Source of the DNA: Methanococcoides methylutens
Lineage (GTDB): Archaea > Halobacteriota > Methanosarcinia > Methanosarcinales > Methanosarcinaceae
Assembly: GCF_000765475.1 (NCBI RefSeq)
Contig: NZ_JRHO01000005.1
Location: forward strand, 62,001-126,000
Direction of reading: 5' to 3'
DNA: 64,000 nucleotides
The translations under genes were made by a program, and so were the position numbers. Of the stretch, positions 1 through 64,000 are shown one piece after another. How positions within the stretch are numbered: the stretch's first letter is position 1; every line of letters starts with the position of its first letter. The notes under the pieces are model-generated. The model was not told where the DNA came from and did no database searches. It worked only from the letters and a program-made list of their open reading frames with translations.

Positions 1-2836
1 GTGCTTCCTTGTCAACCTCACTGGGGTCGAGGCGTGTGGTCAGAACAAGGGGTGCATCCATCTTTCCTCCTCTTTTGTCCGGCAGGTACTCGCGGGAGAA
101 GTTGAGCAGACCATCCATAAGCAGCATGACGCAATCTTCATCCCCGTCACAATTACGCCTTTTTGCAGCATGGAAGAACGGATGTGCATATCCGACTGCA
201 GCTGTGGTAAATCCTACAAGCCTTCCAAGCACACCTGCTGATGTATGTGGTGCAAGTCCCATAAGGAGGGTGCCAACCGTGTCATCCCTTGTCTTTGCAT
301 TATAATATGGATCTTCTTTATAATATTTGACAAGAAGATCGTCAATGTATTGCATGGTCCTTAGAATATAATCGGCGCAATCGTATGATATTACAAGGTC
401 CTGAACCTTGAGGCAGAGCACCTGCTCAGGGTCTGTAAGTGGTTTTCCATAGATGTCTTCCTTATAGCCAAGTTCCTTAAGCTTCTCGCATGTGACTCCT
501 ATCTCGGAAGGTCTGATGTGTGTAAGTGGTATGTCCGACATGTCATAACGCACTGTCCCATCCTTGAAGGTGAACAGGTCATGTTTTGCCCGTAGGATCC
601 CTTTTTCGAGAGGTTCGGGTGTCATGTCCTTTGACATCATTTTCTTAACACCTTTGAAGGAATCGAGTTTGTCTCTTTCACCGACCTTCTCGAATGCTTT
701 CTGGTAAATGCTTTTGAAATCGATCTTTCTCATACTTGTGCAGGTTGTCTTTGTGCCACATTTTGGACATTCCGCTTTGTTCACAGAAATGCCGCATCTG
801 GGGCAGAAAAGTTTTGGCATGGTATATTCGCCGCAGTCACACCTGTATTCGAAGGTCTCCACTCCACATGCCGGGCAGATCCTGTTCCCAATCTCTACAG
901 CTATCTCTCCGACCTTTGCATTCGTTGATGCCTTGAAGCTGGCGGCATTTTCAAGTTTTCGTGTATTTCCTCCGGATTCTGCAATGGGGAATAACACATG
1001 GGGTGCTGGTGACATCTTCCTTTTATCAGATTTCTCCGGTCTTCCCATCCTTGCACCGATGCGTGTGGGAGCTCTTGGGCGTACTTCAAATTCCGTTATT
1101 TGATTGATATTGTCAAGTACCTCTTCATGTTCAAGAGACTCCCACTTCTTTCTGAGCCCGTCATCCAGTCCAAGGGTATAGATGAATGGCAGTGGTTCCT
1201 TGATCAGTATCATCCCATCGCTTATCCTGTGAAGTACAAGTAGTAGCTCAAGTGTTCTCTTCACTCCGCTTGAAAGTGCGGCATCGTGTGGTAATTTTAG
1301 TACTGTTCTCTCGCTTTCAAGGATCCCATTCTCAGAGATGAAGTCCGCAAGCTGTTCGAACTTATCATTTTCAATATCATGCCACAGGTATGTGAACTTG
1401 GGGTGCAGGGCTACCCCATACTTTTTACTGGAATCCAATGCAACATCCTGGGATGGGTCCTTAAGAACTTCTTCACCATCTGTCTGCTCTCCTCCAGCTT
1501 TCCTGTATTCCTGTATCCACCACTCGAAACAGTACGGTGATGGTGCAAGTGGGTGGTTGTTCTCAAGGAAATCTCCATAATTTATCAGTATCTCACCAAT
1601 GTCAATGATCTCCTCGACCTCTGAGCGTAATTCATATGCTTCATCTATGCGATCGATCCTGACAACATCTCCTGACCTGAGTTTTACTGTGGGACCTTCG
1701 ATGGAATCTACCGGAGCCATACCTGCTGCTTTTCCAGGTCTTTCAACTTTAAGCTGCGTTCCCGGTGCGATGAAGTCGTCCATCACAAGCATTCCGGAAG
1801 GATTTATTCCTGCGGCTGCAAAGGATGTATTGCGCGACCTTCCATAGCGCAACCGGAATCCTCCTGGTCGGGATGGGTGGGAAAATACAGGTCTTCCGGC
1901 GATCAGGTCTCGCATATACTTATCCTTCGGCTTGATCTTCGGTTTCTCATCTTTCTTCTCTTCGCCACTGTCGTCAGATGCGCTCTTTGTACCGGAGATC
2001 AGTTGTTCGAGCCATTCCCAGCCGTCGATCTTAAGTTTTTTTACATGCTTCTGTATCTTTGGAGCTTTTAGTGCCAGGCCTTCAGCAAGTACCAGGGCCA
2101 TTCCGCCACGTACTCTGTTAGTATCTATCCTTTCGAGATTGCGGTGTCCTTCAACCTCTTCTGCTTCAGTTGGTTCTCCATCGATGCATATTGGGCAGTT
2201 CTCCACGATCAGCCTGATCTCTTCTTCGGATGGGGTGTACTGGAGACTTGCAACCCTCTTGTAGAGCATGATCTCCTCAATGTAGCGTTCAACCTCTTCT
2301 TTTCGGGGTTTGTATCTGTCAATGCCAACGCCTCTGCGTACATAATCGCCAACAAGTACGGATAGTGCCTGTGCAGTACCTCCTGCACTGCGTATCGGGC
2401 CGGCATAGAAAATGCTGACGTATTCAGACCCGTCATCGTTCTTTCCGATCCCTGCACGGTCAATTCCTTCAATTGGGGCAGCAACAACTCCTTCTGTCAG
2501 CATGGCAACGGACACACGGATCGCAGCTTCGATAGCTTCGGATTTAGAATCAAATGTGCCAACTTTTCCCTGAGCTACTTCTCTTCCAAGGGCCAGTGCA
2601 GCTTCTTCTCTTGACCTGGTTTCTTCCAGTTTCCGGATAAGCTCTGCTACACCTTTAACTCCGATAAGGTTCTCCACTCTGTCGGCAAGGTCCTTTGCAA
2701 GTGGTATTTCAACATGGGGTTTTGGGTCTTTTCCCTTCGAGCGAGCATTGTTGACTATCTCTATCTCCTTTTTCAACGTGCCCTCAAGTGTATTAAAATA
2801 CTCATGCATTTCTTTGCTTGCTACAATTTCTGCCAT
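1..2836 (-). CDS. polC: DNA polymerase II large subunit DP2 (5' part, runs off the window)
   Basis: Catalytic large subunit of the archaeal replicative polymerase PolD, which works with the exonuclease subunit DP1. The reverse strand is open from an ATG at 2836 to the window edge, about 945 codons. DP2 proteins usually exceed 1,100 residues, so the C-terminus lies outside. The N-terminal half holds the family-typical [15 protein letters not shown] stretch near residue 145. A cysteine-rich zinc region with repeated CxxC pairs lies at about residues 650-690, followed by [20 protein letters not shown], which belongs to the polymerase core. No in-frame stop or intein is seen in this part. Identification is secure; the C-terminal zinc modules and DP1-binding end cannot be judged. 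Confidence 0.95.
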
Positions 2837-2979
2837 GTTGGGTTGTTCTCCCTGATTTCATTGACTATGGCTTTTGAAATTAAAAAGATGTTGATGTTCT
2901 TTTAGATTGATCCATCTGATTTTTATATTCATTCAATGTATACTAAGTTTGACGTATTTGGTTTAATGAGGTGTATTAT

Positions 2980-3447
2980 ATGAAATTGGGCATACTAACA
3001 ATTCTGTTGATAATTTCAATGTTTTCAATTCCTGCATCTGCAGATCTTTTTGATGAACTGGACCTTGCTGTTAATGAATATAATCTGAACGTTGATGGCG
3101 TTCCTACAAGTGTCAGATATGTTATAGGGGATGAGGAACTGCTTTTGCTCATCGATATGAATGACTCAAGCAAACTTGGCATAAAAGCAGTTACGAATGT
3201 GGACCTGGAGGTTAATACATTTGAAAAAGTGGATGCTGTTGATCCTGGGTTTGAACCTGCTCTTACTATAACTTCCAATGAAGCTGTGGTCAGGCAACTC
3301 CTGGACTCCGATGATGTTGTCACAGATTTCAATGATGCATATAACAATGGGGATATCAAGATCGTTGCAGCAAGCACTATGGACAAGGTCATTATCTCTG
3401 TAGGTGGAGCTTTCTTGAAACTTTTGAGTTCAGTTGGACTTGTATAA
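2980..3447 (+). CDS. Small secreted or membrane-anchored protein of unknown function
   Basis: I do not recognise this 155-residue protein. It begins with a clear signal peptide (hydrophobic residues about 4-20, cleavage likely after PASA). An acidic soluble region rich in Asp and Val follows, and the C-terminus is weakly hydrophobic (KVIISVGGAFLKLLSSVGLV). I chose the ATG at 2980 over the in-frame GTG at 2971 because GAGGTG at 2969-2974 sits at ribosome-binding distance from it. It lies between divergent polC and the pyruvate carboxylase genes and seems to be a single-gene unit, with an AT-rich tail after its TAA stop. An extracytoplasmic location is inferred; no catalytic motif is visible. 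Confidence 0.7.
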   Translation: MKLGILTILLIISMFSIPASADLFDELDLAVNEYNLNVDGVPTSVRYVIGDEELLLLIDMNDSSKLGIKAVTNVDLEVNTFEKVDAVDPGFEPALTITSNEAVVRQLLDSDDVVTDFNDAYNNGDIKIVAASTMDKVIISVGGAFLKLLSSVGLV

Positions 3448-3587
3448 ATATCAAATTCACATGCAGATCTTAAATTTTCTTTTTTTTATTTTGTTTGGGC
3501 TTGTGGGGTATTGATAATTCTAATTTAATGTCTCATTATATTATAATCATTCATATTATATTATTTGCAACATACTTCTGATTTACG

Positions 3588-3604
3588 TTTTACTTATATA
3601 TGCA
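3588..3604 (+). promoter_or_regulatory. TATA-box promoter of pycB-pycA
   Basis: An archaeal-type TATA element (TTATATAT at 3594-3601) in an AT-rich stretch about 110 bases before pycB. It gives the carboxylase genes a leader of roughly 80 nt. The leader also contains a strong ribosome-binding site at 3621-3627 (AAAGGAG) placed nine bases before a seven-codon reading frame. Confidence 0.5.
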
Positions 3605-3637
3605 TACCAGAAAGTACATAAAAGGAGATGTTTAATT

Positions 3638-3661
3638 ATGTCCAATTTAAGCTTATCATGA
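3638..3661 (+). CDS. Possible seven-codon upstream reading frame in the pycB leader
   Basis: A tiny frame (ATG at 3638, TGA at 3659-3661) encoding MSNLSLS. It stands nine bases after AAAGGAG, a better ribosome-binding site than the GAGGT in front of pycB itself. It could be a regulatory leader peptide or a chance frame; nothing in the peptide suggests attenuation by a specific amino acid. Reported because the ribosome-binding site is otherwise unexplained. Confidence 0.25.
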   Translation: MSNLSLS

Positions 3662-3710
3662 ATACAACCCCTGGATCGGGTCTAAATAGATCTTATTATG
3701 AGGTAAAATT

Positions 3711-5426
3711 ATGTCAGTAAAAATCACGGAAACAATCCTTCGAGACGCACACCAGTCTCTTCTTGCGACACGTATGCGAACCCGTAACATGTTACCGATC
3801 GTTGAAAAGTTGGATGAGGTCGGATATTACTCACTTGAGATGTGGGGAGGTGCTACATTTGATACATGTATCAGATACTTGAATGAGGATCCGTGGGAGC
3901 GCCTGAGGGAACTTAAAAAGCAAATGGTGAACACTCCGGCACAGATGTTACTTCGTGGTCAGAATCTTGTGGGGTACCGTCACTATTCAGATGATGTTGT
4001 GGAGAAGTTCGTAACAAAGGCTCATGAGAATGGTATCGACATATTCAGGATATTTGATGCGGTCAATGACATACGCAACATGGAAAAGTCAATAAGCGTT
4101 GCAAAGAACGTTGGTGCGCATGTTCAGGGTACCATTAGCTACACCATCAGTCCGGTACACACCGTAGAAAAGTATGTTGAATTTGCAAAAGAGCTTGCGG
4201 ATCTGGATTGTGACTCTATCTGCATCAAGGATATGGCAGGGCTGCTTGCACCTCACGAGGCGTACGAACTTATAACCTCTCTCAAGAAAGAGGTCGGTCT
4301 TCCTGTTGCACTTCACTGCCACTGTACATCTGGCATGGCTTCAATGAGCTATATGGCTGCATGTGATGCTGGTGTCGATGTTCTTGATACGGCATTATCT
4401 CCTCTTGCAGGCGGGACTTCCCAGCCTCCTACAGAGTCAGTTGTTGCAGCACTTGCAAGGACAAAATATGATACTGGCCTGGATCTGGGACTTCTGACCG
4501 AGTCTTCAAGATACTTCAAGGATCTCAAAGAAGAATACCGGGGTATACTTGATCCTATATCAGAACAGATCGATACTAACGTCCTGCTTTACCAGATTCC
4601 CGGTGGTATGCTTTCCAATCTTGTTTCACAGCTCAAGGAGCAGAATGCTCTTGACAAATATGATGCTGTTCTGGAAGAGATGCCAAAGGTCCGTGAGGAA
4701 CTTGGATATCCTCCACTTGTCACTCCAACCAGCCAGATCGTTGGAACTCAGGCTGTATTGAATGTTCTTATGGGTGAGCGCTACAAGGTCATACCTAAAG
4801 AAGTGAAGGATTATGTTCGTGGTCTGTATGGAAGGTCACCTGCACCTATCAGTTCAGAAATGATCGCAAAGATAATTGGCGACGAAGAGCCTATTACCTG
4901 TCGCCCGGCAGACCTTCTGGAACCTGAATATGAGTCTCTTAAGAAAGAGGCAGAAGAACAGGGTCTTGTGAAGAAGGAAGAGGATGTTCTGACCTACATA
5001 TTGTATCCTGCTATCGCACCAAAGTTCCTGCTTGGTGAGGCAGAAGAAGAGGAGCTCCTCCCTGTAACTGTTGCGCAGGCTGCTCTACAGGCCCATGTGG
5101 AAATACCAACCGATTACCGTGTTGAGATCGATGGCGAGGTATTTGATGTCAAGGTAGAGCCTACTGGAGGTTCTGTCCAGGTCGTGGAGAGCTCAAAAAC
5201 GACAGTTGAATGTGAAGGCGCTGTTACAAGCCACATGCAGGGCATGATCCTTTCGATCAATGTCAATGTTGGCGACACCGTTGAAGAAGGGGATAAGATC
5301 TGTGTTATCGAAGCCATGAAGATGGAGAATGCGATCCATGCTCCAGCTAGTGGTGTGGTAAAAGAGATATTTGTCTCTGAAGGCGATCCCGTTGGTACGG
5401 GAGAAGTATTGATGGCAATCAACTGA
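3711..5426 (+). CDS. pycB: Pyruvate carboxylase subunit B (carboxyltransferase plus biotin carrier)
   Basis: Transfers carboxyl from carboxybiotin to pyruvate, giving oxaloacetate for the incomplete reductive TCA pathway of methanogens. The protein has 571 residues. Residues 1 to about 300 form the HMGL/oxaloacetate decarboxylase-type TIM barrel, starting with ITETILRDAHQS, in which the Asp binds metal, and containing the metal-binding HCH pair in LHCHCTSG. The conserved carboxylase domain follows, then an Ala/Glu-rich linker and a C-terminal biotinyl domain with AMKM; Lys537 is the expected biotinylation site. pycA follows 15 bases downstream and birA lies just beyond, so synthesis and biotinylation are genetically linked. 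Oxaloacetate decarboxylase alpha is similar, but the adjacent biotin carboxylase decides the call. Confidence 0.94.
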   Translation: MSVKITETILRDAHQSLLATRMRTRNMLPIVEKLDEVGYYSLEMWGGATFDTCIRYLNEDPWERLRELKKQMVNTPAQMLLRGQNLVGYRHYSDDVVEKFVTKAHENGIDIFRIFDAVNDIRNMEKSISVAKNVGAHVQGTISYTISPVHTVEKYVEFAKELADLDCDSICIKDMAGLLAPHEAYELITSLKKEVGLPVALHCHCTSGMASMSYMAACDAGVDVLDTALSPLAGGTSQPPTESVVAALARTKYDTGLDLGLLTESSRYFKDLKEEYRGILDPISEQIDTNVLLYQIPGGMLSNLVSQLKEQNALDKYDAVLEEMPKVREELGYPPLVTPTSQIVGTQAVLNVLMGERYKVIPKEVKDYVRGLYGRSPAPISSEMIAKIIGDEEPITCRPADLLEPEYESLKKEAEEQGLVKKEEDVLTYILYPAIAPKFLLGEAEEEELLPVTVAQAALQAHVEIPTDYRVEIDGEVFDVKVEPTGGSVQVVESSKTTVECEGAVTSHMQGMILSINVNVGDTVEEGDKICVIEAMKMENAIHAPASGVVKEIFVSEGDPVGTGEVLMAIN

Positions 5427-5441
5427 TCCGAGGTATACATC

Positions 5442-6938
5442 ATGTTCAAAAAAGTACTTGTAGCCAACAGGGGTGAGATCGCTATACGCATCATGCGTGC
5501 TTGCAGGGAACTTGATATCCCCACTGTGGCTGTATATTCAAAAGCTGATGAGAATGCTCTTTTCGCAAAATATGCGGATGAGTCATATCTGATCGGTCCT
5601 GCTCCTTCAAGCCAGAGCTATCTTAAAATGGATAAGATCCTGGAAGTTGCGAAGGAGTCTGGCGCAGAAGCTATTCATCCGGGATATGGTTTCCTTTCCG
5701 AGAATGCTGTGTTCGCAAAGAAATGTGAGGATGCAGGCATTACTTTCATAGGTCCTTCAAGTGATGCTATCGAGAAGATGGGTAGCAAGATAGCTGCCAG
5801 GTCACTCATGATAGAAGCCGGTGTTCCTGTGGTTCCCGGATATGATAAGGCAATAGAGAATGTTGATGAGGCTATTGAGATCGCAGACTCCATTGGATAC
5901 CCTGTAATGATCAAGGCATCTGCAGGTGGTGGCGGTATCGGCATGAAGATCGTCCACTCAAAGAATGAGTTTGCTTCATCATTGGAATCCATCCAGTCGG
6001 TTGCTCAATCTGCTTTTGGTGATTCCACCGTATTTGTTGAGAAATACGTTGAAGAACCACGTCATATCGAGTTCCAGATACTTGCTGATAATTACGGCAA
6101 TACTGTCTATGTATCGGACAGGGAATGTTCAATACAGCGGAGGCACCAGAAGCTCATGGAGGAAGCACCTTCTCCTATTATGACACCTGAGCTTCGCAAA
6201 GAAATGGGCGATGCTGCAGTAAAAGCAGCAAAATCAATAGGCTATAAGAATGCAGGTACGGTGGAGTTCCTGTATTCAAAAGGTGATTTCTATTTCCTTG
6301 AAGTTAATACTCGTCTTCAGGTGGAGCATGGTATCACTGAGCTCGTCACTGGAATCGATCTTGCGAAACAGCAGATCCTCATTGCAGATGGTGAAAAGCT
6401 TCCTTTTAAGCAGGAAGACATAAAGATCCAGGGTCATGCGATCGAATGCCGTATCAATGCAGAGGATCCTCTGAACGACTTTGCACCATCTCCCGGTAAG
6501 ATCAGGGGTTATCGTTCCCCTGGTGGTCCGGGTGTACGTATGGACAGTGGTGTCTATATGGGTTACACGATTCCGCCTTACTATGACTCCATGGTTGCAA
6601 AATTAAGCACCTGGGGCAGTGATCGTGAAGAGGCTATTAACAGGATGAAAAGAGCACTTTATGAGTTTGTGATATAGGGAATTACTACCAATATACCATT
6701 CCATAAGGCTGTTCTGGACAATGAAGCATTCGTGCGTGGTGATCTGACCACCCATTTCATTGATGATCACAATATCATTGATGAGGTCGTAAAGGTTGTC
6801 GAACATGATCTTGAAAAGGGTGTTACTCTGGGATCAGTACTTTGTTCCAACTCTTCGAAGAAAGTTGCAGCTGCTAGTGTGGCTGTTGGTGCCTACGTGA
6901 ATGCTGCAAAACAGCAGAGCAATCAACAGACTAAATAA
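5442..6938 (+). CDS. pycA: Pyruvate carboxylase subunit A (biotin carboxylase) with in-frame UAG codon
   Basis: ATP-dependent carboxylation of the biotin carried by PycB. The N-terminus ([20 protein letters not shown]) is the biotin carboxylase signature. The glycine-rich ATP-grasp loop ([12 protein letters not shown]), [19 protein letters not shown] and [14 protein letters not shown] follow. The frame meets TAG at 6675-6677 (codon 412) and then continues as [19 protein letters not shown], the family's normal next segment, up to TAA at 6936-6938. Read through, the protein has 498 residues, the usual size. A stop at 412 would remove the C-terminal lobe. The TAG replaces a variable surface-type position between conserved VI and G. 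I infer translation of UAG, probably as pyrrolysine; a point-mutated pseudogene is the alternative. Confidence 0.9.
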
Positions 6939-6947
6939 GGTCTGTTG
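6924..6947 (+). terminator. Hairpin overlapping the pycA stop codon
   Basis: An eight-base inverted repeat, CAACAGAC and GTCTGTTG, encloses the TAA at 6936 and is followed by an AT-rich, T-containing tract. Its position right after the read-through end of pycA supports 6938 as the real end of that gene. Confidence 0.5.
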
Positions 6948-6994
6948 ATATATTCTTTTATAATAATGATCTGATCATATTGGGGGTTGCTATC

Positions 6995-7960
6995 TTGGTC
7001 GACAGGAAAATGGATATTCTTATAGCTTTGAAAGAAGCTGGCAAAGAACCCATCTCTGGGGAAGAAATTGGTGAAAAGCTGGGTATTTCCCGAACAATGG
7101 TGTGGAAATATATTAAGATCCTTGAAGAGGATGGTTATGTTATTGGATCATCTCCGGGTTCGGGCTATGTTCTTATTTCTGCTCCTGACAAACTCTATCC
7201 TTCTGAGATCAGCATTGGTCTTGATACCGATATCATAGGGAAAGATATTCATTATTTCGAATCAGTGGATTCTACCAATGATATGGCAAAGAAAATGGGT
7301 TTTAAGGCCGAAGAAGGTACGGTTGTAATCGCTGAGATGCAGGAAAGTGGACGTGGCCGCAAAGGTGACCGTTGGGTATCACCTAAAGGTGGTATCTGGC
7401 TTTCGGTCATCCTCAAACCAGGCATCTTACCTGTTCATGCACCAAGGCTGACACTTATGGCAGGAGTTGCTGTTGCCAGGGTCATAAGGCAGTTTGGCGT
7501 CGATGCATCTATCAAATGGCCAAATGATGTCGTCATTGATGGCAAAAAGGTTTGTGGCATTCTGACCGAAATGGATGCAGAAGTTGATCATATCGGATTT
7601 GTTGTTATTGGCATTGGTATAAATGCTAATGTATCTGTTGATGAGCTTCCGGAAGAATTACGGGGTGGTTGCACTAGCCTTAGTTCTATTAATGGTGAAA
7701 ATATAAACAGGGCAGCATTCGTGCAGGATTTGCTTAGATCCCTTGAGGCGGAATATCTGCGTTTCAAACTGGAGGGTTTCTCGACGATCCTGAAGGATTG
7801 GATATCTTTATCTGACACAATTGGAAGGCAGGTTGAAGTTATAACTCCCCAGAAGATCATTGCAGGGAAAGCAACTGGAGTTACTGCTGAAGGTGCTCTA
7901 ATTGTTGAGACTTCTGAAGGTATGCAAGAGGTCATGGCAGGTCGATGCATCTATAAATGA
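6995..7960 (+). CDS. birA: Biotin--protein ligase BirA with N-terminal winged helix
   Basis: Makes biotinyl-AMP and attaches biotin to the acceptor lysine of PycB. About 321 residues. Residues 5-65 form a helix-turn-helix (SGEEIGEKLGISRTMVWKYI) as in bacterial BirA repressors. The ligase domain has the ESTDSTN-like start (ESVDSTNDMAKK), the biotin loop GRGRKGDRW near residue 120, and KWPNDVVIDGKKVCGIL. A C-terminal SH3-like domain follows. I favour TTG 6995, seven bases after GGGGG; ATG 7010 is possible. The winged helix suggests it may also regulate the pyc genes 5' of it, although I could not identify an operator. It follows pycA by about 56 bases and abuts the next gene. Confidence 0.9.
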   Translation: MVDRKMDILIALKEAGKEPISGEEIGEKLGISRTMVWKYIKILEEDGYVIGSSPGSGYVLISAPDKLYPSEISIGLDTDIIGKDIHYFESVDSTNDMAKKMGFKAEEGTVVIAEMQESGRGRKGDRWVSPKGGIWLSVILKPGILPVHAPRLTLMAGVAVARVIRQFGVDASIKWPNDVVIDGKKVCGILTEMDAEVDHIGFVVIGIGINANVSVDELPEELRGGCTSLSSINGENINRAAFVQDLLRSLEAEYLRFKLEGFSTILKDWISLSDTIGRQVEVITPQKIIAGKATGVTAEGALIVETSEGMQEVMAGRCIYK

Positions 7961-8527
7961 ATGGTGTGGGACGTGAGTTACAGTAGAAATAACTGGATAC
8001 GCTTCTTTGTATCCTTCCTTATTATTTTGTTACTTCTTATACTGCCAGTGCTCGGAGCTCAGGTAAAGGCTGAAGTGCTAATGGATGGTGACAGTATTTT
8101 CGTTGAGACCGGAAGTTTCTGGGAGTTCAACCAGGGTTATGTCTTTGTTATCAAAGATGTGAATGCAGATGGGGGTGTATGGGTAGAACTTTCGCTTGAT
8201 GGTGTTAGTCTGAAGGACGAAGTTCTTTATGAAGGAGACATTTTTGTTTATTCTCGTGATTCAACAGAACTATTCAATATGACCGTTGATACTATCTATT
8301 ATGGTTCTGGTGGTGATCTGGTGACCTTTAAACCCGTTTTCCAATATCGTGATCGCTCACTTCCAGCTCCCATCCCGGAAGATTCTGAAGTATCTGTAAA
8401 TGATTCCAACACATCTTCAGAACCGGATGTAACGTCTGATAATGACATTCCGGGTTTCGGTCTTATAACCACGATGTGCTGTATGGTCCTTGTTTTTATT
8501 TGCCGTAGCTTTTTTGAAGTGAAGTGA
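7961..8527 (+). CDS. Small surface protein with S-layer-type domain and PGF-type C-terminal signal
   Basis: A 188-residue exported protein starting directly after the birA stop. It has an N-terminal hydrophobic segment (about residues 11-33). The central domain resembles one copy of the Methanosarcinales S-layer duplication domain (GSFWEFNQGYVFVIKDVN, then EGDIFVY and a TFKPVFQYRD ending). A Ser/Asp/Thr-rich linker leads to a C-terminal IPGFG followed by a hydrophobic helix and a basic tail, the layout of PGF-CTERM archaeosortase substrates. Those proteins are lipid-anchored after processing. Full S-layer proteins carry two domain copies, so this is probably an accessory surface protein. Its place next to birA probably has no functional meaning. 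Confidence 0.7.
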   Translation: MVWDVSYSRNNWIRFFVSFLIILLLLILPVLGAQVKAEVLMDGDSIFVETGSFWEFNQGYVFVIKDVNADGGVWVELSLDGVSLKDEVLYEGDIFVYSRDSTELFNMTVDTIYYGSGGDLVTFKPVFQYRDRSLPAPIPEDSEVSVNDSNTSSEPDVTSDNDIPGFGLITTMCCMVLVFICRSFFEVK

Positions 8528-8766
8528 TCGTTTATCACAACCGAAGCTTTACTAAGTTAGTTCGATCCGGCATTAAAAGCAGTCAGAGTTATAGGGTAAC
8601 AATAAAAATAACGCTAAACCTATCATAAAATGATACTAAGCAAACCATAAACATAATGGAAAAGGTATCAATAAACATAACAATAAATGTAGTATAGACG
8701 GAATGTAAAAATAATCTTTAATGTACTAATAAAAAGTAAAAGAAAAAAGAAAGGTAGGGATTAAGT

Positions 8767-9693
8767 TCAGAACTTAATATCTCCCTTCTCCATTAACAAT
8801 TTGAGATCCTGCAGGCTCATCTTTCCTGTCTTTTCGAACTTCTCTTTTGCTACGTTATGTTTTTCATCGATCTTCTTCTCATCTTTTTCAAGCTGAATGT
8901 CGTTGAGCTTGTCAAGATATACGCTGAGTTCATCCCTGAGCTGTGATATCTTAGCTTTAAGCGGGTCGATCTTTTCCCTTATTGGGGATACTACAGCATA
9001 TGTTTCCTTGATCTGTGAGTGGTACATATCCGCTTCTTTGCGAAGCTCATCGACCTTCCTGTAGCTATCAAGCATTGCAAGATGGTGTTTCTGTGACTCT
9101 TCTGCGAGCTCCTTAACGCTACCGCCAACGGTTCCATCGGATTTGTAGACTGATTCGGATTTCTTGTATGTTTCTACTATCTTCTTGTGGATATCGTCTG
9201 CATTGCTTGCAGAGTCGATCCTCTGTTGAAGTTCTGTCAGTCTTCCAAATATATCGATCTCATGCTTTAGTGGAATGTCAGCATTCAGGAACTTGTCAAG
9301 CTCTGCAGCATATGCTTTTGTGAGGGAGTCCACACTTCCGCGGGAAAGCTTATTGTACTCATCACGTTTTGCTTTAAGCTCCGATATGCTACCTGTGATC
9401 TTGTCCTTTTCACCACGTATCTTCTCATTTGAAGCTTTGATCTCAGCTATCTTCTCGTTCACTGCATCACGTAGTGTTTTTTCTTCCCGTGCTTTTGTTG
9501 CCAGCTCTTTTACCTGTGCATTGAGCTTGTCCCTTTTTTCTTTAAGCTCATCGATGTTCGTTCTGTGTAGCTTCAGGTCTCTGAATACAGCTTTCAGGGT
9601 ACGCTCGTTCTGTGAGATCTTTGTTCTGTAGTCGTTGACTACATTTTTAAGGTCCCTTTCGTTCATGGTTGCTGCATCTGGTAAGTCGCTCAT
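8767..9693 (-). CDS. Archaeal coiled-coil protein (COG1340 type)
   Basis: A 308-residue, highly charged protein, almost entirely predicted coiled coil (long Lys/Glu/Leu heptads from about residue 12 to 290), without signal peptide or catalytic motif. It resembles the uncharacterised archaeal coiled-coil family sometimes mislabelled as phosphoserine phosphatase. Its ATG overlaps the TGA of the preceding gene, so the two are translationally coupled. That neighbour is also coiled coil, which suggests a heteromeric filament or scaffold. Similar proteins have been linked by others to division or translation, but nothing here proves a role. Confidence 0.7.
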   Translation of the reverse strand: MSDLPDAATMNERDLKNVVNDYRTKISQNERTLKAVFRDLKLHRTNIDELKEKRDKLNAQVKELATKAREEKTLRDAVNEKIAEIKASNEKIRGEKDKITGSISELKAKRDEYNKLSRGSVDSLTKAYAAELDKFLNADIPLKHEIDIFGRLTELQQRIDSASNADDIHKKIVETYKKSESVYKSDGTVGGSVKELAEESQKHHLAMLDSYRKVDELRKEADMYHSQIKETYAVVSPIREKIDPLKAKISQLRDELSVYLDKLNDIQLEKDEKKIDEKHNVAKEKFEKTGKMSLQDLKLLMEKGDIKF

Positions 9694-10352
9694 GCGTTTG
9701 CCTCCTGGGTATTTTCTTCACTGGCTGGAAGCGTTTCCCAGTATTCAAGAGCTTCATTGTGACTCTTTATTCTGTTGTCAAGCCAGCCGTGGCGAGGTGA
9801 GACTTCTTTGAGCTCATCTCTTGCTTTTTGGAAGGCATTTTCAAAGTTCTTCTCAGTACCGAATATACTTGCAAGCTCGGTACTGGAAACGATGGCTTCA
9901 TTTACTCTTGTCCTTATCTGTTGAACGGCTTTCTGAACGTCTTCATGGGTTCCCATGCCATCCAATTTTTGGAGAAGTTCATCCACGATCTTCTTCTCTT
10001 CATCGATTTTAATAGCACGTTTTACCTTTGTGATGTCATCGTGGATGCCATGCATAAGCTTGTTATCCAGCAGTTTTTCATCGATAACGTCGAACATTTC
10101 CTCGAGTATGTTCTCTGCCTGGTGGTATAGCTGTTGACGCTTTTCTTTTAGCAGTTCAGTTCGGCTCAATACATCTTCCTTGTCTTTCTTGGAAGATTCT
10201 ATCTTTTCGTTCAATGCCTTTACTTTTTCTTCGAGTCCACTGAACTCTTTATTGTATTCTTCTAAAAGGCGTTTGTGCTTTGTGATCACATTCTTGATCA
10301 ATTCATTTTTGTCAAGAATGGAAACTTCATTATTTTGTGTACTCTCACTCAT
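9690..10352 (-). CDS. Coiled-coil protein, partner of the downstream COG1340-type gene
   Basis: A 220-residue charged protein with long coiled-coil stretches (residues about 20-75 and 100-130) and a more globular C-terminal part (FGTEKNFENAFQKARDELKEV, then a Trp-containing end). It has no membrane segment or enzyme motif. It is the promoter-proximal gene of a two-gene unit and its stop overlaps the next start. I do not recognise a named family with certainty. The coupling and shared architecture suggest that the two proteins assemble together in the cytoplasm. A short AT-rich gap separates it from DUF424 and mcm upstream. Confidence 0.65.
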   Translation of the reverse strand: MSESTQNNEVSILDKNELIKNVITKHKRLLEEYNKEFSGLEEKVKALNEKIESSKKDKEDVLSRTELLKEKRQQLYHQAENILEEMFDVIDEKLLDNKLMHGIHDDITKVKRAIKIDEEKKIVDELLQKLDGMGTHEDVQKAVQQIRTRVNEAIVSSTELASIFGTEKNFENAFQKARDELKEVSPRHGWLDNRIKSHNEALEYWETLPASEENTQEANA

Positions 10353-10386
10353 AGTTCCACCAAATTTATGTCATAATTGTAATATT

Positions 10387-10677
10387 TTATAATTTATATA
10401 ATTGTGCATGTGGTATTCCTTCAATATATATAACGCATCCGGATTCGATCACGCCGGCATCGATGGCGCATTGGACTGCGCGACTGCCAAATATATTTGC
10501 GGTTGTTGCATTTGATATGGCTTCGATGATCTTCTCTTCAGATGCTATCTCGCCTTTGTAGAATCCTTCACTGATCTCTATGACCAGTTCGCCTTTTTTA
10601 AGCTTTTTACCTATCAGTTCTTTATCGCAAACTGCAACGATCATCTGATTTCCGGACTTGTGTATTTTCAGGTACAT
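10387..10677 (-). CDS. DUF424 domain protein
   Basis: A 96-residue cytoplasmic protein (MYLKIHKSGNQMIVAVCDKE at its start) matching the small archaeal DUF424 family in length and pattern: KSGNxxxVAVCD, then a short FYKG segment and NIFGSRAVQCAIDAG. Its biochemical role is unknown; members often sit beside replication or translation genes. It starts 12 bases after mcm on the same strand and so is probably co-transcribed with it, which hints at an information-processing role. Its length is normal and the ends are clear (ATG at 10677, TAA at 10387). Confidence 0.8.
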   Translation of the reverse strand: MYLKIHKSGNQMIVAVCDKELIGKKLKKGELVIEISEGFYKGEIASEEKIIEAISNATTANIFGSRAVQCAIDAGVIESGCVIYIEGIPHAQLYKL

Positions 10678-10689
10678 GTGTTCACTTTA

Positions 10690-12789
10690 TCATACTAATT
10701 TTATATGTTTATTATCGGGTGCAAGGAGATCTCCCTGCCTTTTCATTTTTGTGACAAGCTCTTCTGCTCTTTCCCTGTCTATATTTTCAGTCTCAGCCTC
10801 TGCAAAGACCTCTTCAAGGGGTGCCTTTGAACCTGCATGTCTTTCACTGACGCGTGTAATGATCTCTTTTATAAGGTGTATCTTATCTCTCTGGCTCTTG
10901 CTTGTTCCGGATGCGACGACGTCTACATCGAATGCGCCTGTATCTGGATCTACTCCTACCTGTCGCATACATGCCATGGATATTCTGGTAGTTCTTTTCG
11001 CATCATCCATTGTAACTACATTACTTAAACGTATGCGAGCACTTGCTTCAGCAAGTCTGACAAGGGCCTCGAGCTGTCTTGCGGTGACAGGCACTGGTGA
11101 ATCTTTGCCTTCTCCCTGCCTCCTAAGGTCGAGATAGAAATTAATTATGTGTTCACGGGCATCGTCTTCCATTATTGGGAAAACTTTCCTTCGTGCATAA
11201 GCTACATATTTTCTCAACAGGTCATTTTCGATAGTAGGAAGTATGACATCTATATGTGCTTCTACATCCTCATTCGTCACCTTGGACGATGGAAGTCTAC
11301 TCTTCTGTTCTAAAAGTTCTCCGGCATACTGGGATTTCAATATGTGGTTTGCGATGTTGCTATCCTTTGTGCGGTCTGGAACATCGAGAAGTATGAAAAT
11401 AAGGTCGAACCTGGATATCAATGCAGGTGGCATGTTGATCTGTTCGGCAAGTCCTTCATATTTGTCGAATCTTCCATATTTAGGATTTGCAGCACCAAGG
11501 AGCGCACACCTTGATTTAAGCGTTGCTAGGATTCCTGCTTTTGCAACACTTATTGTTTGTTGTTCCATTGCTTCGTGCAATGCACTCTTATCTTCCCTGC
11601 TCATTTTATCCATTTCGTCCACTGCTGCAAGACCCATATCTGCCATTACCAGTGCACCGGCTTCCAGCGTCCAGCGTCCGTCTCCAAGGTCGTCTTTGAC
11701 TGCTGCAGCTGTCAGACCACTGGATGATGCGCTTTTACCTGATGCGAACACACCACGGGGTGATATTTTCACCATGTAGCGAAGTAACTGACTTTTAGCG
11801 ATACCCGGATCTCCTACCAGCAGTATGTGTATGTCTCCCCTGACACGTGAACCATCGGGTAGCATTTTAGGGACTGCCGAGAATAGCTGGAGGCTGAGTG
11901 CTTCTTTTATGTCCTCATAACCGTAGATGGACGGTGCGATCGATCCAGTTATATTTTTATAAATGTTTGGATCATTGCCCATATCGATGATCATTTCTTC
12001 ATCTTCGGGAGTTATGTCGAGTTCATCGAATTCCTGATCTACATATTCGATGGAATTCGCGTGAAGGACGAGATCGTAAAACGTGGATTTTCCCTCTCTC
12101 AGGGTTCGCTGGTGTGAGCGTAGTATTCCGTTTATTACAAGACGGTCGCCAGGTTTGACAAGTCCTGCAAGATCATCCTCTGCATCAACATCAAGGCTTT
12201 GTGGTTGTGTGCCGCCCTTAAGATTTTCTGGTGCTTCCTGTACCTGAAGTTTTTGTGCATCTACAAAGCTGGACTGGTCGATAAGCAATTTGAAAGGTCC
12301 CTTTTTGCCGCATGATTCATTCTCACACTCGTTCGGTTCTACGAACTTCGGTCCATCCTGTGGCTCATAGCTTGTGTTCTCACACCGCATACACATGAAT
12401 GCTGCATTTGTGATCTTTGGCCTGACTTCCGTGGCTTTGCGTATCATTCCTTCAATGGATATGAACTTCAGCAAGTGCTTACTACGCAGATCTCTTATTG
12501 CGACACGGTTTGGGATGTTAATGAACTGTACGTGAGCATCATCGAGGTCTTTCTCGATAGGTATGTCAATTTCACGAAGCGCTTGCTCAGCATATGGTAT
12601 CACATCATCGGGATGCTCGAGTAGCTCATATGCAAGATCTGCATCGAATTGCTCAAGGTCCGGAAAATCGACTGTAATGCTACGTAGCTCAGGGTATTCA
12701 TTAGCAAGCAGGAGTATATCGTCCCAGCAGTATCTTTTTAGAAAATCCCTGAATTTTTCATCCCATTTAACTTCACTCATTTGATTCAC
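10690..12789 (-). CDS. mcm: MCM replicative helicase
   Basis: Hexameric 3'-5' replicative helicase. The N-terminal domain carries a four-cysteine zinc site at about residues 127-165 (CMRC, then C and C around GKKG). The AAA+ core has Walker A GDPGIAKS near residue 327, Walker B LAAVDEMDKM near 390 and the arginine-finger segment SRFDLIF. A winged helix ends the protein. With 699 residues it is typical and has no intein. The start is either GTG 12789, five bases after AGGA, or ATG 12780; I keep the longer. DUF424 follows at once. The partial polC gene elsewhere in the window is another replication component. Confidence 0.96.
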   Translation of the reverse strand: MNQMSEVKWDEKFRDFLKRYCWDDILLLANEYPELRSITVDFPDLEQFDADLAYELLEHPDDVIPYAEQALREIDIPIEKDLDDAHVQFINIPNRVAIRDLRSKHLLKFISIEGMIRKATEVRPKITNAAFMCMRCENTSYEPQDGPKFVEPNECENESCGKKGPFKLLIDQSSFVDAQKLQVQEAPENLKGGTQPQSLDVDAEDDLAGLVKPGDRLVINGILRSHQRTLREGKSTFYDLVLHANSIEYVDQEFDELDITPEDEEMIIDMGNDPNIYKNITGSIAPSIYGYEDIKEALSLQLFSAVPKMLPDGSRVRGDIHILLVGDPGIAKSQLLRYMVKISPRGVFASGKSASSSGLTAAAVKDDLGDGRWTLEAGALVMADMGLAAVDEMDKMSREDKSALHEAMEQQTISVAKAGILATLKSRCALLGAANPKYGRFDKYEGLAEQINMPPALISRFDLIFILLDVPDRTKDSNIANHILKSQYAGELLEQKSRLPSSKVTNEDVEAHIDVILPTIENDLLRKYVAYARRKVFPIMEDDAREHIINFYLDLRRQGEGKDSPVPVTARQLEALVRLAEASARIRLSNVVTMDDAKRTTRISMACMRQVGVDPDTGAFDVDVVASGTSKSQRDKIHLIKEIITRVSERHAGSKAPLEEVFAEAETENIDRERAEELVTKMKRQGDLLAPDNKHIKLV

Positions 12790-12924
12790 ATTTTTCCTGT
12801 TTTGGAATGATACTTCATTTATCGAAGATTACAACACATCATAATACATATCAATATTTCGAGTCGGTATCATATTAAATAATAATTTGAGAAGATCGTG
12901 TACTGGTCAAAATCTGTTTGATTT

Positions 12925-13620
12925 TCATTTCAGCAGTTGCTGTATCTTTCCAAAAAAGCCTCTCAATGTCTGGACTTCTCTTGGCATGAGCTCTGCTCTT
13001 CCGAATATCCTTTTGAACATCAGGTGTGTTTTTTCCTTTTTGTGTTCCGGGTATTGGATATCGTCAAGAAGTTCTCCGATATGCTCATTTAGGAGCTTAA
13101 GATCAAAACCATCAGCAAGCTGCTGTTCACCTGCTTCTATCTGGCTCATTTCATATAGCATGATAGTTGTGGCATGTGACAGGTTCATTATTGGATATAT
13201 CTCTGAAGTTGGGATACTTACTATCATATCGCTTAATTTGAGCTCATCATTGGTGAATCCATTATCTTCCCTGCCAAAGAGAATAGCAATAGTTCCATTC
13301 GTGCCATTGAACTTTTCTTTAAGTTCATGTGGTGTATATGGGGGCATACGTATATGTTCATCTGTTTTAAGCCCGGTGATGCCTGTTGTTGCAACCACGA
13401 CATCAGCTCCTTCAATGGCTTGTTCGATGTTGGTGACTAACCTTGCGCTGCTAAGCACATCCCATGCATGCGATGCCAGGGCTCGCGCTTCATTTTCCAG
13501 TTTGCATGGATTTACCAGCACAAGGTCACTGAATCCAAAATTTTTCATAGCTCTTGCTACTGATCCGACATTACCCTGGTATAAAGGTTCCACCAGAACT
13601 ATCCTCAAATTAAAAGTCAT
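12925..13620 (-). CDS. trmJ: SPOUT RNA 2'-O-methyltransferase, TrmJ type
   Basis: Predicted SAM-dependent ribose methyltransferase, probably for position 32 of tRNA. The trefoil-knot motifs are all present: GNVGSVARAMKNFGF near the start, ILFGREDNGFTNDEL in the middle and NLSHATTIMLYEM near residue 165. The remaining C-terminal part is a helical extension as in TrmJ dimers. I start at ATG 13620 (MTFNLRIVLVEP), because GGATGAG precedes it and the family begins there; the 18 residues upstream look unlike the family. The gene is monocistronic, ending 135 bases before mcm starts. An rRNA target within the same superfamily cannot be excluded. Confidence 0.8.
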   Translation of the reverse strand: MTFNLRIVLVEPLYQGNVGSVARAMKNFGFSDLVLVNPCKLENEARALASHAWDVLSSARLVTNIEQAIEGADVVVATTGITGLKTDEHIRMPPYTPHELKEKFNGTNGTIAILFGREDNGFTNDELKLSDMIVSIPTSEIYPIMNLSHATTIMLYEMSQIEAGEQQLADGFDLKLLNEHIGELLDDIQYPEHKKEKTHLMFKRIFGRAELMPREVQTLRGFFGKIQQLLK

Positions 13621-13793
13621 CTCATCCTTCAATATCATCAATACATGTATATTTTGCGCAATCTGGAATATCATTCATTACTGGATATATATGCGGAACT
13701 GCTATTAAACAACAGTATTTGTCAGTATTCCATAAACGTTATGAAGAATCCTGCTAATCTATACTATGCAATTTGTATCAAGGAGGTAAACAA

Positions 13794-14177
13794 ATGAGTT
13801 TAGACAAGATTCTGAAAGCTACTTTTAAAGGTGAGACTACTGAAGTTGGATGGTACCTTGCAATGTCAAAACTGGCAGAGCGTGAAGGTCATTTTGATGC
13901 TGCTCTCTATTTCCGCCAGATCGCTATGGATGAGGCATGGCATGCTACAGAGGTTGCTGAGATCCTTGGTGCTATAAAAGGCACTACTGTCGAGAACATC
14001 GAGATGATGCTCGAGGGTGAAGCCATGGCTGAGCAGGAGAAAGCTGATGCTGCACGTATCGCTCGCGAGGAGGGTAACGAAGCTGCTGCATTGTTCTTTG
14101 CAAGAGCATCACTTGATGAGGCAAGGCATCATGCAGGTCTTGCAGGTCTCCTCAAGAAACTGAAACAGATTGAGTAA
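13794..14177 (+). CDS. Rubrerythrin-like ferritin-fold diiron protein
   Basis: A 127-residue four-helix-bundle protein with the two diiron half-motifs expected of rubrerythrin: Glu in ETTEVGWYLAMSKLAER with DEAWH, and a second DEARHH later. It lacks the C-terminal rubredoxin domain of classical rubrerythrins, so an external electron donor would be needed. It probably reduces peroxide or stores iron in this strict anaerobe. An AAGGAGGT ribosome-binding site is followed by ATG at 13794. The neighbouring siroheme reductase-like gene starts 27 bases downstream and may share its transcript. Confidence 0.82.
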   Translation: MSLDKILKATFKGETTEVGWYLAMSKLAEREGHFDAALYFRQIAMDEAWHATEVAEILGAIKGTTVENIEMMLEGEAMAEQEKADAARIAREEGNEAAALFFARASLDEARHHAGLAGLLKKLKQIE

Positions 14178-14204
14178 GTAAAATATTAAAATCTTAAGTC
14201 GGAT

Positions 14205-14876
14205 GTGGAACTATTGGTAAAGGATCTGTTAAATAAGGGTGCTATACTTCAGCGTGACAAGTGTTCTTATGCTATAGTTCCACAAACTCCGGCAGGCATC
14301 ATAAGTCCTGGTGAATTGCAAAGGATAGTGGATGTTGCAAGGAAATATGGTGTTGAAGTTCTTAAATTTACATCGGCACAGCGTATTGCTATTGTCGGCT
14401 TAAAAGAAGAGGATCTTGATAATGCATGGTTGGAACTTGAAATGGAGCCTGCATCTGCGATCGGTAAATGCGTTCGTAGCATAAAGGTCTGTCCTGGTAC
14501 TACTTTTTGTAAAAGAGCACAGCAGGATGCTGTTTCTCTTGGTTCTATTATTGATGATAAATATCATGGTGTGCAGCTTCCCTCAAAGTTCAAAATGGCT
14601 GTAAGTGGGTGTATGAATTCCTGCTCCGAACCGGCTGTAAAGGATATTGGCATAATGGGAACTCCCCGGGGCTATACTGTGATGGTCGGGGGGAATGCTG
14701 GTATTAGGCCAAGACTTGGTGATGTTATCAGTGAAGGTCTCAACGAGACTGAGGTTCTTGAACTTATAGAAAAAATCATTGGTATTTACAAAGGCTATGC
14801 TAAAAGATATCGTATTGGCAGACTTATCGATGATATGGGTCTGGATAATTTCAAGAAGGAACTTGGCTTAATATAA
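14205..14876 (+). CDS. Small siroheme sulfite/nitrite reductase-like protein
   Basis: A 223-residue member of the sulfite/nitrite reductase superfamily. The N-terminal ferredoxin-like half domain runs to about residue 70. The Cys ligands for the coupled [4Fe-4S]-siroheme centre are CPGTTFC (Cx5C) near residue 98 and CMNSC (Cx3C) near 142. It is much shorter than Fsr or DsrA and lacks an extra ferredoxin domain. That fits the low-molecular-weight assimilatory-type reductases of methanogens, whose physiological substrate is uncertain. The start is GTG 14205 without a strong ribosome-binding site. The spacing suggests co-expression with the upstream ferritin-like protein. Confidence 0.78.
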   Translation: MELLVKDLLNKGAILQRDKCSYAIVPQTPAGIISPGELQRIVDVARKYGVEVLKFTSAQRIAIVGLKEEDLDNAWLELEMEPASAIGKCVRSIKVCPGTTFCKRAQQDAVSLGSIIDDKYHGVQLPSKFKMAVSGCMNSCSEPAVKDIGIMGTPRGYTVMVGGNAGIRPRLGDVISEGLNETEVLELIEKIIGIYKGYAKRYRIGRLIDDMGLDNFKKELGLI

Positions 14877-15066
14877 TTTCTATTTTCCTTAATCATCTGA
14901 TAGCTTTATAATCTGTAATGAGTTTTTTTCTCTATCTTTTCAAGTTTCTTATCTGTCTTTAAACATTCAGTTATTATAAAAATCATTTCTGATCTTGAAA
15001 TGGGGCTCTATCTTGCCGATTTTAGACTATTTTTAACTCTTCTGATAAGCACTCTGCTAATGAAAA

Positions 15067-15076
15067 TATTTAAATA
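15067..15076 (+). promoter_or_regulatory. TATA element before hdrE
   Basis: TATTTAAATA in the otherwise featureless 298-base gap 14877-15174, about 100 bases before hdrE, implying a leader of about 75 nt. AGGAGA at nine bases before the ATG is the ribosome-binding site. Confidence 0.4.
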
Positions 15077-15174
15077 CAATAGGTTCCACCAATACACAAA
15101 CCGTATTCGGTATCATTATAATTTTTAGAACTATGTAGTAATAATGTTTCGTAGCAATATCAGGAGAATAATTT

Positions 15175-15984
15175 ATGAGTATGGAATATTTCAGTGGACT
15201 TACTGAGTCTACGGAGATCGTAAACAGTTTCGGGATGCTTACTGAATCTATGAGGATCACATTTGCAGCGGTCATGATCATGGCCACAATCTCAATCGCG
15301 ATCTTCATGGTCGGTATGTATATCAATCTTAAAAAATGGGGCGAAGGTTCCGAAGGATACAGTCTTAAGCCTTCAGGAAGCATACTTGCATTCCCTAAAG
15401 CGTTAGCCTATCAGATGAGTGCAAAAGGGCATGGCCATGGCCAGAACATATTTGTTACACTTATTCTTGATGCTCTCCTTCAGAGACGTGCTTTACAGCG
15501 CAGTCCTGCAAGATGGGCCATGCATCTAGCCATCTTTGGTGGATGGATCGCTCTTTGTATCATGTCAATAGCTATGTTCGTTGTGGAGATCATCCACATG
15601 GTAGGTATTCACATAATATCGCCTGAAGTTTTCAGAGAGATGCTCAGTTTCCCTAATGATGTATTCAGCTATATCCTGTTGTTCGGTATCATCATTGCAA
15701 TTTTCAGGAGACTTTTCGTAACAAAAGCCCGTGAGAGCACTATTGCTTTTGATTCTGTCCTTCTTATCGGACTTACTATCATTGTCATCACAGGTTTCAT
15801 TGCTGACGGTGTAAGGAATGGTACTTTCTGGGGTATGGGAATGCAATCCGATCTCGCACCACCTGCATCACTGTTCCACGTTGTGATCTCATTGTTCTTC
15901 TGTATCGCATATATCCCATTCAGTAAGTATATGCATATGATCGCAGGACCACTGACCCTTATGGCTAACAAGGGAGGCGAATGA
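15175..15984 (+). CDS. hdrE: Heterodisulfide reductase subunit HdrE (b-type cytochrome)
   Basis: Membrane subunit of HdrDE. It takes electrons from methanophenazine and passes them to HdrD, with proton translocation in cytochrome-containing methanogens. The 269-residue protein has five hydrophobic segments (about residues 28-50, 117-145, 157-175, 183-205 and 222-240). Histidines in or near these helices are suitable for heme b ligation ([23 protein letters not shown]). It is followed by hdrD with overlapping or nearly touching ends, the classic hdrED order. Its presence marks the organism as a methylotrophic or aceticlastic Methanosarcinales rather than a hydrogenotroph without cytochromes. 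Confidence 0.95.
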
Positions 15985-15986
15985 TC

Positions 15987-17234
15987 ATGAAAGGTGAACC
16001 TTCAATTAATACAAATAATTTTACTGCTGTCCAGCTCATGGAGCTTGATGCTTGTGTACGCTGTGGTGAATGTGTCAACTGGTGTCCAACCTATGATGCT
16101 GCCAACAAAGATCCAGGACTCGCACCAAGGGATAAGATCCTCAGGTGGAGACAGTTCATGAACAAGTCCTATGGTCTTCGTGCCAGACTGTTCGGTCCAA
16201 AGGCAATCCCTGAGGAAGAGATCGAGCAGTTCAAGGATGATGTCTATGGCTGCACAACTTGTGCAATGTGTGCAACTGTTTGTGAAGTCGGTATCAACAC
16301 TGTTGAACTCTGGGAATCCATGCGTGCAAATCTTGTCAAACGTGGAAATGGTCCATTCGGTAAGCAGAGCATGTTTGTCAAGCTCATCGGTGAGTATCTG
16401 AATCCATATATGGCTGACAACAAGGACAGGCTTAACTGGATACCTGAAGATGTCAAGATCGCTGACAAAGCAGAACTTCTTTACTTCGGAGGATGTACTG
16501 CAGAACTGAGGCAGACAAAGCTTGCATTTGCTACAGCACGTGTCCTTAACTACCTTGGAATCGAGTTCACAATGCTTGGTGAGGATGAGGCTTGCTGCTG
16601 TTCCGCACTTGTCAGGACAGGTCAGTATGAAATCGAGGATATTGCACGTAAAGCTGCAAGGAAGAATGTTGACGGTATCGTTGCAAAGGGCGCAAAGACC
16701 GTTGTCTATGCATGTGCAGGATGTTTCAGAGCTTCCCTTGTTGACTGGCCAAGGTTACTTGGTGAAGAACTTCCATTCAAGGTCGTTCATATCACAGAGT
16801 TCCTCGAAGGTCTTATCAAGGAAGGAAAGATCGAATGGGTCAAGCCATTTGACAACATTACAGTAACATACCACGATCCATGCCACCTTGGTCGTCACGT
16901 AGGTGTCTTCCAGCCTCCAAGGAGTGTTCTTAATGCTATACCTGGTATAAACCTGAAAGAGATGGACCGTATCAAGGAAAACCAGCGCTGCTGTGGAGCT
17001 GGCGGTGGTGTAAAGGCAGGTATTCCTGATCTTGCTCTCAAGGTTGCTGAGACTCGTGTTCAGGATGCTCTTGCAAAGAACCCTGATATCCTTTCAAGCG
17101 CATGTCCGTTCTGTAAGAGGAACCTTTCTGATGGAAGGGACTCCCTTGGTGCAGATGAGCTTGTTGTTGAGGATGTTATTGTCCTTACAGCCGAAGCACT
17201 TGGAATCAGACTTGATGATTGTGTAGAGAGCTGA
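15987..17234 (+). CDS. hdrD: Heterodisulfide reductase subunit HdrD
   Basis: Catalytic subunit reducing CoM-S-S-CoB. Near the N-terminus are two [4Fe-4S] motifs: [12 protein letters not shown] and [14 protein letters not shown]. Two CCG domains follow. The first runs from FGGCTAE through ACCCSAL to CAGC, the second from DPCHLGR through RCCGAGGG to CPFCK. These bind the noncubane cluster that cleaves the disulfide. ATG 15987 is nine bases after GGGAGG and gives the usual N-terminus; ATG 15981, overlapping the hdrE stop, is possible. About 415 residues, normal for the family. A strong hairpin overlaps the stop, so hdrED is a two-gene unit. Confidence 0.96.
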
Positions 17235-17243
17235 GCTCTCTAC
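17223..17243 (+). terminator. Hairpin terminator at the end of hdrD
   Basis: GTAGAGAG and CTCTCTAC form a perfect eight-base stem around the TGA stop, followed by TTTTAATC and long T runs (17244-17280). Confidence 0.7.
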
Positions 17244-17300
17244 TTTTAATCTCATTTTTTCTTATTTTTATTTTTAAGGTAGTTCCCTTTCACAGTTACT

Positions 17301-17309
17301 TTTAAATAT
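17301..17309 (+). promoter_or_regulatory. TATA element of the DUF116 pair; probable leaderless transcript
   Basis: TTTAAATAT lies about 25 bases before the ATG at 17330, and no ribosome-binding site precedes that ATG. With standard archaeal spacing, transcription would begin at or next to the start codon. Confidence 0.5.
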
Positions 17310-17329
17310 TGCTACTTCCTCTCTGATTC

Positions 17330-17965
17330 ATGGAAATTCCCTATGAACTTCTGGGTAAGCTATTCGTATATATGCTTCTCTTTGCTCTATTGGGAATTGT
17401 TGTGGCATTACTTGTCGGATTTTACAGTTTTAAGAAGAAAAAGGTCGTCTTCCCGAATTTTGTTCTATTCATGCTTTATCTGTTCTACTCGCCTGCCAAA
17501 TGGATGTGTGGTGTCTTCTCGATAAGGGCTACTCTTGTGGATGAGATCCTGATTGAGGTAAGGAATGCGGTAATGCGTGATGATTTTATCAATGCAAAAG
17601 GTCCCAGGGCTGTATTTTTGCCTCAGTGTATGCGTCATGCCAATTGCAGGGCCCGATGTGATCCTATAATTGGATATGAATGCAAAAAGTGTGGTCTATG
17701 CGATATTGGAAGCATCTGTGAAGCTGCTGATGAACATGGTTTCAGGGTTTATGTGATCCCCGGTGGTAGCTTTGTAAAGAAGATAATGAAAGCACACAGG
17801 CCCAATTCATGTATTGGTGTGGCATGCTATACTGACCTTTCGGAGTCTATGGGGGAAATGTCATTTATGCCGGTTCAGGGTGTTTGCCTCTTGAAGGATG
17901 GTTGCTTCAACACAAAAGTAGATGTTGCTGAAGTGATCGAGAAAATGGAGCTCTGCAATGTATAA
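17330..17965 (+). CDS. DUF116 membrane protein, first copy
   Basis: A 211-residue protein with two N-terminal hydrophobic segments (about residues 8-32 and 42-58). A cytoplasmic cysteine-rich domain of the DUF116 family follows: LPQCMRHANCRARCDP, then CKKCGLC, a VIPGGSFVKK segment, and conserved Cys in GVACYTDL and LKDGCFNTKVD. The cysteines could hold an iron-sulfur or zinc site; the family's function is unknown. It overlaps the second DUF116 gene by eight bases, so the two are translationally coupled and probably form a heterodimer. The position after hdrED fits a membrane redox role but does not prove it. Confidence 0.75.
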   Translation: MEIPYELLGKLFVYMLLFALLGIVVALLVGFYSFKKKKVVFPNFVLFMLYLFYSPAKWMCGVFSIRATLVDEILIEVRNAVMRDDFINAKGPRAVFLPQCMRHANCRARCDPIIGYECKKCGLCDIGSICEAADEHGFRVYVIPGGSFVKKIMKAHRPNSCIGVACYTDLSESMGEMSFMPVQGVCLLKDGCFNTKVDVAEVIEKMELCNV

Positions 17966-18575
17966 CTTGATCGGCAAATTACTATTGGTCTTTTTAGGGC
18001 TATCTATTTTTATTTCAGCTCTATCGCTTTATGTTAGCCGTGTAAGTCTTACTCGAAGCGTCTGGCTTTCTGGTTTTTTTGCGAATGTACTGGATTTCTT
18101 TTTCCTGCCACTTAAATATTTCTTTTGTAAGTTCTCAGATCCAAGAAAACTTGATCGGTGGATGGTTTCTCTAAAGAATTCTGCACACAAATCTGATTTT
18201 GCAAAGACAAGGAAACGACTTATGTTCGTTCCACATTGCATGCGTTCACTTGATTGTCCTGCATATGCAACGAAATATGGTATACAGTGCAAGTCCTGTG
18301 GTAAATGCGTTATGGGCGAGTTGAAAGAAGATGCAAAAGAATATGGGTATGATCTCTACATTGTAACTGGTTCTTCTTTTGTCAAGAACATCCTGAAGGA
18401 CCACTATGCAGATGGTGTACTGGTCATTGCATGTGACTATGAGATAAATAAGGGAATGAGGTCACTTGCAGGAACAAGTGTTGTGACCTATGGTATTCCT
18501 ATGCTTAACGATGGTTGTTATAACACAAAAGTAGATTACGATCTGGTCACTGACACTATGAAGATGTTTGACTGA
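17958..18575 (+). CDS. DUF116 membrane protein, second copy
   Basis: A 205-residue paralogue of the preceding gene. It has the same layout: two N-terminal hydrophobic segments, then VPHCMRSLDCPA, CKSCGKC, VTGSSFVKNILKDHY, a Cys in IACDYE and LNDGCYNTKVDYDLV at the end. The shared motifs show that a tandem duplication followed by divergence produced the pair; the first copy has a few more cysteines. The start is ATG 17958, inside the end of the first copy. The role is unknown. Conservation of all the cysteine motifs in both copies argues that both are functional. Confidence 0.75.
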   Translation: MYNLIGKLLLVFLGLSIFISALSLYVSRVSLTRSVWLSGFFANVLDFFFLPLKYFFCKFSDPRKLDRWMVSLKNSAHKSDFAKTRKRLMFVPHCMRSLDCPAYATKYGIQCKSCGKCVMGELKEDAKEYGYDLYIVTGSSFVKNILKDHYADGVLVIACDYEINKGMRSLAGTSVVTYGIPMLNDGCYNTKVDYDLVTDTMKMFD

Positions 18576-18614
18576 TCGTTCCTGTAACTTTATTCCTGAA
18601 ACAAAAAGTGTGGT

Positions 18615-18978
18615 TTGTGAGTGAGGAGAGTAAGCTCCCTTCTGTTGGTGCAAAATTCCTTATCCGCAGGGCGGGCAGGGAAGGTCCTTATGGACTCTTG
18701 CACTGACGACATTCGGCTAAGCGTTAATAACTTCGGGACGGTCCAGAATCCCGTTTAATCCCTACTTCCAACTTGCACCCACGAGGTTTCGCCGTTCCAT
18801 CCACTTTCCATGCGACCTCAACCTTTCAGTATCATTGCATTATCATGGGGTGGTATCGTTTCTGTGCCAGCGCCCTGGCTCTCGCCAGACACCCTTCACA
18901 GGTGTTCGTGTATCTGGATGATGGGGAGACTTTCCTCAGGCCAAAGGCCCGGTAGTCGTCCTTCCTCTCTCGGGTGTA
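18615..18978 (-). ncRNA. rnpB: RNase P RNA
   Basis: Catalytic RNA of RNase P, which removes tRNA 5' leaders. Read on the minus strand, the 5' part contains GGACGACTACCGGGCC, then the universally conserved GAGGAAAGTC (plus-strand GACTTTCCTC near 18930). The 3' end has ACAGAAGGGAGCTTACT (plus-strand near 18629-18645), the standard CR-V and terminal helix. The length of about 360 nt suits an archaeal type A molecule. The ends are estimated from the pairing of the purine-rich 5' GAGAGAGG with the 3' CTCTCC. The RNase P protein gene rnp1 is elsewhere in this window (26556-26861). Confidence 0.9.
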
Positions 18979-19196
18979 ATGCTGTGTATGTTAGATATAT
19001 ATCTGACGATAAAATCGACCTTCTCTTTTGATTGTTTTTTTTTTTCTTACTTTAGATTTTGCTTAATTTTATTTATTTTTGTCCTGCCGGTTGAGTTTAT
19101 TTCTGCATTTGATTTTACAAAGATTATAAATGGTATTATTTATATACATTATATTGTTATTAGTTAATCTGAAATGACTTTTCCGGTGGTGGAAAT

Positions 19197-19451
19197 ATGT
19201 CTGAAAAAACAGTGTTTGATCAATATAAGGAAATGGTCGAGAAGACCAAACAACTTCATTCGGAACTAGTGGTGTTGTCTTCAAAAGTAGGTGGTATGGT
19301 GGACACTATGGATTCAGGTCTACCTGGTTCAGTTTCACCTGCACAAGGGGTTACTTTGCGTGGTTCTGATATTAATGCTGTCAATGGTTTTGGGAACCAC
19401 TCCTCGAAGTCTGCTTCTTTGAAGGGACGTGAATCGGACATCAATGACTGA
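19197..19451 (+). CDS. Small hypothetical protein, 84 residues
   Basis: I do not recognise it. The first 35 residues are amphipathic and helix-forming (KTVFDQYKEMVEKTKQLHSEL), possibly a short coiled coil. The rest is Gly/Ser-rich and probably disordered. It has no cysteines, signal peptide or membrane segment. GGTGG precedes the ATG at 19197 with good spacing, and a TATA-like TTTATATACA lies at 19139-19148, so it looks expressed. It stands alone between RNase P RNA and a receiver-domain gene. Codon use resembles that of its neighbours. Confidence 0.55.
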   Translation: MSEKTVFDQYKEMVEKTKQLHSELVVLSSKVGGMVDTMDSGLPGSVSPAQGVTLRGSDINAVNGFGNHSSKSASLKGRESDIND

Positions 19452-19639
19452 ATTTATATTATCCTTTGATTGATTATCCTCTCATTATATTTTTAATAAT
19501 TTTTTTATTGTCCCTTCTGGTCAAGTTCTTTATTTTTCGAAGGAATAATTAAAAAAGACATAATATTTATGTACTGTTTAACATTAATGCTTTATTGTAA
19601 TGTCTATGTCATGTGAATTCATTGTTTATGAGGTTGATT

Positions 19640-20023
19640 ATGGTTTCTGTTGCATTGAACAAGAAAATAATGGTAGTTGATGATGATGCTGACACCATTT
19701 ATCTTGTCAGTTCTCTTCTTGAAACAGAAGGTTTCGAGGTGGTGGGAGCTGGCAGTGGTGCTAAATGTCTGGAAATGCTTGATATTGAAAAACCAGATGT
19801 TATATTGCTGGATCTTATGATGCCTGATATGGATGGATGGGAAACTTTTCATAAGATCAAAAAAGAACTGCCTGATGTTCCGGTCTCGATCCTCTCTGCA
19901 AAAGGGCAGAAGTTCGACCAGATGCTTGGACTTAATGTCTTGAATGCAAATGATTACATTACAAAGCCATTTAATAATACTGAATTTGTAGGACGTATCA
20001 AGTCCCTTGTTGGGGATGCTTGA
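19640..20023 (+). CDS. Single-domain response regulator (CheY-like receiver)
   Basis: A 127-residue receiver domain without an output domain. The acidic pocket (VVDDDADTI), the phospho-acceptor Asp in DVILLDLMMPDMDG, a Ser in VSILSAKG and the conserved Lys in DYITKPFN are all present. It would receive phosphate from a histidine kinase; none is nearby. I start at ATG 19640, about nine bases after GAGG, rather than at the upstream GTG 19613. Single-domain regulators are common in Methanosarcinales with orphan kinases, so the partner cannot be named. The gene appears monocistronic. Confidence 0.85.
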   Translation: MVSVALNKKIMVVDDDADTIYLVSSLLETEGFEVVGAGSGAKCLEMLDIEKPDVILLDLMMPDMDGWETFHKIKKELPDVPVSILSAKGQKFDQMLGLNVLNANDYITKPFNNTEFVGRIKSLVGDA

Positions 20024-20080
20024 TACGAAACTAATTCTTATATGTCTATTTTATGAAATCTAACTTTTGAACTTGCAAGT

Positions 20081-21103
20081 TCAATGCATTATCTTGCATA
20101 TGATGGCTTTCCCATCCTTTGCAAAAAGATGTACTGTGCCTGAATCCATTAGACCTTCCTCTATCTCATTTCGCATTTTCCAGTATTTTGCAGGATCAAT
20201 TCCTGCTCTTAATATTACTGTACCAACATCTTCTTTCCGGAGTTCCTTATTAATTAGTGCAGTGTCCAGCTCCATCACCTTAAGTACTTCATAATTGTTT
20301 TTTGCAATGGTGTTGTTTATTGGAGATTCGGAAGTAAGCAGAATCCTCTTTTGGTCAATGTTAAAAAGGCTTACTTGCGAACTTGAATCTGTCATGATCG
20401 CAGCTGCAAACTCTGGGAGCAATTCGGCTTTGACGACCGAAGGTTCCGGTTCACAAGCAAATGGTCCAATCTCTTCTGTTTTTACTACTTCTGCCTTTGG
20501 GTAATTCGAATCGATCCTTTTTTCGGAGGGTAGTGAAACTGCTGAACGGTCGCATGATTTTATATCTCCAAAGTAAAGGTTCAATCGATTTAACTGTCCG
20601 TTAAGTGACAGGTACTCTTTCTCACAATCGAAAGGGATCCTGTCAGGACTCATTTGTGGTGGTGCTTCGAATGCAAAATTATTCGTTTTTTCTGCATAGG
20701 CAGAAAGTACATTTGGAATTCCTGGTTCAAGGCTTGAAACGTGACGCTTATCTTCTGATGGTGGTCTTGCAGGATCTGAGAACAGGATATCTATCTTTGG
20801 GACTTGTTCGATCACTTCCTCTGAGAGTGCATCTCCGCAGATGAATTCTACGTTGTCCAATCCATAACGTTTGCAGTTCTTTTCTGCATATTCTATCTTT
20901 TGAGGATCTATCTCTATAGCGTAGACCTTTTCACATTCTTTTGCAAAGAATATGGTCTGCCCGCCAATCCCGCAACTTATATCTGCGATAGTTCGGCATT
21001 TGAGGCGTTTGGCACGGTAACTTGCAACTACTTCCGGTGTTGCAAAACGCAGGCCATCATTATCGGCTTTAATTCTGTTATCAAATTTTTTTTTTCGTGA
21101 CAC
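20081..21103 (-). CDS. Class I SAM-dependent methyltransferase with C-terminal THUMP-like extension
   Basis: A 340-residue predicted methyltransferase. The SAM-binding Rossmann motif is ADISCGIGGQTIFFA, followed by the acidic loop VYAIEIDPQKIEYA and FICGDALSEE. The catalytic region reads DILFSDPARPPS, a DPAR variant of the DPPY/NPPY motif of base N-methyltransferases. The C-terminal half has low similarity to THUMP-like RNA-binding modules seen in archaeal members. The substrate is unknown, probably RNA. It is convergent with the receiver gene, the two ends being only 57 bases apart. The ATG at 21103 begins a lysine-rich N-terminus (MSRKKKFDNRIK), typical of nucleic-acid-binding enzymes. Confidence 0.72.
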   Translation of the reverse strand: MSRKKKFDNRIKADNDGLRFATPEVVASYRAKRLKCRTIADISCGIGGQTIFFAKECEKVYAIEIDPQKIEYAEKNCKRYGLDNVEFICGDALSEEVIEQVPKIDILFSDPARPPSEDKRHVSSLEPGIPNVLSAYAEKTNNFAFEAPPQMSPDRIPFDCEKEYLSLNGQLNRLNLYFGDIKSCDRSAVSLPSEKRIDSNYPKAEVVKTEEIGPFACEPEPSVVKAELLPEFAAAIMTDSSSQVSLFNIDQKRILLTSESPINNTIAKNNYEVLKVMELDTALINKELRKEDVGTVILRAGIDPAKYWKMRNEIEEGLMDSGTVHLFAKDGKAIICKIMH

Positions 21104-21762
21104 TTATGATCAGTATGAAAGAAAGGTTCAATCGATTTAAATCCATCCAATGATTTGAGCTATATTCTCCGGTACATTTAATTATGTCCGGGTATGTTCA
21201 GGTAATATCCATTTAAATCTCTGGATATGTTTAATGATTATCTCTATTTTTCATCGGTTGTGTGAAAACCCTTGGTCGTATGCATTTTCGTCGGACCATT
21301 TAATGGGGGATTTGTGCAAAACCTTTATATATAGAATCTGACATTTAGGAACCCTAAGTTAGGATTAAGTATGTAATTTGGCCTCGCCACTTTACAAGAC
21401 TAAAGATCATAACGTAGGAATAAGCAAGTGTGAAAAGTCGGATTTAACAGGAAGTGTTCATGGGCCTCTTCACGGAATGCCCGCTCTTGTGTGCAAATGT
21501 GTGCAAGGGAGCACCGAATGGCTAGATCTTTTAGAGATGATTGAGTACGAACGTACGGAAGGGTTCATCCTATCCGTTATGACCAGTATGTTAGTTATCT
21601 TGCTTTCCGCGTAATGTGGGCAGTTGGTCTGCATAGCTCTGTTTCGGGCTATGGGGGGCATTGCATACATTCTGGAAATTACTCTTTTTTCACTGTCTTG
21701 GCCTACATCATGAAAAAACGAAACGTTGTTTCAAAAAGAATCGTAAAAGAAGGAGAATACAA
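21104..21762 (+). promoter_or_regulatory. Promoter and long leader of the ribosomal protein superoperon
   Basis: A clear TATA box (TTTATATA at 21324-21331) would start transcription near 21355, leaving about 400 nt before rpl3. The leader contains the palindrome CCTAAGTTAGG (near 21353), duplicated GTGTGCAA blocks around 21490-21512, and CATAGC/GCTATG (21632-21653). A reading frame from TTG 21378 to 21614 has no ribosome-binding site and no family resemblance, so I do not call it a gene. The leader could hold an autoregulatory r-protein site or a separate small RNA. From 21104 to 21323 I see only AT-rich spacer. Confidence 0.5.
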
Positions 21763-22776
21763 ATGGCAAAAGGACACAGACCAAGACGGGGTTCCCTTGC
21801 ATTCAGTCCACGCAAGCGAGCACAAAGTCACATTCCAAGGTTTAGATCATGGCCAGAGTCAAGCGCCGAACCTAAACTGCAGGGTTTTGCAGGTTACAAG
21901 GTTGGTATGACTCATGTTATCATGATCGATGACACAAAGAACAGTCTTACAGAAGGTACCGAAATATCCGTTCCTGTAACTGTCATTGAGACCCCAGCAA
22001 TACGGGTTGCAGCAATTCGTGCATACGGCGAGAACACTCATGGTGAGAAAGCTCTTGCAGAAGCATGGACAAATGTTCTGGACAGCGATCTTGACCGCAG
22101 GATCAAAGCTCCAAAGAACCATGACGTTAATGCAGCACTCGAAAAGATCGGGTCACTTGTCGAAAACGGCAAGGCAACAGATATCAGGGTCATTACATAC
22201 ACATTACCTTCAACACTTACTGGTGTTCCAAAGAAGGTACCTGATGTAATGGAAACTGGTGTAAGTGGATCTGATGTGGGTGCAAAGTTCGAGTTCGCAA
22301 AAACCATTCTGGGAACCATGGTGGATGTTTCAGATGTGTTTGACAATGGCGGAATCATCGATGTTGCAGCTATCACAACCGGTCACGGTACACAGGGTCC
22401 TGTAAAGAGATGGGGAATCAACCTCATGAAGAACAAACACTCCCGTCAGGGAAGTTTGAGACAGGTCGGTACCCTCGGTCCATGGACTCCTGCACACGTT
22501 AGCTGGAGAGTTCCGGCAATGGGTCAGATGGGTTACCATCAGAGAACTGAGTACAACAAGAGGATCTTAAAGATGTCTTCAGACGCTGAAGAGATCAATC
22601 CTGCAGGCGGATTTACCAACTATGGTGTTGTTCGTGGCAACTATATCTTGATCAAAGGCAGTGTTCCAGGTCCATCAAAGAGACTGATAAGACTCAGGGA
22701 ACCAACCAGATCAAAGGTATCCAGCATGGGAGAACCTCAGATCGTTCACATTAGTACACAGTCCATGCAGGGGTGA
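21763..22776 (+). CDS. rpl3: 50S ribosomal protein L3 (uL3)
   Basis: First gene of the superoperon and an early-assembly protein near the peptidyl transferase centre. The N-terminus [20 protein letters not shown] is the archaeal/eukaryotic L3 start. [16 protein letters not shown]-like sequence ([14 protein letters not shown]) forms the extension that reaches the active site. AAGGAG precedes ATG 21763 with good spacing, so the 34 codons further upstream in the same frame are not used. It has 337 residues, normal for archaea. rpl4 begins five bases after the stop, and the long leader upstream is probably regulatory. Confidence 0.96.
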
Positions 22777-22781
22777 AGTGA

Positions 22782-23543
22782 ATGACCACAGTAAATATTA
22801 TTGATTTATCAGGAAATGCTAAAGGCGAGATCGCATTGCCAGAAGTCTTTAATGAGATTTTCAGGCCGGATCTTATCAAGAAAGCAGTTCTTTCTGCACA
22901 GGCTAACAGGCTCCAGCCATATGGTCCTAAGAAGTATTCAGGTATGGAAACATCAGCACACTCCTGGGGATCAGGCAGAGGTGTTGCACAGGTTCCAAGG
23001 ATATCCAATGGAAGCCGTGTCGCAAGAATCCCACAGGCAGTGGGTGGAAGGCGTGCACATCCTCCAAAGCCGGAGACTGACCGTACAGAAAAGATCAACA
23101 AGAAAGAGAAGCGTCTGGCTATCAGATCCGCAATTGCAGCAACTATCGATGCTGACCTTGTAAAGGCACGCGGACACAGATTCGACGCAGAAGTTCCTCT
23201 TGTTGCAGAGAACGCCATTGAAGGTCTTTTAAAGACAAAGGACGTAATCAGCTTCCTTCAGGCAGCTGGTGTCTATGATGATGTTATCCGCGCAAAGGAA
23301 GGTAAACACATAAGGGCCGGTAAAGGTAAGCGCAGGGGCCGTAAGTACAAGACAAGGAAGAGCGTTTTGATTGTGACTGGAGAGGAAAGTCCTATCCTTA
23401 AAGCAGCTAACAATCTTTCAGGTGTCGATGTTGCTACAGTAGATTCCCTGAATGCAGAAATTCTGGCACCAGGTACCCATGCAGGCAGACTTACTATATG
23501 GACTGAATCTGCAATAACCAACATGGAGGGTATGTTCATATGA
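22782..23543 (+). CDS. rpl4: 50S ribosomal protein L4 (uL4, archaeal L4/L1e)
   Basis: Binds 23S rRNA and lines the exit tunnel with a long internal loop, visible as [20 protein letters not shown] and the following Arg/Gly-rich segment [20 protein letters not shown]-like sequence. It has 253 residues, the archaeal size. The C-terminal part includes [16 protein letters not shown], characteristic of the L1e branch. The ATG at 22782 is five bases after rpl3, and the stop overlaps the start of rpl23 (ATGA arrangement), indicating coupled translation. In some bacteria L4 represses its own operon; whether that applies here is unknown. Confidence 0.96.
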
Positions 23544-23788
23544 GTGCTATTAGGTATCCATTCATTACTGAGAAAGCAATGACGCTTATGGATGATAATA
23601 AGCTTCAGTTTGTTGTCGACACTCGCTCTAACAAGAAGCAAGTGGCAGCTGACGTGGTCAAGATGTATGGCTTTTCTGTAAAGTCAGTACGTACTATGAC
23701 CACCATGAAAGGCTTAAAGAAAGCATTGGTCACATTCGAGGAACCGGATGCTGCACATGAGATCGCAACAAGGATCGGTTTGGTGTGA
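23540..23788 (+). CDS. rpl23: 50S ribosomal protein L23 (uL23)
   Basis: An 82-residue protein at the tunnel exit, a docking site for SRP. The compact archaeal form begins [21 protein letters not shown], followed by the RNA-binding loop segment [20 protein letters not shown]. The stop of rpl4 overlaps the start. Length and order (L3-L4-L23-L2) are those of other Euryarchaeota. There is nothing unusual in the sequence. Confidence 0.95.
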
Positions 23789-23799
23789 GGTGAAGGTAC

Positions 23800-24513
23800 A
23801 TGGCTAAAAGACTTATATCACAAAACAGAGGTCGAGGAAGTCCAACATACAGGGCTCCATCACACAAGTACAAAGCCGCACTCAAACACCCACGTGTGGA
23901 TGAAGAGAGCGTTCTCAATGGTACAGTTATTGATATTACACATGATCCTGCAAGGTCAGCTCCTATTGTCAAAGTAGCCTTTGAGAATGGTGAGGAACAG
24001 TTGATCCTTGCTCCAGAAGGAATTGCTGTTGGTGAGAAGATCTCCTGTGGTGTTTCCGCAGAGGTCAAACCAGGTAACATCCTTCCTCTTGCAGAGATCC
24101 CCGAGGGTATTCCTGTATGCAACATTGAGTCAAAACCAAATGACGGTGGTCAGTTTGCACGATCTTCAGGTGTTTATGCAACACTTGTTTCCCGTGAAGC
24201 TACCAAGGTCGTTATCAGGATGCCATCCGGTGTTTTGAAATGGTTCAATCCAAAATGCAGGGCAACAGTCGGTATCGTTGCTGGTGGCGGAAGGGTTGAC
24301 CGGCCATTCCTTAAGGCAGGTAAGAAATACCACAAGATGAAAGCAAGGGCTGCAAAGTACCCACGCGTATCAGGAGTTGCCATGAACGTTATTGATCACC
24401 CGTTCGGTGGAGGTAACAGAAAGCACCCAGGAAGGCCAACTACTGTGAGCAGGAATGCACCACCTGGACGTAAGGTTGGTCAGATCGCAGCACGTAGGAC
24501 CGGAAAACGTTAA
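23800..24513 (+). CDS. rpl2: 50S ribosomal protein L2 (uL2)
   Basis: Required for subunit association and peptidyl transferase. The 237-residue archaeal form starts [20 protein letters not shown]. It has the conserved [21 protein letters not shown] and the catalysis-associated histidine region [20 protein letters not shown], in which the invariant His sits beside PFGGG. An AGGTGAAGG ribosome-binding region precedes ATG 23800. It is followed by rps19 after 17 bases in normal archaeal order. Confidence 0.96.
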
Positions 24514-24530
24514 ACAAAGAGGTAATATAC

Positions 24531-24944
24531 ATGGCAAAGAAATCAACATCAAGATTACCAAAACGAAAGGGAGAGTTCACATTCCGTGGTCTTACGGTTG
24601 AGCAGCTCCAGCAATTGAGTTTTGATGAATTTGCAGAACTCCTGCCTGCTAAGGAACGCAGGTCTATACGCCGGGGTCTTTCTGATAATCAGAAGGATAT
24701 TCTGCAACAGTTCAAGGACGGTAAAGAAAGCGTACGAACTCACTACAGGAACATGATCATTTATCCAGAAATGATCGGTAAGACCATCGAGGTCTACAAT
24801 GGTAAGACGTTCGTAGCAACAGAGATAATGCCTGAAATGATCGGGCATAGATTCGGCGAGTTCGCTCCAACACGTAACAGGGTTTCACACGGAAGCGCTG
24901 GTGTCGGTGCAACACGTTCGAGTAAATTTGTACCATTGAAATAA
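24531..24944 (+). CDS. rps19: 30S ribosomal protein S19 (uS19)
   Basis: Head protein of the small subunit contacting the large-subunit A-site finger. It has 137 residues with the archaeal/eukaryotic N-terminal extension ([19 protein letters not shown]) before the core. The core motif is [20 protein letters not shown], then the family ending [21 protein letters not shown] precedes the ATG at 24531. Ten bases separate its stop from rpl22. Confidence 0.95.
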
Positions 24945-24954
24945 GGTGATGTGA

Positions 24955-25410
24955 ATGGCAAGAATCAACTATACAACAGATCTCGATCCAGAGACCAGTT
25001 CAAAGGCAATGGGTTCAGAGCTTCATATCTCACCTAAGAAATCACGTGAACTCTGCAAAGCAGTTAAAGGTATGAAAACAAAGGCAGCAAAACGCTATCT
25101 CGAAGATGTGGTCGTTTTAAAGCAGGCAGTTCCTTTCAGAAAACACAATGACAGCCTTGGTCACAGAAAGGGTCCAATGGCAGCAGGTCGTTATCCTGTA
25201 AAGGTTGCATCTGAAATGCTTAAGTTGCTCAAGAACGCAGAGAGCAATGCAGAATACAAGGGTCTGAATGCAGATCACATGTACATTGCACATGCAGCAG
25301 CAAAGCGTGGACGTGTGATTCATGGTATGAGACCAAGGGCTCGCGGAAGAGCAAGTCCGAAAAACACGGAAACTGTCAATATTGAGATGATCATAAGCGA
25401 GGTGCGCTAA
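24955..25410 (+). CDS. rpl22: 50S ribosomal protein L22 (uL22)
   Basis: Exit-tunnel protein with a long beta hairpin. The 151-residue archaeal form ([20 protein letters not shown] at the start) has the helix [18 protein letters not shown] and the typical [17 protein letters not shown] hairpin region near the C-terminus. Its TAA overlaps the A of the rps3 ATG (TAATG), so translation is coupled. Sequence and order are ordinary for a methanogen. Confidence 0.95.
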
Positions 25411-26348
25411 TGGCTGTAGAGAAAAAGTTCGTCCAGGATGGGTACATAAAGGCATCCATGGATGAATATTTTGCAAAACAATTAAGCAGGGCTGGTTATG
25501 GCGGTATGGAACTCAACCGTACTCCAATGGGTACCCAGATAACAGTCTATGCTGAGAAACCAGGTATGGTTATCGGAAAGGCTGGTAAGGTTATCCGTAA
25601 ACTGACCCGTGATGTAGACAGGTTATATGACCTGGACAACCCTCAGATAGATGCACAGGAAGTCAAGAAGCCTGAACTGAATGCACAGATGATGGCATCA
25701 AGACTTGCTTCATCCATCGAAAGAGGATGGTATTTCAGGAAAGCCGGTCACAACACTATGCGTGCTATCATGAACGCTGGTGCGCTTGGCTGTGAGATCG
25801 TCATCTCCGGAAAACTGACCGGTGCAAGGTCAAGGGTGGAGAAGATAGTCAACGGTTATATCAAGCACGCAGGAAAACCTGCTGAAGATATTGTTGACGA
25901 CGGTTTCGCTGTTGCTGTTAAGAAACTTGGTACCCTCGGATGCAGGGTACGTATAATTCATCCTAATGCAGTCCTTCCTGACGCATACAGAATGAAGACC
26001 GCCGAGGAACTTGCAGCATCAGGTGTCGTTGCTCCTGCTGAAGAAGCAAAGAGTGCAGGCATTGAGGAGCTTGTAGAAACTGAAGGTGCAGTTGCAGAGG
26101 CTGAAGAAACCGTTGTTGAAGCAGCAACAGAAGTAGAAGCTGAATCTGTAGAAGCAGCAGTAGAAGAAACATCCGATGCAGAAGTTGTAGCAGAAGAAAC
26201 GATGGCTGAATCAGCAGACGATGAATCCGAAGCTACAATTGAGATCGTTGATGGGGAAGAGCGCCGTGAGGTCAACAATGTATGGCAGCACAAACATGAA
26301 GGTCACGACTATTGGCACCCAATGGCCCGTGTCCACAGGGAGGGCTAA
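25410..26348 (+). CDS. rps3: 30S ribosomal protein S3 (uS3) with long acidic C-terminal tail
   Basis: Lines the mRNA entry tunnel and carries the KH domain ([20 protein letters not shown]). The S3 core ends near residue 200 ([15 protein letters not shown]). About 85 residues of Glu/Ala/Val/Thr repeats follow (such as [20 protein letters not shown]), then a conserved-looking end with two HxH groups ([18 protein letters not shown]). The full 312 residues exceed the usual 210-240 of archaeal S3. The tail is in frame, uses normal codons and runs straight into rpl29, so it is real. A binding role for the acidic tail is conjecture. Confidence 0.95.
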
Positions 26349-26350
26349 TC

Positions 26351-26554
26351 ATGGCAATTCTTCGTACAAAAGAAATAAGGGATATGACTCCACACGAACG
26401 TGTGGACGAACTTGAGAAGATCCGAAGTGAGCTTATCCGTGAGCGCGCACTTGCATCAGCAGGTGGAGCTCCTGATAATCCAGGTAGGATTGGTGAGCTT
26501 AGAAGGACAGTTGCAAGGATCAAAACGATCCAGAACGAACTGAAGGAGATCTGA
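26351..26554 (+). CDS. rpl29: 50S ribosomal protein L29 (uL29)
   Basis: A 67-residue helical-hairpin protein at the tunnel exit. It shows the standard [19 protein letters not shown] start and the [20 protein letters not shown] second helix. ATG 26351 is two bases after the rps3 stop, with GGGAGGGC as the ribosome-binding site; frames starting further upstream lie inside rps3 and are not used. rnp1 begins one base after its TGA. Confidence 0.94.
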
Positions 26555-26555
26555 T

Positions 26556-26861
26556 TTGGGAGCATCGGCTTCTAATCTGATTTTCCACGAGCTTATCGGG
26601 CTTGTTACGGAAATAATCGAGTCAACAAATCCCACACTAAATAACATAAAAGGCAGAGTGGTTAACGAGACACGCAATATGCTTGTGATCGAGACGGAAG
26701 GCATGGAAGAGAAAATGGTTCCTAAAGAGGGAACTGTTTTTATATTTCATATACCATCCCACTCTGCTAATCAAAATCAACGTGTTATGATAAACGGGAA
26801 ATTATTGCTCTCACAACCCGAGAATAGAGTCAAGAATCTTAAGAAAATACGCATGAGGTAA
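26556..26861 (+). CDS. rnp1: RNase P protein component Rpp29 (Pop4)
   Basis: Protein subunit of archaeal RNase P that binds the specificity region of the RNA together with Rpp21. It has 101 residues: an N-terminal [14 protein letters not shown] segment, then the Sm-like beta barrel ([29 protein letters not shown] as the core), ending in basic KNLKKIRMR. The start is TTG 26556, seven bases after AAGGAG. Its place inside the r-protein operon, between L29 and S17, is conserved in Euryarchaeota. The RNA partner is encoded at 18615-18978. Confidence 0.92.
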
Positions 26862-26866
26862 TAATC

Positions 26867-27196
26867 ATGGCAAAAGATATTGGATTGGATGTACCTGAGC
26901 CGTCCAAGGAATGTGATGACGTTAATTGTCCATTCCACGGCAATCTCTCCGTAAGGGGACAGATCCTCGTCGGTACTGTTGTAAGCGACAAGATGGACAG
27001 GACAGTGGTCATTCAACAAAGGCGTGAAAAGCTGATAAACAAATACCAGAGATATGAGAAGAGGCAATCAAAGATCCACGCTCACAATCCACCATGCATC
27101 GATGCAAAGGTCGGAGATGTTGTGACAATTGTGGAATGTCGCCCTCTCAGCAAAACCAAATCATATGTAGTCGTTAAGTCGGAGGTGCAGGCGTGA
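26867..27196 (+). CDS. rps17: 30S ribosomal protein S17 (uS17)
   Basis: A 109-residue small-subunit protein of the OB fold. The archaeal N-terminal extension contains [10 protein letters not shown], a possible metal-binding pair. The core begins [20 protein letters not shown] and includes the [20 protein letters not shown] segment. Its TGA overlaps the GTG start of rpl14. The order after rnp1 is the usual euryarchaeal one. Confidence 0.94.
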
Positions 27197-27591
27197 GGGG
27201 AATTCGTTCAACGATCCCACGTGCACTGAATGCCGGCGCCAAGATCGAATGTGTTGATAACACTGGTGCACGTACTGTAGAGATCATTTCAGTCAAGAAG
27301 TACCGAGGTGTAAAGAACAGGATGCCAAAGGCAGGTATTGGTGACATGTGCGTCGTATCTGTAAAGAAGGGTACTCCTGAGATGCGCAAGCAGATCCTTT
27401 ATGCAGTCGTTGTACGCCAGAAAAAGGAATTCCGCCGTCCAGATGGCCTTAGAGTAGGCTTTGAGGACAATGCGGTAGTGATCACAGATGACAAGGGTAT
27501 CCCAAAGGGAACCGACATCAAAGGTCCTGTTGCAAGAGAAGCAGCAGAAAGATTCCCAAAGATCGGCACAACAGCATCCATGATCGTATGA
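27193..27591 (+). CDS. rpl14: 50S ribosomal protein L14 (uL14)
   Basis: A 132-residue interface protein next to L19 and L3. It has the conserved [20 protein letters not shown] and the [20 protein letters not shown] block, ending with the family's [12 protein letters not shown]. The start is GTG 27193, five bases after GGAGGTG and overlapping the rps17 stop. No insertions or changes stand out. Confidence 0.95.
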
Positions 27592-27602
27592 GGTGTTAAA
27601 TT

Positions 27603-27956
27603 ATGGTATCAAATCAGCCAAGAAAACAGAGGAAAGCACGTTACAATGCACCCCTCCACATCAGGCAGAAATATATGGCTGCACCTCTTTCAAAGGAGCT
27701 TCGCGGCAAGTATGGTCGCAGTGCAAGCGTTATTATCGGTGACACTGTTGTGGTAATGCGTGGTGACCATGCAGGAACTAAAGGAAAGGTCGAAGCATTA
27801 TCCTTGAAGAGCGGAACCATCGTAGTCGAAGGTGTTTCTGTTAGCAAGGTAGATGGAACTGAGGTTCCAAGACCGATCTATCCTTCAAATGTGATGATAA
27901 CATCACTGGAATTGAACGATAAACGCAGAGAATCAATATTATCTAGAGGTAGGTGA
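27603..27956 (+). CDS. rpl24: 50S ribosomal protein L24 (uL24)
   Basis: Early-assembly protein near the tunnel exit. In its 117 residues, the basic N-terminus ([20 protein letters not shown]) is followed by the KOW motif [20 protein letters not shown] and an ending [17 protein letters not shown] 27603 follows a GAGGTG site. Its TGA lies six bases before the start of rps4e. Confidence 0.95.
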
Positions 27957-27961
27957 TTCTA

Positions 27962-28672
27962 GTGGGCAATCATCAAAAGAGATTATCTGTCCCAAATAGC
28001 TGGCAGATCTCAAAGAAATCCAACAAATGGATAACATCCACAAGACCAGGTCCTCATAACAGATTACAGAGTATTCCTCTTGCTGTTGTGCTTAGGGACA
28101 TGCTTGGTGTCGTTGACAACCGGGCAGAAGCAAAAAGAGTACTTTCAGAAGGCAAGATCCTTGTTGACGGAGTCGCAAGAAAAGATCTGAGGTTCCCTGT
28201 AGGGTTGATGGATGTAATTAGCATCCCATTGAACAATACAGAATACCGCATATTGCTTGATGGCAAGGGAAGGCTTGTTCTGAACAAGCTCGAGAATATG
28301 GGCGCAAACAAATTGTGCCGCATTGAAAACAAGACAGTAATCAAGGGTGGAATCGTGCAGATGAACCTGAACGATGGTACAAACCTTAATGGTTCCAATG
28401 ATTACAATACAAAGGATTCAATCATACTTTCCCTTCCTGGCAAGGAGATCGTAAAACACATCAAGTACGAAGTGGGTAATCTTGCAATGATCGTTGGTGG
28501 AAGTCACTCTGGTGAGATCGGCACCATCAAAGAGATCAACAAGGTAAAGAGTTCTAAGTACAACACAGTGACCATCTCCGGTGAATCCGAGTTCGAGACT
28601 ATCGAGAACTATGTTTTCGTAGTAGGTGAGAAGGAGTCAGAGATCAGCTTAGGTGGTGAGTCAATTGAGTAA
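27962..28672 (+). CDS. rps4e: 30S ribosomal protein S4e (eS4)
   Basis: An archaeal/eukaryotic-specific small-subunit protein, 236 residues. It starts [13 protein letters not shown] like its relatives, then has an S4-like RNA-binding domain ([20 protein letters not shown]), the central S4e domain and a KOW segment ([19 protein letters not shown]). I use GTG 27962, which matches the family start and has AGAGGTAGG upstream, not the in-frame GTG nine bases earlier. The end overlaps the TTG start of rpl5. Confidence 0.93.
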
Positions 28673-29174
28673 CTCAATGAGAGATCCTAAGGTCGATAAA
28701 GTGGTCGTTCACATGGGTGTTGGAGAAAGTGGCCAGCACCTTGTCGATGCAGAAGGTATCCTTGAAGCTGTTACCGGTCAGACCGTTATAAGAAGCTATG
28801 CAAAGAGAACTTTGCCTGCTTTCAGTATCAAAAAGAACGAGCCTATCGGATGCAAGGTAACTCTCCGTGGAGATGCTGCAGAAGATTTCCTTACAACATC
28901 TCTGGAAATTGTCGAGAAAACGCTCCGTGCATCACAGTTCGATGACTATGGTAATGTTTCCTTTGGTGTTGAAGAACACACCGATTATCCTGGCATGAAG
29001 TACGATCCTAATATAGGTATCTTTGGAATGGATATCAATGTGGTCGTAAACCGTCCTGGTTACAGGGTAAACAAAAGAAGGGTCATGAAGCGAAAGATAC
29101 CAACTTCCCACAAAATCTCAAAAGAGGATACGATATCTTTCTTTAAAGAAACTTATGGTGTGGAGGTAGAATAA
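28665..29174 (+). CDS. rpl5: 50S ribosomal protein L5 (uL5)
   Basis: Central protuberance protein binding 5S rRNA and contacting P-site tRNA. The conserved parts are [17 protein letters not shown], the P-site loop [16 protein letters not shown] and the [18 protein letters not shown] block. I choose TTG 28665 ([11 protein letters not shown]), four bases after GGTGGTGAG and inside the rps4e end; ATG 28677 is the alternative. The TAA overlaps the rps14 ATG (TAATG). Confidence 0.92.
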
Positions 29175-29326
29175 TGACTCAGACAGAGAAGAACTTTGGA
29201 AGAGGCGCAAACGAGTGTAAAAGATGCGGCAGAAAGCAGGGTCTCGTACGCAAGTATGGTATCTACCTTTGCAGGCATTGTTTCAGGGAAATTGCCCATG
29301 ATATGGGATTTGAAAAATATACATGA
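29174..29326 (+). CDS. rps14: 30S ribosomal protein S14 (uS14, zinc type)
   Basis: A short 50-residue gene whose ATG overlaps the rpl5 stop. The protein has the four-cysteine zinc motif [11 protein letters not shown]...CRHC at residues 16-38 and ends [10 protein letters not shown]. It binds 16S rRNA in the head. A GGAGGTAGA ribosome-binding site precedes it. The length is exactly that of archaeal S14, and rps8 follows 11 bases downstream. Confidence 0.94.
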
Positions 29327-29337
29327 GGTGAACAGGT

Positions 29338-29730
29338 ATGGTATTATTAGATCCTCTTGCTGACGCGTTATCTACTATCAAGAACGCTGAAGCTGTTGGT
29401 AAAGATTCCTGCACTATCAAGCCCGCATCAAAGCTCATAGGAAATGTCCTTAAGGTCATGAAGGATCGTGGATATATCGGTGAGTTCGAGTTTGTGGAAG
29501 ATGGTAAGGCTGGAATATATACAGTAGAACTTATTGGACGTATTAACAAGTGTGGAGCTATCAAGCCACGTTATTCAGTTGGAGCAACCGAGTTTGAGAA
29601 ATGGGAGAAACAGTTCCTTCCAGCAAAGAACTTTGGTGTTCTGATCCTTACGACCCCTCAGGGAGTAATCTCCCAGTATGAGGCTCGTGAGAATAACGTT
29701 GGTGGCCAGTTATTATCATTTGTGTACTAA
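29338..29730 (+). CDS. rps8: 30S ribosomal protein S8 (uS8)
   Basis: A 130-residue 16S rRNA-binding protein; in many organisms it also represses the spc operon. The start [20 protein letters not shown] and the conserved ending [20 protein letters not shown] are typical. ATGAGGTGA precedes the ATG at 29338. There is no sign of an unusual insertion. It is followed by rpl6 after 17 bases. Confidence 0.95.
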
Positions 29731-29747
29731 TTTAAGGGTGAGATGAT

Positions 29748-30281
29748 ATGGCAAAAGAAATCAAAAAAATAATCTCGATTCCTGAAGGTGTGACAGTAAC
29801 GTTAGAAAATAACGTTCTGTCCGCTTCAGGGCCCAAAGGTACCAACACAAGATTCGTGTGGTATCCAGGTGTAAACATTGAAGTGAACGGTTCAGAAGTG
29901 GTCGTTGACTCTCCATCATCGAGGAAAAAACAGAAAGCAATGGTCGGAACGCTTTCTTCCCACATCAATAATATGATGAAGGGAGCTGTGGATGGATTTG
30001 AGTATCACATGAAAGTGGTCTACTCTCACTTTCCAATGCAGCTTAAGGTCGAAGGAAAGCAGTTTGTCATCAGTAACTTCCTTGGTGAGAAGAAGCCAAG
30101 GGTTTCCAAGATCCTTGGTGAGACAACTGTAAAAACAAGTGGTGATGAAGTCATTGTCTCCGGTATCAACAAGGAAGATGTCGGTCAGACCGCTGCTAAT
30201 ATCGAGCAGAAGACAAAGATCAAGCGCTTTGATCCACGTGTGTTCCAGGATGGTATATACATCGTTGAGAAGAGGGTATGA
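29748..30281 (+). CDS. rpl6: 50S ribosomal protein L6 (uL6)
   Basis: A 177-residue protein built of two similar alpha/beta domains near the factor-binding site. The first domain begins [20 protein letters not shown]; the second contains [20 protein letters not shown]. The C-terminus [17 protein letters not shown] is the archaeal form. AAGGGTGAGATG provides the ribosome-binding site. The position between S8 and L32e is canonical for Euryarchaeota. Confidence 0.95.
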
Positions 30282-30303
30282 GAGAGAAGTGTAGGTGATC
30301 TGA

Positions 30304-30750
30304 ATGGAAGATACAGTTAATGAAACTAACATGAAAGAAGCAGTGACCACCAAACTTGCACTTGATGATGAGTCCAAGAGACTTTTTAAAGTCAGGAAAG
30401 TCCAGAAGGCTAAGAAACCTGCATTCAAGAGGACTGATTCACACAAGTACAAGCGTCTGGATTCCAACTGGAGAAGACCAAGAGGTCTTCAGGGCAAGCA
30501 GCGCAGGCATATCGCCGCAAAAGGTGCTCTTGCACAGGCAGGATATGGTAGTCCTGTAGCAGTAAAAGGTCTTCACCCATCTGGGTATGCAGAAGTCCTT
30601 GTGAACACCATTAAAGATGTTGATGACGTTGATGCTTCCTTTGAGGCTATAAGGGTCGGAAGGACCGTTGGTGCAAGGAAGAAAGCAATCATCGAAGCAA
30701 AAGCAACTGAAATGGGTATTAAGATATTGAACCCTACCAGGAGTGAGTAA
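30304..30750 (+). CDS. rpl32e: 50S ribosomal protein L32e (eL32)
   Basis: An archaeal/eukaryotic-specific large-subunit protein of 148 residues. After an acidic N-terminal extension ([13 protein letters not shown]) comes the L32e core: [31 protein letters not shown]-type Arg-rich sequence, and [20 protein letters not shown]. It has no zinc motif, as is usual here. rpl19e starts two bases after its TAA. Confidence 0.94.
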
Positions 30751-30751
30751 G

Positions 30752-31198
30752 ATGACCGATCTTACAAACCAGAAAAAACTTGCAGCAAAGGTCCTGGGTT
30801 GCGGAGTCCACAAGGTCTGGTTAGATCCTGAAGCTTCTGCTGAAATAGCAGTTGCTATTACAAGGGAAGATATCCGTGGTCTTATTGCAGGCGGAAGCAT
30901 AAAAGCAGAGCTTGTAAAGGGAGTTAGCCGCGGACGCGCAAGAGAAAGGGATGCAAAACGTAAATACGGCCACCGCAAGGGTCATGGTTCCCGTAAAGGT
31001 AGAAAGGGTGCACGTAACCCGAGGAAAGAGCAGTGGATGAAAAAGATCCGTGCTATCAGGAGGAGGCTTAAAGAGCTTCGTGCAGATGGTACACTCGATA
31101 AGTCCACATACTGCAAGGTCTACCGTAAAGCAAAGGGTGGCGAGTATAGGAACTTAGCTCATATGGAAGCGCATCTTAATATTAAGAAGACAGAATGA
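30752..31198 (+). CDS. rpl19e: 50S ribosomal protein L19e (eL19)
   Basis: A 148-residue helical, very basic protein on the solvent side of the large subunit. The core motifs are [20 protein letters not shown] and [20 protein letters not shown], followed by a long C-terminal helix. I use ATG 30752 (MTDLTNQKK), which lies just after GGAGTGAG and the rpl32e stop. A 59-base gap separates it from rpl18. Confidence 0.94.
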
Positions 31199-31257
31199 GC
31201 CTGAGGAATAAACAATGAAGACAAATTTATATGTTAAGTTGATGTGGAGGATCTAAT

Positions 31258-31779
31258 ATGGCTACAGGAGCCCGTTATAAAGTCCCATTCAGGCGACGAA
31301 GGGAAGGGCGTACAGATTATCACCAGAGACTCAGGTTACTTCTCTCAAAAGAGGATCGTGTGGTTGTGCGTAAGAGTGCAAGACACATGCAGTTGCAACT
31401 TGTGGCACCAGATGCAAAGGGAGATATGACATTAACGTCAGCTATCTCTACTGAGCTTGAGAAATATGGATACGAGGGATCAACCGGTAACACAACCGCA
31501 GCATACCTTACAGGTCTCTTGTTCGGATACAGGGCACTTAAGGAAGGCTATGAGAGCGGTGTACTGGATATCGGAATTCAGGCATCATCACCAGGATGTC
31601 GCGTGTATGCAGCACTCAAAGGTGTTGTTGACGCAGGACTGGATGTGCCTCACAATTCTTCAGTATTCCCATCTGATGAGCGTATAAGAGGAGAACACGT
31701 TGCAGAATATATGGAAGGATCCAATCTGCCGGAAGTGTTCGAAGCAGTTAAGGAAAAGATCCTTGCAGAGTTCAGTTAA
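31258..31779 (+). CDS. rpl18: 50S ribosomal protein L18 (uL18)
   Basis: A 5S rRNA-binding protein of the central protuberance, 173 residues in its archaeal form. It begins [20 protein letters not shown] and contains [20 protein letters not shown] and a C-terminal helical extension with [21 protein letters not shown] eight bases before ATG 31258 sets the start. It is followed by rps5. Confidence 0.94.
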
Positions 31780-31790
31780 GGTGTGGTTAT

Positions 31791-32426
31791 ATGGCATATG
31801 AATATAATGAGGAATGGGTACCCAAGACAAGGCTTGGTACGCTTGTTTCAGAAGGACAGGTTACTTCCATGGATGAAGCCATGGATTCCGGTCTCCCTAT
31901 AAGGGAATCAAAAATCGTTGATATATTATTACCTGATCTGGAGGACGAAGTTCTCGATATCAACATGGTTCAGAGGATGACCGACTCCGGAAGACGTGTC
32001 AAGTTCAGGGCAACCGTTATTGTTGGAAACGGCGATGGTTTTGTTGGACTTGGTCAGGCAAAGGATGTACAGGTAGGACCTGCTATCAGAAAGGCTATTG
32101 ACAATGCAAAGATCAACATCACACGTATCAAACGTGGATGCGGTTCATGGGAATGCGGTTGTGGACTTCCACATACCGTTCCTTCCGAGGTCAATGGAAA
32201 GGCAGGTAGTGTCACTGTAGTATTGAAGCCTGCACCACGTGGACTTGGACTTGCTGCTGGAGGCACTGCAAAGAAAGTGCTTGAAAAAGCAGGTGTCAAG
32301 GACGTATGGACCCGTACAGAAGGTCAGACAAGGACCACTCTCAACTTCGCAAAGGCAACATACAATGCTCTGATGAACACAGGCACTGTAAGAAGACCAA
32401 TTGTATTTGATGAGACGGAGGACTGA
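31791..32426 (+). CDS. rps5: 30S ribosomal protein S5 (uS5)
   Basis: A 211-residue small-subunit protein involved in decoding accuracy. The double-stranded RNA-binding-like N-domain contains [20 protein letters not shown], and the second domain ends [16 protein letters not shown] cysteine pair in [18 protein letters not shown] is a feature of the archaeal form and may bind metal. The ATG at 31791 follows AAGGTGTGG. It is two bases from rpl30. Confidence 0.95.
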
Positions 32427-32428
32427 AT

Positions 32429-32890
32429 ATGTTCGCAGTAGTCAGAATGAGGGGCCAGGTAAATGTTCGCGGTGAGATCGAGGATACTCTCGGTATGCTT
32501 CGCCTTCACAAGGTCAACCATTGTGTATTCCTTGCTGACAACCCTAACAACAGGGGTATGATCCAGAAAGCAAAGGATTACATTGCATACGGTACTATTG
32601 ATGCTGATACTCTGGCAGATGTAATTGCCAAGCGCGGCAGGCTCGAGGGCGATGAACGTGTGACAGATGCTTATGTGAAGGAGAATACTGATTTCGACTC
32701 CATTAAAGCATTCGCAGAAGCTCTTGTCAGCGGTAATGCAAAGATCAATGACGTTCCTGGTCTGAAGCCGGTTTTCAGGCTTCACCCACCAAGGAAAGGT
32801 CACGCTGGTATTAAGAGGACCGCTCAGCAGGGCGGTGTCCTTGGAAACCATGGCGAAGACATAAAGACACTTTTGAACAAGATGAGGTGA
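32429..32890 (+). CDS. rpl30: 50S ribosomal protein L30 (uL30)
   Basis: A 153-residue archaeal L30. It starts [20 protein letters not shown], the family signature, and ends in the longer archaeal C-terminal part with [20 protein letters not shown]. The ATG at 32429 overlaps nothing but lies directly after the rps5 stop. Ordinary composition and order; rpl15 starts seven bases downstream. Confidence 0.95.
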
Positions 32891-32897
32891 TGTTACT

Positions 32898-33338
32898 ATG
32901 AGCAACAAAACCAATACAAAGAAGTTCAGGGGTTCACGCACCTGCGGTGGCGGTACTACCAAGAATCGCCGTGGTGCAGGTAACCGTGGTGGACGTGGTA
33001 GGTCCGGTGAGAACAAACATCATTTCACAAGGGCTTTACAACTCGGATACATACGTGGAAGCAACCGTGGATTCTCTCGTCCATTAAAGATGATTCGTGA
33101 TGTTTCAGTGGTTAACGTCGGCGAACTTGACGAACTTGCAGATCAGCTTGTAGAAGATGGCTTTGCACAACTCGAAGAAGGTGCATATGCTATCAATCTT
33201 GCAGATCTTGAGATTGAAAAGGTTCTTGGTACCGGAAAAGTAACAAAGAATATGGTTGTTACAGCAAGCAGCTTCTCAGGAGTTGCTCGGAACAAGATCG
33301 AGAATGCAGGTGGATCCTGCGTAGAAATTGAAGAGTAA
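32898..33338 (+). CDS. rpl15: 50S ribosomal protein L15 (uL15)
   Basis: A 146-residue protein with the basic, glycine-rich N-terminus of L15 ([20 protein letters not shown], then [14 protein letters not shown]) and a globular C-terminal domain ending in the conserved [20 protein letters not shown]. The TAA stop is the first part of a hairpin (33336-33355), so the preceding r-protein unit probably ends here. Confidence 0.95.
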
Positions 33339-33355
33339 TGTCTTTACAGACATTA
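33336..33355 (+). terminator. Hairpin after rpl15
   Basis: TAATGTC and GACATTA form a perfect seven-base stem containing the rpl15 stop, followed by TTTTATATTTG. It separates the r-protein genes from secY, which has its own TATA box. Confidence 0.6.
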
Positions 33356-33393
33356 CTTTTATATTTGTTGCGTTTTTATTTAGTGCAGATTAA

Positions 33394-33405
33394 TTTATAT
33401 TATAG
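33394..33405 (+). promoter_or_regulatory. TATA element of the secY unit
   Basis: TTTATATTATAG about 43 bases before the secY ATG, giving a short leader that contains ATAAAGGTG as ribosome-binding site. Confidence 0.5.
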
Positions 33406-33447
33406 CAAAGTCCAATGGACTTTCAATCCCGTATAAAGGTGTAGTTA

Positions 33448-34926
33448 ATGAGTCTCAGGGAGAGTTTGGAACCGTTTTTTAACAGATTGCCCGCCGTTGC
33501 AAGTCCGGAGGGGCATGTGCATTTTAAGAACAAGCTAATGTGGACTCTTGGAATATTGGTACTTTACTTTGCACTCGCAAATGTACCCCTTTTTGGTCTT
33601 TCCAAGGATTCTATTGACCTGTTCGAACAATATAGAGCGTTCTTTGCTGGAGCATCAGGATCACTAATGCTTCTTGGTATAGGTCCTATTGTTACCGCAT
33701 CGATTGTCCTTCAGCTTCTTGTGGGAGCTGACGTTATCAAGCTCAATATGTCCGATCCTGCAGACCAGGCGTTCTTCCAGGGTGCTCAGAAATTTATGGT
33801 CTTTGTAATGATCGTTCTTGAAGCTCTTCCACAGATCGTAGGAGGCTATATACAGCCGGATGCCGGAGTAGCATCTGCTCTTGGAGTTGGTCTTGGAGTT
33901 GTTACCTCCATTATATTCATCCAGATCTGTATAGGTGGGATGCTTATCCTTTTCATGGATGAGATCGTGTCAAAATGGGGAATTGGTTCCGGTGTGGGAC
34001 TGTTCATCGTTGCTGGTGTTTCACAGCAGATCGTAACTGGATTATTCAACTGGGGACTCGACACCGGAGGTCTTCCTATCGGAATTCTTCCAAAGTGGAT
34101 ATATATCGCTCAGAATGTAGGGCTAGATTACATTTTCACAGGCGATGGGGCTATGTTCCTGCTTATCAGAGGTGGAATCCTGGCACTTGTGAGTACTGTT
34201 GCGATCTTCCTGCTGGTAGTATATGTAGAAAGTACCCGCATTGAGATTCCATTAGCACACAGCGCTGTAAGAGGTGCAAGGGGTAGGTTCCCTGTAAAGC
34301 TTATCTATGCATCCGTTCTTCCAATGATCCTTGTAAGGGCTCTTCAGGCGAACATACAGATGATAGGTCTGCTACTTTCAGGACGTGGTATTACTCTGTT
34401 TGGTGAATACTATGGTTCCACTCCTATCAATGGGGTGATGTACTATCTGGCACCTATAAACAGTCCTTATGACTGGATACCTTCACTTGTAAGGGAAACA
34501 TTTACGGGATATGGTGTTCCGGTGCCTTCAATGTGGCAGGTAGGATTACATGTTCTCGTTGATGCAACATTCCTTATCGTTGGTGGTATTATATTCGCTC
34601 TGTTCTGGATCGAAACTACTGGCATGGGTGCCAAACCTACTGCACAGAAAGTGTTCAATTCAGGAATGCAGATCCCTGGTTTCAGGCGTAATGTTGGAAG
34701 TATCGAGAAGGTCATGGTTAGGTACATCCCGAAGGTAACCGTTATTGGTGGTGCCTTCATTGGCGTACTCACACTTGTGGCAAGTTTGCTGGGTACTATT
34801 GGTGGTGCCGGAGGTACAGGGTTACTGCTTACAGTAAGTATTGTATATCGTTTGTATGAGGATATTGCATCTGAACAGATGATGGAAATGCATCCAATGG
34901 TCAGATCTTTCTTCGGACAAGAGTAA
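33448..34926 (+). CDS. secY: Preprotein translocase subunit SecY
   Basis: Channel-forming subunit of the SecYEG/Sec61 translocon. The 492-residue protein has about ten hydrophobic helices, with the first after residue 28 (LMWTLGILVLYFALANVPLF), the plug-region glycine-rich segment and the cytoplasmic loops carrying IEIPLAHSAVRGARGRFPVK and the C-terminal ENPT-like turn. It exports the many signal-peptide proteins in this window. It has its own promoter and leads a unit of adk, the EMC3-like gene and cmk. Length is within the archaeal range. Confidence 0.96.
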   Translation: MSLRESLEPFFNRLPAVASPEGHVHFKNKLMWTLGILVLYFALANVPLFGLSKDSIDLFEQYRAFFAGASGSLMLLGIGPIVTASIVLQLLVGADVIKLNMSDPADQAFFQGAQKFMVFVMIVLEALPQIVGGYIQPDAGVASALGVGLGVVTSIIFIQICIGGMLILFMDEIVSKWGIGSGVGLFIVAGVSQQIVTGLFNWGLDTGGLPIGILPKWIYIAQNVGLDYIFTGDGAMFLLIRGGILALVSTVAIFLLVVYVESTRIEIPLAHSAVRGARGRFPVKLIYASVLPMILVRALQANIQMIGLLLSGRGITLFGEYYGSTPINGVMYYLAPINSPYDWIPSLVRETFTGYGVPVPSMWQVGLHVLVDATFLIVGGIIFALFWIETTGMGAKPTAQKVFNSGMQIPGFRRNVGSIEKVMVRYIPKVTVIGGAFIGVLTLVASLLGTIGGAGGTGLLLTVSIVYRLYEDIASEQMMEMHPMVRSFFGQE

Positions 34927-34949
34927 ACGAAAAAAATGGAGATATTTAA

Positions 34950-35597
34950 ATGAACGTTGTGTTATTTGGTCCACCGGGTGCAGGAAAAGGCACCCAGGCC
35001 AAGGAACTGGCTAAGCATTATCAGATCCCTCACATATCTACCGGTGATATCTTGAGGGCTAACGTGCGTGATGGTACCGAACTTGGGCGTGAAGCCAAGG
35101 GATACATGGATAAAGGTGAACTTGTGCCTGATGAAGTATTGATTGGTATTATCAAGAACCGCCTCACAGAGTCTGACTGCAAGACCGGATATCTTCTTGA
35201 TGGGTATCCAAGGACAACTCCTCAGGCAGACGCTCTGTCAGGTATCCTTGATGATATTGGGATGCCTCTTGAAGTCGTCCTCAATATTGATGTTGCCGAT
35301 GAGGAACTTGTAACCCGTCTTTGTGGAAGGTACATGTGTAATTGTGGTGAGAGCTATCACATCAAGTTCAATCCTCCAAAAGAAGAGGGTGTCTGTAATG
35401 CATGTGGTGCACAGCTCTACCAGCGCGATGATGATAAAGAGGATGTCATCAGGCAAAGACTCGATTCCTATAAAGAGAAGACTCAGCCTCTTATCGATTA
35501 TTACAAGGGTAAAGGTATCCTTGTTAATATTGATGGGGCTGGTGAGATCGGCAGGGTATTTTCAGATATCTGCGAAGTACTTGACCAGTACAAGTAA
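34950..35597 (+). CDS. adk: Adenylate kinase with zinc-type lid
   Basis: Interconverts ATP and AMP with 2 ADP. The P-loop is FGPPGAGKGTQAK at residues 5-17. The NMP-binding region contains HISTGDILRANV. The lid carries four cysteines (CGRYMCNCGESYH, later CNAC), as in zinc-stabilised bacterial long-form enzymes and unlike the short archaeal AdkA trimer. It has 215 residues. It stands in the conserved secY-adk arrangement. The lid contacts and catalytic arginines (IRQRLDSYKEKT) are intact. Confidence 0.94.
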   Translation: MNVVLFGPPGAGKGTQAKELAKHYQIPHISTGDILRANVRDGTELGREAKGYMDKGELVPDEVLIGIIKNRLTESDCKTGYLLDGYPRTTPQADALSGILDDIGMPLEVVLNIDVADEELVTRLCGRYMCNCGESYHIKFNPPKEEGVCNACGAQLYQRDDDKEDVIRQRLDSYKEKTQPLIDYYKGKGILVNIDGAGEIGRVFSDICEVLDQYK

Positions 35598-35618
35598 ACT
35601 AATAGAAGGTGATGATGC

Positions 35619-36239
35619 ATGGCAGATTCAAATTTCAAGAAAACAGCAGAAAGGTTTGTACTGGCGGTCGGTATCTCTTTAATGATAGGGATTCTTGTTC
35701 TCGGTGAGGAGGGCAGGGAGGGTATCGGAGCTATCGTTGGCATCCTGATGGACCCTATAAGTGCTATGGTCGGTGATGGCAACTTCCATATAATGTTGTT
35801 CATCATGGCAGCAATCACTGCTTTGTATGCATCACTTATTCAGAAATATACCATTAACTGGCAACTTATGCGCAACACACAGGAGCGCATGAAGTCCTTC
35901 CAGAAGGAATTCCGTGAGGCACAGCTCTCACAGAATACCTATATGGTCAAGAAATTAGAAGAACAGCGTGCTGATATGATGTCTGACCAGATGGAAATGT
36001 CAAAGCAGCAGTTCAAACCGATGGCATATATCAGTATTATATCTTTGCCTCTTTTCATGTGGGCATACCATTACATTAGCCTGCATCCGGGTGCTTCACT
36101 CGTATTCCCATTTTGGGGAGAGCAGGAGCTTGTGACCACTGTTCTGGGTCCGATCCAGTACTGGATATTCTGGTATTTCATCACATCACTGGCTATCAGT
36201 CAGGTAGTGCGTAAAGCACTGGATATTGGTGGCGTCTAA
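35619..36239 (+). CDS. EMC3/TMCO1-type membrane insertase (DUF106)
   Basis: A 206-residue membrane protein of the archaeal Ylp1/DUF106 family, related to YidC/Oxa1. It would help insert membrane proteins next to SecY. There are hydrophobic helices at about residues 12-30, 42-66 and 122-145 plus 170-195. A charged cytoplasmic coiled coil lies between them (KYTINWQLMRNTQERMKSFQ and EEQRADMMSDQMEMSK), which is the family's ribosome-facing hairpin. The genomic position directly after secY-adk is conserved and supports a role in membrane protein biogenesis. Confidence 0.88.
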   Translation: MADSNFKKTAERFVLAVGISLMIGILVLGEEGREGIGAIVGILMDPISAMVGDGNFHIMLFIMAAITALYASLIQKYTINWQLMRNTQERMKSFQKEFREAQLSQNTYMVKKLEEQRADMMSDQMEMSKQQFKPMAYISIISLPLFMWAYHYISLHPGASLVFPFWGEQELVTTVLGPIQYWIFWYFITSLAISQVVRKALDIGGV

Positions 36240-36241
36240 GT

Positions 36242-36772
36242 ATGCTTTTAACTATTAGTGGACTGCCGGGCAGTGGGACCACAACCGTGGGTAAGCTACT
36301 GGCAGAACATTATGGCGTGGAGATGATCTCCGCAGGTGATGTTTTCAGAGGTCTTGCAAAAGAACGCGGAATGACACTTGCAGAGTTTGGCAGTCTTGCA
36401 GAGTCTGATCCTTCAATAGACATTGAGATCGACAAAAGACAGCGCGAGATCGCCAATCGTTCCGATGATCTTATTCTTGAAGGGCGGCTTGCAGGACATA
36501 TGGCTGCAAATGCTCTGAAGTTGTGGATCAAAGCTCCCATGGAAGTGCGTGTCAGGAGAATAGTCGAAAGAGAAGGCTCATCCTTTGATGTACGTCTGAA
36601 GGAGACTATGGGGCGTGAAGCTTCAGAAGCATTACGTTACAAAGAGATCCATTCAATTGATATCAACGATCTTTCTATCTATGATGTAGTTATTGATTCC
36701 AGTCGCTGGGACCAATTTGCGATCACAGACATTCTTATCCGGGCCATCGATGGCTATGGCGGATTTAAATAA
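36242..36772 (+). CDS. cmk: Cytidylate kinase (archaeal type)
   Basis: Phosphorylates CMP and dCMP. The 176-residue protein is of the short archaeal type, with P-loop ISGLPGSGTTTVGKLL at residues 4-19 and MISAGDVFRGLAKERG in the nucleotide monophosphate region. A DLILEGRLAGHMA segment follows and RVRRIVEREG provides lid arginines. The unusual Thr-Thr in place of Lys-Thr/Ser after GSG is the norm in archaeal CMP kinases. ATG 36242 is two bases after the preceding stop, so it is co-transcribed with the insertase gene. Confidence 0.9.
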   Translation: MLLTISGLPGSGTTTVGKLLAEHYGVEMISAGDVFRGLAKERGMTLAEFGSLAESDPSIDIEIDKRQREIANRSDDLILEGRLAGHMAANALKLWIKAPMEVRVRRIVEREGSSFDVRLKETMGREASEALRYKEIHSIDINDLSIYDVVIDSSRWDQFAITDILIRAIDGYGGFK

Positions 36773-36791
36773 ATAATTTACAGGTACTGCT

Positions 36792-37784
36792 ATGGTTTCA
36801 TCAAGAATTTCTAAAGACGTGGATATGATGGTCGTAAAGGCACATGCCACCACGAATGCCGCATATGGTTGCAAGCCGGAAGATCGTCCTATTCTTGATT
36901 ACATTAATCTGGGTGTTGTGAACATCGACAAACCTGTAGGTCCTACCAGTCATGAGGTGACGGCATGGATCAGGGATATGGTGGGTGTAAGCAAGGCCGG
37001 TCATTCCGGTTCACTTGATCCCGGTGTTACAGGTGTACTTCCAGTGATGCTTGGGAAAGCTACTAAAGCAGTCTCAGCACTGCGCCTTTCGGGCAAGGAA
37101 TACATTTGCCTCATGCACCTTCACAATGACGTTCCTGAAGTTAAGATCAGGCGTGTCTGTAAGGACTTCAACGGTCCCATTTACCAGACCCCTCCTATTA
37201 TCTCTGCTGTCAAGAGGCAGTTGCGAATCAGGAATATCTATTATCTTGATGTTCTAGAGATCGACGGCAGGGAAGTGCTCATGAGGGTAGGCTGTGAGGC
37301 GGGGACATATCTGCGCAAGCTTTGCCATGACATTGGTCTCATACTGGGCTGTGGTGCTCACATGAAGCAACTACGCAGGACAGGCACAGGTCCATTCAGG
37401 GAGGACACTCTGGTGACCCTCTATGATCTCAAGGATGCCTGTGTTTTCTGGCAGGAGGACAACGACGAGACTGAGCTTCGAAAGCTTATACTCCCAATGG
37501 AGGCTGGTTTGTCTCATCTGCCCCGCATTGTTATACGCGATACTGCCGTAGATGCGATATGCAGGGGTGCATACCTTGCAGTTTCAGGTATCGTTTCTTT
37601 TAGCAAGAGCATAAAAAAGGACGACAAGATCGCGTTATTCACCTTAAAAGGAGAAGCTGTAGCACTATGCAAGGCATCTATGGATTCCGACGAACTACTG
37701 AACAATGATCACGGAATAGCCTGTATCACCGAAAGAGTAATAATGGATGCCGCTATTTATCCAAGTTGCTGGACGACAAAATAA
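36792..37784 (+). CDS. cbf5: Pseudouridine synthase Cbf5 (H/ACA RNP and tRNA)
   Basis: Converts uridine to pseudouridine, guided by H/ACA RNAs or acting alone on tRNA U55. The catalytic segment is AGHSGSLDPGVTGVLPVMLG, with the essential Asp in LDPG. The TruB-type thumb and YICLMHLHNDVPE follow, then EAGTYLRKLCHDIG. A C-terminal PUA domain occupies the last 75 residues (LPRIVIRDTAVDAICRGAYL at its start). 330 residues, normal. ATG 36792 is used; ATG 36825 would also preserve the core. This is the last gene of the first r-protein block. Confidence 0.95.
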   Translation: MVSSRISKDVDMMVVKAHATTNAAYGCKPEDRPILDYINLGVVNIDKPVGPTSHEVTAWIRDMVGVSKAGHSGSLDPGVTGVLPVMLGKATKAVSALRLSGKEYICLMHLHNDVPEVKIRRVCKDFNGPIYQTPPIISAVKRQLRIRNIYYLDVLEIDGREVLMRVGCEAGTYLRKLCHDIGLILGCGAHMKQLRRTGTGPFREDTLVTLYDLKDACVFWQEDNDETELRKLILPMEAGLSHLPRIVIRDTAVDAICRGAYLAVSGIVSFSKSIKKDDKIALFTLKGEAVALCKASMDSDELLNNDHGIACITERVIMDAAIYPSCWTTK

Positions 37785-37813
37785 ATGCCAGTCAGCACGA
37801 ATATGGCTTTTTT

Positions 37814-37896
37814 GCCGAGGTAGTCTAGTGGTAGGGCGCAAGCCTGGAAAGCTTGTGGGGCCTGTCCCCTCGGGAGTTCGAATCTCCCCCTCGGCG
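37814..37896 (+). tRNA. tRNA-Ser (GGA)
   Basis: Acceptor GCCGAGG pairs with CCTCGGC. The D arm, anticodon stem CAAGC/GCTTG around loop CTGGAAA (anticodon GGA), long variable arm (GGGG...CCCC) and T arm GGGAG-TTCGAAT-CTCCC are all complete. The discriminator is G and CCA is not encoded. It reads UCC/UCU codons. It lies at the junction where the ribosomal block ends and unrelated genes begin. Confidence 0.97.
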
Positions 37897-38013
37897 CTTT
37901 AATATTTTTCTGAAATTAATATTAAGCTTTTGATTCCTATTTTTCTTCAATTATCTAAATCTTCTTTGGAAATATATATATCTCGAAAACTCACATTATT
38001 CTATGTGATAGGT

Positions 38014-39192
38014 ATGTTGGGGGAAATAACAAAAACTATAGTAATAGTTTCAACAGTTTTAATTTTATTTACAACTGTGTGTATAGCGGTAGGCTTTGAT
38101 GACTGTGCGGACTGTCATCAGGATTCTTATAATCTGTGGAGCTCTTCTGCCCACAATATTGCAGATTGTGGAATCTGCCATTCTCCTGCTGAAAGTGGTT
38201 TTGAAGGTCACATTTCGAACCCTTCTGATTCAGTTCCAACTGCAGATCTGTCTTCAGAGGTTTGTGGGGATTGCCATGCTGCCATCTTTGATGAGTGGAA
38301 TGAGTTTGGCGAGGTGGGATTCGATATGGAGGCAATGGCAAGCCATTCCGAGCCGACGGAGATCGCAGAACCTTACGTACTGCACTCGGATGTCTCCTGT
38401 GTAGTGTGCAAGAGCACTGATGGTGCAATATTGAACCTTGAAGAGGCAGAGGTATATATGCTGAACGAGGAAGCTGCTCATGACCTGAATGTAACGGAAT
38501 GGACAATATCATGTGTTGCCTGTCATGATCCTCATGAAGGTGGCCTCTGGTTGGAAAATAGCACACTTCTCTGTGGCAACTGCCATAATACAGAGGGCTT
38601 GGTTGCAGATGGTAACACACCGGTCGTCAGGCATGCGCAGTGGGAAATGGTCAGTACGTCGGGATATGTTGATGGAACTCACCCCACAGCAATAGGTTGT
38701 GTTGATTGCCATATGTCAATGATACCTTTGGACGGTGAAGTTACTACAGGTCATGACTTTGATTTCGATGCAGTGGCGCTTTCAGACCCAGATGCATCCA
38801 ATGGCTGTTATATGTGCCATCAGGACTCGTTGACATCACTGATTGAGGAAAAGCAAGCTCCAATTTCACAGAAACTCTCTGATCTCAATTCATTAAAAGA
38901 AGAAGCAAACATTGCTCTTGAAAGTGTCAATGGAACGGATTCCTATGAAATCCAGCTTGCCAACTATAATGACGGGCTTTTCTATCTTACAGAAGTTGAA
39001 AACGACGGCAGCGTTGGTATCCATAACCTAGTTCGTGCCCATTCCGATCTTGATATGTCCGAAAATTTCTTCAACTCGGTCATTGAGGGAAGTTCGGGAG
39101 TTGATGAACCTGCAGACCAGGTGCCCGCACCAGGTGGAATAGTTGTATTAATGGTATTTGCTACAGTTGCCTTCTTACTGAAGAGGGACTGA
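38014..39192 (+). CDS. Membrane-anchored multiheme cytochrome c with seven CxxCH and one CxxCK
   Basis: A 392-residue exported redox protein. A signal segment (residues 9-27) is followed by heme sites at 31 (CADCH), 52 (CGICH), 84 (CGDCH), 129 (CVVCK), 167 (CVACH), 187 (CGNCH), 229 (CVDCH) and 265 (CYMCH). A helical, Ser/Asn-rich region without hemes and a C-terminal anchor (PAPGGIVVLMVFATVAFLLK) follow. The fourth-of-eight CxxCK and the following CVACHDPH, CGNCH, CVDCHM order resemble octaheme and NrfA-type nitrite reductases. The Tyr that follows the CxxCH in NrfA is absent and the protein is short. It may be an extracellular electron-transfer protein instead. ATG 38014 is chosen as giving a proper signal peptide. 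Confidence 0.85.
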   Translation: MLGEITKTIVIVSTVLILFTTVCIAVGFDDCADCHQDSYNLWSSSAHNIADCGICHSPAESGFEGHISNPSDSVPTADLSSEVCGDCHAAIFDEWNEFGEVGFDMEAMASHSEPTEIAEPYVLHSDVSCVVCKSTDGAILNLEEAEVYMLNEEAAHDLNVTEWTISCVACHDPHEGGLWLENSTLLCGNCHNTEGLVADGNTPVVRHAQWEMVSTSGYVDGTHPTAIGCVDCHMSMIPLDGEVTTGHDFDFDAVALSDPDASNGCYMCHQDSLTSLIEEKQAPISQKLSDLNSLKEEANIALESVNGTDSYEIQLANYNDGLFYLTEVENDGSVGIHNLVRAHSDLDMSENFFNSVIEGSSGVDEPADQVPAPGGIVVLMVFATVAFLLKRD

Positions 39193-39206
39193 TTTGTGTC
39201 CCTCTT
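39181..39206 (+). terminator. Hairpin at the end of the cytochrome gene
   Basis: AAGAGGGAC and GTCCCTCTT form a perfect nine-base stem that includes the TGA stop, followed by ATCTATCTTTTTTA. The opposite gene ends 12 bases later, so it may serve both directions. Confidence 0.65.
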
Positions 39207-39217
39207 ATCTATCTTTT

Positions 39218-39742
39218 TTAATTGATGGCTTTAAGGACTGCTTTTCCGTATTCCTTAGCACTTTTAGGATCTCTTCCTGTGACAATCTTTCCATCTGAGA
39301 TCACTCCTTTATCCTTGTGCTTAGCTCCCCTTTCCTTAAGTATCCTAACTGTCTCATCGTTCTTGAAAACCGTACTTTTCTTTCCTTCAAGAACACCGGC
39401 ATTTGCGAGTACGACAGGGGATATGCATATTGCAGCAACGACCTTGCCCTGATCCTTTGCTTTTCTTACAATATCCTGCAGTTCCTTGTTGTCCCACAGG
39501 TATTGTCTGGAACCTCCGCCACCTGTGATGGATATGGCATCATATTCGTCTATGTTCACATCAGAGATGCTGAGGTCAGGTTTCACCTCTCCTCCGAGAA
39601 TTCCTTTTGCTTTTTTCGTTGTGTTGCTGGCAACGGTGACCTTAGCACCATTTTTCTCAAACACTTCCTTTGGTTCAAAGAATTCCTCGTCCCTGAAGTT
39701 TTCCTGTGCAACTATCATGAGTATTTTCTTCTGGTCTGTCAT
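39218..39742 (-). CDS. DJ-1/PfpI family protein
   Basis: A 174-residue member of the class I glutamine amidotransferase-like fold. The nucleophile elbow AAICISPVVLANAG places Cys106 in the DJ-1 position, with an N-terminal acidic EDEE-like group (ENFRDEEFFEP) that would hold the partner Glu. The SITGGGGSRQYLW loop is also typical. Members act as intracellular proteases, glyoxalases/deglycases or chaperones, and sequence alone does not decide. It is monocistronic and convergent with the cytochrome gene. AAGGTGATC precedes its ATG. Confidence 0.85.
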   Translation of the reverse strand: MTDQKKILMIVAQENFRDEEFFEPKEVFEKNGAKVTVASNTTKKAKGILGGEVKPDLSISDVNIDEYDAISITGGGGSRQYLWDNKELQDIVRKAKDQGKVVAAICISPVVLANAGVLEGKKSTVFKNDETVRILKERGAKHKDKGVISDGKIVTGRDPKSAKEYGKAVLKAIN

Positions 39743-39978
39743 TTGATCACCTTCTGGATATTTCTGATATTATCATTTTAAGAACTGTAGCTGTTGACAT
39801 AATGTTCCTTCACTATCTTATAAATCAATGGCGAATTTCCTTCGGCTTTTCTTCTTTCTATCATCCATCTCCACCTTACCTTCCTCTCCATTTTCATACT
39901 CTCTTTCTCTTTCTCCTTTTTTTCTTCTTTAGAAAAGTGTATAAGCTAACAGTACTTTAGAAAACTAGGTGTGAAAGA

Positions 39979-42801
39979 ATGGAGCGTATCTACAAATATT
40001 ATCCAGAGGATTTTGGAGAACTGACAGTAAAGGTCATTCATATGGACCTTTTGTTCGATGTTTATGATGATCACACTTATGTGAGTTCGGATCTCAAGGT
40101 CAGAACCCTTGGAAAGCCGATAACATCACTTGATCTTAACTGCCGTGATCTCGATATCAAAAAAATTAGCTGCAAAGAATATGATGTTTCTTACGATTAC
40201 AAGGCAGATGAATACATTCTCTCAATTGAATTCGGCTGCCAGGTTCCGGCAGACACAGAAATTGTGATCCATACGGAAACAATATGCAAACCGACCTGGA
40301 ACATCCTTGAAGGTCTTTATTATGACGAGACTCCTGCAGGGGCACCGCCACAACAGATAACACAATGCCAGCAGTGGGGATTCCAGCGTATCGTTCCATG
40401 CATCGATGACATGACCGCTAAATGTACTTATACTACTACCATCATCGCAGACGAGCGTTATACCAATCTCATAACCAACGGTGATGTTGTGGAGGAAAAA
40501 AATTCCGTTGGTAATGGCAGGGCCAGGATCGTCTATGACAATTCCGTTACACCAATGGCAACTTACCTTTTCTTCCTCGGGGTTGGAACTTACCGGACAT
40601 TTACAAGGGAGTTCGAGTATCCTGATGGGCATACTTTCGATCTTGAGTTGCTGGTGCCGCCGGAATCTGATGTTTATCCAGCAGAAAAGGCACTGGATGT
40701 ACTCTATGATTCAGTGATGTGGACTTACCTTTTCACAGGTCCTGAGCAGTACACTGACATTGATAAAAGGAAGGAGATATATGATCTGATCCGGGTCCGC
40801 GATGCTCTCAAGGCTGAAGGGAAGTCCGATGATCTGGTATTCTTACGGGATGAGCTCAAAAAGCTCGACAGCTCTCTTACGATGGGGTACAAATATACAG
40901 GTACTGTCTATCGTGAGATCGGTATGCAAAACTCTGATTTTGGCGGTATGGAGAATGTTGGCAACACCACGATCACGACCAACCGTATCATGCCATATCC
41001 GGAAACCACTGATCCCTCATTTGAGTATATGGTGCGTGTCAAGGTCCATGAATATTATCATAATATAAATGGTTCGGAGGTCACAGGCTGGAGTCCGTTC
41101 GAGATATGGCTCAACGAAGCAGTGACCGTTCACATCGAGCATCAGTTCCATGCATTTGTCTTCGGAGAGAACTACAGTCGTTTGTCCAACGTTCTTGATC
41201 TTCTGGCGCCCGGGGTAGGTACCTTTGCGCTTGACAGTGGTGCTGCTTCCATGTCCATTGTTCCTGAAGGCTTCAATGATCCCAATGACCTGATCACAGC
41301 GGTAACGTATGTAAAAGCTCCTGAATTCGTGAGAATGCTTGAAACCCTTATGGGCAAGGAAAATTTTGCCCGTGCTCTTGATATCTATCATACCAAGTTC
41401 AGCCATTCTAATGCAAAAGGTTCTGATTGGTTAAAGACCATGGAAGAAGTTTCCGGAATGGATTTTTCCGAAATGTCGGAAACATGGCTAGCACAGACAA
41501 AATTCCCAATGGTTCAAATTGATACTTCTTATGATGCGGAAAGCATGTTCTTTACACTGGATATCCATCAGGAAATTCCGGAGGGTGGAAAGCATTGGGA
41601 GTTCCCCTTTGTCGCAGCTTTGGTGGATGGAGATGGAAATGATATTGTGGAAATTAATGAATGGATCTCTTCCGAGGATGCTAATATTGCCATAGAGAAC
41701 GTTGAAGCGCCTGCATTTGTATCTGTAAATCGTGGCTATTCCTTCTATGGGAAGGTCATTCGTGAGGTTTCTGATGAAGAACTTCTTCTGCAGGTAAGGA
41801 AGGACAGCGATATGATCAACCGTTTCATTGCCTACTATACACTTGTGGACAGGGAGAAAATGAGATTGCTTGCTGATCCTCAGGCAAAAGTATCTGAAAT
41901 GTTCATCGAACTGTTCAATGACCTCATTGGTGATGATGTCTTGATGGAAGAGGTGGGTGGTCAGTTCCTTGCCATCTTTGAATCAGTTGAAGATGAAAGA
42001 TTAGCACATCGTTATCAGATGCTCTATGATGTGAAAAAACGTATCCTTGAAGGCATTGCAAGAAATAACACAGTATCCCTCCTGAATCTTTACCACAAGT
42101 ACCTGAAGGTGTCGATACCGCAGGATGATACGCTTGAAGAGTATGCTCGTGTTATTAAAGCACGTCAGGTGAAGAACACTGTGTTGCGAATCCTTGCTAC
42201 CCTTGACACTCCATTTGTGCATCAGTTATGCAATAAGCAGTTTGTTGAAGCATCATGTGCAAGTGACCGGCTTGTAGCATTTGACTGCTACATTAACAGC
42301 TCTGCTGAGGACAAGATGGTATTTTTGGAGAATTTCATGGAAGAATCCAGGAAGAACCTTGTTGCATGGGAAGCTTTCCTTTCAATAGTTGCAGGAAATA
42401 GTAGTTCCGATGCTGTTTCTCTTGTGAAGAACATTGAGGCTTCAGAGTCCTTCCGCATTGAGCAGGCCAATGATCAGCGCGCTCTATATGGTGGTTTTGG
42501 AAGGAACCGGAAGATATCCCTGCAGACGGAAGGTGGGCGTGAACTTCTTCGATCCATTCTGCTTAAACTTGCAGCAGTTAATGAGTATAGCACTACAAAT
42601 CTTCTCAATGTATTTGCTAACATCGACCTGATGGAAGATGAATATCATGTGCCTTTGGTCTCAATACTTGCAGAGATGCTTGACAGCCTTGATGCAGAGA
42701 AAGTTCCAAGTGTCTACAACAGGATCAGAAAGCTGTTACAAGGTGCACCCAATGCAGTGGAAGTTTATGAGGCACAGTTTGGTAAGATCAAAGCAATTTG
42801 A
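39979..42801 (+). CDS. M1 family zinc aminopeptidase
   Basis: A 940-residue cytosolic aminopeptidase of the PepN/ERAP group. The exopeptidase motif GGMEN is at residues 322-326. The zinc site is HEYYH (His357, His361) with Glu358 as base and Glu380 in WLNEAV as third ligand. The N-terminal beta-sandwich (residues 1-200) and the long C-terminal helical domain complete the usual four-domain design. There is no signal peptide. Such an enzyme trims peptides released by the proteasome. GAACGGAGCG-like sequence at the start is weak as ribosome-binding site; TGTGAAAGA precedes ATG. A bidirectional terminator follows. Confidence 0.92.
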   Translation: MERIYKYYPEDFGELTVKVIHMDLLFDVYDDHTYVSSDLKVRTLGKPITSLDLNCRDLDIKKISCKEYDVSYDYKADEYILSIEFGCQVPADTEIVIHTETICKPTWNILEGLYYDETPAGAPPQQITQCQQWGFQRIVPCIDDMTAKCTYTTTIIADERYTNLITNGDVVEEKNSVGNGRARIVYDNSVTPMATYLFFLGVGTYRTFTREFEYPDGHTFDLELLVPPESDVYPAEKALDVLYDSVMWTYLFTGPEQYTDIDKRKEIYDLIRVRDALKAEGKSDDLVFLRDELKKLDSSLTMGYKYTGTVYREIGMQNSDFGGMENVGNTTITTNRIMPYPETTDPSFEYMVRVKVHEYYHNINGSEVTGWSPFEIWLNEAVTVHIEHQFHAFVFGENYSRLSNVLDLLAPGVGTFALDSGAASMSIVPEGFNDPNDLITAVTYVKAPEFVRMLETLMGKENFARALDIYHTKFSHSNAKGSDWLKTMEEVSGMDFSEMSETWLAQTKFPMVQIDTSYDAESMFFTLDIHQEIPEGGKHWEFPFVAALVDGDGNDIVEINEWISSEDANIAIENVEAPAFVSVNRGYSFYGKVIREVSDEELLLQVRKDSDMINRFIAYYTLVDREKMRLLADPQAKVSEMFIELFNDLIGDDVLMEEVGGQFLAIFESVEDERLAHRYQMLYDVKKRILEGIARNNTVSLLNLYHKYLKVSIPQDDTLEEYARVIKARQVKNTVLRILATLDTPFVHQLCNKQFVEASCASDRLVAFDCYINSSAEDKMVFLENFMEESRKNLVAWEAFLSIVAGNSSSDAVSLVKNIEASESFRIEQANDQRALYGGFGRNRKISLQTEGGRELLRSILLKLAAVNEYSTTNLLNVFANIDLMEDEYHVPLVSILAEMLDSLDAEKVPSVYNRIRKLLQGAPNAVEVYEAQFGKIKAI

Positions 42802-42812
42802 TGGCTAATTAA

Positions 42813-42838
42813 AAGGAGAATTCGGGAATATTCTCCTT
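42813..42838. terminator. Bidirectional hairpin between convergent genes
   Basis: AAGGAGAAT and ATTCTCCTT form a nine-base stem, with A-rich sequence on the left and CTCTTTTAATTT on the right, suitable for both the aminopeptidase and the HAD gene. Confidence 0.6.
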
Positions 42839-42844
42839 GCTCTT

Positions 42845-43510
42845 TTAATTTATGTGGACAAAGTCCAGAACATCCGTAATTCCTGACAATATTATGTCTG
42901 CTTGAACTTCATTTGAATGGTGCAGACGATCGCCATAAGCAGCGTAAGCAGTTATCATTCCTAGTTGTCTTGCAGGTTCTATATCACGATGAGGGCTATC
43001 TCCTACAAAGATTGCCTGTGATGGTTTGACTTCCAGAAGGTCAAGTGCAAAATGGAAGACTTTATGGTCGGGTTTTTTAGCGCCTGTCATATCGTTGGTC
43101 ACAATGAAATCAAAATATTCTATTATTTGCATTCTTTCCAGTCTTTTAGTGGCATTGTGGGAGTGGGCATCAGTGACAAGTGCCAGAGAAATTCGTTCTT
43201 CTTTCAGGACTTTAAGTGTATGCTTCACTCCGGGATAGAGCACAATAGCTTCCAGCTTTATGGTTTCGTAGATCCTGCAACAGGTCACATAATTATCTTC
43301 GGAGTAAAGCCCATTGTCCTGAAGGTAGTCCTTAATGTTCTCAAGATCTTCAAAACCGGGAGTGCCTCGCAGGAAATATCTGAGCATGGCTTCCGGATCT
43401 CCTGCACCGAGGTGCTTTACCATTTTTTTGCATGCAGTAAGTTTAGCTTCAAGAAAATCAAATAGGGTGTTGTCCATATCAAAAAGGACAGCCTTTATGT
43501 TCCTTTTCAT
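42845..43510 (-). CDS. HAD-superfamily phosphatase (subfamily IA)
   Basis: A 221-residue phosphohydrolase. Motif I is VLFDMDNTLFD (nucleophile and acid/base Asp), motif II is the Thr in LALVTDAHS, motif III the Lys in TGAKKPDHKVF, and motif IV is AIFVGDSPHRDI. An alpha-helical cap lies between motif I and II. The substrate could be phosphoglycolate or another small sugar phosphate. I start at ATG 43510 (KRNIKAVLFDMD), as the eight residues upstream have no family support. It is downstream of a small membrane protein gene on the same strand. Confidence 0.88.
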   Translation of the reverse strand: MKRNIKAVLFDMDNTLFDFLEAKLTACKKMVKHLGAGDPEAMLRYFLRGTPGFEDLENIKDYLQDNGLYSEDNYVTCCRIYETIKLEAIVLYPGVKHTLKVLKEERISLALVTDAHSHNATKRLERMQIIEYFDFIVTNDMTGAKKPDHKVFHFALDLLEVKPSQAIFVGDSPHRDIEPARQLGMITAYAAYGDRLHHSNEVQADIILSGITDVLDFVHIN

Positions 43511-43530
43511 GGGGCAGGATTTCCTCCACT

Positions 43531-43884
43531 TCAATACTCGAAAAAGGCAAGATATCCGGGTAACCCCAAGTTAAGAATTGGTACTAATATGACAAGTCCC
43601 AACCATCGTGACTTGTTGACTGCATATGCTATTTCTCCCCAGATGTAGGCAGCATAAATGATGTTTATAAAAGGTATGAAAAATGGTATCAATGCTATAC
43701 CTGATAGTCTGCATATTCGTACCATCAGTAGAAGGTTCAGTATCGGTATCCATGCCATCCATACATTTGCTGTCTGTGTCTTTGTAGCAATAACCTGTAA
43801 TGAATAGGCGAAGTATATGTAGAAAAATAAAGCTGCAAACAAATGTGAGATACCAAATCCCGGGAATAGTAATCCTATATCCAT
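43531..43884 (-). CDS. Small four-helix membrane protein (DUF5684-like)
   Basis: A membrane protein of about 117 residues with hydrophobic stretches near residues 10-32, 42-58, 62-80 and 92-112. It has the pattern of signal-peptidase-like/DUF5684 small membrane proteins: ANVWMAWIPILNLLLMVRI, then WGEIAYAVNKSRWLGLVIL and PILNLGLPGYLAF. The function is unknown. ATG 43884 is preceded by AGGTGA at five bases; GTG 43893 is the alternative. It lies 20 bases upstream of the HAD gene start and is probably co-transcribed with it. Confidence 0.7.
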   Translation of the reverse strand: MDIGLLFPGFGISHLFAALFFYIYFAYSLQVIATKTQTANVWMAWIPILNLLLMVRICRLSGIALIPFFIPFINIIYAAYIWGEIAYAVNKSRWLGLVILVPILNLGLPGYLAFFEY

Positions 43885-43991
43885 ATCATTCACCTATATT
43901 CAATAAATTGTCAGATGTTGTATTTATCCATACTGGTGATAATAGCGATACTGGAGATGTTCTATATAGTGTGTATTCTATATGAACGATT

Positions 43992-44894
43992 ATGGGTTCA
44001 GCACCGATAAGGGGCTATCTGGAGATCACTTCCGGGTGTATAATATATGGGATGGTGGGCGTATTTCTTGCTTTCATACATGATATGGGTACTCTGCCGA
44101 TCATATTTTACAAACTTTTGATAGGTATAGTATTCATGCTGTGCTATCTCTACTTTACCGGAAAGACAGGGATCCTGAGGTTGGGTGGGAAAAGGCGTCA
44201 TCTTATGCTTCTTGGCGTTTTCAAGCTTATGACCATATCTTTCTATTTTACGTGTATCATTTATTCAGGGCTTTCAATAGCAATACTCTTACTATATACT
44301 GCACCTATGTATGTGACCTTATTGTCTCCAATCGTACTCAAGGAGAAGCTGACACGGTCTGGTCTTGTCGGACTGGTCCTGTCCATGATCGGGATATTCC
44401 TTATTGTGGATCCTGCAACGTTTATTCGCTCTGGTATCGGGGATATTCATTTTATCGGGATTTTGGCTGGTATTCTGTCGGGAATCTCTTTTAGTTGCAT
44501 TATCATGACCGCCCGTTATGTCAGGGATGAGTATTCCGGCTTTTCACAGTTTTTCTGGGCAACTGCCTTCTGTGTCGTTGTGCTTATTCCATTTGCCCCC
44601 ACGGTGTCTATTCCGATACTTAGGGAGAACTTCCTGATGCTCCTGCTTTTCGGGTTGGTGAATACAAGTATCAGTGGTGTTCTGTATTTCAATGGCCTTT
44701 CAAGGGTTCGGACCCAGGCTGCCAGCATACTTGCAATGTTGGAACCGGTTAGTGGTATCTTTTTTGATTATACTATTCTTCATAATGCGATCTTTGCCGA
44801 AACGGTAGTTGGGTGTATGTTCATTATTGCAGGTGCTCTCCTTGCCGTTACTGAACATATTTCATTTGGAAAATATCTTGAATTTGGGACTTGA
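43992..44894 (+). CDS. EamA/DMT-family transporter
   Basis: A 300-residue membrane protein with ten hydrophobic segments in two EamA repeats. The first repeat has PIIFYKLLIGIVFML and AILLLYTAPMYVTLLSPIVL; the second repeat has AASILAMLEPVSGIFFDYTI, the signature LEP turn before the last helices. It is a drug/metabolite transporter superfamily exporter with unknown substrate. The gene is divergent from the small membrane protein gene, from which it is separated by about 107 bases. No clear ribosome-binding site precedes ATG 43992. The preceding TATATAGTG (43964-43972) may make the transcript nearly leaderless. Confidence 0.85.
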   Translation: MGSAPIRGYLEITSGCIIYGMVGVFLAFIHDMGTLPIIFYKLLIGIVFMLCYLYFTGKTGILRLGGKRRHLMLLGVFKLMTISFYFTCIIYSGLSIAILLLYTAPMYVTLLSPIVLKEKLTRSGLVGLVLSMIGIFLIVDPATFIRSGIGDIHFIGILAGILSGISFSCIIMTARYVRDEYSGFSQFFWATAFCVVVLIPFAPTVSIPILRENFLMLLLFGLVNTSISGVLYFNGLSRVRTQAASILAMLEPVSGIFFDYTILHNAIFAETVVGCMFIIAGALLAVTEHISFGKYLEFGT

Positions 44895-45053
44895 AATTCT
44901 GGTTATATGGGTTTCGATATTGGAATTTTAATTGGATTTTATGCTGGGATTCGACATGGCTATATATGATATTGTTATTTGTTAGTCATATTCTGGTATT
45001 ATTTGGTATGGAATGCACTTATTGAACATGCCAAAGAATTGCAATAAATAATG

Positions 45054-45187
45054 TTATATACCAGAAATTGTATATTCAGCGGAGTCGCTTTTGAATTAAT
45101 AAAAATTTAAAAAGCCACATGGCTGTGTCGGAACGAATGTGTTCCGAGGCTACGGGGTGTTATTTACACCCTTAAGGAGGATATTAT
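45054..45187 (+). promoter_or_regulatory. Promoter and structured leader of rps13-rps4-rps11-rpoD
   Basis: TATA element TTATATA at 45054-45060. The leader carries two hairpins: TCGGAAC/GTTCCGA (45128-45147) and GGGTGT/ACACCC (45155-45171), the latter ending five bases before AAGGAGG. Such a structure next to the ribosome-binding site could control translation, for example by an autogenous r-protein; that is inference. From 44895 to 45053 I see nothing. Confidence 0.5.
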
Positions 45188-45634
45188 ATGGCAGACGAAG
45201 AAATTAGACATCTGGTTCGTATAATGAATACTGACCTGCAGGGAAGCCAGCGGGTTAAGTACGCATTGACCGGTATCCGTGGTATCGGGTTAAGAGCCTC
45301 TCGTGTTATTGTAGATAGTACTGGTGTCGATCCAAATGCAGTGATCGGTTACCTTCCTGATGAGGACGTTGAAAAACTTGATACTGCAATTGCGCAGTTC
45401 GAGCAGCACCTTCCTGTATGGATGCTCAACAGGCAGCGAGACCCAACAACCGGGGACAACAAGCATCTTCTTGGTCAGGATATCATTATGACCCTGAAGG
45501 AAGACCTTAACAACCTTAAGAAGGCACGCGCATACCGTGGTCTCAGACATGAGAGAGGTCTTAAGGTCAGAGGACAGAGAACCAAGTCCACTGGAAGACG
45601 TGGTAGCACCATTGGTGTAAGGAAGAAGAAATAA
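45188..45634 (+). CDS. rps13: 30S ribosomal protein S13 (uS13)
   Basis: A 148-residue head protein contacting the P-site tRNA. Motifs are [20 protein letters not shown], the helix-hairpin-helix [16 protein letters not shown], and the basic C-terminal [27 protein letters not shown] eight bases before the ATG is a very strong ribosome-binding site. It is the first gene of the alpha-operon equivalent, which here has its own promoter and lies 7.4 kb from cbf5. Confidence 0.96.
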
Positions 45635-45646
45635 AGGTGATGCAAT

Positions 45647-46201
45647 ATGGTATATCCTGGTAAAAGCACAAAATCTTATGATACACCAAAGCACCCCTGG
45701 CAGGCTGCTAGGATGGCAAGCGAGGTTGAGCTCGTCAAAAAGTATGGTCTCCGTAACAAGAGGGAACTTTGGAAATCACACAGTGTACTGAGAAGGTTCA
45801 GGGCAGACGCAAGGCGTCTTCTTGCTGAATCTGCAGAAGCTGATCTTACCGGTCATGCAAAGACCGAAGCAGATCAGATCCTTGCAAAACTCATCAGATA
45901 CTCAATTCTGAAATCTGATTCCAGCATTGATGATATTCTTGGTCTTCAGACCGAGGCTATTCTGGAGCGCAGACTTCAGACACAGGTCCACAGGCTTGGA
46001 CTTGCCCGCACTGCACGTCAGGCAAGGCAGTTCATCACCCACGGTCACATCTCTATAGATGGGAAGAGGGTAACTGTGCCTGGTATGATGGTCACAAAGG
46101 AGCAGGAAATGACAATCGACTACTATGGTAAGTCACCTATTTCCAAGGAAGCTCACCCTGAAAGACCTGCACAGATCGCATCATCACTCGTTGAGGAATA
46201 A
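45647..46201 (+). CDS. rps4: 30S ribosomal protein S4 (uS4)
   Basis: Primary 16S rRNA-binding protein that nucleates assembly. The 184-residue archaeal form starts [20 protein letters not shown]. The S4 RNA-binding domain is [20 protein letters not shown], followed by [16 protein letters not shown]. There is no zinc knuckle, as usual. GGTGATGC precedes the ATG. A 13-base spacer follows before rps11. Confidence 0.95.
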
Positions 46202-46214
46202 GGAGGAGTAAAAT

Positions 46215-46595
46215 ATGGCAAACGGAATCTGGGGTGTTGCAAACATCAAATGTTCATTTAACAACACGATCATCACCGTGACAGATCTCACCGGTGCAGA
46301 AACCATCGCAAAATCCTCTGGTGGAATGGTTGTAAAGGCAGCAAGGGATGAAAGCTCCCCATACACTGCTATGCAGATGGCAAGCCAGCTTGCAGATATT
46401 CTTAAAGACAAGGGTATCGAGGGTGTTCACATCAAAGTAAGGGCACCTGGAGGAAACAAGCAGAGAAGTCCGGGTCCGGGCGCACAGGCCGCGATCAGGG
46501 CATTTGCAAGAGCAGGCGTCAGGATCGGAAGGATCGAAGACGTTACACCAGTACCCCATGATGGAACTCGTCCAAAAGGCGGAAGGCGTGTATAA
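46215..46595 (+). CDS. rps11: 30S ribosomal protein S11 (uS11)
   Basis: A 126-residue platform protein near the mRNA exit. It has [40 protein letters not shown] and the conserved C-terminal [20 protein letters not shown], which includes the isoaspartate-prone site of S11. AAGGAGGAG gives a strong ribosome-binding site. The order S13-S4-S11-rpoD is that of most archaea. Confidence 0.96.
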
Positions 46596-46618
46596 TCACA
46601 AAGAACAGAGGTTTTCCA

Positions 46619-47422
46619 ATGGAAATAGATATACTTGAGTTATCCGATAGGTCAGCAAAGTTCATTTTATCAGACACTACTGCAGCTTTTGCAAATGGTG
46701 TCCGTAGGGCAATGCTTGCCGATGTACCGACGCTAGCGATCGATGACGTGAATATCTATAATAATACTTCTGTTCTGTATGACGAGCAGCTGGCATTGAG
46801 GTTGGGTTTGATCCCCCTCACATCCAGTCTTGAGGACTTTGTGCCGCAGGATAAGTGTACCTGTGAAGGTAATGGCTGTCCTGCATGTACTGTCTCTCTG
46901 ACTCTCAGCGCCGAAGCAGGTGAAGAGGGGCAGGTCATCGTTCATTCCGGTGACATTGTTTCATCTGACCCTAACGTACAACCAGCAGACAAGAATATCC
47001 CTATAATTGATCTCAGGACCGGCCAGAAGGTTGTGCTTGAGGCAATTGCTCACATGGGTTATGGAAACGAGCATGCAAAATGGCAGGCAGGCGTTGCTTG
47101 CGGCTATAAGAACATGCCAGTTATAACCTTTGAGGGATGTGACAGGTGCGGCATATGCGTCAACGCATGCCCAAGAAACATAATTCAGCTAGGTGAAGAG
47201 ACTGCTGAGATCTCCAAAGATGATCTTCTCAAGTGCTCATTATGCAGATTATGTCAGGATTCATGTGATATAGATGCTATTACCGTTGGTGTGGATGAAA
47301 GATCTTTCATTTTCACGATGGAATCCGATGGTTCCTACACTGCTCAACAGTTAATCTTAAATGCAGTGAATACGATTAAGGGAAAAGCCTCTGAGATGCA
47401 GGGCATCTTAGATACACTGTAA
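46619..47422 (+). CDS. rpoD: RNA polymerase subunit D (Rpo3) with two [4Fe-4S] motifs
   Basis: Archaeal counterpart of bacterial alpha and eukaryotic Rpb3; it nucleates polymerase assembly with subunit L. The 267-residue protein has the D-domain start (DRSAKFILSDTTAAFANGVR), a Cys-containing insert (CTCEGNGCPACT), and a ferredoxin-like domain at about residues 170-225. That domain has two complete cluster motifs: CDRCGICVNACP and CSLCRLCQDSC. Methanosarcinales are known for retaining both clusters, while many archaea keep one or none. They may make polymerase assembly oxygen- or redox-sensitive. It ends the unit with a terminator. Confidence 0.96.
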   Translation: MEIDILELSDRSAKFILSDTTAAFANGVRRAMLADVPTLAIDDVNIYNNTSVLYDEQLALRLGLIPLTSSLEDFVPQDKCTCEGNGCPACTVSLTLSAEAGEEGQVIVHSGDIVSSDPNVQPADKNIPIIDLRTGQKVVLEAIAHMGYGNEHAKWQAGVACGYKNMPVITFEGCDRCGICVNACPRNIIQLGEETAEISKDDLLKCSLCRLCQDSCDIDAITVGVDERSFIFTMESDGSYTAQQLILNAVNTIKGKASEMQGILDTL

Positions 47423-47439
47423 ATTGGAAATGCCAATTT
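47421..47439 (+). terminator. Hairpin after rpoD
   Basis: AAATTGG and CCAATTT form a seven-base stem that begins at the stop codon, followed by CCTTTTTACTTT. It separates rpoD from the tRNA-Leu array. Confidence 0.65.
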
Positions 47440-47476
47440 CCTTTTTACTTTATTTAATTTCATAAGCATCCCGCGT

Positions 47477-47561
47477 GCGGGGGTTGCCCAGCCAGGCCAA
47501 AGGCGCTAGGTTGAGGGCCTAGTCTCGTAGGAGTTCGTGTGTTCGAATCACACCTCCCGCA
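47477..47561 (+). tRNA. tRNA-Leu (GAG), copy 1
   Basis: Acceptor GCGGGGG with CTCCCGC, D arm GCC/GGC, anticodon stem CTAGG/CCTAG around TTGAGGG (anticodon GAG), leucine-type long variable arm, T arm GTGTG-TTCGAAT-CACAC, discriminator A. CCA is encoded directly after it (47562-47564). It decodes CUC/CUU. First of three tandem copies. Confidence 0.97.
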
Positions 47562-47647
47562 CCATACTACTTTCCGGTAAAGACCGGAACAATACGGTCC
47601 TGAGATCTTTCAGGATAGTAACTCGATAACTTAACAACAACCACTTT

Positions 47648-47732
47648 GCGGGGGTTGCCCAGCCAGGCCAAAGGCGCTAGGTTGAGGGCCTAGTCTCGTA
47701 GGAGTTCGTGTGTTCGAATCACACCTCCCGCA
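47648..47732 (+). tRNA. tRNA-Leu (GAG), copy 2
   Basis: Identical in sequence to copy 1, including the encoded CCA (47733-47735). It begins exactly 171 bases after copy 1. Confidence 0.97.
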
Positions 47733-47818
47733 CCATACTACTTTCCGGTAAAGACTGGAACAATACGGTCCTGAGATCTTTCAGTATGGTAACTCGATAA
47801 CTTAACAACAACCACTTT

Positions 47819-47903
47819 GCGGGGGTTGCCCAGCCAGGCCAAAGGCGCTAGGTTGAGGGCCTAGTCTCGTAGGAGTTCGTGTGTTCGAATCACACCTCCC
47901 GCA
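47819..47903 (+). tRNA. tRNA-Leu (GAG), copy 3
   Basis: Identical to copies 1 and 2, with encoded CCA (47904-47906), and again exactly 171 bases after the previous copy. The sequence downstream is unrelated to the inter-tRNA spacer. Confidence 0.97.
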
Positions 47904-48105
47904 CCATTTTCATATTCTCTCGTTTACTACACATCTTTTTAATGGCTTGGAGTCTACTTTATCTATTATTAGTAATTTTGAATATTACTTTATTATCTAT
48001 TTTTGGATGGATTTTTTGTTTCAATTTGACCTCCTCAACATTGGGTGGGTAATTAATATTTTTATTTTCCAATATTTGGACTTCAACATTTGTGGGAAAT
48101 TAAAA

Positions 48106-48354
48106 ATGTGGGTGTGGCAAGACAATCTCTTGAAAAATGGTATTATTGGGGGAACACACAGCAATATCAATGACGTTATCACGTTAACAAAGATAATAAA
48201 AAAGAATTCTCATGGAATTTTGGAATCAATTAAGCAAAGTATTCGTAATGGTGGTGTTGAAGGGTTAAAGAACAGATCTAACTTTCTTTTAAGGGGTCGT
48301 ACGGGTGAAGACTGGGGTGTATGTGGATATGATGTTTTTCTTGATGGCTGGTAA
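48106..48354 (+). CDS. Doubtful small reading frame, 82 residues
   Basis: I do not recognise it. From ATG 48106 the frame encodes a moderately charged peptide (WQDNLLKNGIIGGTHSNIND, then RGRTGEDWGVCGYDVFLDG). The open frame extends upstream into the third tRNA, so the 5' part cannot be coding. No ribosome-binding site precedes ATG 48106. It could be a remnant of an integrated element next to the tRNA array or a chance frame. The upstream 200 bases (47907-48105) contain only AT-rich sequence. Confidence 0.3.
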   Translation: MWVWQDNLLKNGIIGGTHSNINDVITLTKIIKKNSHGILESIKQSIRNGGVEGLKNRSNFLLRGRTGEDWGVCGYDVFLDGW

Positions 48355-48860
48355 CTCAGTTTACTCGCACGATCTTAAAGGGGACAACAGTTTTAATATG
48401 TATATTTAAAAAGTAGACTGAATACTTTTATTTTTTTCATATTCTGGATACTGTAATACAAAATGGTACTTCTGTATATCATGTTCGATTTTTTTAATAT
48501 TATTTTCATCTACTATAATTCTAATTATACTTGTTTATCTTAAAAGTATAGTATTTTAGTGGTTCAAGATCATCACTTTTGTGCGATGTGTGCTTTCACA
48601 ATGCTTCTTGTGATATACTTGTTTTATATGTACTTCTAAATCATTTATATATGCATTAGTATATTTGTATATATTAGTATCATTAATTACTTTTCTTATT
48701 TATTCAGCTACTTATATCTATGTTATTTATATTAGTCGCTAATTTTTTAAATCTTGTATATACGTTTTTTATTTTTATATATAGGAACTTTTAAATGTAA
48801 TTACTGCGATTTATGTCTGAATAGTACAGCTAATCTTTGTTAGAAGGATGTGTGAACTTA
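48355..48860 (+). promoter_or_regulatory. AT-rich gap with promoter of the surface protein operon
   Basis: About 500 bases of very AT-rich sequence with no gene that I can support. Near its end TTTTTATATATAGG (48774-48787) is a good TATA box for the surface protein starting at 48861, implying a leader of about 50 nt that contains AGAAGGATGTGTG. The rest shows only short poly-T runs and TATATA stretches. Confidence 0.5.
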
Positions 48861-51680
48861 ATGAATAATAAAAATATTTTAGCAATAATGAGCGGTTTGC
48901 TCGTGTGCCTGTTGCTTGCAGGCACAGCTGTTGCTGCTGATCCTGTGGTGCTTAGTGCTACCACTATGGATGCAGATGGCAATGGTCATATAGATGCATA
49001 TGATATCACTTTTGATATTGGAATTACCGAATTCAACGACTCCAAATGTGTTGTTGAAGGATATACTGTTGAGGGCAATGTGACAGATGGATCTGTATCT
49101 GTAATCCTCAATTTAACAGAAATTGAAGACTATGACACCGGTGCTCTTCCTGCGTTAACAGTAGATGGCATTGATGTCGAGGAGTTCGATGGTGCTGCAC
49201 CTGTCCTTTTATCCGCAACTACTGTGGATGGAGATGGTGACAACAAGGTCGATGGATATGACATGATCTTCACCGAGCCTCTTGATCTTACCTCTGTGAC
49301 AACAGACAAATGGGATTTCAATTATGATGGTCGTACTTCTTATTCTCTTGACTATGCAGAGTTTGAAACTGTTGTTTATATGACTTTCACAGAAGATCCT
49401 GATGCATTCGATACCAGTTCAACCCCATACCTGGAAACAGTAGGTGAAGTTGATGACCTTCACGGCAACGACCTCGCTCTGGGAGAAATAATAGGAATTG
49501 ATGGTGTATCTCCTGTTATCGCTGATGCTTACTCTGATGCTACCGAGGAAGGAGTTCTTAGAACTGGTGACTCAATCACTTTCACAATAGAGCTCGTAGA
49601 TTCTATGGATGTTGAGCTTTTTGCTGAAGCTGAAGCAAATGCAAGTTCTTCTACTTACAACGGCGCTGAGCTTGTCTGGTACCAGGATGAACTTTCAGGT
49701 CTTATCACTGCAATATACACTGTAGGTGCTGACGATGCAGATCAGACAACTCCTCTCCAGCTCTTCAACATCAATGTAACTGATGCAGAAGGCAACACAG
49801 CTGCTAACGTAGATATCACAGATGTCCAGAAGATAATCGATGCTAACGCACCGGTAGTCCTCAACGCAACAACATGTGATCTTAACAACAATGGTAAGAT
49901 CGATGCTTACAAGATCATTTTTAGTGAAGCCGTCAATGACTATAGCTATGTTGATTGTGCTGTTGCTGGTTACTCTGTACTTGGTGGAGATACTGGTGAA
50001 ACAGCAAACGACAGCATACTTTATCTTATCTTTGAGGAGGGCGGTTCTTATGACACCAATGTTCTTCCAAACATAACAGCACTTGAGGGTGCAATCTCTG
50101 ATCTTGCAGGCAACGGTATTGCTGCAGTAGGAAATGACAATATTACGGAAGAAGACGGTGCAGCTCCTGCAATTATCTCTGTTGGATCTATAGCATACAA
50201 TGATGATGGTGGACCTGCAGAAGATGTCCTTGGTCTGAACGACTGGATCAACTTCACTGTAACACCTTCAACTAAAGATGATGTAGATTTCATCAACACT
50301 TCCACCTTCAATGGTGTGGAACTTGTCTGGACCGAAGAATTGGATGGAACCTGGACTGCAACATACACTGTACTTGAAGGTCACACAAGCAGCATGGATG
50401 CGCAGCTTACAGGCGTTTTCGCAACAGATGAATTCGGTAATGCTGGTCTTGAGAATGTAGATGAAGCTACTTACATCATCAACGCAGGCGGTCCAATGAT
50501 TATGGAAGCATTCACTATGGATGCAAACTACAATGGCCTGATCGATGGTTACAACGTTACATTCATTGATGCTATCAATGACAGCACTCTCAACATCACC
50601 AACTGGAATGTTGAAGGTCACACAATCCTCAGCTGGGACACCGGCGAGGCAGCAGACGATTCAAACCTCTTCGTATACTTCGATGAGATCGCTGCAGACA
50701 ACACAGCTGCACTTCCAAACCTTACAATCCCTAACCCAGAGGTTGCAGATCTGGATGGCGATGTGCTTAACGGAGCTTTCTGCGATGAGGAAGGTATTGT
50801 AGAGTCCGATGGTGCAGCACCAGTATTGATGTATGCTTATGTCGATTCAGATGACTCTTATGGATGCGAGGGATACGAAATCGATGTTAACTTCAGTGAA
50901 GATGTAACTGGAATTGAAGGAAACGTCTCCTTTAAAGAAGGATACGAATCTCTGTATTATGATGGGTATATTATCCATATGTCGTCATATGAAGGAACCT
51001 TATGGGCATTCGATTACGATGGACAGCTCCAGACTGGTGACTCTCCTGAGATTACCGCTATCAATAACATGATGGATGCTGAAGGAAATGCTGCAGTGCT
51101 CTATGGTGACTCCGGTGTAGTAGTCAACACTTTCAGGAAAGAGATTGTAGCAGGTTACAACTTTATCTCCTTCCCAATAGCTGATGAGGGTACTGTAACC
51201 CTTGCAGATGTTGGTCTGGATATCGATGCAGTAGAGTCTGTATGGACATACAACCCACAGGATGGCTGGGTTTTCTCAATTGATGGTAGCTTTGAGGTCG
51301 AAGGTGGAGTTGGATACATCGTTGTTGCAACTGATGATTTCATCCTTGCTCCGAATGTAAACAACTATCCTGCTGAGTTCGAAAGTCCTGCATTGACCAC
51401 TGTCTATGAAGGCTGGAACCTTGTGGGTCATTACAAGGCACATGACCAGTGCACCTATGGTGCTTTTGAAACTCTTATGCCAATGAATCCAATTGATACT
51501 GCTAGCCTTAATTCAGTAATGTATGAACAGAGGACTGCTGGAGAGCTTGGTCTTAGGGAGCTTAATGCATTTTCTGATGATGACCGCGATGTTGTCACCG
51601 GTAATGCTTACTGGATCAATGTGGACTGTGAAGATGGATACTCTGTAGGATCATCTTACGGATACTGGTTCGGGCTCTAA
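48861..51680 (+). CDS. Large secreted surface protein with EF-hand-like Ca-binding repeats
   Basis: A 939-residue exported protein (signal peptide 1-26, cleavage after AVAA). Four modules begin with an EF-hand or dockerin-like loop followed by a beta-sandwich: DADGNGHIDAYD (37), DGDGDNKVDGYD (about 123), DLNNNGKIDAYK (about 340) and DANYNGLIDGYN (about 553). The loops likely bind calcium; the third and fourth are less acidic. The C-terminal part (GYNFISFPIADEGTV, GWNLVGHYKAHDQ) resembles domains of archaeal cell-surface proteins. No PGF-type anchor is seen at the end (YGYWFGL). It is strongly acidic. The next gene follows after nine bases, so they form an operon. Confidence 0.8.
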   Translation: MNNKNILAIMSGLLVCLLLAGTAVAADPVVLSATTMDADGNGHIDAYDITFDIGITEFNDSKCVVEGYTVEGNVTDGSVSVILNLTEIEDYDTGALPALTVDGIDVEEFDGAAPVLLSATTVDGDGDNKVDGYDMIFTEPLDLTSVTTDKWDFNYDGRTSYSLDYAEFETVVYMTFTEDPDAFDTSSTPYLETVGEVDDLHGNDLALGEIIGIDGVSPVIADAYSDATEEGVLRTGDSITFTIELVDSMDVELFAEAEANASSSTYNGAELVWYQDELSGLITAIYTVGADDADQTTPLQLFNINVTDAEGNTAANVDITDVQKIIDANAPVVLNATTCDLNNNGKIDAYKIIFSEAVNDYSYVDCAVAGYSVLGGDTGETANDSILYLIFEEGGSYDTNVLPNITALEGAISDLAGNGIAAVGNDNITEEDGAAPAIISVGSIAYNDDGGPAEDVLGLNDWINFTVTPSTKDDVDFINTSTFNGVELVWTEELDGTWTATYTVLEGHTSSMDAQLTGVFATDEFGNAGLENVDEATYIINAGGPMIMEAFTMDANYNGLIDGYNVTFIDAINDSTLNITNWNVEGHTILSWDTGEAADDSNLFVYFDEIAADNTAALPNLTIPNPEVADLDGDVLNGAFCDEEGIVESDGAAPVLMYAYVDSDDSYGCEGYEIDVNFSEDVTGIEGNVSFKEGYESLYYDGYIIHMSSYEGTLWAFDYDGQLQTGDSPEITAINNMMDAEGNAAVLYGDSGVVVNTFRKEIVAGYNFISFPIADEGTVTLADVGLDIDAVESVWTYNPQDGWVFSIDGSFEVEGGVGYIVVATDDFILAPNVNNYPAEFESPALTTVYEGWNLVGHYKAHDQCTYGAFETLMPMNPIDTASLNSVMYEQRTAGELGLRELNAFSDDDRDVVTGNAYWINVDCEDGYSVGSSYGYWFGL

Positions 51681-51689
51681 GGTGAAAAA

Positions 51690-53012
51690 ATGAGAACGAC
51701 AAACGTTGTTCTCATTGCCATTTTTCTTTTTTTGGCCAGTGTAACCATGGCGGCTGGAGCCGGTGAATTTCCGGGGTCTCCTCATGGTGTCTATGGGCAA
51801 ATAATTGATACAGATGGCAATGGGATCCAGGGTGTAAATGTTCAATTCGTGTATGGTGGCGACACGGTGGCATCTAAAATTACTGATGCAGACGGTCACT
51901 ATAAAGTAGACATAGCAGGAATTGATGAAGGTGAACTCGTTTCCATGTATGTGGAAGGTGGGGACACTGGTGAATCATTTACCTTTGAAGCATTTACAAC
52001 AACTGAGATCAATTATGTATTGGATGGTGTCTGGGGAGACGACCCTCATGAAGTATCCGGTTACATAACTGATGCAGATGGCAACGGAGTAGATGGTGCT
52101 GAAGTTCAGTTCAAGGACGGCGGTACTACTATTATCGCTTCTGAGTTCACTAACTCCACAGGGTATTACGAAGTATCTATATCCGGAGTTGTTGAAGGTT
52201 CCACACTCTACATGTACGTTGATGATGGCGATGGGGCTACATATACTCGAAAAACGATCATATTCACACCTGGTCATGTTGACCAACTCAATTATCAGAT
52301 TGAGGCAGATGGGGATAATGGCGGTTCTTCCGGTAGCAGTAGTGGTTCCTCCGGTGGCGGAGGCGGTGGTGCTACAGGTGAAGCCTTTGAGAACATCGCT
52401 TCAAAGGAAGCTCAGCTTCAGACAGTAACATCAGGTTCAAATGTCAGATACGAGTTTAGTAATGGTGACAACCCTATAACCTTTATCCAGTTTAAGGCAA
52501 CAACCAATTCCGGACAGATCAAGGCGCTTATTGAGATCCTGAAGGGCACTTCTGCACTTGTGGATGAAGATGCACCGGGTAAGGTCTACAAATACCTCAA
52601 CATCTGGATGGGCAATGCTGCCTTTAATAGTGACAACATGGAAAACCCTGTTGTCGGTTTCAAAGTAAGCAAAAAATGGATGAATGACAATGGTATAACT
52701 CCTGCAGCAATAGCTATGTTCCACCATGATGGCGGATGGAAACAACTGGAAACCACTTTGACTGATGAAGATGATGAATTCTTCTACTTCGAGGCAGAGA
52801 CAACCGGTTTCTCACCATTTGCGATATCTGCTGTGGAAATGGAAACTACTCAGGACACAAAACCAGTTCCATCAGGTGATGATACTCCTGCTGATGATCC
52901 ATCATATGGGGAAGAAGAGCCAGAAACCACTAACGGTTTACCTGGGTTCAGCTCACTTCTTATGATCGGTGTTCTTGGTATGGTTTATGCCATATTTGGA
53001 AGAAAGGACTAA
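51690..53012 (+). CDS. PGF-CTERM surface protein with carboxypeptidase-regulatory-like repeats
   Basis: A 440-residue exported protein. Signal peptide 1-24. Two Ig-like repeats of the carboxypeptidase regulatory/Cna-B type start YGQIIDTDGNGIQGVNVQF and SGYITDADGNGVDGAEVQF. A Gly/Ser linker (about 210-228) is followed by a PGF-pre-PGF domain (about 230-375, with GVKVSKKW-like VGFKVSKKWMNDNGI and TTGFSPFAIS). An acidic Pro/Thr stretch and the C-terminal LPGFSSLLMIGVLGMVYA with RKD end complete a PGF-CTERM archaeosortase signal. AAGGTG lies before ATG 51690. Together with the upstream gene it probably builds a surface structure. Confidence 0.88.
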   Translation: MRTTNVVLIAIFLFLASVTMAAGAGEFPGSPHGVYGQIIDTDGNGIQGVNVQFVYGGDTVASKITDADGHYKVDIAGIDEGELVSMYVEGGDTGESFTFEAFTTTEINYVLDGVWGDDPHEVSGYITDADGNGVDGAEVQFKDGGTTIIASEFTNSTGYYEVSISGVVEGSTLYMYVDDGDGATYTRKTIIFTPGHVDQLNYQIEADGDNGGSSGSSSGSSGGGGGGATGEAFENIASKEAQLQTVTSGSNVRYEFSNGDNPITFIQFKATTNSGQIKALIEILKGTSALVDEDAPGKVYKYLNIWMGNAAFNSDNMENPVVGFKVSKKWMNDNGITPAAIAMFHHDGGWKQLETTLTDEDDEFFYFEAETTGFSPFAISAVEMETTQDTKPVPSGDDTPADDPSYGEEEPETTNGLPGFSSLLMIGVLGMVYAIFGRKD

Positions 53013-53036
53013 GTGCGGTAATTATTACTGCACTTC
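53011..53036 (+). terminator. Hairpin after the surface protein operon
   Basis: AAGTGC-GTAAT pairs with ATTAC-GCACTT around a very short loop, with one mismatch in the stem, followed by CTTTTTTTATTTTT. The opposite-strand operon ends about 200 bases further; 53040-53237 shows no gene. Confidence 0.7.
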
Positions 53037-53237
53037 TTTTTTTATTTTTGTGGGTACTTTTATAAAATCTATCATTTTCTTTAAATTTGCCGTCAATTCT
53101 CTCGGTCCGATACTTCATATCAGGTCTTAGGTGCCAACGACCAAATAAATTAATATTTTCGGGCAATGAAAATTTCAAATAAAAATAAATGGTGATGCAA
53201 AAGCATCTCTCTGGTTGTTTAATTACTGATCTTCTTC

Positions 53238-55166
53238 TCATTCGTCTTCTTCAATGTGCTCAGCAACACCCATTACAACAATCTTTGTTTCTATCAGTGT
53301 ATCCGAACCTTCAAGGATCACTTCATCCTTCTTGATGTCGATCTTCACTGAATCCGGGTCAAGGCCTGCTTCTTTCATGTATTCATAGATAGTATCTTTT
53401 CCAAGCTTGAGTGCGTGTTCCAGTGCTTCTTCATACTCATAGAAGTTCTCTCTTCCTTTTTCGGAATAAACATAGAACTCCCAGTCTGGTGCTGCCATGG
53501 ACACCGGGCGTATCAGTATCTCAAACCTTCTGATTCCCTTTGCAGCCAATGCGCCTGCAGCATTGCCCACATTTGCGAAATCCGGTAAGATGATCTCTGC
53601 ATCGATAAGATTCTTCATCTCTTCAAGATATGCTATCACAGGCCCACCTATCAGCACCACCGGTACATGTACCTTGAACTGGATCGGTGATTCTGCATCG
53701 AATATATTGCGTATCTCTTCTCTTGATATCTTTTCGAGGAAGAATGAAACAAGGTCTGCTGCCATGTTCTTGGCAAATTCTCTCTTTACATAGGCGGCGA
53801 ACTCATCTCCTTCCATCTTATAAAGGGGGGCCAGGTGCTCTGCACCGATGCGTGAAGCCTCAGCATTATATTCCGTATACTCTCCAAGCACATGCAGGGC
53901 GTCCGTGGGTGTGAAGCTAATGGGTTGTATCAGCCTTTTCTGCATGAGGGTATCCAGATGTTTTGATGCCGGGTATTTGTTAATACGGGAACGTATCTCC
54001 TTGAGGGATGTTGGTTCGGCAGGAATGGCATTGAGGATTTCTGTTTCCAGTTCGGTCAGCTCGAGTGGTTCATAGTCTGTCCTTATGTAGAACTTGGTGG
54101 GCTGGAAGTTTCTTCCCAGTAAAGCTTTGGAAGGCATTGGGTTGGTCGCGATCTGCTCGAGGAATTTTGGGAACTGTGCTGCTGCCCTACATAGTGGTAT
54201 GACCCTTCGCGGTCCGAAGTTTACCTTTCCTGAACCGATCCAGATATCACTGTCACCTCCGAGCGCAGAGGTTTCCATCCTTATGGCCTTGACCCTTGTC
54301 TTCCATCCACCTACAACAGCACCGGATTCACTCATTTCCGGTACGCCTTCTCTTATAACTGACACGTCAGTACTTGTTCCGCCGACATCAATAACTGCAC
54401 AGGTATCCCTCTTTGAAAGGAAGGATGCGCCTACCAGACTTCCTGCAGGACCTGAGAAGATGGACTCTATCGGCTTTTCCACTGCACTCTTTATTCCGGT
54501 TACTGACCCGTCACATTTGAGCATGAATATCTTGGCTTTCATACCTCTGTTCCTTATCTCAGTTTCCACACTGGACATGAACTTCTCTGTTATGGGCAAC
54601 AACTGGGCGTTAAAGAACGCCGTCACCGCTCTCTCAAATGCGCCCAGGTCCTGCGATAATTCATGTGCACATACTACTGGCATTCCGGTGGTCTTCTTGA
54701 TTATCTCTTTGACCCTTAGCTCATGCTGGTGGTTTCGAATACTGAAATACGAGGAAACAGCAAAAGCTGAAACATTTTCTTTTGCCTTTTGGGCAAATTC
54801 CCTTACTGCATTTTCATCAAGTGGCTCTGCTTCACCGCCCTTGTGGTTGTGTCCACCTTTGACTTGTACAAAATATTCTGTGGGCAGGTCAGTGCTGATA
54901 AAATAGTCTCCTACAAGGATGAGTCCCACAGGGAATCCTGTACCTTCCAGGATCGTGTTGGTGGAAAGTGTGGTGGATACTGATACAACATCCACTTCTG
55001 AAAGTATGTCCTGATCAACTCCGTCGAGAGCTTCCCTTATGCCATCAAGTGGGTCCGGGTATGTCGTCAAAGCTTTGTAGGAAGCAATTATGGCATCATC
55101 TGAGCTTCTTACAACAACAGCATCTGTATAAGTGCCTCCGGCATCAATTCCAAGATTTAGTTTCAT
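53238..55166 (-). CDS. Hydantoinase A/oxoprolinase family protein (ASKHA ATPase fold)
   Basis: A 642-residue protein of the N-methylhydantoinase A/acetone carboxylase beta/5-oxoprolinase superfamily. The N-terminal phosphate-binding signature LGIDAGGTYTDAVVV and VSVSTTLSTNTILEGTG are followed by the HyuA core with SGPAGSLVGASF and the second phosphate loop VIDVGGTSTDVSVI. Members use ATP to open lactam or amide rings or to activate ketones. A C-terminal region (about 380-640) is unlike HyuA of bacteria and unassigned. No HyuB subunit is adjacent. ATG 55166 follows GGAG at seven bases. It is the last gene of the operon with the MtmB-like protein, which suggests an N-methylated substrate or a role in cofactor activation. 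Confidence 0.82.
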   Translation of the reverse strand: MKLNLGIDAGGTYTDAVVVRSSDDAIIASYKALTTYPDPLDGIREALDGVDQDILSEVDVVSVSTTLSTNTILEGTGFPVGLILVGDYFISTDLPTEYFVQVKGGHNHKGGEAEPLDENAVREFAQKAKENVSAFAVSSYFSIRNHQHELRVKEIIKKTTGMPVVCAHELSQDLGAFERAVTAFFNAQLLPITEKFMSSVETEIRNRGMKAKIFMLKCDGSVTGIKSAVEKPIESIFSGPAGSLVGASFLSKRDTCAVIDVGGTSTDVSVIREGVPEMSESGAVVGGWKTRVKAIRMETSALGGDSDIWIGSGKVNFGPRRVIPLCRAAAQFPKFLEQIATNPMPSKALLGRNFQPTKFYIRTDYEPLELTELETEILNAIPAEPTSLKEIRSRINKYPASKHLDTLMQKRLIQPISFTPTDALHVLGEYTEYNAEASRIGAEHLAPLYKMEGDEFAAYVKREFAKNMAADLVSFFLEKISREEIRNIFDAESPIQFKVHVPVVLIGGPVIAYLEEMKNLIDAEIILPDFANVGNAAGALAAKGIRRFEILIRPVSMAAPDWEFYVYSEKGRENFYEYEEALEHALKLGKDTIYEYMKEAGLDPDSVKIDIKKDEVILEGSDTLIETKIVVMGVAEHIEEDE

Positions 55167-55198
55167 GCTGATCTCCATTCCTATGAATCGTATCCATA

Positions 55199-56380
55199 TC
55201 AAAGTTCCTTAAGCCTGTAATCTGAATAAAGCATATTTTCGATCTTATGCGGGTTCTTTCTCATTGATATAAGTCGTGTCTTGCCATATCTCCCCATGCT
55301 TCGGACAGGTGCGGAAATAATTCCTTTCATATCAAATTCTGAGACTATTCCTGAAACGCTGGTGCGCCCCAGGGGGTTAGTGCCTATCTGATCACAAAAG
55401 TTCCTGTAGAGCATTTCAATCTGGCCGGTTGTGATCTTATCGTTCAGTTCTCTGGTCAATTTGATGATGCTAAGCAGTACAAGTTTGGAATGTATTGGAA
55501 GATTTTCCAGTGAACTTACAAGATAGTTTTCTCCCATCTCTTCATTTGCGAGTATCACATGGTTCTCAGTAACTTTTTCTGCATTCGACGTATCTGCGAT
55601 GTCCCCTGCCCTTTCTAAGAATCTCAGGGCTTTTCCTGGGTCATGTTCTTCTCCGGATAGCTCTGCACACAACGGGACCACTTCTTTGTCAAGAATATCT
55701 TCCTCAAACGCAATGGAAGAGCGGCTATTCAGTATCTGCTCGATCTGAACCCTGCTATATGGGGGATATACAATGTTCCTGTGTTGAAGTGATGAAACGA
55801 TATTCTGATCAATTCTCCCCGAAAAGAACATGTCATCAGTAATTCCAATGATGCCTACGAATATATCATCTTCGATGCTCATATTCTCGCCGGCGTGGCT
55901 GAGGTCGTAGAGTATGCTGTGGTTCTTCAGCGCTTCGATCTCATCAAAGACCACAATTATTGTAGTTCTCTTTTCATTCAGTGCTTTCCATAGCGCTCTA
56001 TAATATTTCCCCATGGAAAGCCCCGTCTTTGGGATTTCTGTTTCAGGGGATACTCGGTTCAGTATTTCAAGTATGATCTTGCTGGTAGTGCTGATCTTCC
56101 GGCAGTTAATAAAGACGGGAACAACATTGATCCCTTCTTTCTCAATGGTCCCGGTAAGCTGCTTTAGAACAAATCTCACAACAGTTGTCTTACCGGTTCC
56201 TTTATTTCCAGATATCAGGGCATTTATAGGTTCCCCATGGTGGAGTACTGGTCTGATCAGGGAAACTACGTCCTTTACCTGCTCTTCTCTTCCGACAAGC
56301 TGTTCCGGAAGATACTGTGGGGATAGCACAGACCTGTTCCTGAATATCCGTATTCCGTTTATTCCGAAAATATCATTCAT
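55199..56380 (-). CDS. Orc1/Cdc6-like AAA+ ATPase
   Basis: A 393-residue AAA+ protein. Walker A SGNKGTGKT (about 57-65), Walker B VVFDEIEAL (145-151), a sensor-2 like arginine in GKALRFLERAGDIA, and a C-terminal winged helix (about 310-393, with TSVSGIVSEFDMKGIISAPV). This is the layout of archaeal origin-binding Orc1/Cdc6 proteins. It lies inside an operon with metabolic-looking genes, 16 bases after the mtmB-like gene and 32 before the hydantoinase. ATG 56380 is the start that fits this spacing. It may be a replication initiator paralogue or a DNA-binding regulator that inherited the fold. Confidence 0.85.
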   Translation of the reverse strand: MNDIFGINGIRIFRNRSVLSPQYLPEQLVGREEQVKDVVSLIRPVLHHGEPINALISGNKGTGKTTVVRFVLKQLTGTIEKEGINVVPVFINCRKISTTSKIILEILNRVSPETEIPKTGLSMGKYYRALWKALNEKRTTIIVVFDEIEALKNHSILYDLSHAGENMSIEDDIFVGIIGITDDMFFSGRIDQNIVSSLQHRNIVYPPYSRVQIEQILNSRSSIAFEEDILDKEVVPLCAELSGEEHDPGKALRFLERAGDIADTSNAEKVTENHVILANEEMGENYLVSSLENLPIHSKLVLLSIIKLTRELNDKITTGQIEMLYRNFCDQIGTNPLGRTSVSGIVSEFDMKGIISAPVRSMGRYGKTRLISMRKNPHKIENMLYSDYRLKEL

Positions 56381-56396
56381 GATGATTCCACTGATC

Positions 56397-57767
56397 TTAT
56401 TCGATGCCACAGTATTCACTAACCTCTGCAAAAATGCCTTTGTAGAGGGTCATATATTCGTCTGTGGGTCTCATCTCATATTCCGACTTTACATTGTAAC
56501 ATTCTCTGAAAGGCTTACCTTCCGGAGCATGTGCCAGCAAGTTCTCATATTTTTTGTATATTTTTCGGACAGCTTCATCTGCTTCTGCAAGTGACAGGTT
56601 TGTGGCCATGTGTGCAACTTCTCCCATGAATCGGGATTCAAGTCCTGTGGAGTGGTCTGCACCTGCTCCGCGAGCCCCTACCGGTCCTATTAGCATGTCC
56701 CTTCCGGAAACAGTATCTCCAATGGCCTGTGCAGCGGTCTCATAGAACATCATGTCAGTGCAGCATCCTGCAAGGTTCCAGTAATATCGTGCTGTGTAGT
56801 GGTGCATGTTGCGTGAGACTGCAATAGAAGATATGTTAGATCCCCACATGATTTCCTTTGTTGAGGATGAATTTGTATTCACATGCACGGCACCTGACAC
56901 GTGCACACTTGCACCGGTGAGTATCTTCGACTGGATGGTCTCTGCTACATCAACGATAGCAAGTCCTTCAGGTGTGCCTATACCTGTTCCTCCAAAGACT
57001 GGACATTGTCCGCTCAGGAAATGATTGCCATGTTCAAGGTGGAATATGGACTTGTAGAATGTCTCATAGTCAGTTTTAAGCTCATCCAGCTGATATACTT
57101 CCTGAACATCTGCACTGGAATAAAGTTCATCAGAAGATACCAGCATATATGCTGGCGAGATTGTTGGTGTTCCCGGCCCCATCAATGCAAGGCCTTCACG
57201 TCCTGCAAGTTTTGTTGCAAGCCTCTCCTCTCTCGCTTCTTTTAGGGCGGCAAGCATCTCGAAAGGTGTTTTACCGCGTATTCCTTTTCCCCCCATCTTT
57301 TCCAGGGCGCCTGCATAGAGACCCTGCACTATGGGCTCCATGGCTGAGCTTAAGTGAACTTCAAGGAAGTTCTCCTCGGAAACCGTACCTCCCATGGGAC
57401 CCCCGATTATGACTGGTGGTTCAGAGTCCATTGTGTATCTGAATGGAACTATGACCTTTTCCTTCAGCCTTCCGATCTCAAGCATCTCGGAGGTGTTCAG
57501 GGCTTTGATGATATCCTCTTCGTCTATCTTTATTGTTTTCTTGGTGTCGATACAATAGATTCCCTGGGATGTCAAAAGCTGGACCGCAGCTTCAAATACC
57601 GAGTCTGCAAGGCTCGTATCAGTTGGTACGATACTCTCGCCATCATATTTGATATCATATTCCTCTGCCAGTTCCTGTGATCTCATAAACACTTCCATGT
57701 CATGTTTTTCTTCGGCCTTTTCTTCCCCTGTGGTGGCATATTTGAGGTATTTGTAGATATTGTTCAT
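56397..57767 (-). CDS. MtmB-family methyltransferase homologue lacking the pyrrolysine codon
   Basis: A 456-residue homologue of monomethylamine:corrinoid methyltransferase MtmB (usually 458), recognised by GIYCIDTKKTIK, GGPMGGTVSEENF, LAGREGLALMGPGTP, FGGTGIGTPE and APEGKPFRECYNVK. The frame is uninterrupted. By alignment to MtmB from memory, the pyrrolysine position (202 in MtmB) is Met196 here, encoded by ATG (57182-57180). The Glu at MtmB 229 is kept (Glu223), but positions 259 and 333 appear to be Gly and aromatic instead of Glu and Gln. A different substrate or chemistry is likely. AGGAG precedes ATG 57767. No corrinoid protein gene is adjacent. It leads a three-gene operon. Confidence 0.85.
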   Translation of the reverse strand: MNNIYKYLKYATTGEEKAEEKHDMEVFMRSQELAEEYDIKYDGESIVPTDTSLADSVFEAAVQLLTSQGIYCIDTKKTIKIDEEDIIKALNTSEMLEIGRLKEKVIVPFRYTMDSEPPVIIGGPMGGTVSEENFLEVHLSSAMEPIVQGLYAGALEKMGGKGIRGKTPFEMLAALKEAREERLATKLAGREGLALMGPGTPTISPAYMLVSSDELYSSADVQEVYQLDELKTDYETFYKSIFHLEHGNHFLSGQCPVFGGTGIGTPEGLAIVDVAETIQSKILTGASVHVSGAVHVNTNSSSTKEIMWGSNISSIAVSRNMHHYTARYYWNLAGCCTDMMFYETAAQAIGDTVSGRDMLIGPVGARGAGADHSTGLESRFMGEVAHMATNLSLAEADEAVRKIYKKYENLLAHAPEGKPFRECYNVKSEYEMRPTDEYMTLYKGIFAEVSEYCGIE

Positions 57768-57886
57768 AATATTGACTCCTTTGTTTTTCATTCGTGGTTT
57801 TATTTTTGTTTTATGACAATTCCATGCAAATGCAGTATATACCTTAATTGACATGGAACTTCTTATATAGTTTTCCATTTTTTCCG

Positions 57887-57982
57887 CTTTGTCCGAAAAA
57901 TCGATTTGTCCGAATATTCAAACTTTTGTCCGAATATTCATGTTTTTGTCCGATAATTCACATTTTTGACCGAAAAATGATT
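57887..57982. repeat. 20-bp repeat cluster A (five units)
   Basis: Five direct copies of TTTGTCCGAAAAATCGA / TTTGTCCGAATATTCA / TTTTGTCCGATAATTCA-type units, with the last reading TTTTGACCGAAAAATGA. The G of GTCC or GACC is at 57891, 57908, 57928, 57948 and 57968, so spacing is 17 and then 20 bases. Read toward the mtmB-like gene, the cluster ends in TTTTTCGGACAAAGCG about 120 bases before that gene. The rest of the 435-base gap 57768-58202 holds promoter-like AT-rich sequence; TAATTGACATGGAA at 57845-57858 recurs near cluster D. Confidence 0.85.
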
Positions 57983-58202
57983 CAAATAGATGCAAAGTTG
58001 TTGATGTTTTCCCATGGAGATTACCAAAACCAGGATCACATCCAGTTGACAAAAGTCCGTTAGCTCCTACTCTTATATTCTACATTTTTTAAGCAAATGC
58101 GCTATTGGTTCAACATCTATATTCACACAGTTAACATATTTATCCGATGTATTCATATACACCCAATTAAAATATATTGTCAATGTTGGGGAGTTGTAAT
58201 AG

Positions 58203-59636
58203 ATGCAAATAAAATCATACCGTATATTTTGCATTGCAATGGTAATTGGTTTTTTGACTATGGTCACAGGTAGTGCGGTGGCAGATACGATTATTGTCGG
58301 CGATAGTGGGATTGCAGATTATACTACCATACAAGCAGCCATCGACGCTGCAAACAATGGTGATACTATCCTTGTTAATCCTGGGAAGTATTCAGAAAAC
58401 GTTGATGTAGATAAGGAGTTAACAATAATAGCAGAATCTGGAAATCCAGATGATACGACTGTTCAAGCCGTAAACCCAGATGATCCTGTATTTCATGTAA
58501 CTGTAAATAACGTGACAATCAGCGGATTTAATGTGACAGGTGCTAATGGCACTGAAAAAAACAGTCCTGCCTATGGAATATATCTTGAGGGTGCTCCTCA
58601 ATTTGTTATCGCTAATGATGGCGAAGTCCAGAGTTGTATCATTACTAACAATAGATTGTTCAACAATAGCATAGGTGTCTGTTTGGAGGACTCCAGCAAC
58701 AATATACTGAGTAATAATACTGCATCAGGCAACGATTTTGCCATTTTTTTGTCGAGTTCCAACAACAGTGAACTGAGCAATAATGATGTGGTGAACAACT
58801 ATGGTGGCATTGCTATGCTTGGAGGCTCTAATAACACATTTAACAATAACAACATTTCGAACAACAGTTATGGTATTGTTTTGGTCATTTATAGCAACAA
58901 CAATACGTTTATCAATAACAGAGCTTCGGACAACGAATATGGTATCTACATTAGAGAAGCCTCAAATCTCACGCTTATAAATAACACTGCAAGCTTCAAC
59001 AAACGTGACGGTATCTACCTTGATCGTTCCTATTACAATGTGCTGGAAGGCAACACAGCAAATTCAAACGGAGAACATGGAATCTATCTTAATGATTTTT
59101 CCTGGGGCAATTATCTGGGAAACAACACTGCTTCGAATAATGAGCATGGCATCCTGTTGTATTATTACAGCGACCATAACTCATTGATCAATAATACTGT
59201 AAATTCGAACGAACAATATGGTATCTATCTGAATGAAACCAGTAACAACAGTATCGAGGGAAACACTGCAAACTCGAACAAAGTGCATGGGATATACCTG
59301 AAGTCTTCCACATTTAACATCATCATTAATAATACTGCAAACTTGAATGGCTATCACGGCATCAATCTCAATCAATCCAATAATAAAAGAGTGAATACCA
59401 ATGTCGTAACACACGATTTCAAATATTGCAAGTTCCTTGAAGATTCCAGTAACAATAACACTGTGAGTGGAAATTATTTGATTGACAATGGCAAAGGTCT
59501 CGTTGCAAATGTTTCTGAAAATAACATTGGTATCAACTATATCAACGATAGGGGAATTGCTGAAATGCCTTTCATCAGTTCCGTGTTGACCTTGATCATG
59601 TTGGGAATTGCATTTATGATTATGAGAAGAGAATGA
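58203..59636 (+). CDS. Secreted NosD-like right-handed beta-helix protein
   Basis: A 477-residue exported protein. A signal peptide (1-27, ending AVADT) is followed by the NosD/pectate-lyase-type entry DYTTIQAAIDAANNGDTILV. About twelve beta-helix turns follow, with repeated GIYL and NNT/NNS motifs (SNNTFNNNNISNNSYGI, SNNSIEGNTANSNKVHGIYL). A C-terminal membrane anchor (SVLTLIMLGIAFMIM) with RRE ends the protein. The Asn-rich turns form internal ladders. Such proteins in Methanosarcinales are surface adhesins or carbohydrate-binding proteins. ATG 58203 follows TTGGGGAG. The neighbouring repeats may regulate it; that is inference. Confidence 0.85.
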   Translation: MQIKSYRIFCIAMVIGFLTMVTGSAVADTIIVGDSGIADYTTIQAAIDAANNGDTILVNPGKYSENVDVDKELTIIAESGNPDDTTVQAVNPDDPVFHVTVNNVTISGFNVTGANGTEKNSPAYGIYLEGAPQFVIANDGEVQSCIITNNRLFNNSIGVCLEDSSNNILSNNTASGNDFAIFLSSSNNSELSNNDVVNNYGGIAMLGGSNNTFNNNNISNNSYGIVLVIYSNNNTFINNRASDNEYGIYIREASNLTLINNTASFNKRDGIYLDRSYYNVLEGNTANSNGEHGIYLNDFSWGNYLGNNTASNNEHGILLYYYSDHNSLINNTVNSNEQYGIYLNETSNNSIEGNTANSNKVHGIYLKSSTFNIIINNTANLNGYHGINLNQSNNKRVNTNVVTHDFKYCKFLEDSSNNNTVSGNYLIDNGKGLVANVSENNIGINYINDRGIAEMPFISSVLTLIMLGIAFMIMRRE

Positions 59637-59706
59637 GATGTGTCGGGCTTAATTAAAAAACTGTTGAGAGGGTGACAGTTAAAACAAGGGAGATTGGCGT
59701 TTTTAC

Positions 59707-59768
59707 TTTTTGACCGAAAATTTATGTTGTTGTCCGATAAATACCCTATTTTTCGGACAAAGCAGATT
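59707..59768. repeat. 20-bp repeat cluster B
   Basis: Two direct units (TTTTGACCGAAAATTTATG at 59708 and TTGTCCGATAAATACCC at 59730) 20 bases apart, followed by the inverted unit ATTTTTCGGACAAAGC (59748-59763). TTGTCCGA and TCGGACAA form an eight-base stem with a 15-base loop. It lies between the convergent ends of the beta-helix and zinc-ribbon genes. Confidence 0.8.
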
Positions 59769-59813
59769 TGACGTTGAGTTATGTGCTTTAGTAGTGGTTG
59801 TTGAACATAAATA

Positions 59814-60305
59814 TTATTGGTGACCGAGAGCCTGTAAGAGTCTATCTATTACATCAGGATCCATTTGCTTCAGAGATTCACCGTCATTGACAACCTTGTG
59901 AGTGAACTCTTCAATGTCTGATTCAGAGAGTATATCAGGTTCTTTTTCCTTCTGTTTATCGACTAACTGCTGGGCTTTTGTTTCATGATATTCCTGGACT
60001 GCGTCATACAGTTCATCATCAATTTTACCGATCAATGAAATAACCGCATCATACCGTGTTTCTATCGATTGGTCAAACAATTTATGCATCATTACGGCTT
60101 TGGCTTCCAGTTCAATTTTGTTTTGCACATTTTCTTTTTCATCGTTTCGTGGCCTGTTCCAGTAGGACGATTTACATTTGGGACATACACGCGGTTCTTT
60201 GGGAGATGAGGATTTCCACTCATAGTTACATCGATAACAGTGATTGCCCTTTATCCAGACATTATATCCTTCTTCACTTAATTTTATGAAGTCAATGTTG
60301 CTCAT
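59814..60305 (-). CDS. Zinc-ribbon protein of unknown function
   Basis: A 163-residue soluble protein. Residues 21-42 carry a zinc ribbon (HCYRCNYEWKSSSPKEPRVC, then PKCKSSYWNRP). The remainder is helical and charged (EAKAVMMHKLFDQSIETRYD and KAQQLVDKQKEKEPDI). Similar N-terminal ribbons occur in small archaeal proteins that bind nucleic acid or partner with regulators, but I cannot assign one. No ribosome-binding site precedes ATG 60305. It is flanked by repeat cluster B at its 3' end and a transposase upstream, so it is part of the accessory region. Confidence 0.65.
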   Translation of the reverse strand: MSNIDFIKLSEEGYNVWIKGNHCYRCNYEWKSSSPKEPRVCPKCKSSYWNRPRNDEKENVQNKIELEAKAVMMHKLFDQSIETRYDAVISLIGKIDDELYDAVQEYHETKAQQLVDKQKEKEPDILSESDIEEFTHKVVNDGESLKQMDPDVIDRLLQALGHQ

Positions 60306-60500
60306 ACTACTATGTTCATTTTAAGGATATATACCATTTACGGATATATTATTTTTCAAATCCGTGTTTAGATTGCGATTTTACCCAATTACATGTCAGA
60401 ATGTTTTGAAAAGTAAACCTTATATTTGAGTACGTACTACCAATAACTATGCCTGATAGTAATATATTATTAGGTATAGTCGATTTATCGATGATTATTT

Positions 60501-60505
60501 AGGAG
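60501..60505 (+). promoter_or_regulatory. Ribosome-binding site deciding the transposase start
   Basis: AGGAG seven bases before ATG 60512. The in-frame TTG at 60635, the first start after the TAG codon, has no such site. This places translation initiation upstream of the TAG. Confidence 0.7.
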
Positions 60506-60511
60506 ATAAAT

Positions 60512-62065
60512 ATGATGGATGAAAAACATTCAAAAAAGAATACAATTAAACATGAACAAGGTAAACTAAAACCAATCCCAAAGTAGAAAAGTTCGAGTGG
60601 AACTGAATGTGATAACGATATCGCAATTGATCCATTGGAATCTATAAAAAGCAATCTTGGGGAGATTGTGGAAGAGTGCATGGAACATTTCATGGAAATC
60701 GGTTCACAATACCCACAAGAACTCATTGAAAATAATGAAATGATTAACGGTCATCAAAATGCTGCCTCCAGAAAAAGATCTATTGACCAAAGAAGAAAAA
60801 TGAAAGGATTGTTACTTGCAAAAAAGAAGAATGTAAGTGAAACAAAGTCTGGTTGGATAGTAAAAGGCAGCCATGGGTCCAAGCATTTAGTTACCATCAA
60901 TTCTGAAGGGCACTATTCATGTAGCTGTGAAGATTTTCGAAATAGCAATTACGTATGTAAACACATACATGCAGTAAGAGCAGTAGAAAGTGGAATTATT
61001 CTCCCATCTATATCAACATTGGAAAAACAATTGAATAGCCTGCGTCCACACATAAAGGAGTGCACACAAAACTGGTCTGCGTACACCAATGCACAGAGTT
61101 CCGAAGAAAGACTGCTTTTTGAAATCTTGAAAAACATATGTTCAATGATCATAGAACCCACTGAGAAAAAACGTGGAAGACCAACCATCCCAATTCAGGA
61201 TGCTATTATTGCAATGGTATGTAAGGTATATAGTATGAAATCGGGGAGACGTGCGGAACATGATATTGAAATTGCATATGAAAAAGGATACATAAGTCGG
61301 AAACTGCGTCATACTACAGTATCAGATTATATGATAAAGCCCGAGATGACATCAATATTAACAGCATTGATTGAACTCGTGAGTACACCATTTATCAACA
61401 TTGAAACAACATTTGCAATGGATTCATCAGGATTTTCCACAAAAAAACACGAGCCTTGGAAACAATTTAAGTATGGAATAGAAACCAAGAAACGAAAATG
61501 GTTGAAAGCTCATATAAATGTCGGCGTTAAGACAAATATCATAGCAGCAGTAGCCATAACTGATAGTAATGAAACAGACCAGAATAAATTTGAACAACTA
61601 TTCACTGCCACTTTAGAAAATTTCCATGTTGATGAACAAATGGCAGATGGTGCATACTGTACTCGAGACATCTTTGAAGCAATTGATGGAAGTGGAGCCA
61701 AACCTTTCATCCCGTTCTCAGATCATTCAACAGGTAACCCCAAGGGTGTCTGGGTATGGACAGAGATGTATGAGCTTTTCCAGCAAAACAAAATAGAGTT
61801 TCTCAAGCATTATCACAAAAGGAACAACGTAGAAACCACATTTCATATGCTAAAATCTAAATTTGGTGAAACACTAAAAAGCACATCTGAAAGTGGACAG
61901 GTCAACGAAATTCTCTGTAAGATCCTTTGTCACAATATCTGTGTGTTCATTCACGAACTCTATGAATTAAATGTGTCAATTGATGATCTGTTCGAAAAAA
62001 AGCAGAGTATGCCATTCATGCATGTTGTTAATAATAAGGGAATACATGTGAGCTATTCTCACTAA
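60512..62065 (+). CDS. SWIM zinc-finger DDE transposase with in-frame UAG codon
   Basis: Transposase of the IS4/IS5-like DDE superfamily, 517 residues when read through. Codon 25 is TAG (60584-60586), inside a Lys/Ser-rich N-terminus (KLKPIPK before it, KSSSGTECDND after it). A SWIM zinc finger (YSCSCEDFRNSNYVCKHIHA, about 125-145) probably binds DNA. A charged middle part and the RNase H-like core follow: TTFAMDSSGFS, QMADGAYCTRDIF and NNVETTFHMLKSKFGETL supply the expected D, D, E. Start at ATG 60512 because of AGGAG. I found no clear terminal inverted repeats, so it may be a degraded or domesticated element. Without readthrough only 24 residues would be made. Confidence 0.82.
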
Positions 62066-62077
62066 CATTATTTCTTG

Positions 62078-62106
62078 AAATGAATCACGCTGAAGGTGAT
62101 TCATTT
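62078..62106 (+). terminator. Hairpin after the transposase
   Basis: AAATGAATCAC and GTGATTCATTT form a perfect eleven-base stem with a seven-base loop, followed by AATTCGCTTTTTAATTTG. Confidence 0.7.
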
Positions 62107-62218
62107 AATTCGCTTTTTAATTTGAATTTGGATTAACAACAAGCATTACGTCATGCGAACCTACCATTTTTCCTAAGAGCTATAGCCAAAAACATAGGGC
62201 AAATATTGGTATTTCTTA

Positions 62219-62330
62219 GCTTGTCCGAAAATTCGGGTTGTTGTCCGAAAAATCGATTTGTCCGATAATTCACATTTTTGTCCGAAAAATCGTATTTTTG
62301 ACCGATAAATACACGATTTTTGGTCAAAGC
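62219..62330. repeat. 20-bp repeat cluster C (five direct units plus one inverted)
   Basis: GTCC or GACC at 62223, 62243, 62260, 62280 and 62300: spacing 20, 17, 20 and 20 bases. The block GTCCGAAAAATCGATTTGTCC is identical to that of cluster A. The last direct unit reads TTGACCGATAAATACAC and faces the inverted TTTTTGGTCAAAGCG (62317-62331), keeping the pairing with the altered bases. The cluster ends about 45 bases before the serpin start and just before its TATA box. The rest of the 311-base gap 62066-62376 holds the terminator and AT-rich sequence. Confidence 0.85.
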
Positions 62331-62347
62331 GAAAAGCATCATAAAAA

Positions 62348-62354
62348 CTTTATA
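62348..62354 (+). promoter_or_regulatory. TATA element of the serpin gene; probable leaderless transcript
   Basis: CTTTATA lies about 25 bases before ATG 62377, and no ribosome-binding site is present, so the transcript probably starts at or near the start codon. The repeat hairpin of cluster C sits directly upstream. Confidence 0.45.
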
Positions 62355-62376
62355 CCCGTAACATTTACTAAATATT

Positions 62377-63657
62377 ATGGGAACGCTAAAAATTACAATA
62401 TTAGTTTCATTATGCATAATTTCATCGCTTTTTCTAGGTTGTGTTGAAGATTCAACTGTAAGTACAAATGCTACATTAAATACAGAATCAGTCGATGATT
62501 ATGATATTGCAGCTGCAAACAATGCTTTTGCTTTTGATATGTATTCAATGATTAAGAATGAAGATGAAAATATCTTCTTTTCACCATACAGCATCTTCAC
62601 CGCGATGGCTATTTGCTATGATGGTGCTGAAGGTTCCACAAAAGAGCAAATCTCAAATGTGTTTTACTATCCTCTCAGCAAACCTGTTCTCGAAATAAGT
62701 TCAAAAGAGATGATAGATACAATCAATTCTGACAATGATAACTATGATCTTAATACGGCAAATGCTCTCTGGATACGAAAGAATTATCCTTTAAATAAAC
62801 AGTTTGAATATAACTTGAATGCCTATTATGATGGAAAAGTAACAAATGTAGATTTTAGCAATGAACCAGAAAAGTCTAAAGACACCATCAATGAATGGGT
62901 TTCAACAAACACCAATGGCAAGATCGAGGACATAATTTCGGATGAAATGATAGATCCCCACAACACAGCCATGATCATTACAAATGCAATTTACTTTAAA
63001 GGAAAATGGGTCAATGAGTTTGACGTAGGCGATACCCACAAGGAACTATTCTATAAGTCATCTTCAGACAAAGAAGGAACTCTCATAGATATGATGTATG
63101 CAAGGTAGTATTTTAATTACAGTGAAAACGACGATGCAAAAATAGTAGAACTGCCTTACAAGGGTAAAGATCTATGTATGTATATTGTTCTTCCTAAAGA
63201 GAATAATATTGGAGATTTTGAAAACAGATTTGTGCTTTCTGATTATAATAAACTCAAGTCAACTATAGATTTCGAAAAGGATGTAAGGATCTGGTTACCC
63301 AAATTCAAATTTGATACAAAAACTGAATTATCAAATACACTGAGAGATATGGGAATGGCAGAAGCTTTTACGGACAACGCAAATTTCTCAAGTATTTATG
63401 ATAGCCAGAAGGTGTCAGATGATTACGGTTTGTCCATAGATGATGTGGTTCATCAGACATTTATCGAAGTGAATGAAAAGGGCACTGAGGCAGGAGCAGC
63501 GACTGCTATTGAAGCAGTTGACAGTGCACATATGCCAGGACAAATAATGGAATTCAAGGCCGATCATCCTTTCATGTTCTTTATTGAAGATAAGAGAACA
63601 GGATGTATCCTCTTCATGGGAAAAGTCGAGAATCCTGAATATGAGGAAATGTCATAA
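62377..63657 (+). CDS. Secreted serpin with in-frame UAG codon
   Basis: A serine protease inhibitor family protein, 426 residues when read through. The N-terminal signal ends in a lipobox-like LFLGC, so it may be a lipoprotein. Serpin landmarks are FFSPYSIFTAMAICYDGAEG, TNAIYFKGKW, KIVELPYKGKDLCMYIVLP, the hinge VNEKGTEAGAATA and the closing DHPFMFFIEDKRTGCILFMG. TAG at 63106-63108 (codon 244) lies between IDMMYAR and YFNYSEND, a variable spot in serpins, and the frame continues exactly. The small-residue hinge is that of inhibitory serpins; the reactive P1 is uncertain. I infer UAG translation; a recent pseudogene is the alternative. Confidence 0.88.
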
Positions 63658-63665
63658 TGACATTT
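63647..63665 (+). terminator. Hairpin at the serpin stop
   Basis: AAATGTCA and TGACATTT form an eight-base stem with the TAA stop as loop, followed by TCTCAATATAATTTTC. It marks 63657 as the gene end. Confidence 0.55.
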
Positions 63666-63712
63666 TCTCAATATAATTTTCATCTTCAGTCTAAGATCAT
63701 CATTCCTTCACT

Positions 63713-63790
63713 AATTGACCGAATAATACTGATTTTGTCCGAATATTCATGATTCTGTCCGATAAATACCCTCTTTTTCGGACAAAGCGC
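63713..63790. repeat. 20-bp repeat cluster D
   Basis: Three direct units with GACC at 63717 and GTCC at 63737 and 63757 (20-base spacing), then the inverted unit CTTTTTCGGACAAAGCGC (63773-63790). TGTCCGA pairs with TCGGACA. TAATTGACATGGAA (63811-63824) follows about 20 bases later; the same 14 bases lie beside cluster A. The rest of 63666-63952 is AT-rich leader of the next gene. Confidence 0.82.
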
Positions 63791-63952
63791 ATTTTTTCAG
63801 CTTCTAACCATAATTGACATGGAAAACTCTTCTGTTATTATGCCTGGTTATTTGATATTTTTAACAGGTGGATGAAAAACGCAGAATACTTTCACCCCGC
63901 TTGGCAGTCCTTAATATATTCAGAAGTAATACTGGTAATTGAGGTGAAATAT

Positions 63953-64000
63953 ATGGATGATTTCTTTACAGAATTAGTAAACAGGGCAAGATACTATGAA
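63953..64000 (+). CDS. Start of a gene that runs off the window
   Basis: GAGGTGAA lies before ATG 63953, followed by sixteen open codons (DDFFTELVNRARYYE) to the window end. Too little is present to name it. The ribosome-binding site makes it a likely real gene, preceded by repeat cluster D. Confidence 0.5.
   Translation, partial: MDDFFTELVNRARYYE

Follow-up and report, generated by a model that had tools for sequence, protein, structure and literature searches.

The DNA analysed (the window, 64,000 nucleotides of Methanococcoides methylutens) holds a serpin gene close to its 3′ end and a pycA gene close to its 5′ end, each with one in-frame TAG. The features considered are listed below.

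5442..6938, + strand: pycA, pyruvate/acetyl-CoA carboxylase biotin carboxylase subunit (NCBIfam PRK08654, over the cut-off)
6675-6677, + strand: in-frame TAG, codon 412 of pycA, in the biotin carboxylase C-terminal domain (Pfam)
60635..62065, + strand: DDE transposase directly upstream of the serpin (Pfam DDE_Tnp_1), genomic context with no part in the proposed mechanism
62377..63105, + strand: serpin gene before the TAG (codons 1-243), lipoprotein signal peptide included (translation, Pfam Serpin)
62428..62442, + strand: lipobox LFLGC with Cys22, which is invariant in 17 homologues; predicted to direct secretion and lipid anchoring
63106..63108, + strand: in-frame TAG, codon 244, predicted pyrrolysine; the closest orthologue has CAG (Gln) (translation, orthologue codon)
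63109..63654, + strand: remainder of the serpin gene (codons 245-426), an open frame with dN/dS values in the range of purifying selection (translation, dN/dS)
63475..63504, + strand: reactive-centre-loop hinge EKGTEAGAAT, inhibitory type (alignment with 16 homologues)
63655..63657, + strand: terminal stop TAA of the serpin (translation)

The serpin frame (62377-63657, + strand) comprised 427 codons. As the original prediction had described, it was undisturbed in translation apart from the TAG at codon 244, between IDMMYAR and YFNYSEND, and no frameshift or second internal stop was found in it. The read-through product matched the Pfam family PF00079 (Serpin) from profile position 2 to 370 out of 370 (E=2.5e-114), and a search of the species' own genome agreed (E=1.8e-114, one TAG). 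Since the 182 codons following the TAG could be aligned from end to end with 16 intact homologues, the frame beyond the TAG is not a chance one. The hinge (residues 367-376) fits the pattern E-x-G-T-E-A-x-A-A-T and was intact, as it is in the intact paralogues and orthologues. An AlphaFold2 model, moderately confident with a mean pLDDT of 65, was submitted to Foldseek, and the top matches were all serpins, with E values down to 4e-33. The gene appears to encode a secreted, lipid-anchored serpin of inhibitory type and presumably of inhibitory function. Its likeness to the archaeal and bacterial inhibitory serpins of PF00079, of which MENT and conserpin are the nearest solved structures, lies in the full-length family match, the hinge motif and the fold. 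Unlike them, it has an in-frame TAG where the residue is usually small or polar.

Position 244 was variable among the relatives, as had been predicted, being occupied in the alignment by Q, G, R, E, S or K, and a lysine derivative would thus be plausible there. It lies opposite a glycine of conserpin, in the stretch after MM, and is likely to be exposed on the surface. The nearest orthologue (G002, 80% identity) had CAG at this codon, as did a pair of paralogues, one in the source genome (G000) and one in G002, while the next orthologue had GAG. The TAG is therefore most simply explained by one C-to-T transition in the source lineage. TAG occurred at this position in only one of 30 serpin genes, drawn from 17 of the 81 genomes of the family, and no homologue among them kept it. 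Being private to one genome, the TAG does not lend itself to a demonstration of its own conservation. It appears to be a young and more or less neutral replacement of glutamine. A functional recruitment of the residue, in which the electrophilic imine ring of pyrrolysine would provide covalent capture or regulation, draws on the general reactivity of pyrrolysine and on nothing else. We consider it very improbable, since different residues occupy this site, which is distant in sequence from the reactive loop, and since the TAG is conserved in no homologue.

The closest relatives according to PylB (G005, G009 and G010, 96-98%) all lacked a close orthologue of the window serpin, and the attempt to date the TAG through them failed. 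In two of these, G005 and G010, no serpin of any kind was found. Judged from these sequence comparisons, the window serpin is an accessory gene. The source genome also possesses two intact serpins without TAG. With an accessory gene and two TAG-free serpins retained, a TAG could easily be gained neutrally, and the loss of the gene would be allowed as well.

Pairwise dN/dS between the window serpin and its G002 orthologue was 0.191 upstream and 0.189 downstream of the TAG. This comparison had been suggested together with the original prediction. The two sides are alike, but they would be so with a recent TAG too. The intact paralogue pair had values of 0.195 upstream and 0.169 downstream. On the window branch, downstream dN was 0.055-0.066, versus 0.054-0.068 on the intact orthologue branch. 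Downstream omega on the window branch was 0.15-0.20, with bootstrap intervals of 0.07-0.32 or 0.08-0.66 depending on the outgroup, all below 1. With downstream dN not raised and omega below 1, there was no long period of relaxed evolution after the TAG arose. An old pseudogene was also considered, and was rejected given the unchanged dN and the absence of any further lesion downstream. The downstream signal of purifying selection is no proof of translation, because the TAG may postdate the branch. The same applies to the hinge, from whose preservation the original prediction had concluded that selection acts after the TAG. The hinge is indeed intact, but its conservation is a weak proof of such selection, since a single CAG-to-TAG change in one genome only may be younger than the conservation on record.

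The TAG might instead be a recent nonsense mutation, in which case a dispensable serpin would have died, terminating at codon 244, and its downstream part would merely not have decayed. A TAG that is private to one genome and a single transition away from CAG, in an accessory gene with two intact paralogues and a transposase upstream, could be expected under such a scenario. However, the 182 downstream codons hold no further lesion and dN on the window branch is not raised. In addition, TAGs within coding frames are the rule in this genome and terminal ones the exception, and we find a recent loss of the gene unlikely.

The evidence for this pattern of TAG usage is genome-wide. PylS, PylB, PylC and PylD were all present in the source genome, each above the NCBIfam cut-offs, and a tRNA-Pyl with a CUA anticodon (CTA in DNA) adjoins pylS. 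TAG usage was surveyed in coding-like ORFs of at least 100 amino acids (n=1020) within 1.26 Mb, or half of the genome, and G002 sequence was compared up to 1.59 Mb. TGA was found at the end of 536 ORFs, TAA at the end of 468 and TAG at the end of 16. Among the three stop triplets on the strand read, TAG has a share of about 18%, but it accounts for 1.6% of ORF ends and is thus strongly avoided as a terminator. Twelve of the 16 TAG ORFs went on for 50 codons or more with the codon usage of coding sequence, versus 4.9% of those ending in TGA and 7.3% of those ending in TAA. With few ORFs ending in TAG and most of these continuing, TAG is mostly a sense codon in this genome.

Internal TAGs were found in mtbB, mttB, sensor kinases and a large surface protein (named from sequence by eye). 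Pfam matches added a UvrD-type helicase-nuclease, a TatD-family protein, an EamA transporter and a CcmF-like protein. At the corresponding sites G002 had TAG in the CcmF-like protein, GAG in TatD and CAG in EamA. The CcmF-like protein (331 aa, TAG at codon 181; L043:18124-19119, - strand, which is G000 C14:218124-219119) is 71% identical to its G002 counterpart and, going by this alignment, is a case of an in-frame TAG that is conserved in a protein other than a methyltransferase. The UvrD-type helicase has a PD-(D/E)XK nuclease domain (1018 aa; L033:2163-5216, + strand), and its TAG is codon 306, after the motif NYRSSSQIV.

The pycA gene provides a supporting case within the window. An in-frame TAG was present in six of the ten genus genomes holding the gene, the source included (91-99% identity), and the other four had an open frame without TAG (84-86% identity). 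No second copy of pycA above 28% identity was found in these genus genomes. The TAG probably has a common position in all six. A clade-wide TAG in a single-copy central enzyme would be hard to explain without efficient decoding. Decoding is thus likely to be efficient in this clade, given the pycA TAG common to six genomes and the rarity of TAG as a terminal codon. The six pycA sequences come from separate assemblies, which bears on the question of a sequencing or assembly error in the serpin. TAG and the supposed true codon, CAG, are one base apart, but the sequence has no sign of low quality and similar in-frame TAGs occur throughout the genome, so that such an error is highly improbable.

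A PYLIS-like structure has been proposed for pyrrolysine-containing proteins, though it is not required. Folds of the 100 nt from the TAG were scored against shuffles, and neither the serpin (63106-63205; z = -0.51) nor pycA (z 0.58) had a PYLIS-like fold above shuffles. The matching 100 nt of the CAG serpin orthologue (L020:2224-2323) folded strongly (z -4.39). Structure therefore does not track the TAG, as the CAG orthologue folds and the TAG serpin does not. In E. coli, a cis element was neither identified nor needed (PMC8211752).

UAG is nonetheless able to end translation, as pylB ends in TAG across the genus. This was the case in 11 out of 11 genus genomes (L102:4457-5590, - strand, and L179-L189), with the stop one base before the pylC start. 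A terminal TAG of pylB has been noted for M. burtonii, M. mazei and M. acetivorans in a 2010 review (PMC2933860). In the source genome, a terminal TAG was found in pylB and perhaps in one or two further genes. A pyrrolysine-sensitive feedback through the terminal TAG of pylB is conceivable. One full-length copy of aRF1 was present, which probably recognises UAG.

Both the complete aRF1 and the genus-wide pylB ending are compatible with leaky decoding of the serpin, in which UAG would be read partly as pyrrolysine and partly as a stop, and both products would be made. The truncated product, of 243 residues and without the hinge, would presumably be inactive, and the ratio of the two may depend on the growth substrate. 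Leaky decoding also agrees with the lack of a structured element after the TAG of the serpin. An introduced UAG had a readthrough of 20-30% in M. acetivorans, and native mtmB was read with little termination product (PMC2933860). However, the shared in-frame TAG of single-copy pycA, together with the scarcity of TAG at gene ends, indicates efficient decoding. Leaky decoding is a real but lesser possibility, which overlaps with a full-length serpin and differs from it in efficiency only.

We consider it quite probable, from sequence comparison, that the gene encodes a functional, full-length serpin with pyrrolysine at position 244, and that this residue was gained through one neutral base change, TAG being mostly sense in the genome. 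As TAG almost never ends genes here and is most likely read as pyrrolysine, the gene is probably intact. Support for pyrrolysine, as originally predicted, comes mainly from the pyl system, the genome-wide usage of TAG and the clade-conserved TAG of pycA, which the prediction had not drawn upon. In the lineage of the source species, one transition would have turned codon 244, formerly CAG (Gln), into TAG. Charged tRNA-Pyl(CUA) would then decode the TAG as pyrrolysine, yielding a full-length protein, with the residue placed at a variable, polar and non-catalytic position between serpin strands. This replacement would be tolerated because TAG in the genus is almost only sense and hardly ever a terminator, and pyrrolysine would have no special role in serpin inhibition. 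We infer the actual translation of the TAG, its decoding efficiency and its neutrality from these genomic patterns.

The closest known parallel is Thg1, the tRNA-His guanylyltransferase, whose amber codon in M. acetivorans is translated as a non-essential pyrrolysine (Heinemann et al. 2009, as described in PMC2933860). Like the serpin it is a non-methyltransferase, its in-frame amber is present in one species only, and it is explained by neutral evolution. Thg1 thereby serves as the precedent. The window gene differs in being a predicted exported serpin with CAG as its ancestral codon, and its reading as pyrrolysine is a prediction. MtmB, MtbB and MttB also have an in-frame TAG that is decoded with PylS and tRNA-Pyl, and mtbB and mttB of the source genome carry it. 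The methyltransferases conserve this TAG and have pyrrolysine in their active site, whereas neither is true of the serpin. The lack of TAG conservation in the serpin is no bar to its decoding, since conservation is a feature of the methyltransferases and is not needed in neutral cases such as Thg1.

A genetic code of archaea with every TAG read as pyrrolysine, the 'Pyl code', was reportedly described in 2025, Methanococcoides burtonii being among the species said to use it. The source genome resembles it in the genome-wide reading of TAG as sense and belongs to the same genus, but TAG still terminates pylB and perhaps one or two further genes. It seems somewhat more probable than the contrary that, in one clade of the genus, TAG has been effectively reassigned to pyrrolysine proteome-wide, with pycA and the exported serpin as routine carriers and pylB as a pyrrolysine-sensitive exception. 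A literature search did not find a pyrrolysine-containing serpin. If the serpin is translated as proposed, it extends pyrrolysine proteins beyond the methylamine enzymes to an exported protein, and pyrrolysine would enter ordinary proteins through a single neutral mutation once TAG no longer terminates. Standard gene callers split such genes, so that the serpin, pycA and about a dozen others in the surveyed half of the genome have probably been annotated as truncated or dead.

The window also contains an MtmB-family protein without TAG (56397-57878, - strand, 493 aa), about 33% identical to MtmB of G002. It has methionine at the pyrrolysine site (GLALMGPG versus GMAV*GPE) and adjoins a Cdc6-like ATPase and a hydantoinase/oxoprolinase-like protein. 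Intergenic repeats of the GTCCGAAAAATCG type flank the serpin (62241-62331 and 63715-63789) and are dispersed in other genus genomes too. A further segment (63873-64000) is repeated in most genus genomes with 84-94% identity. It continues past the end of the window and is possibly the start of an insertion element.
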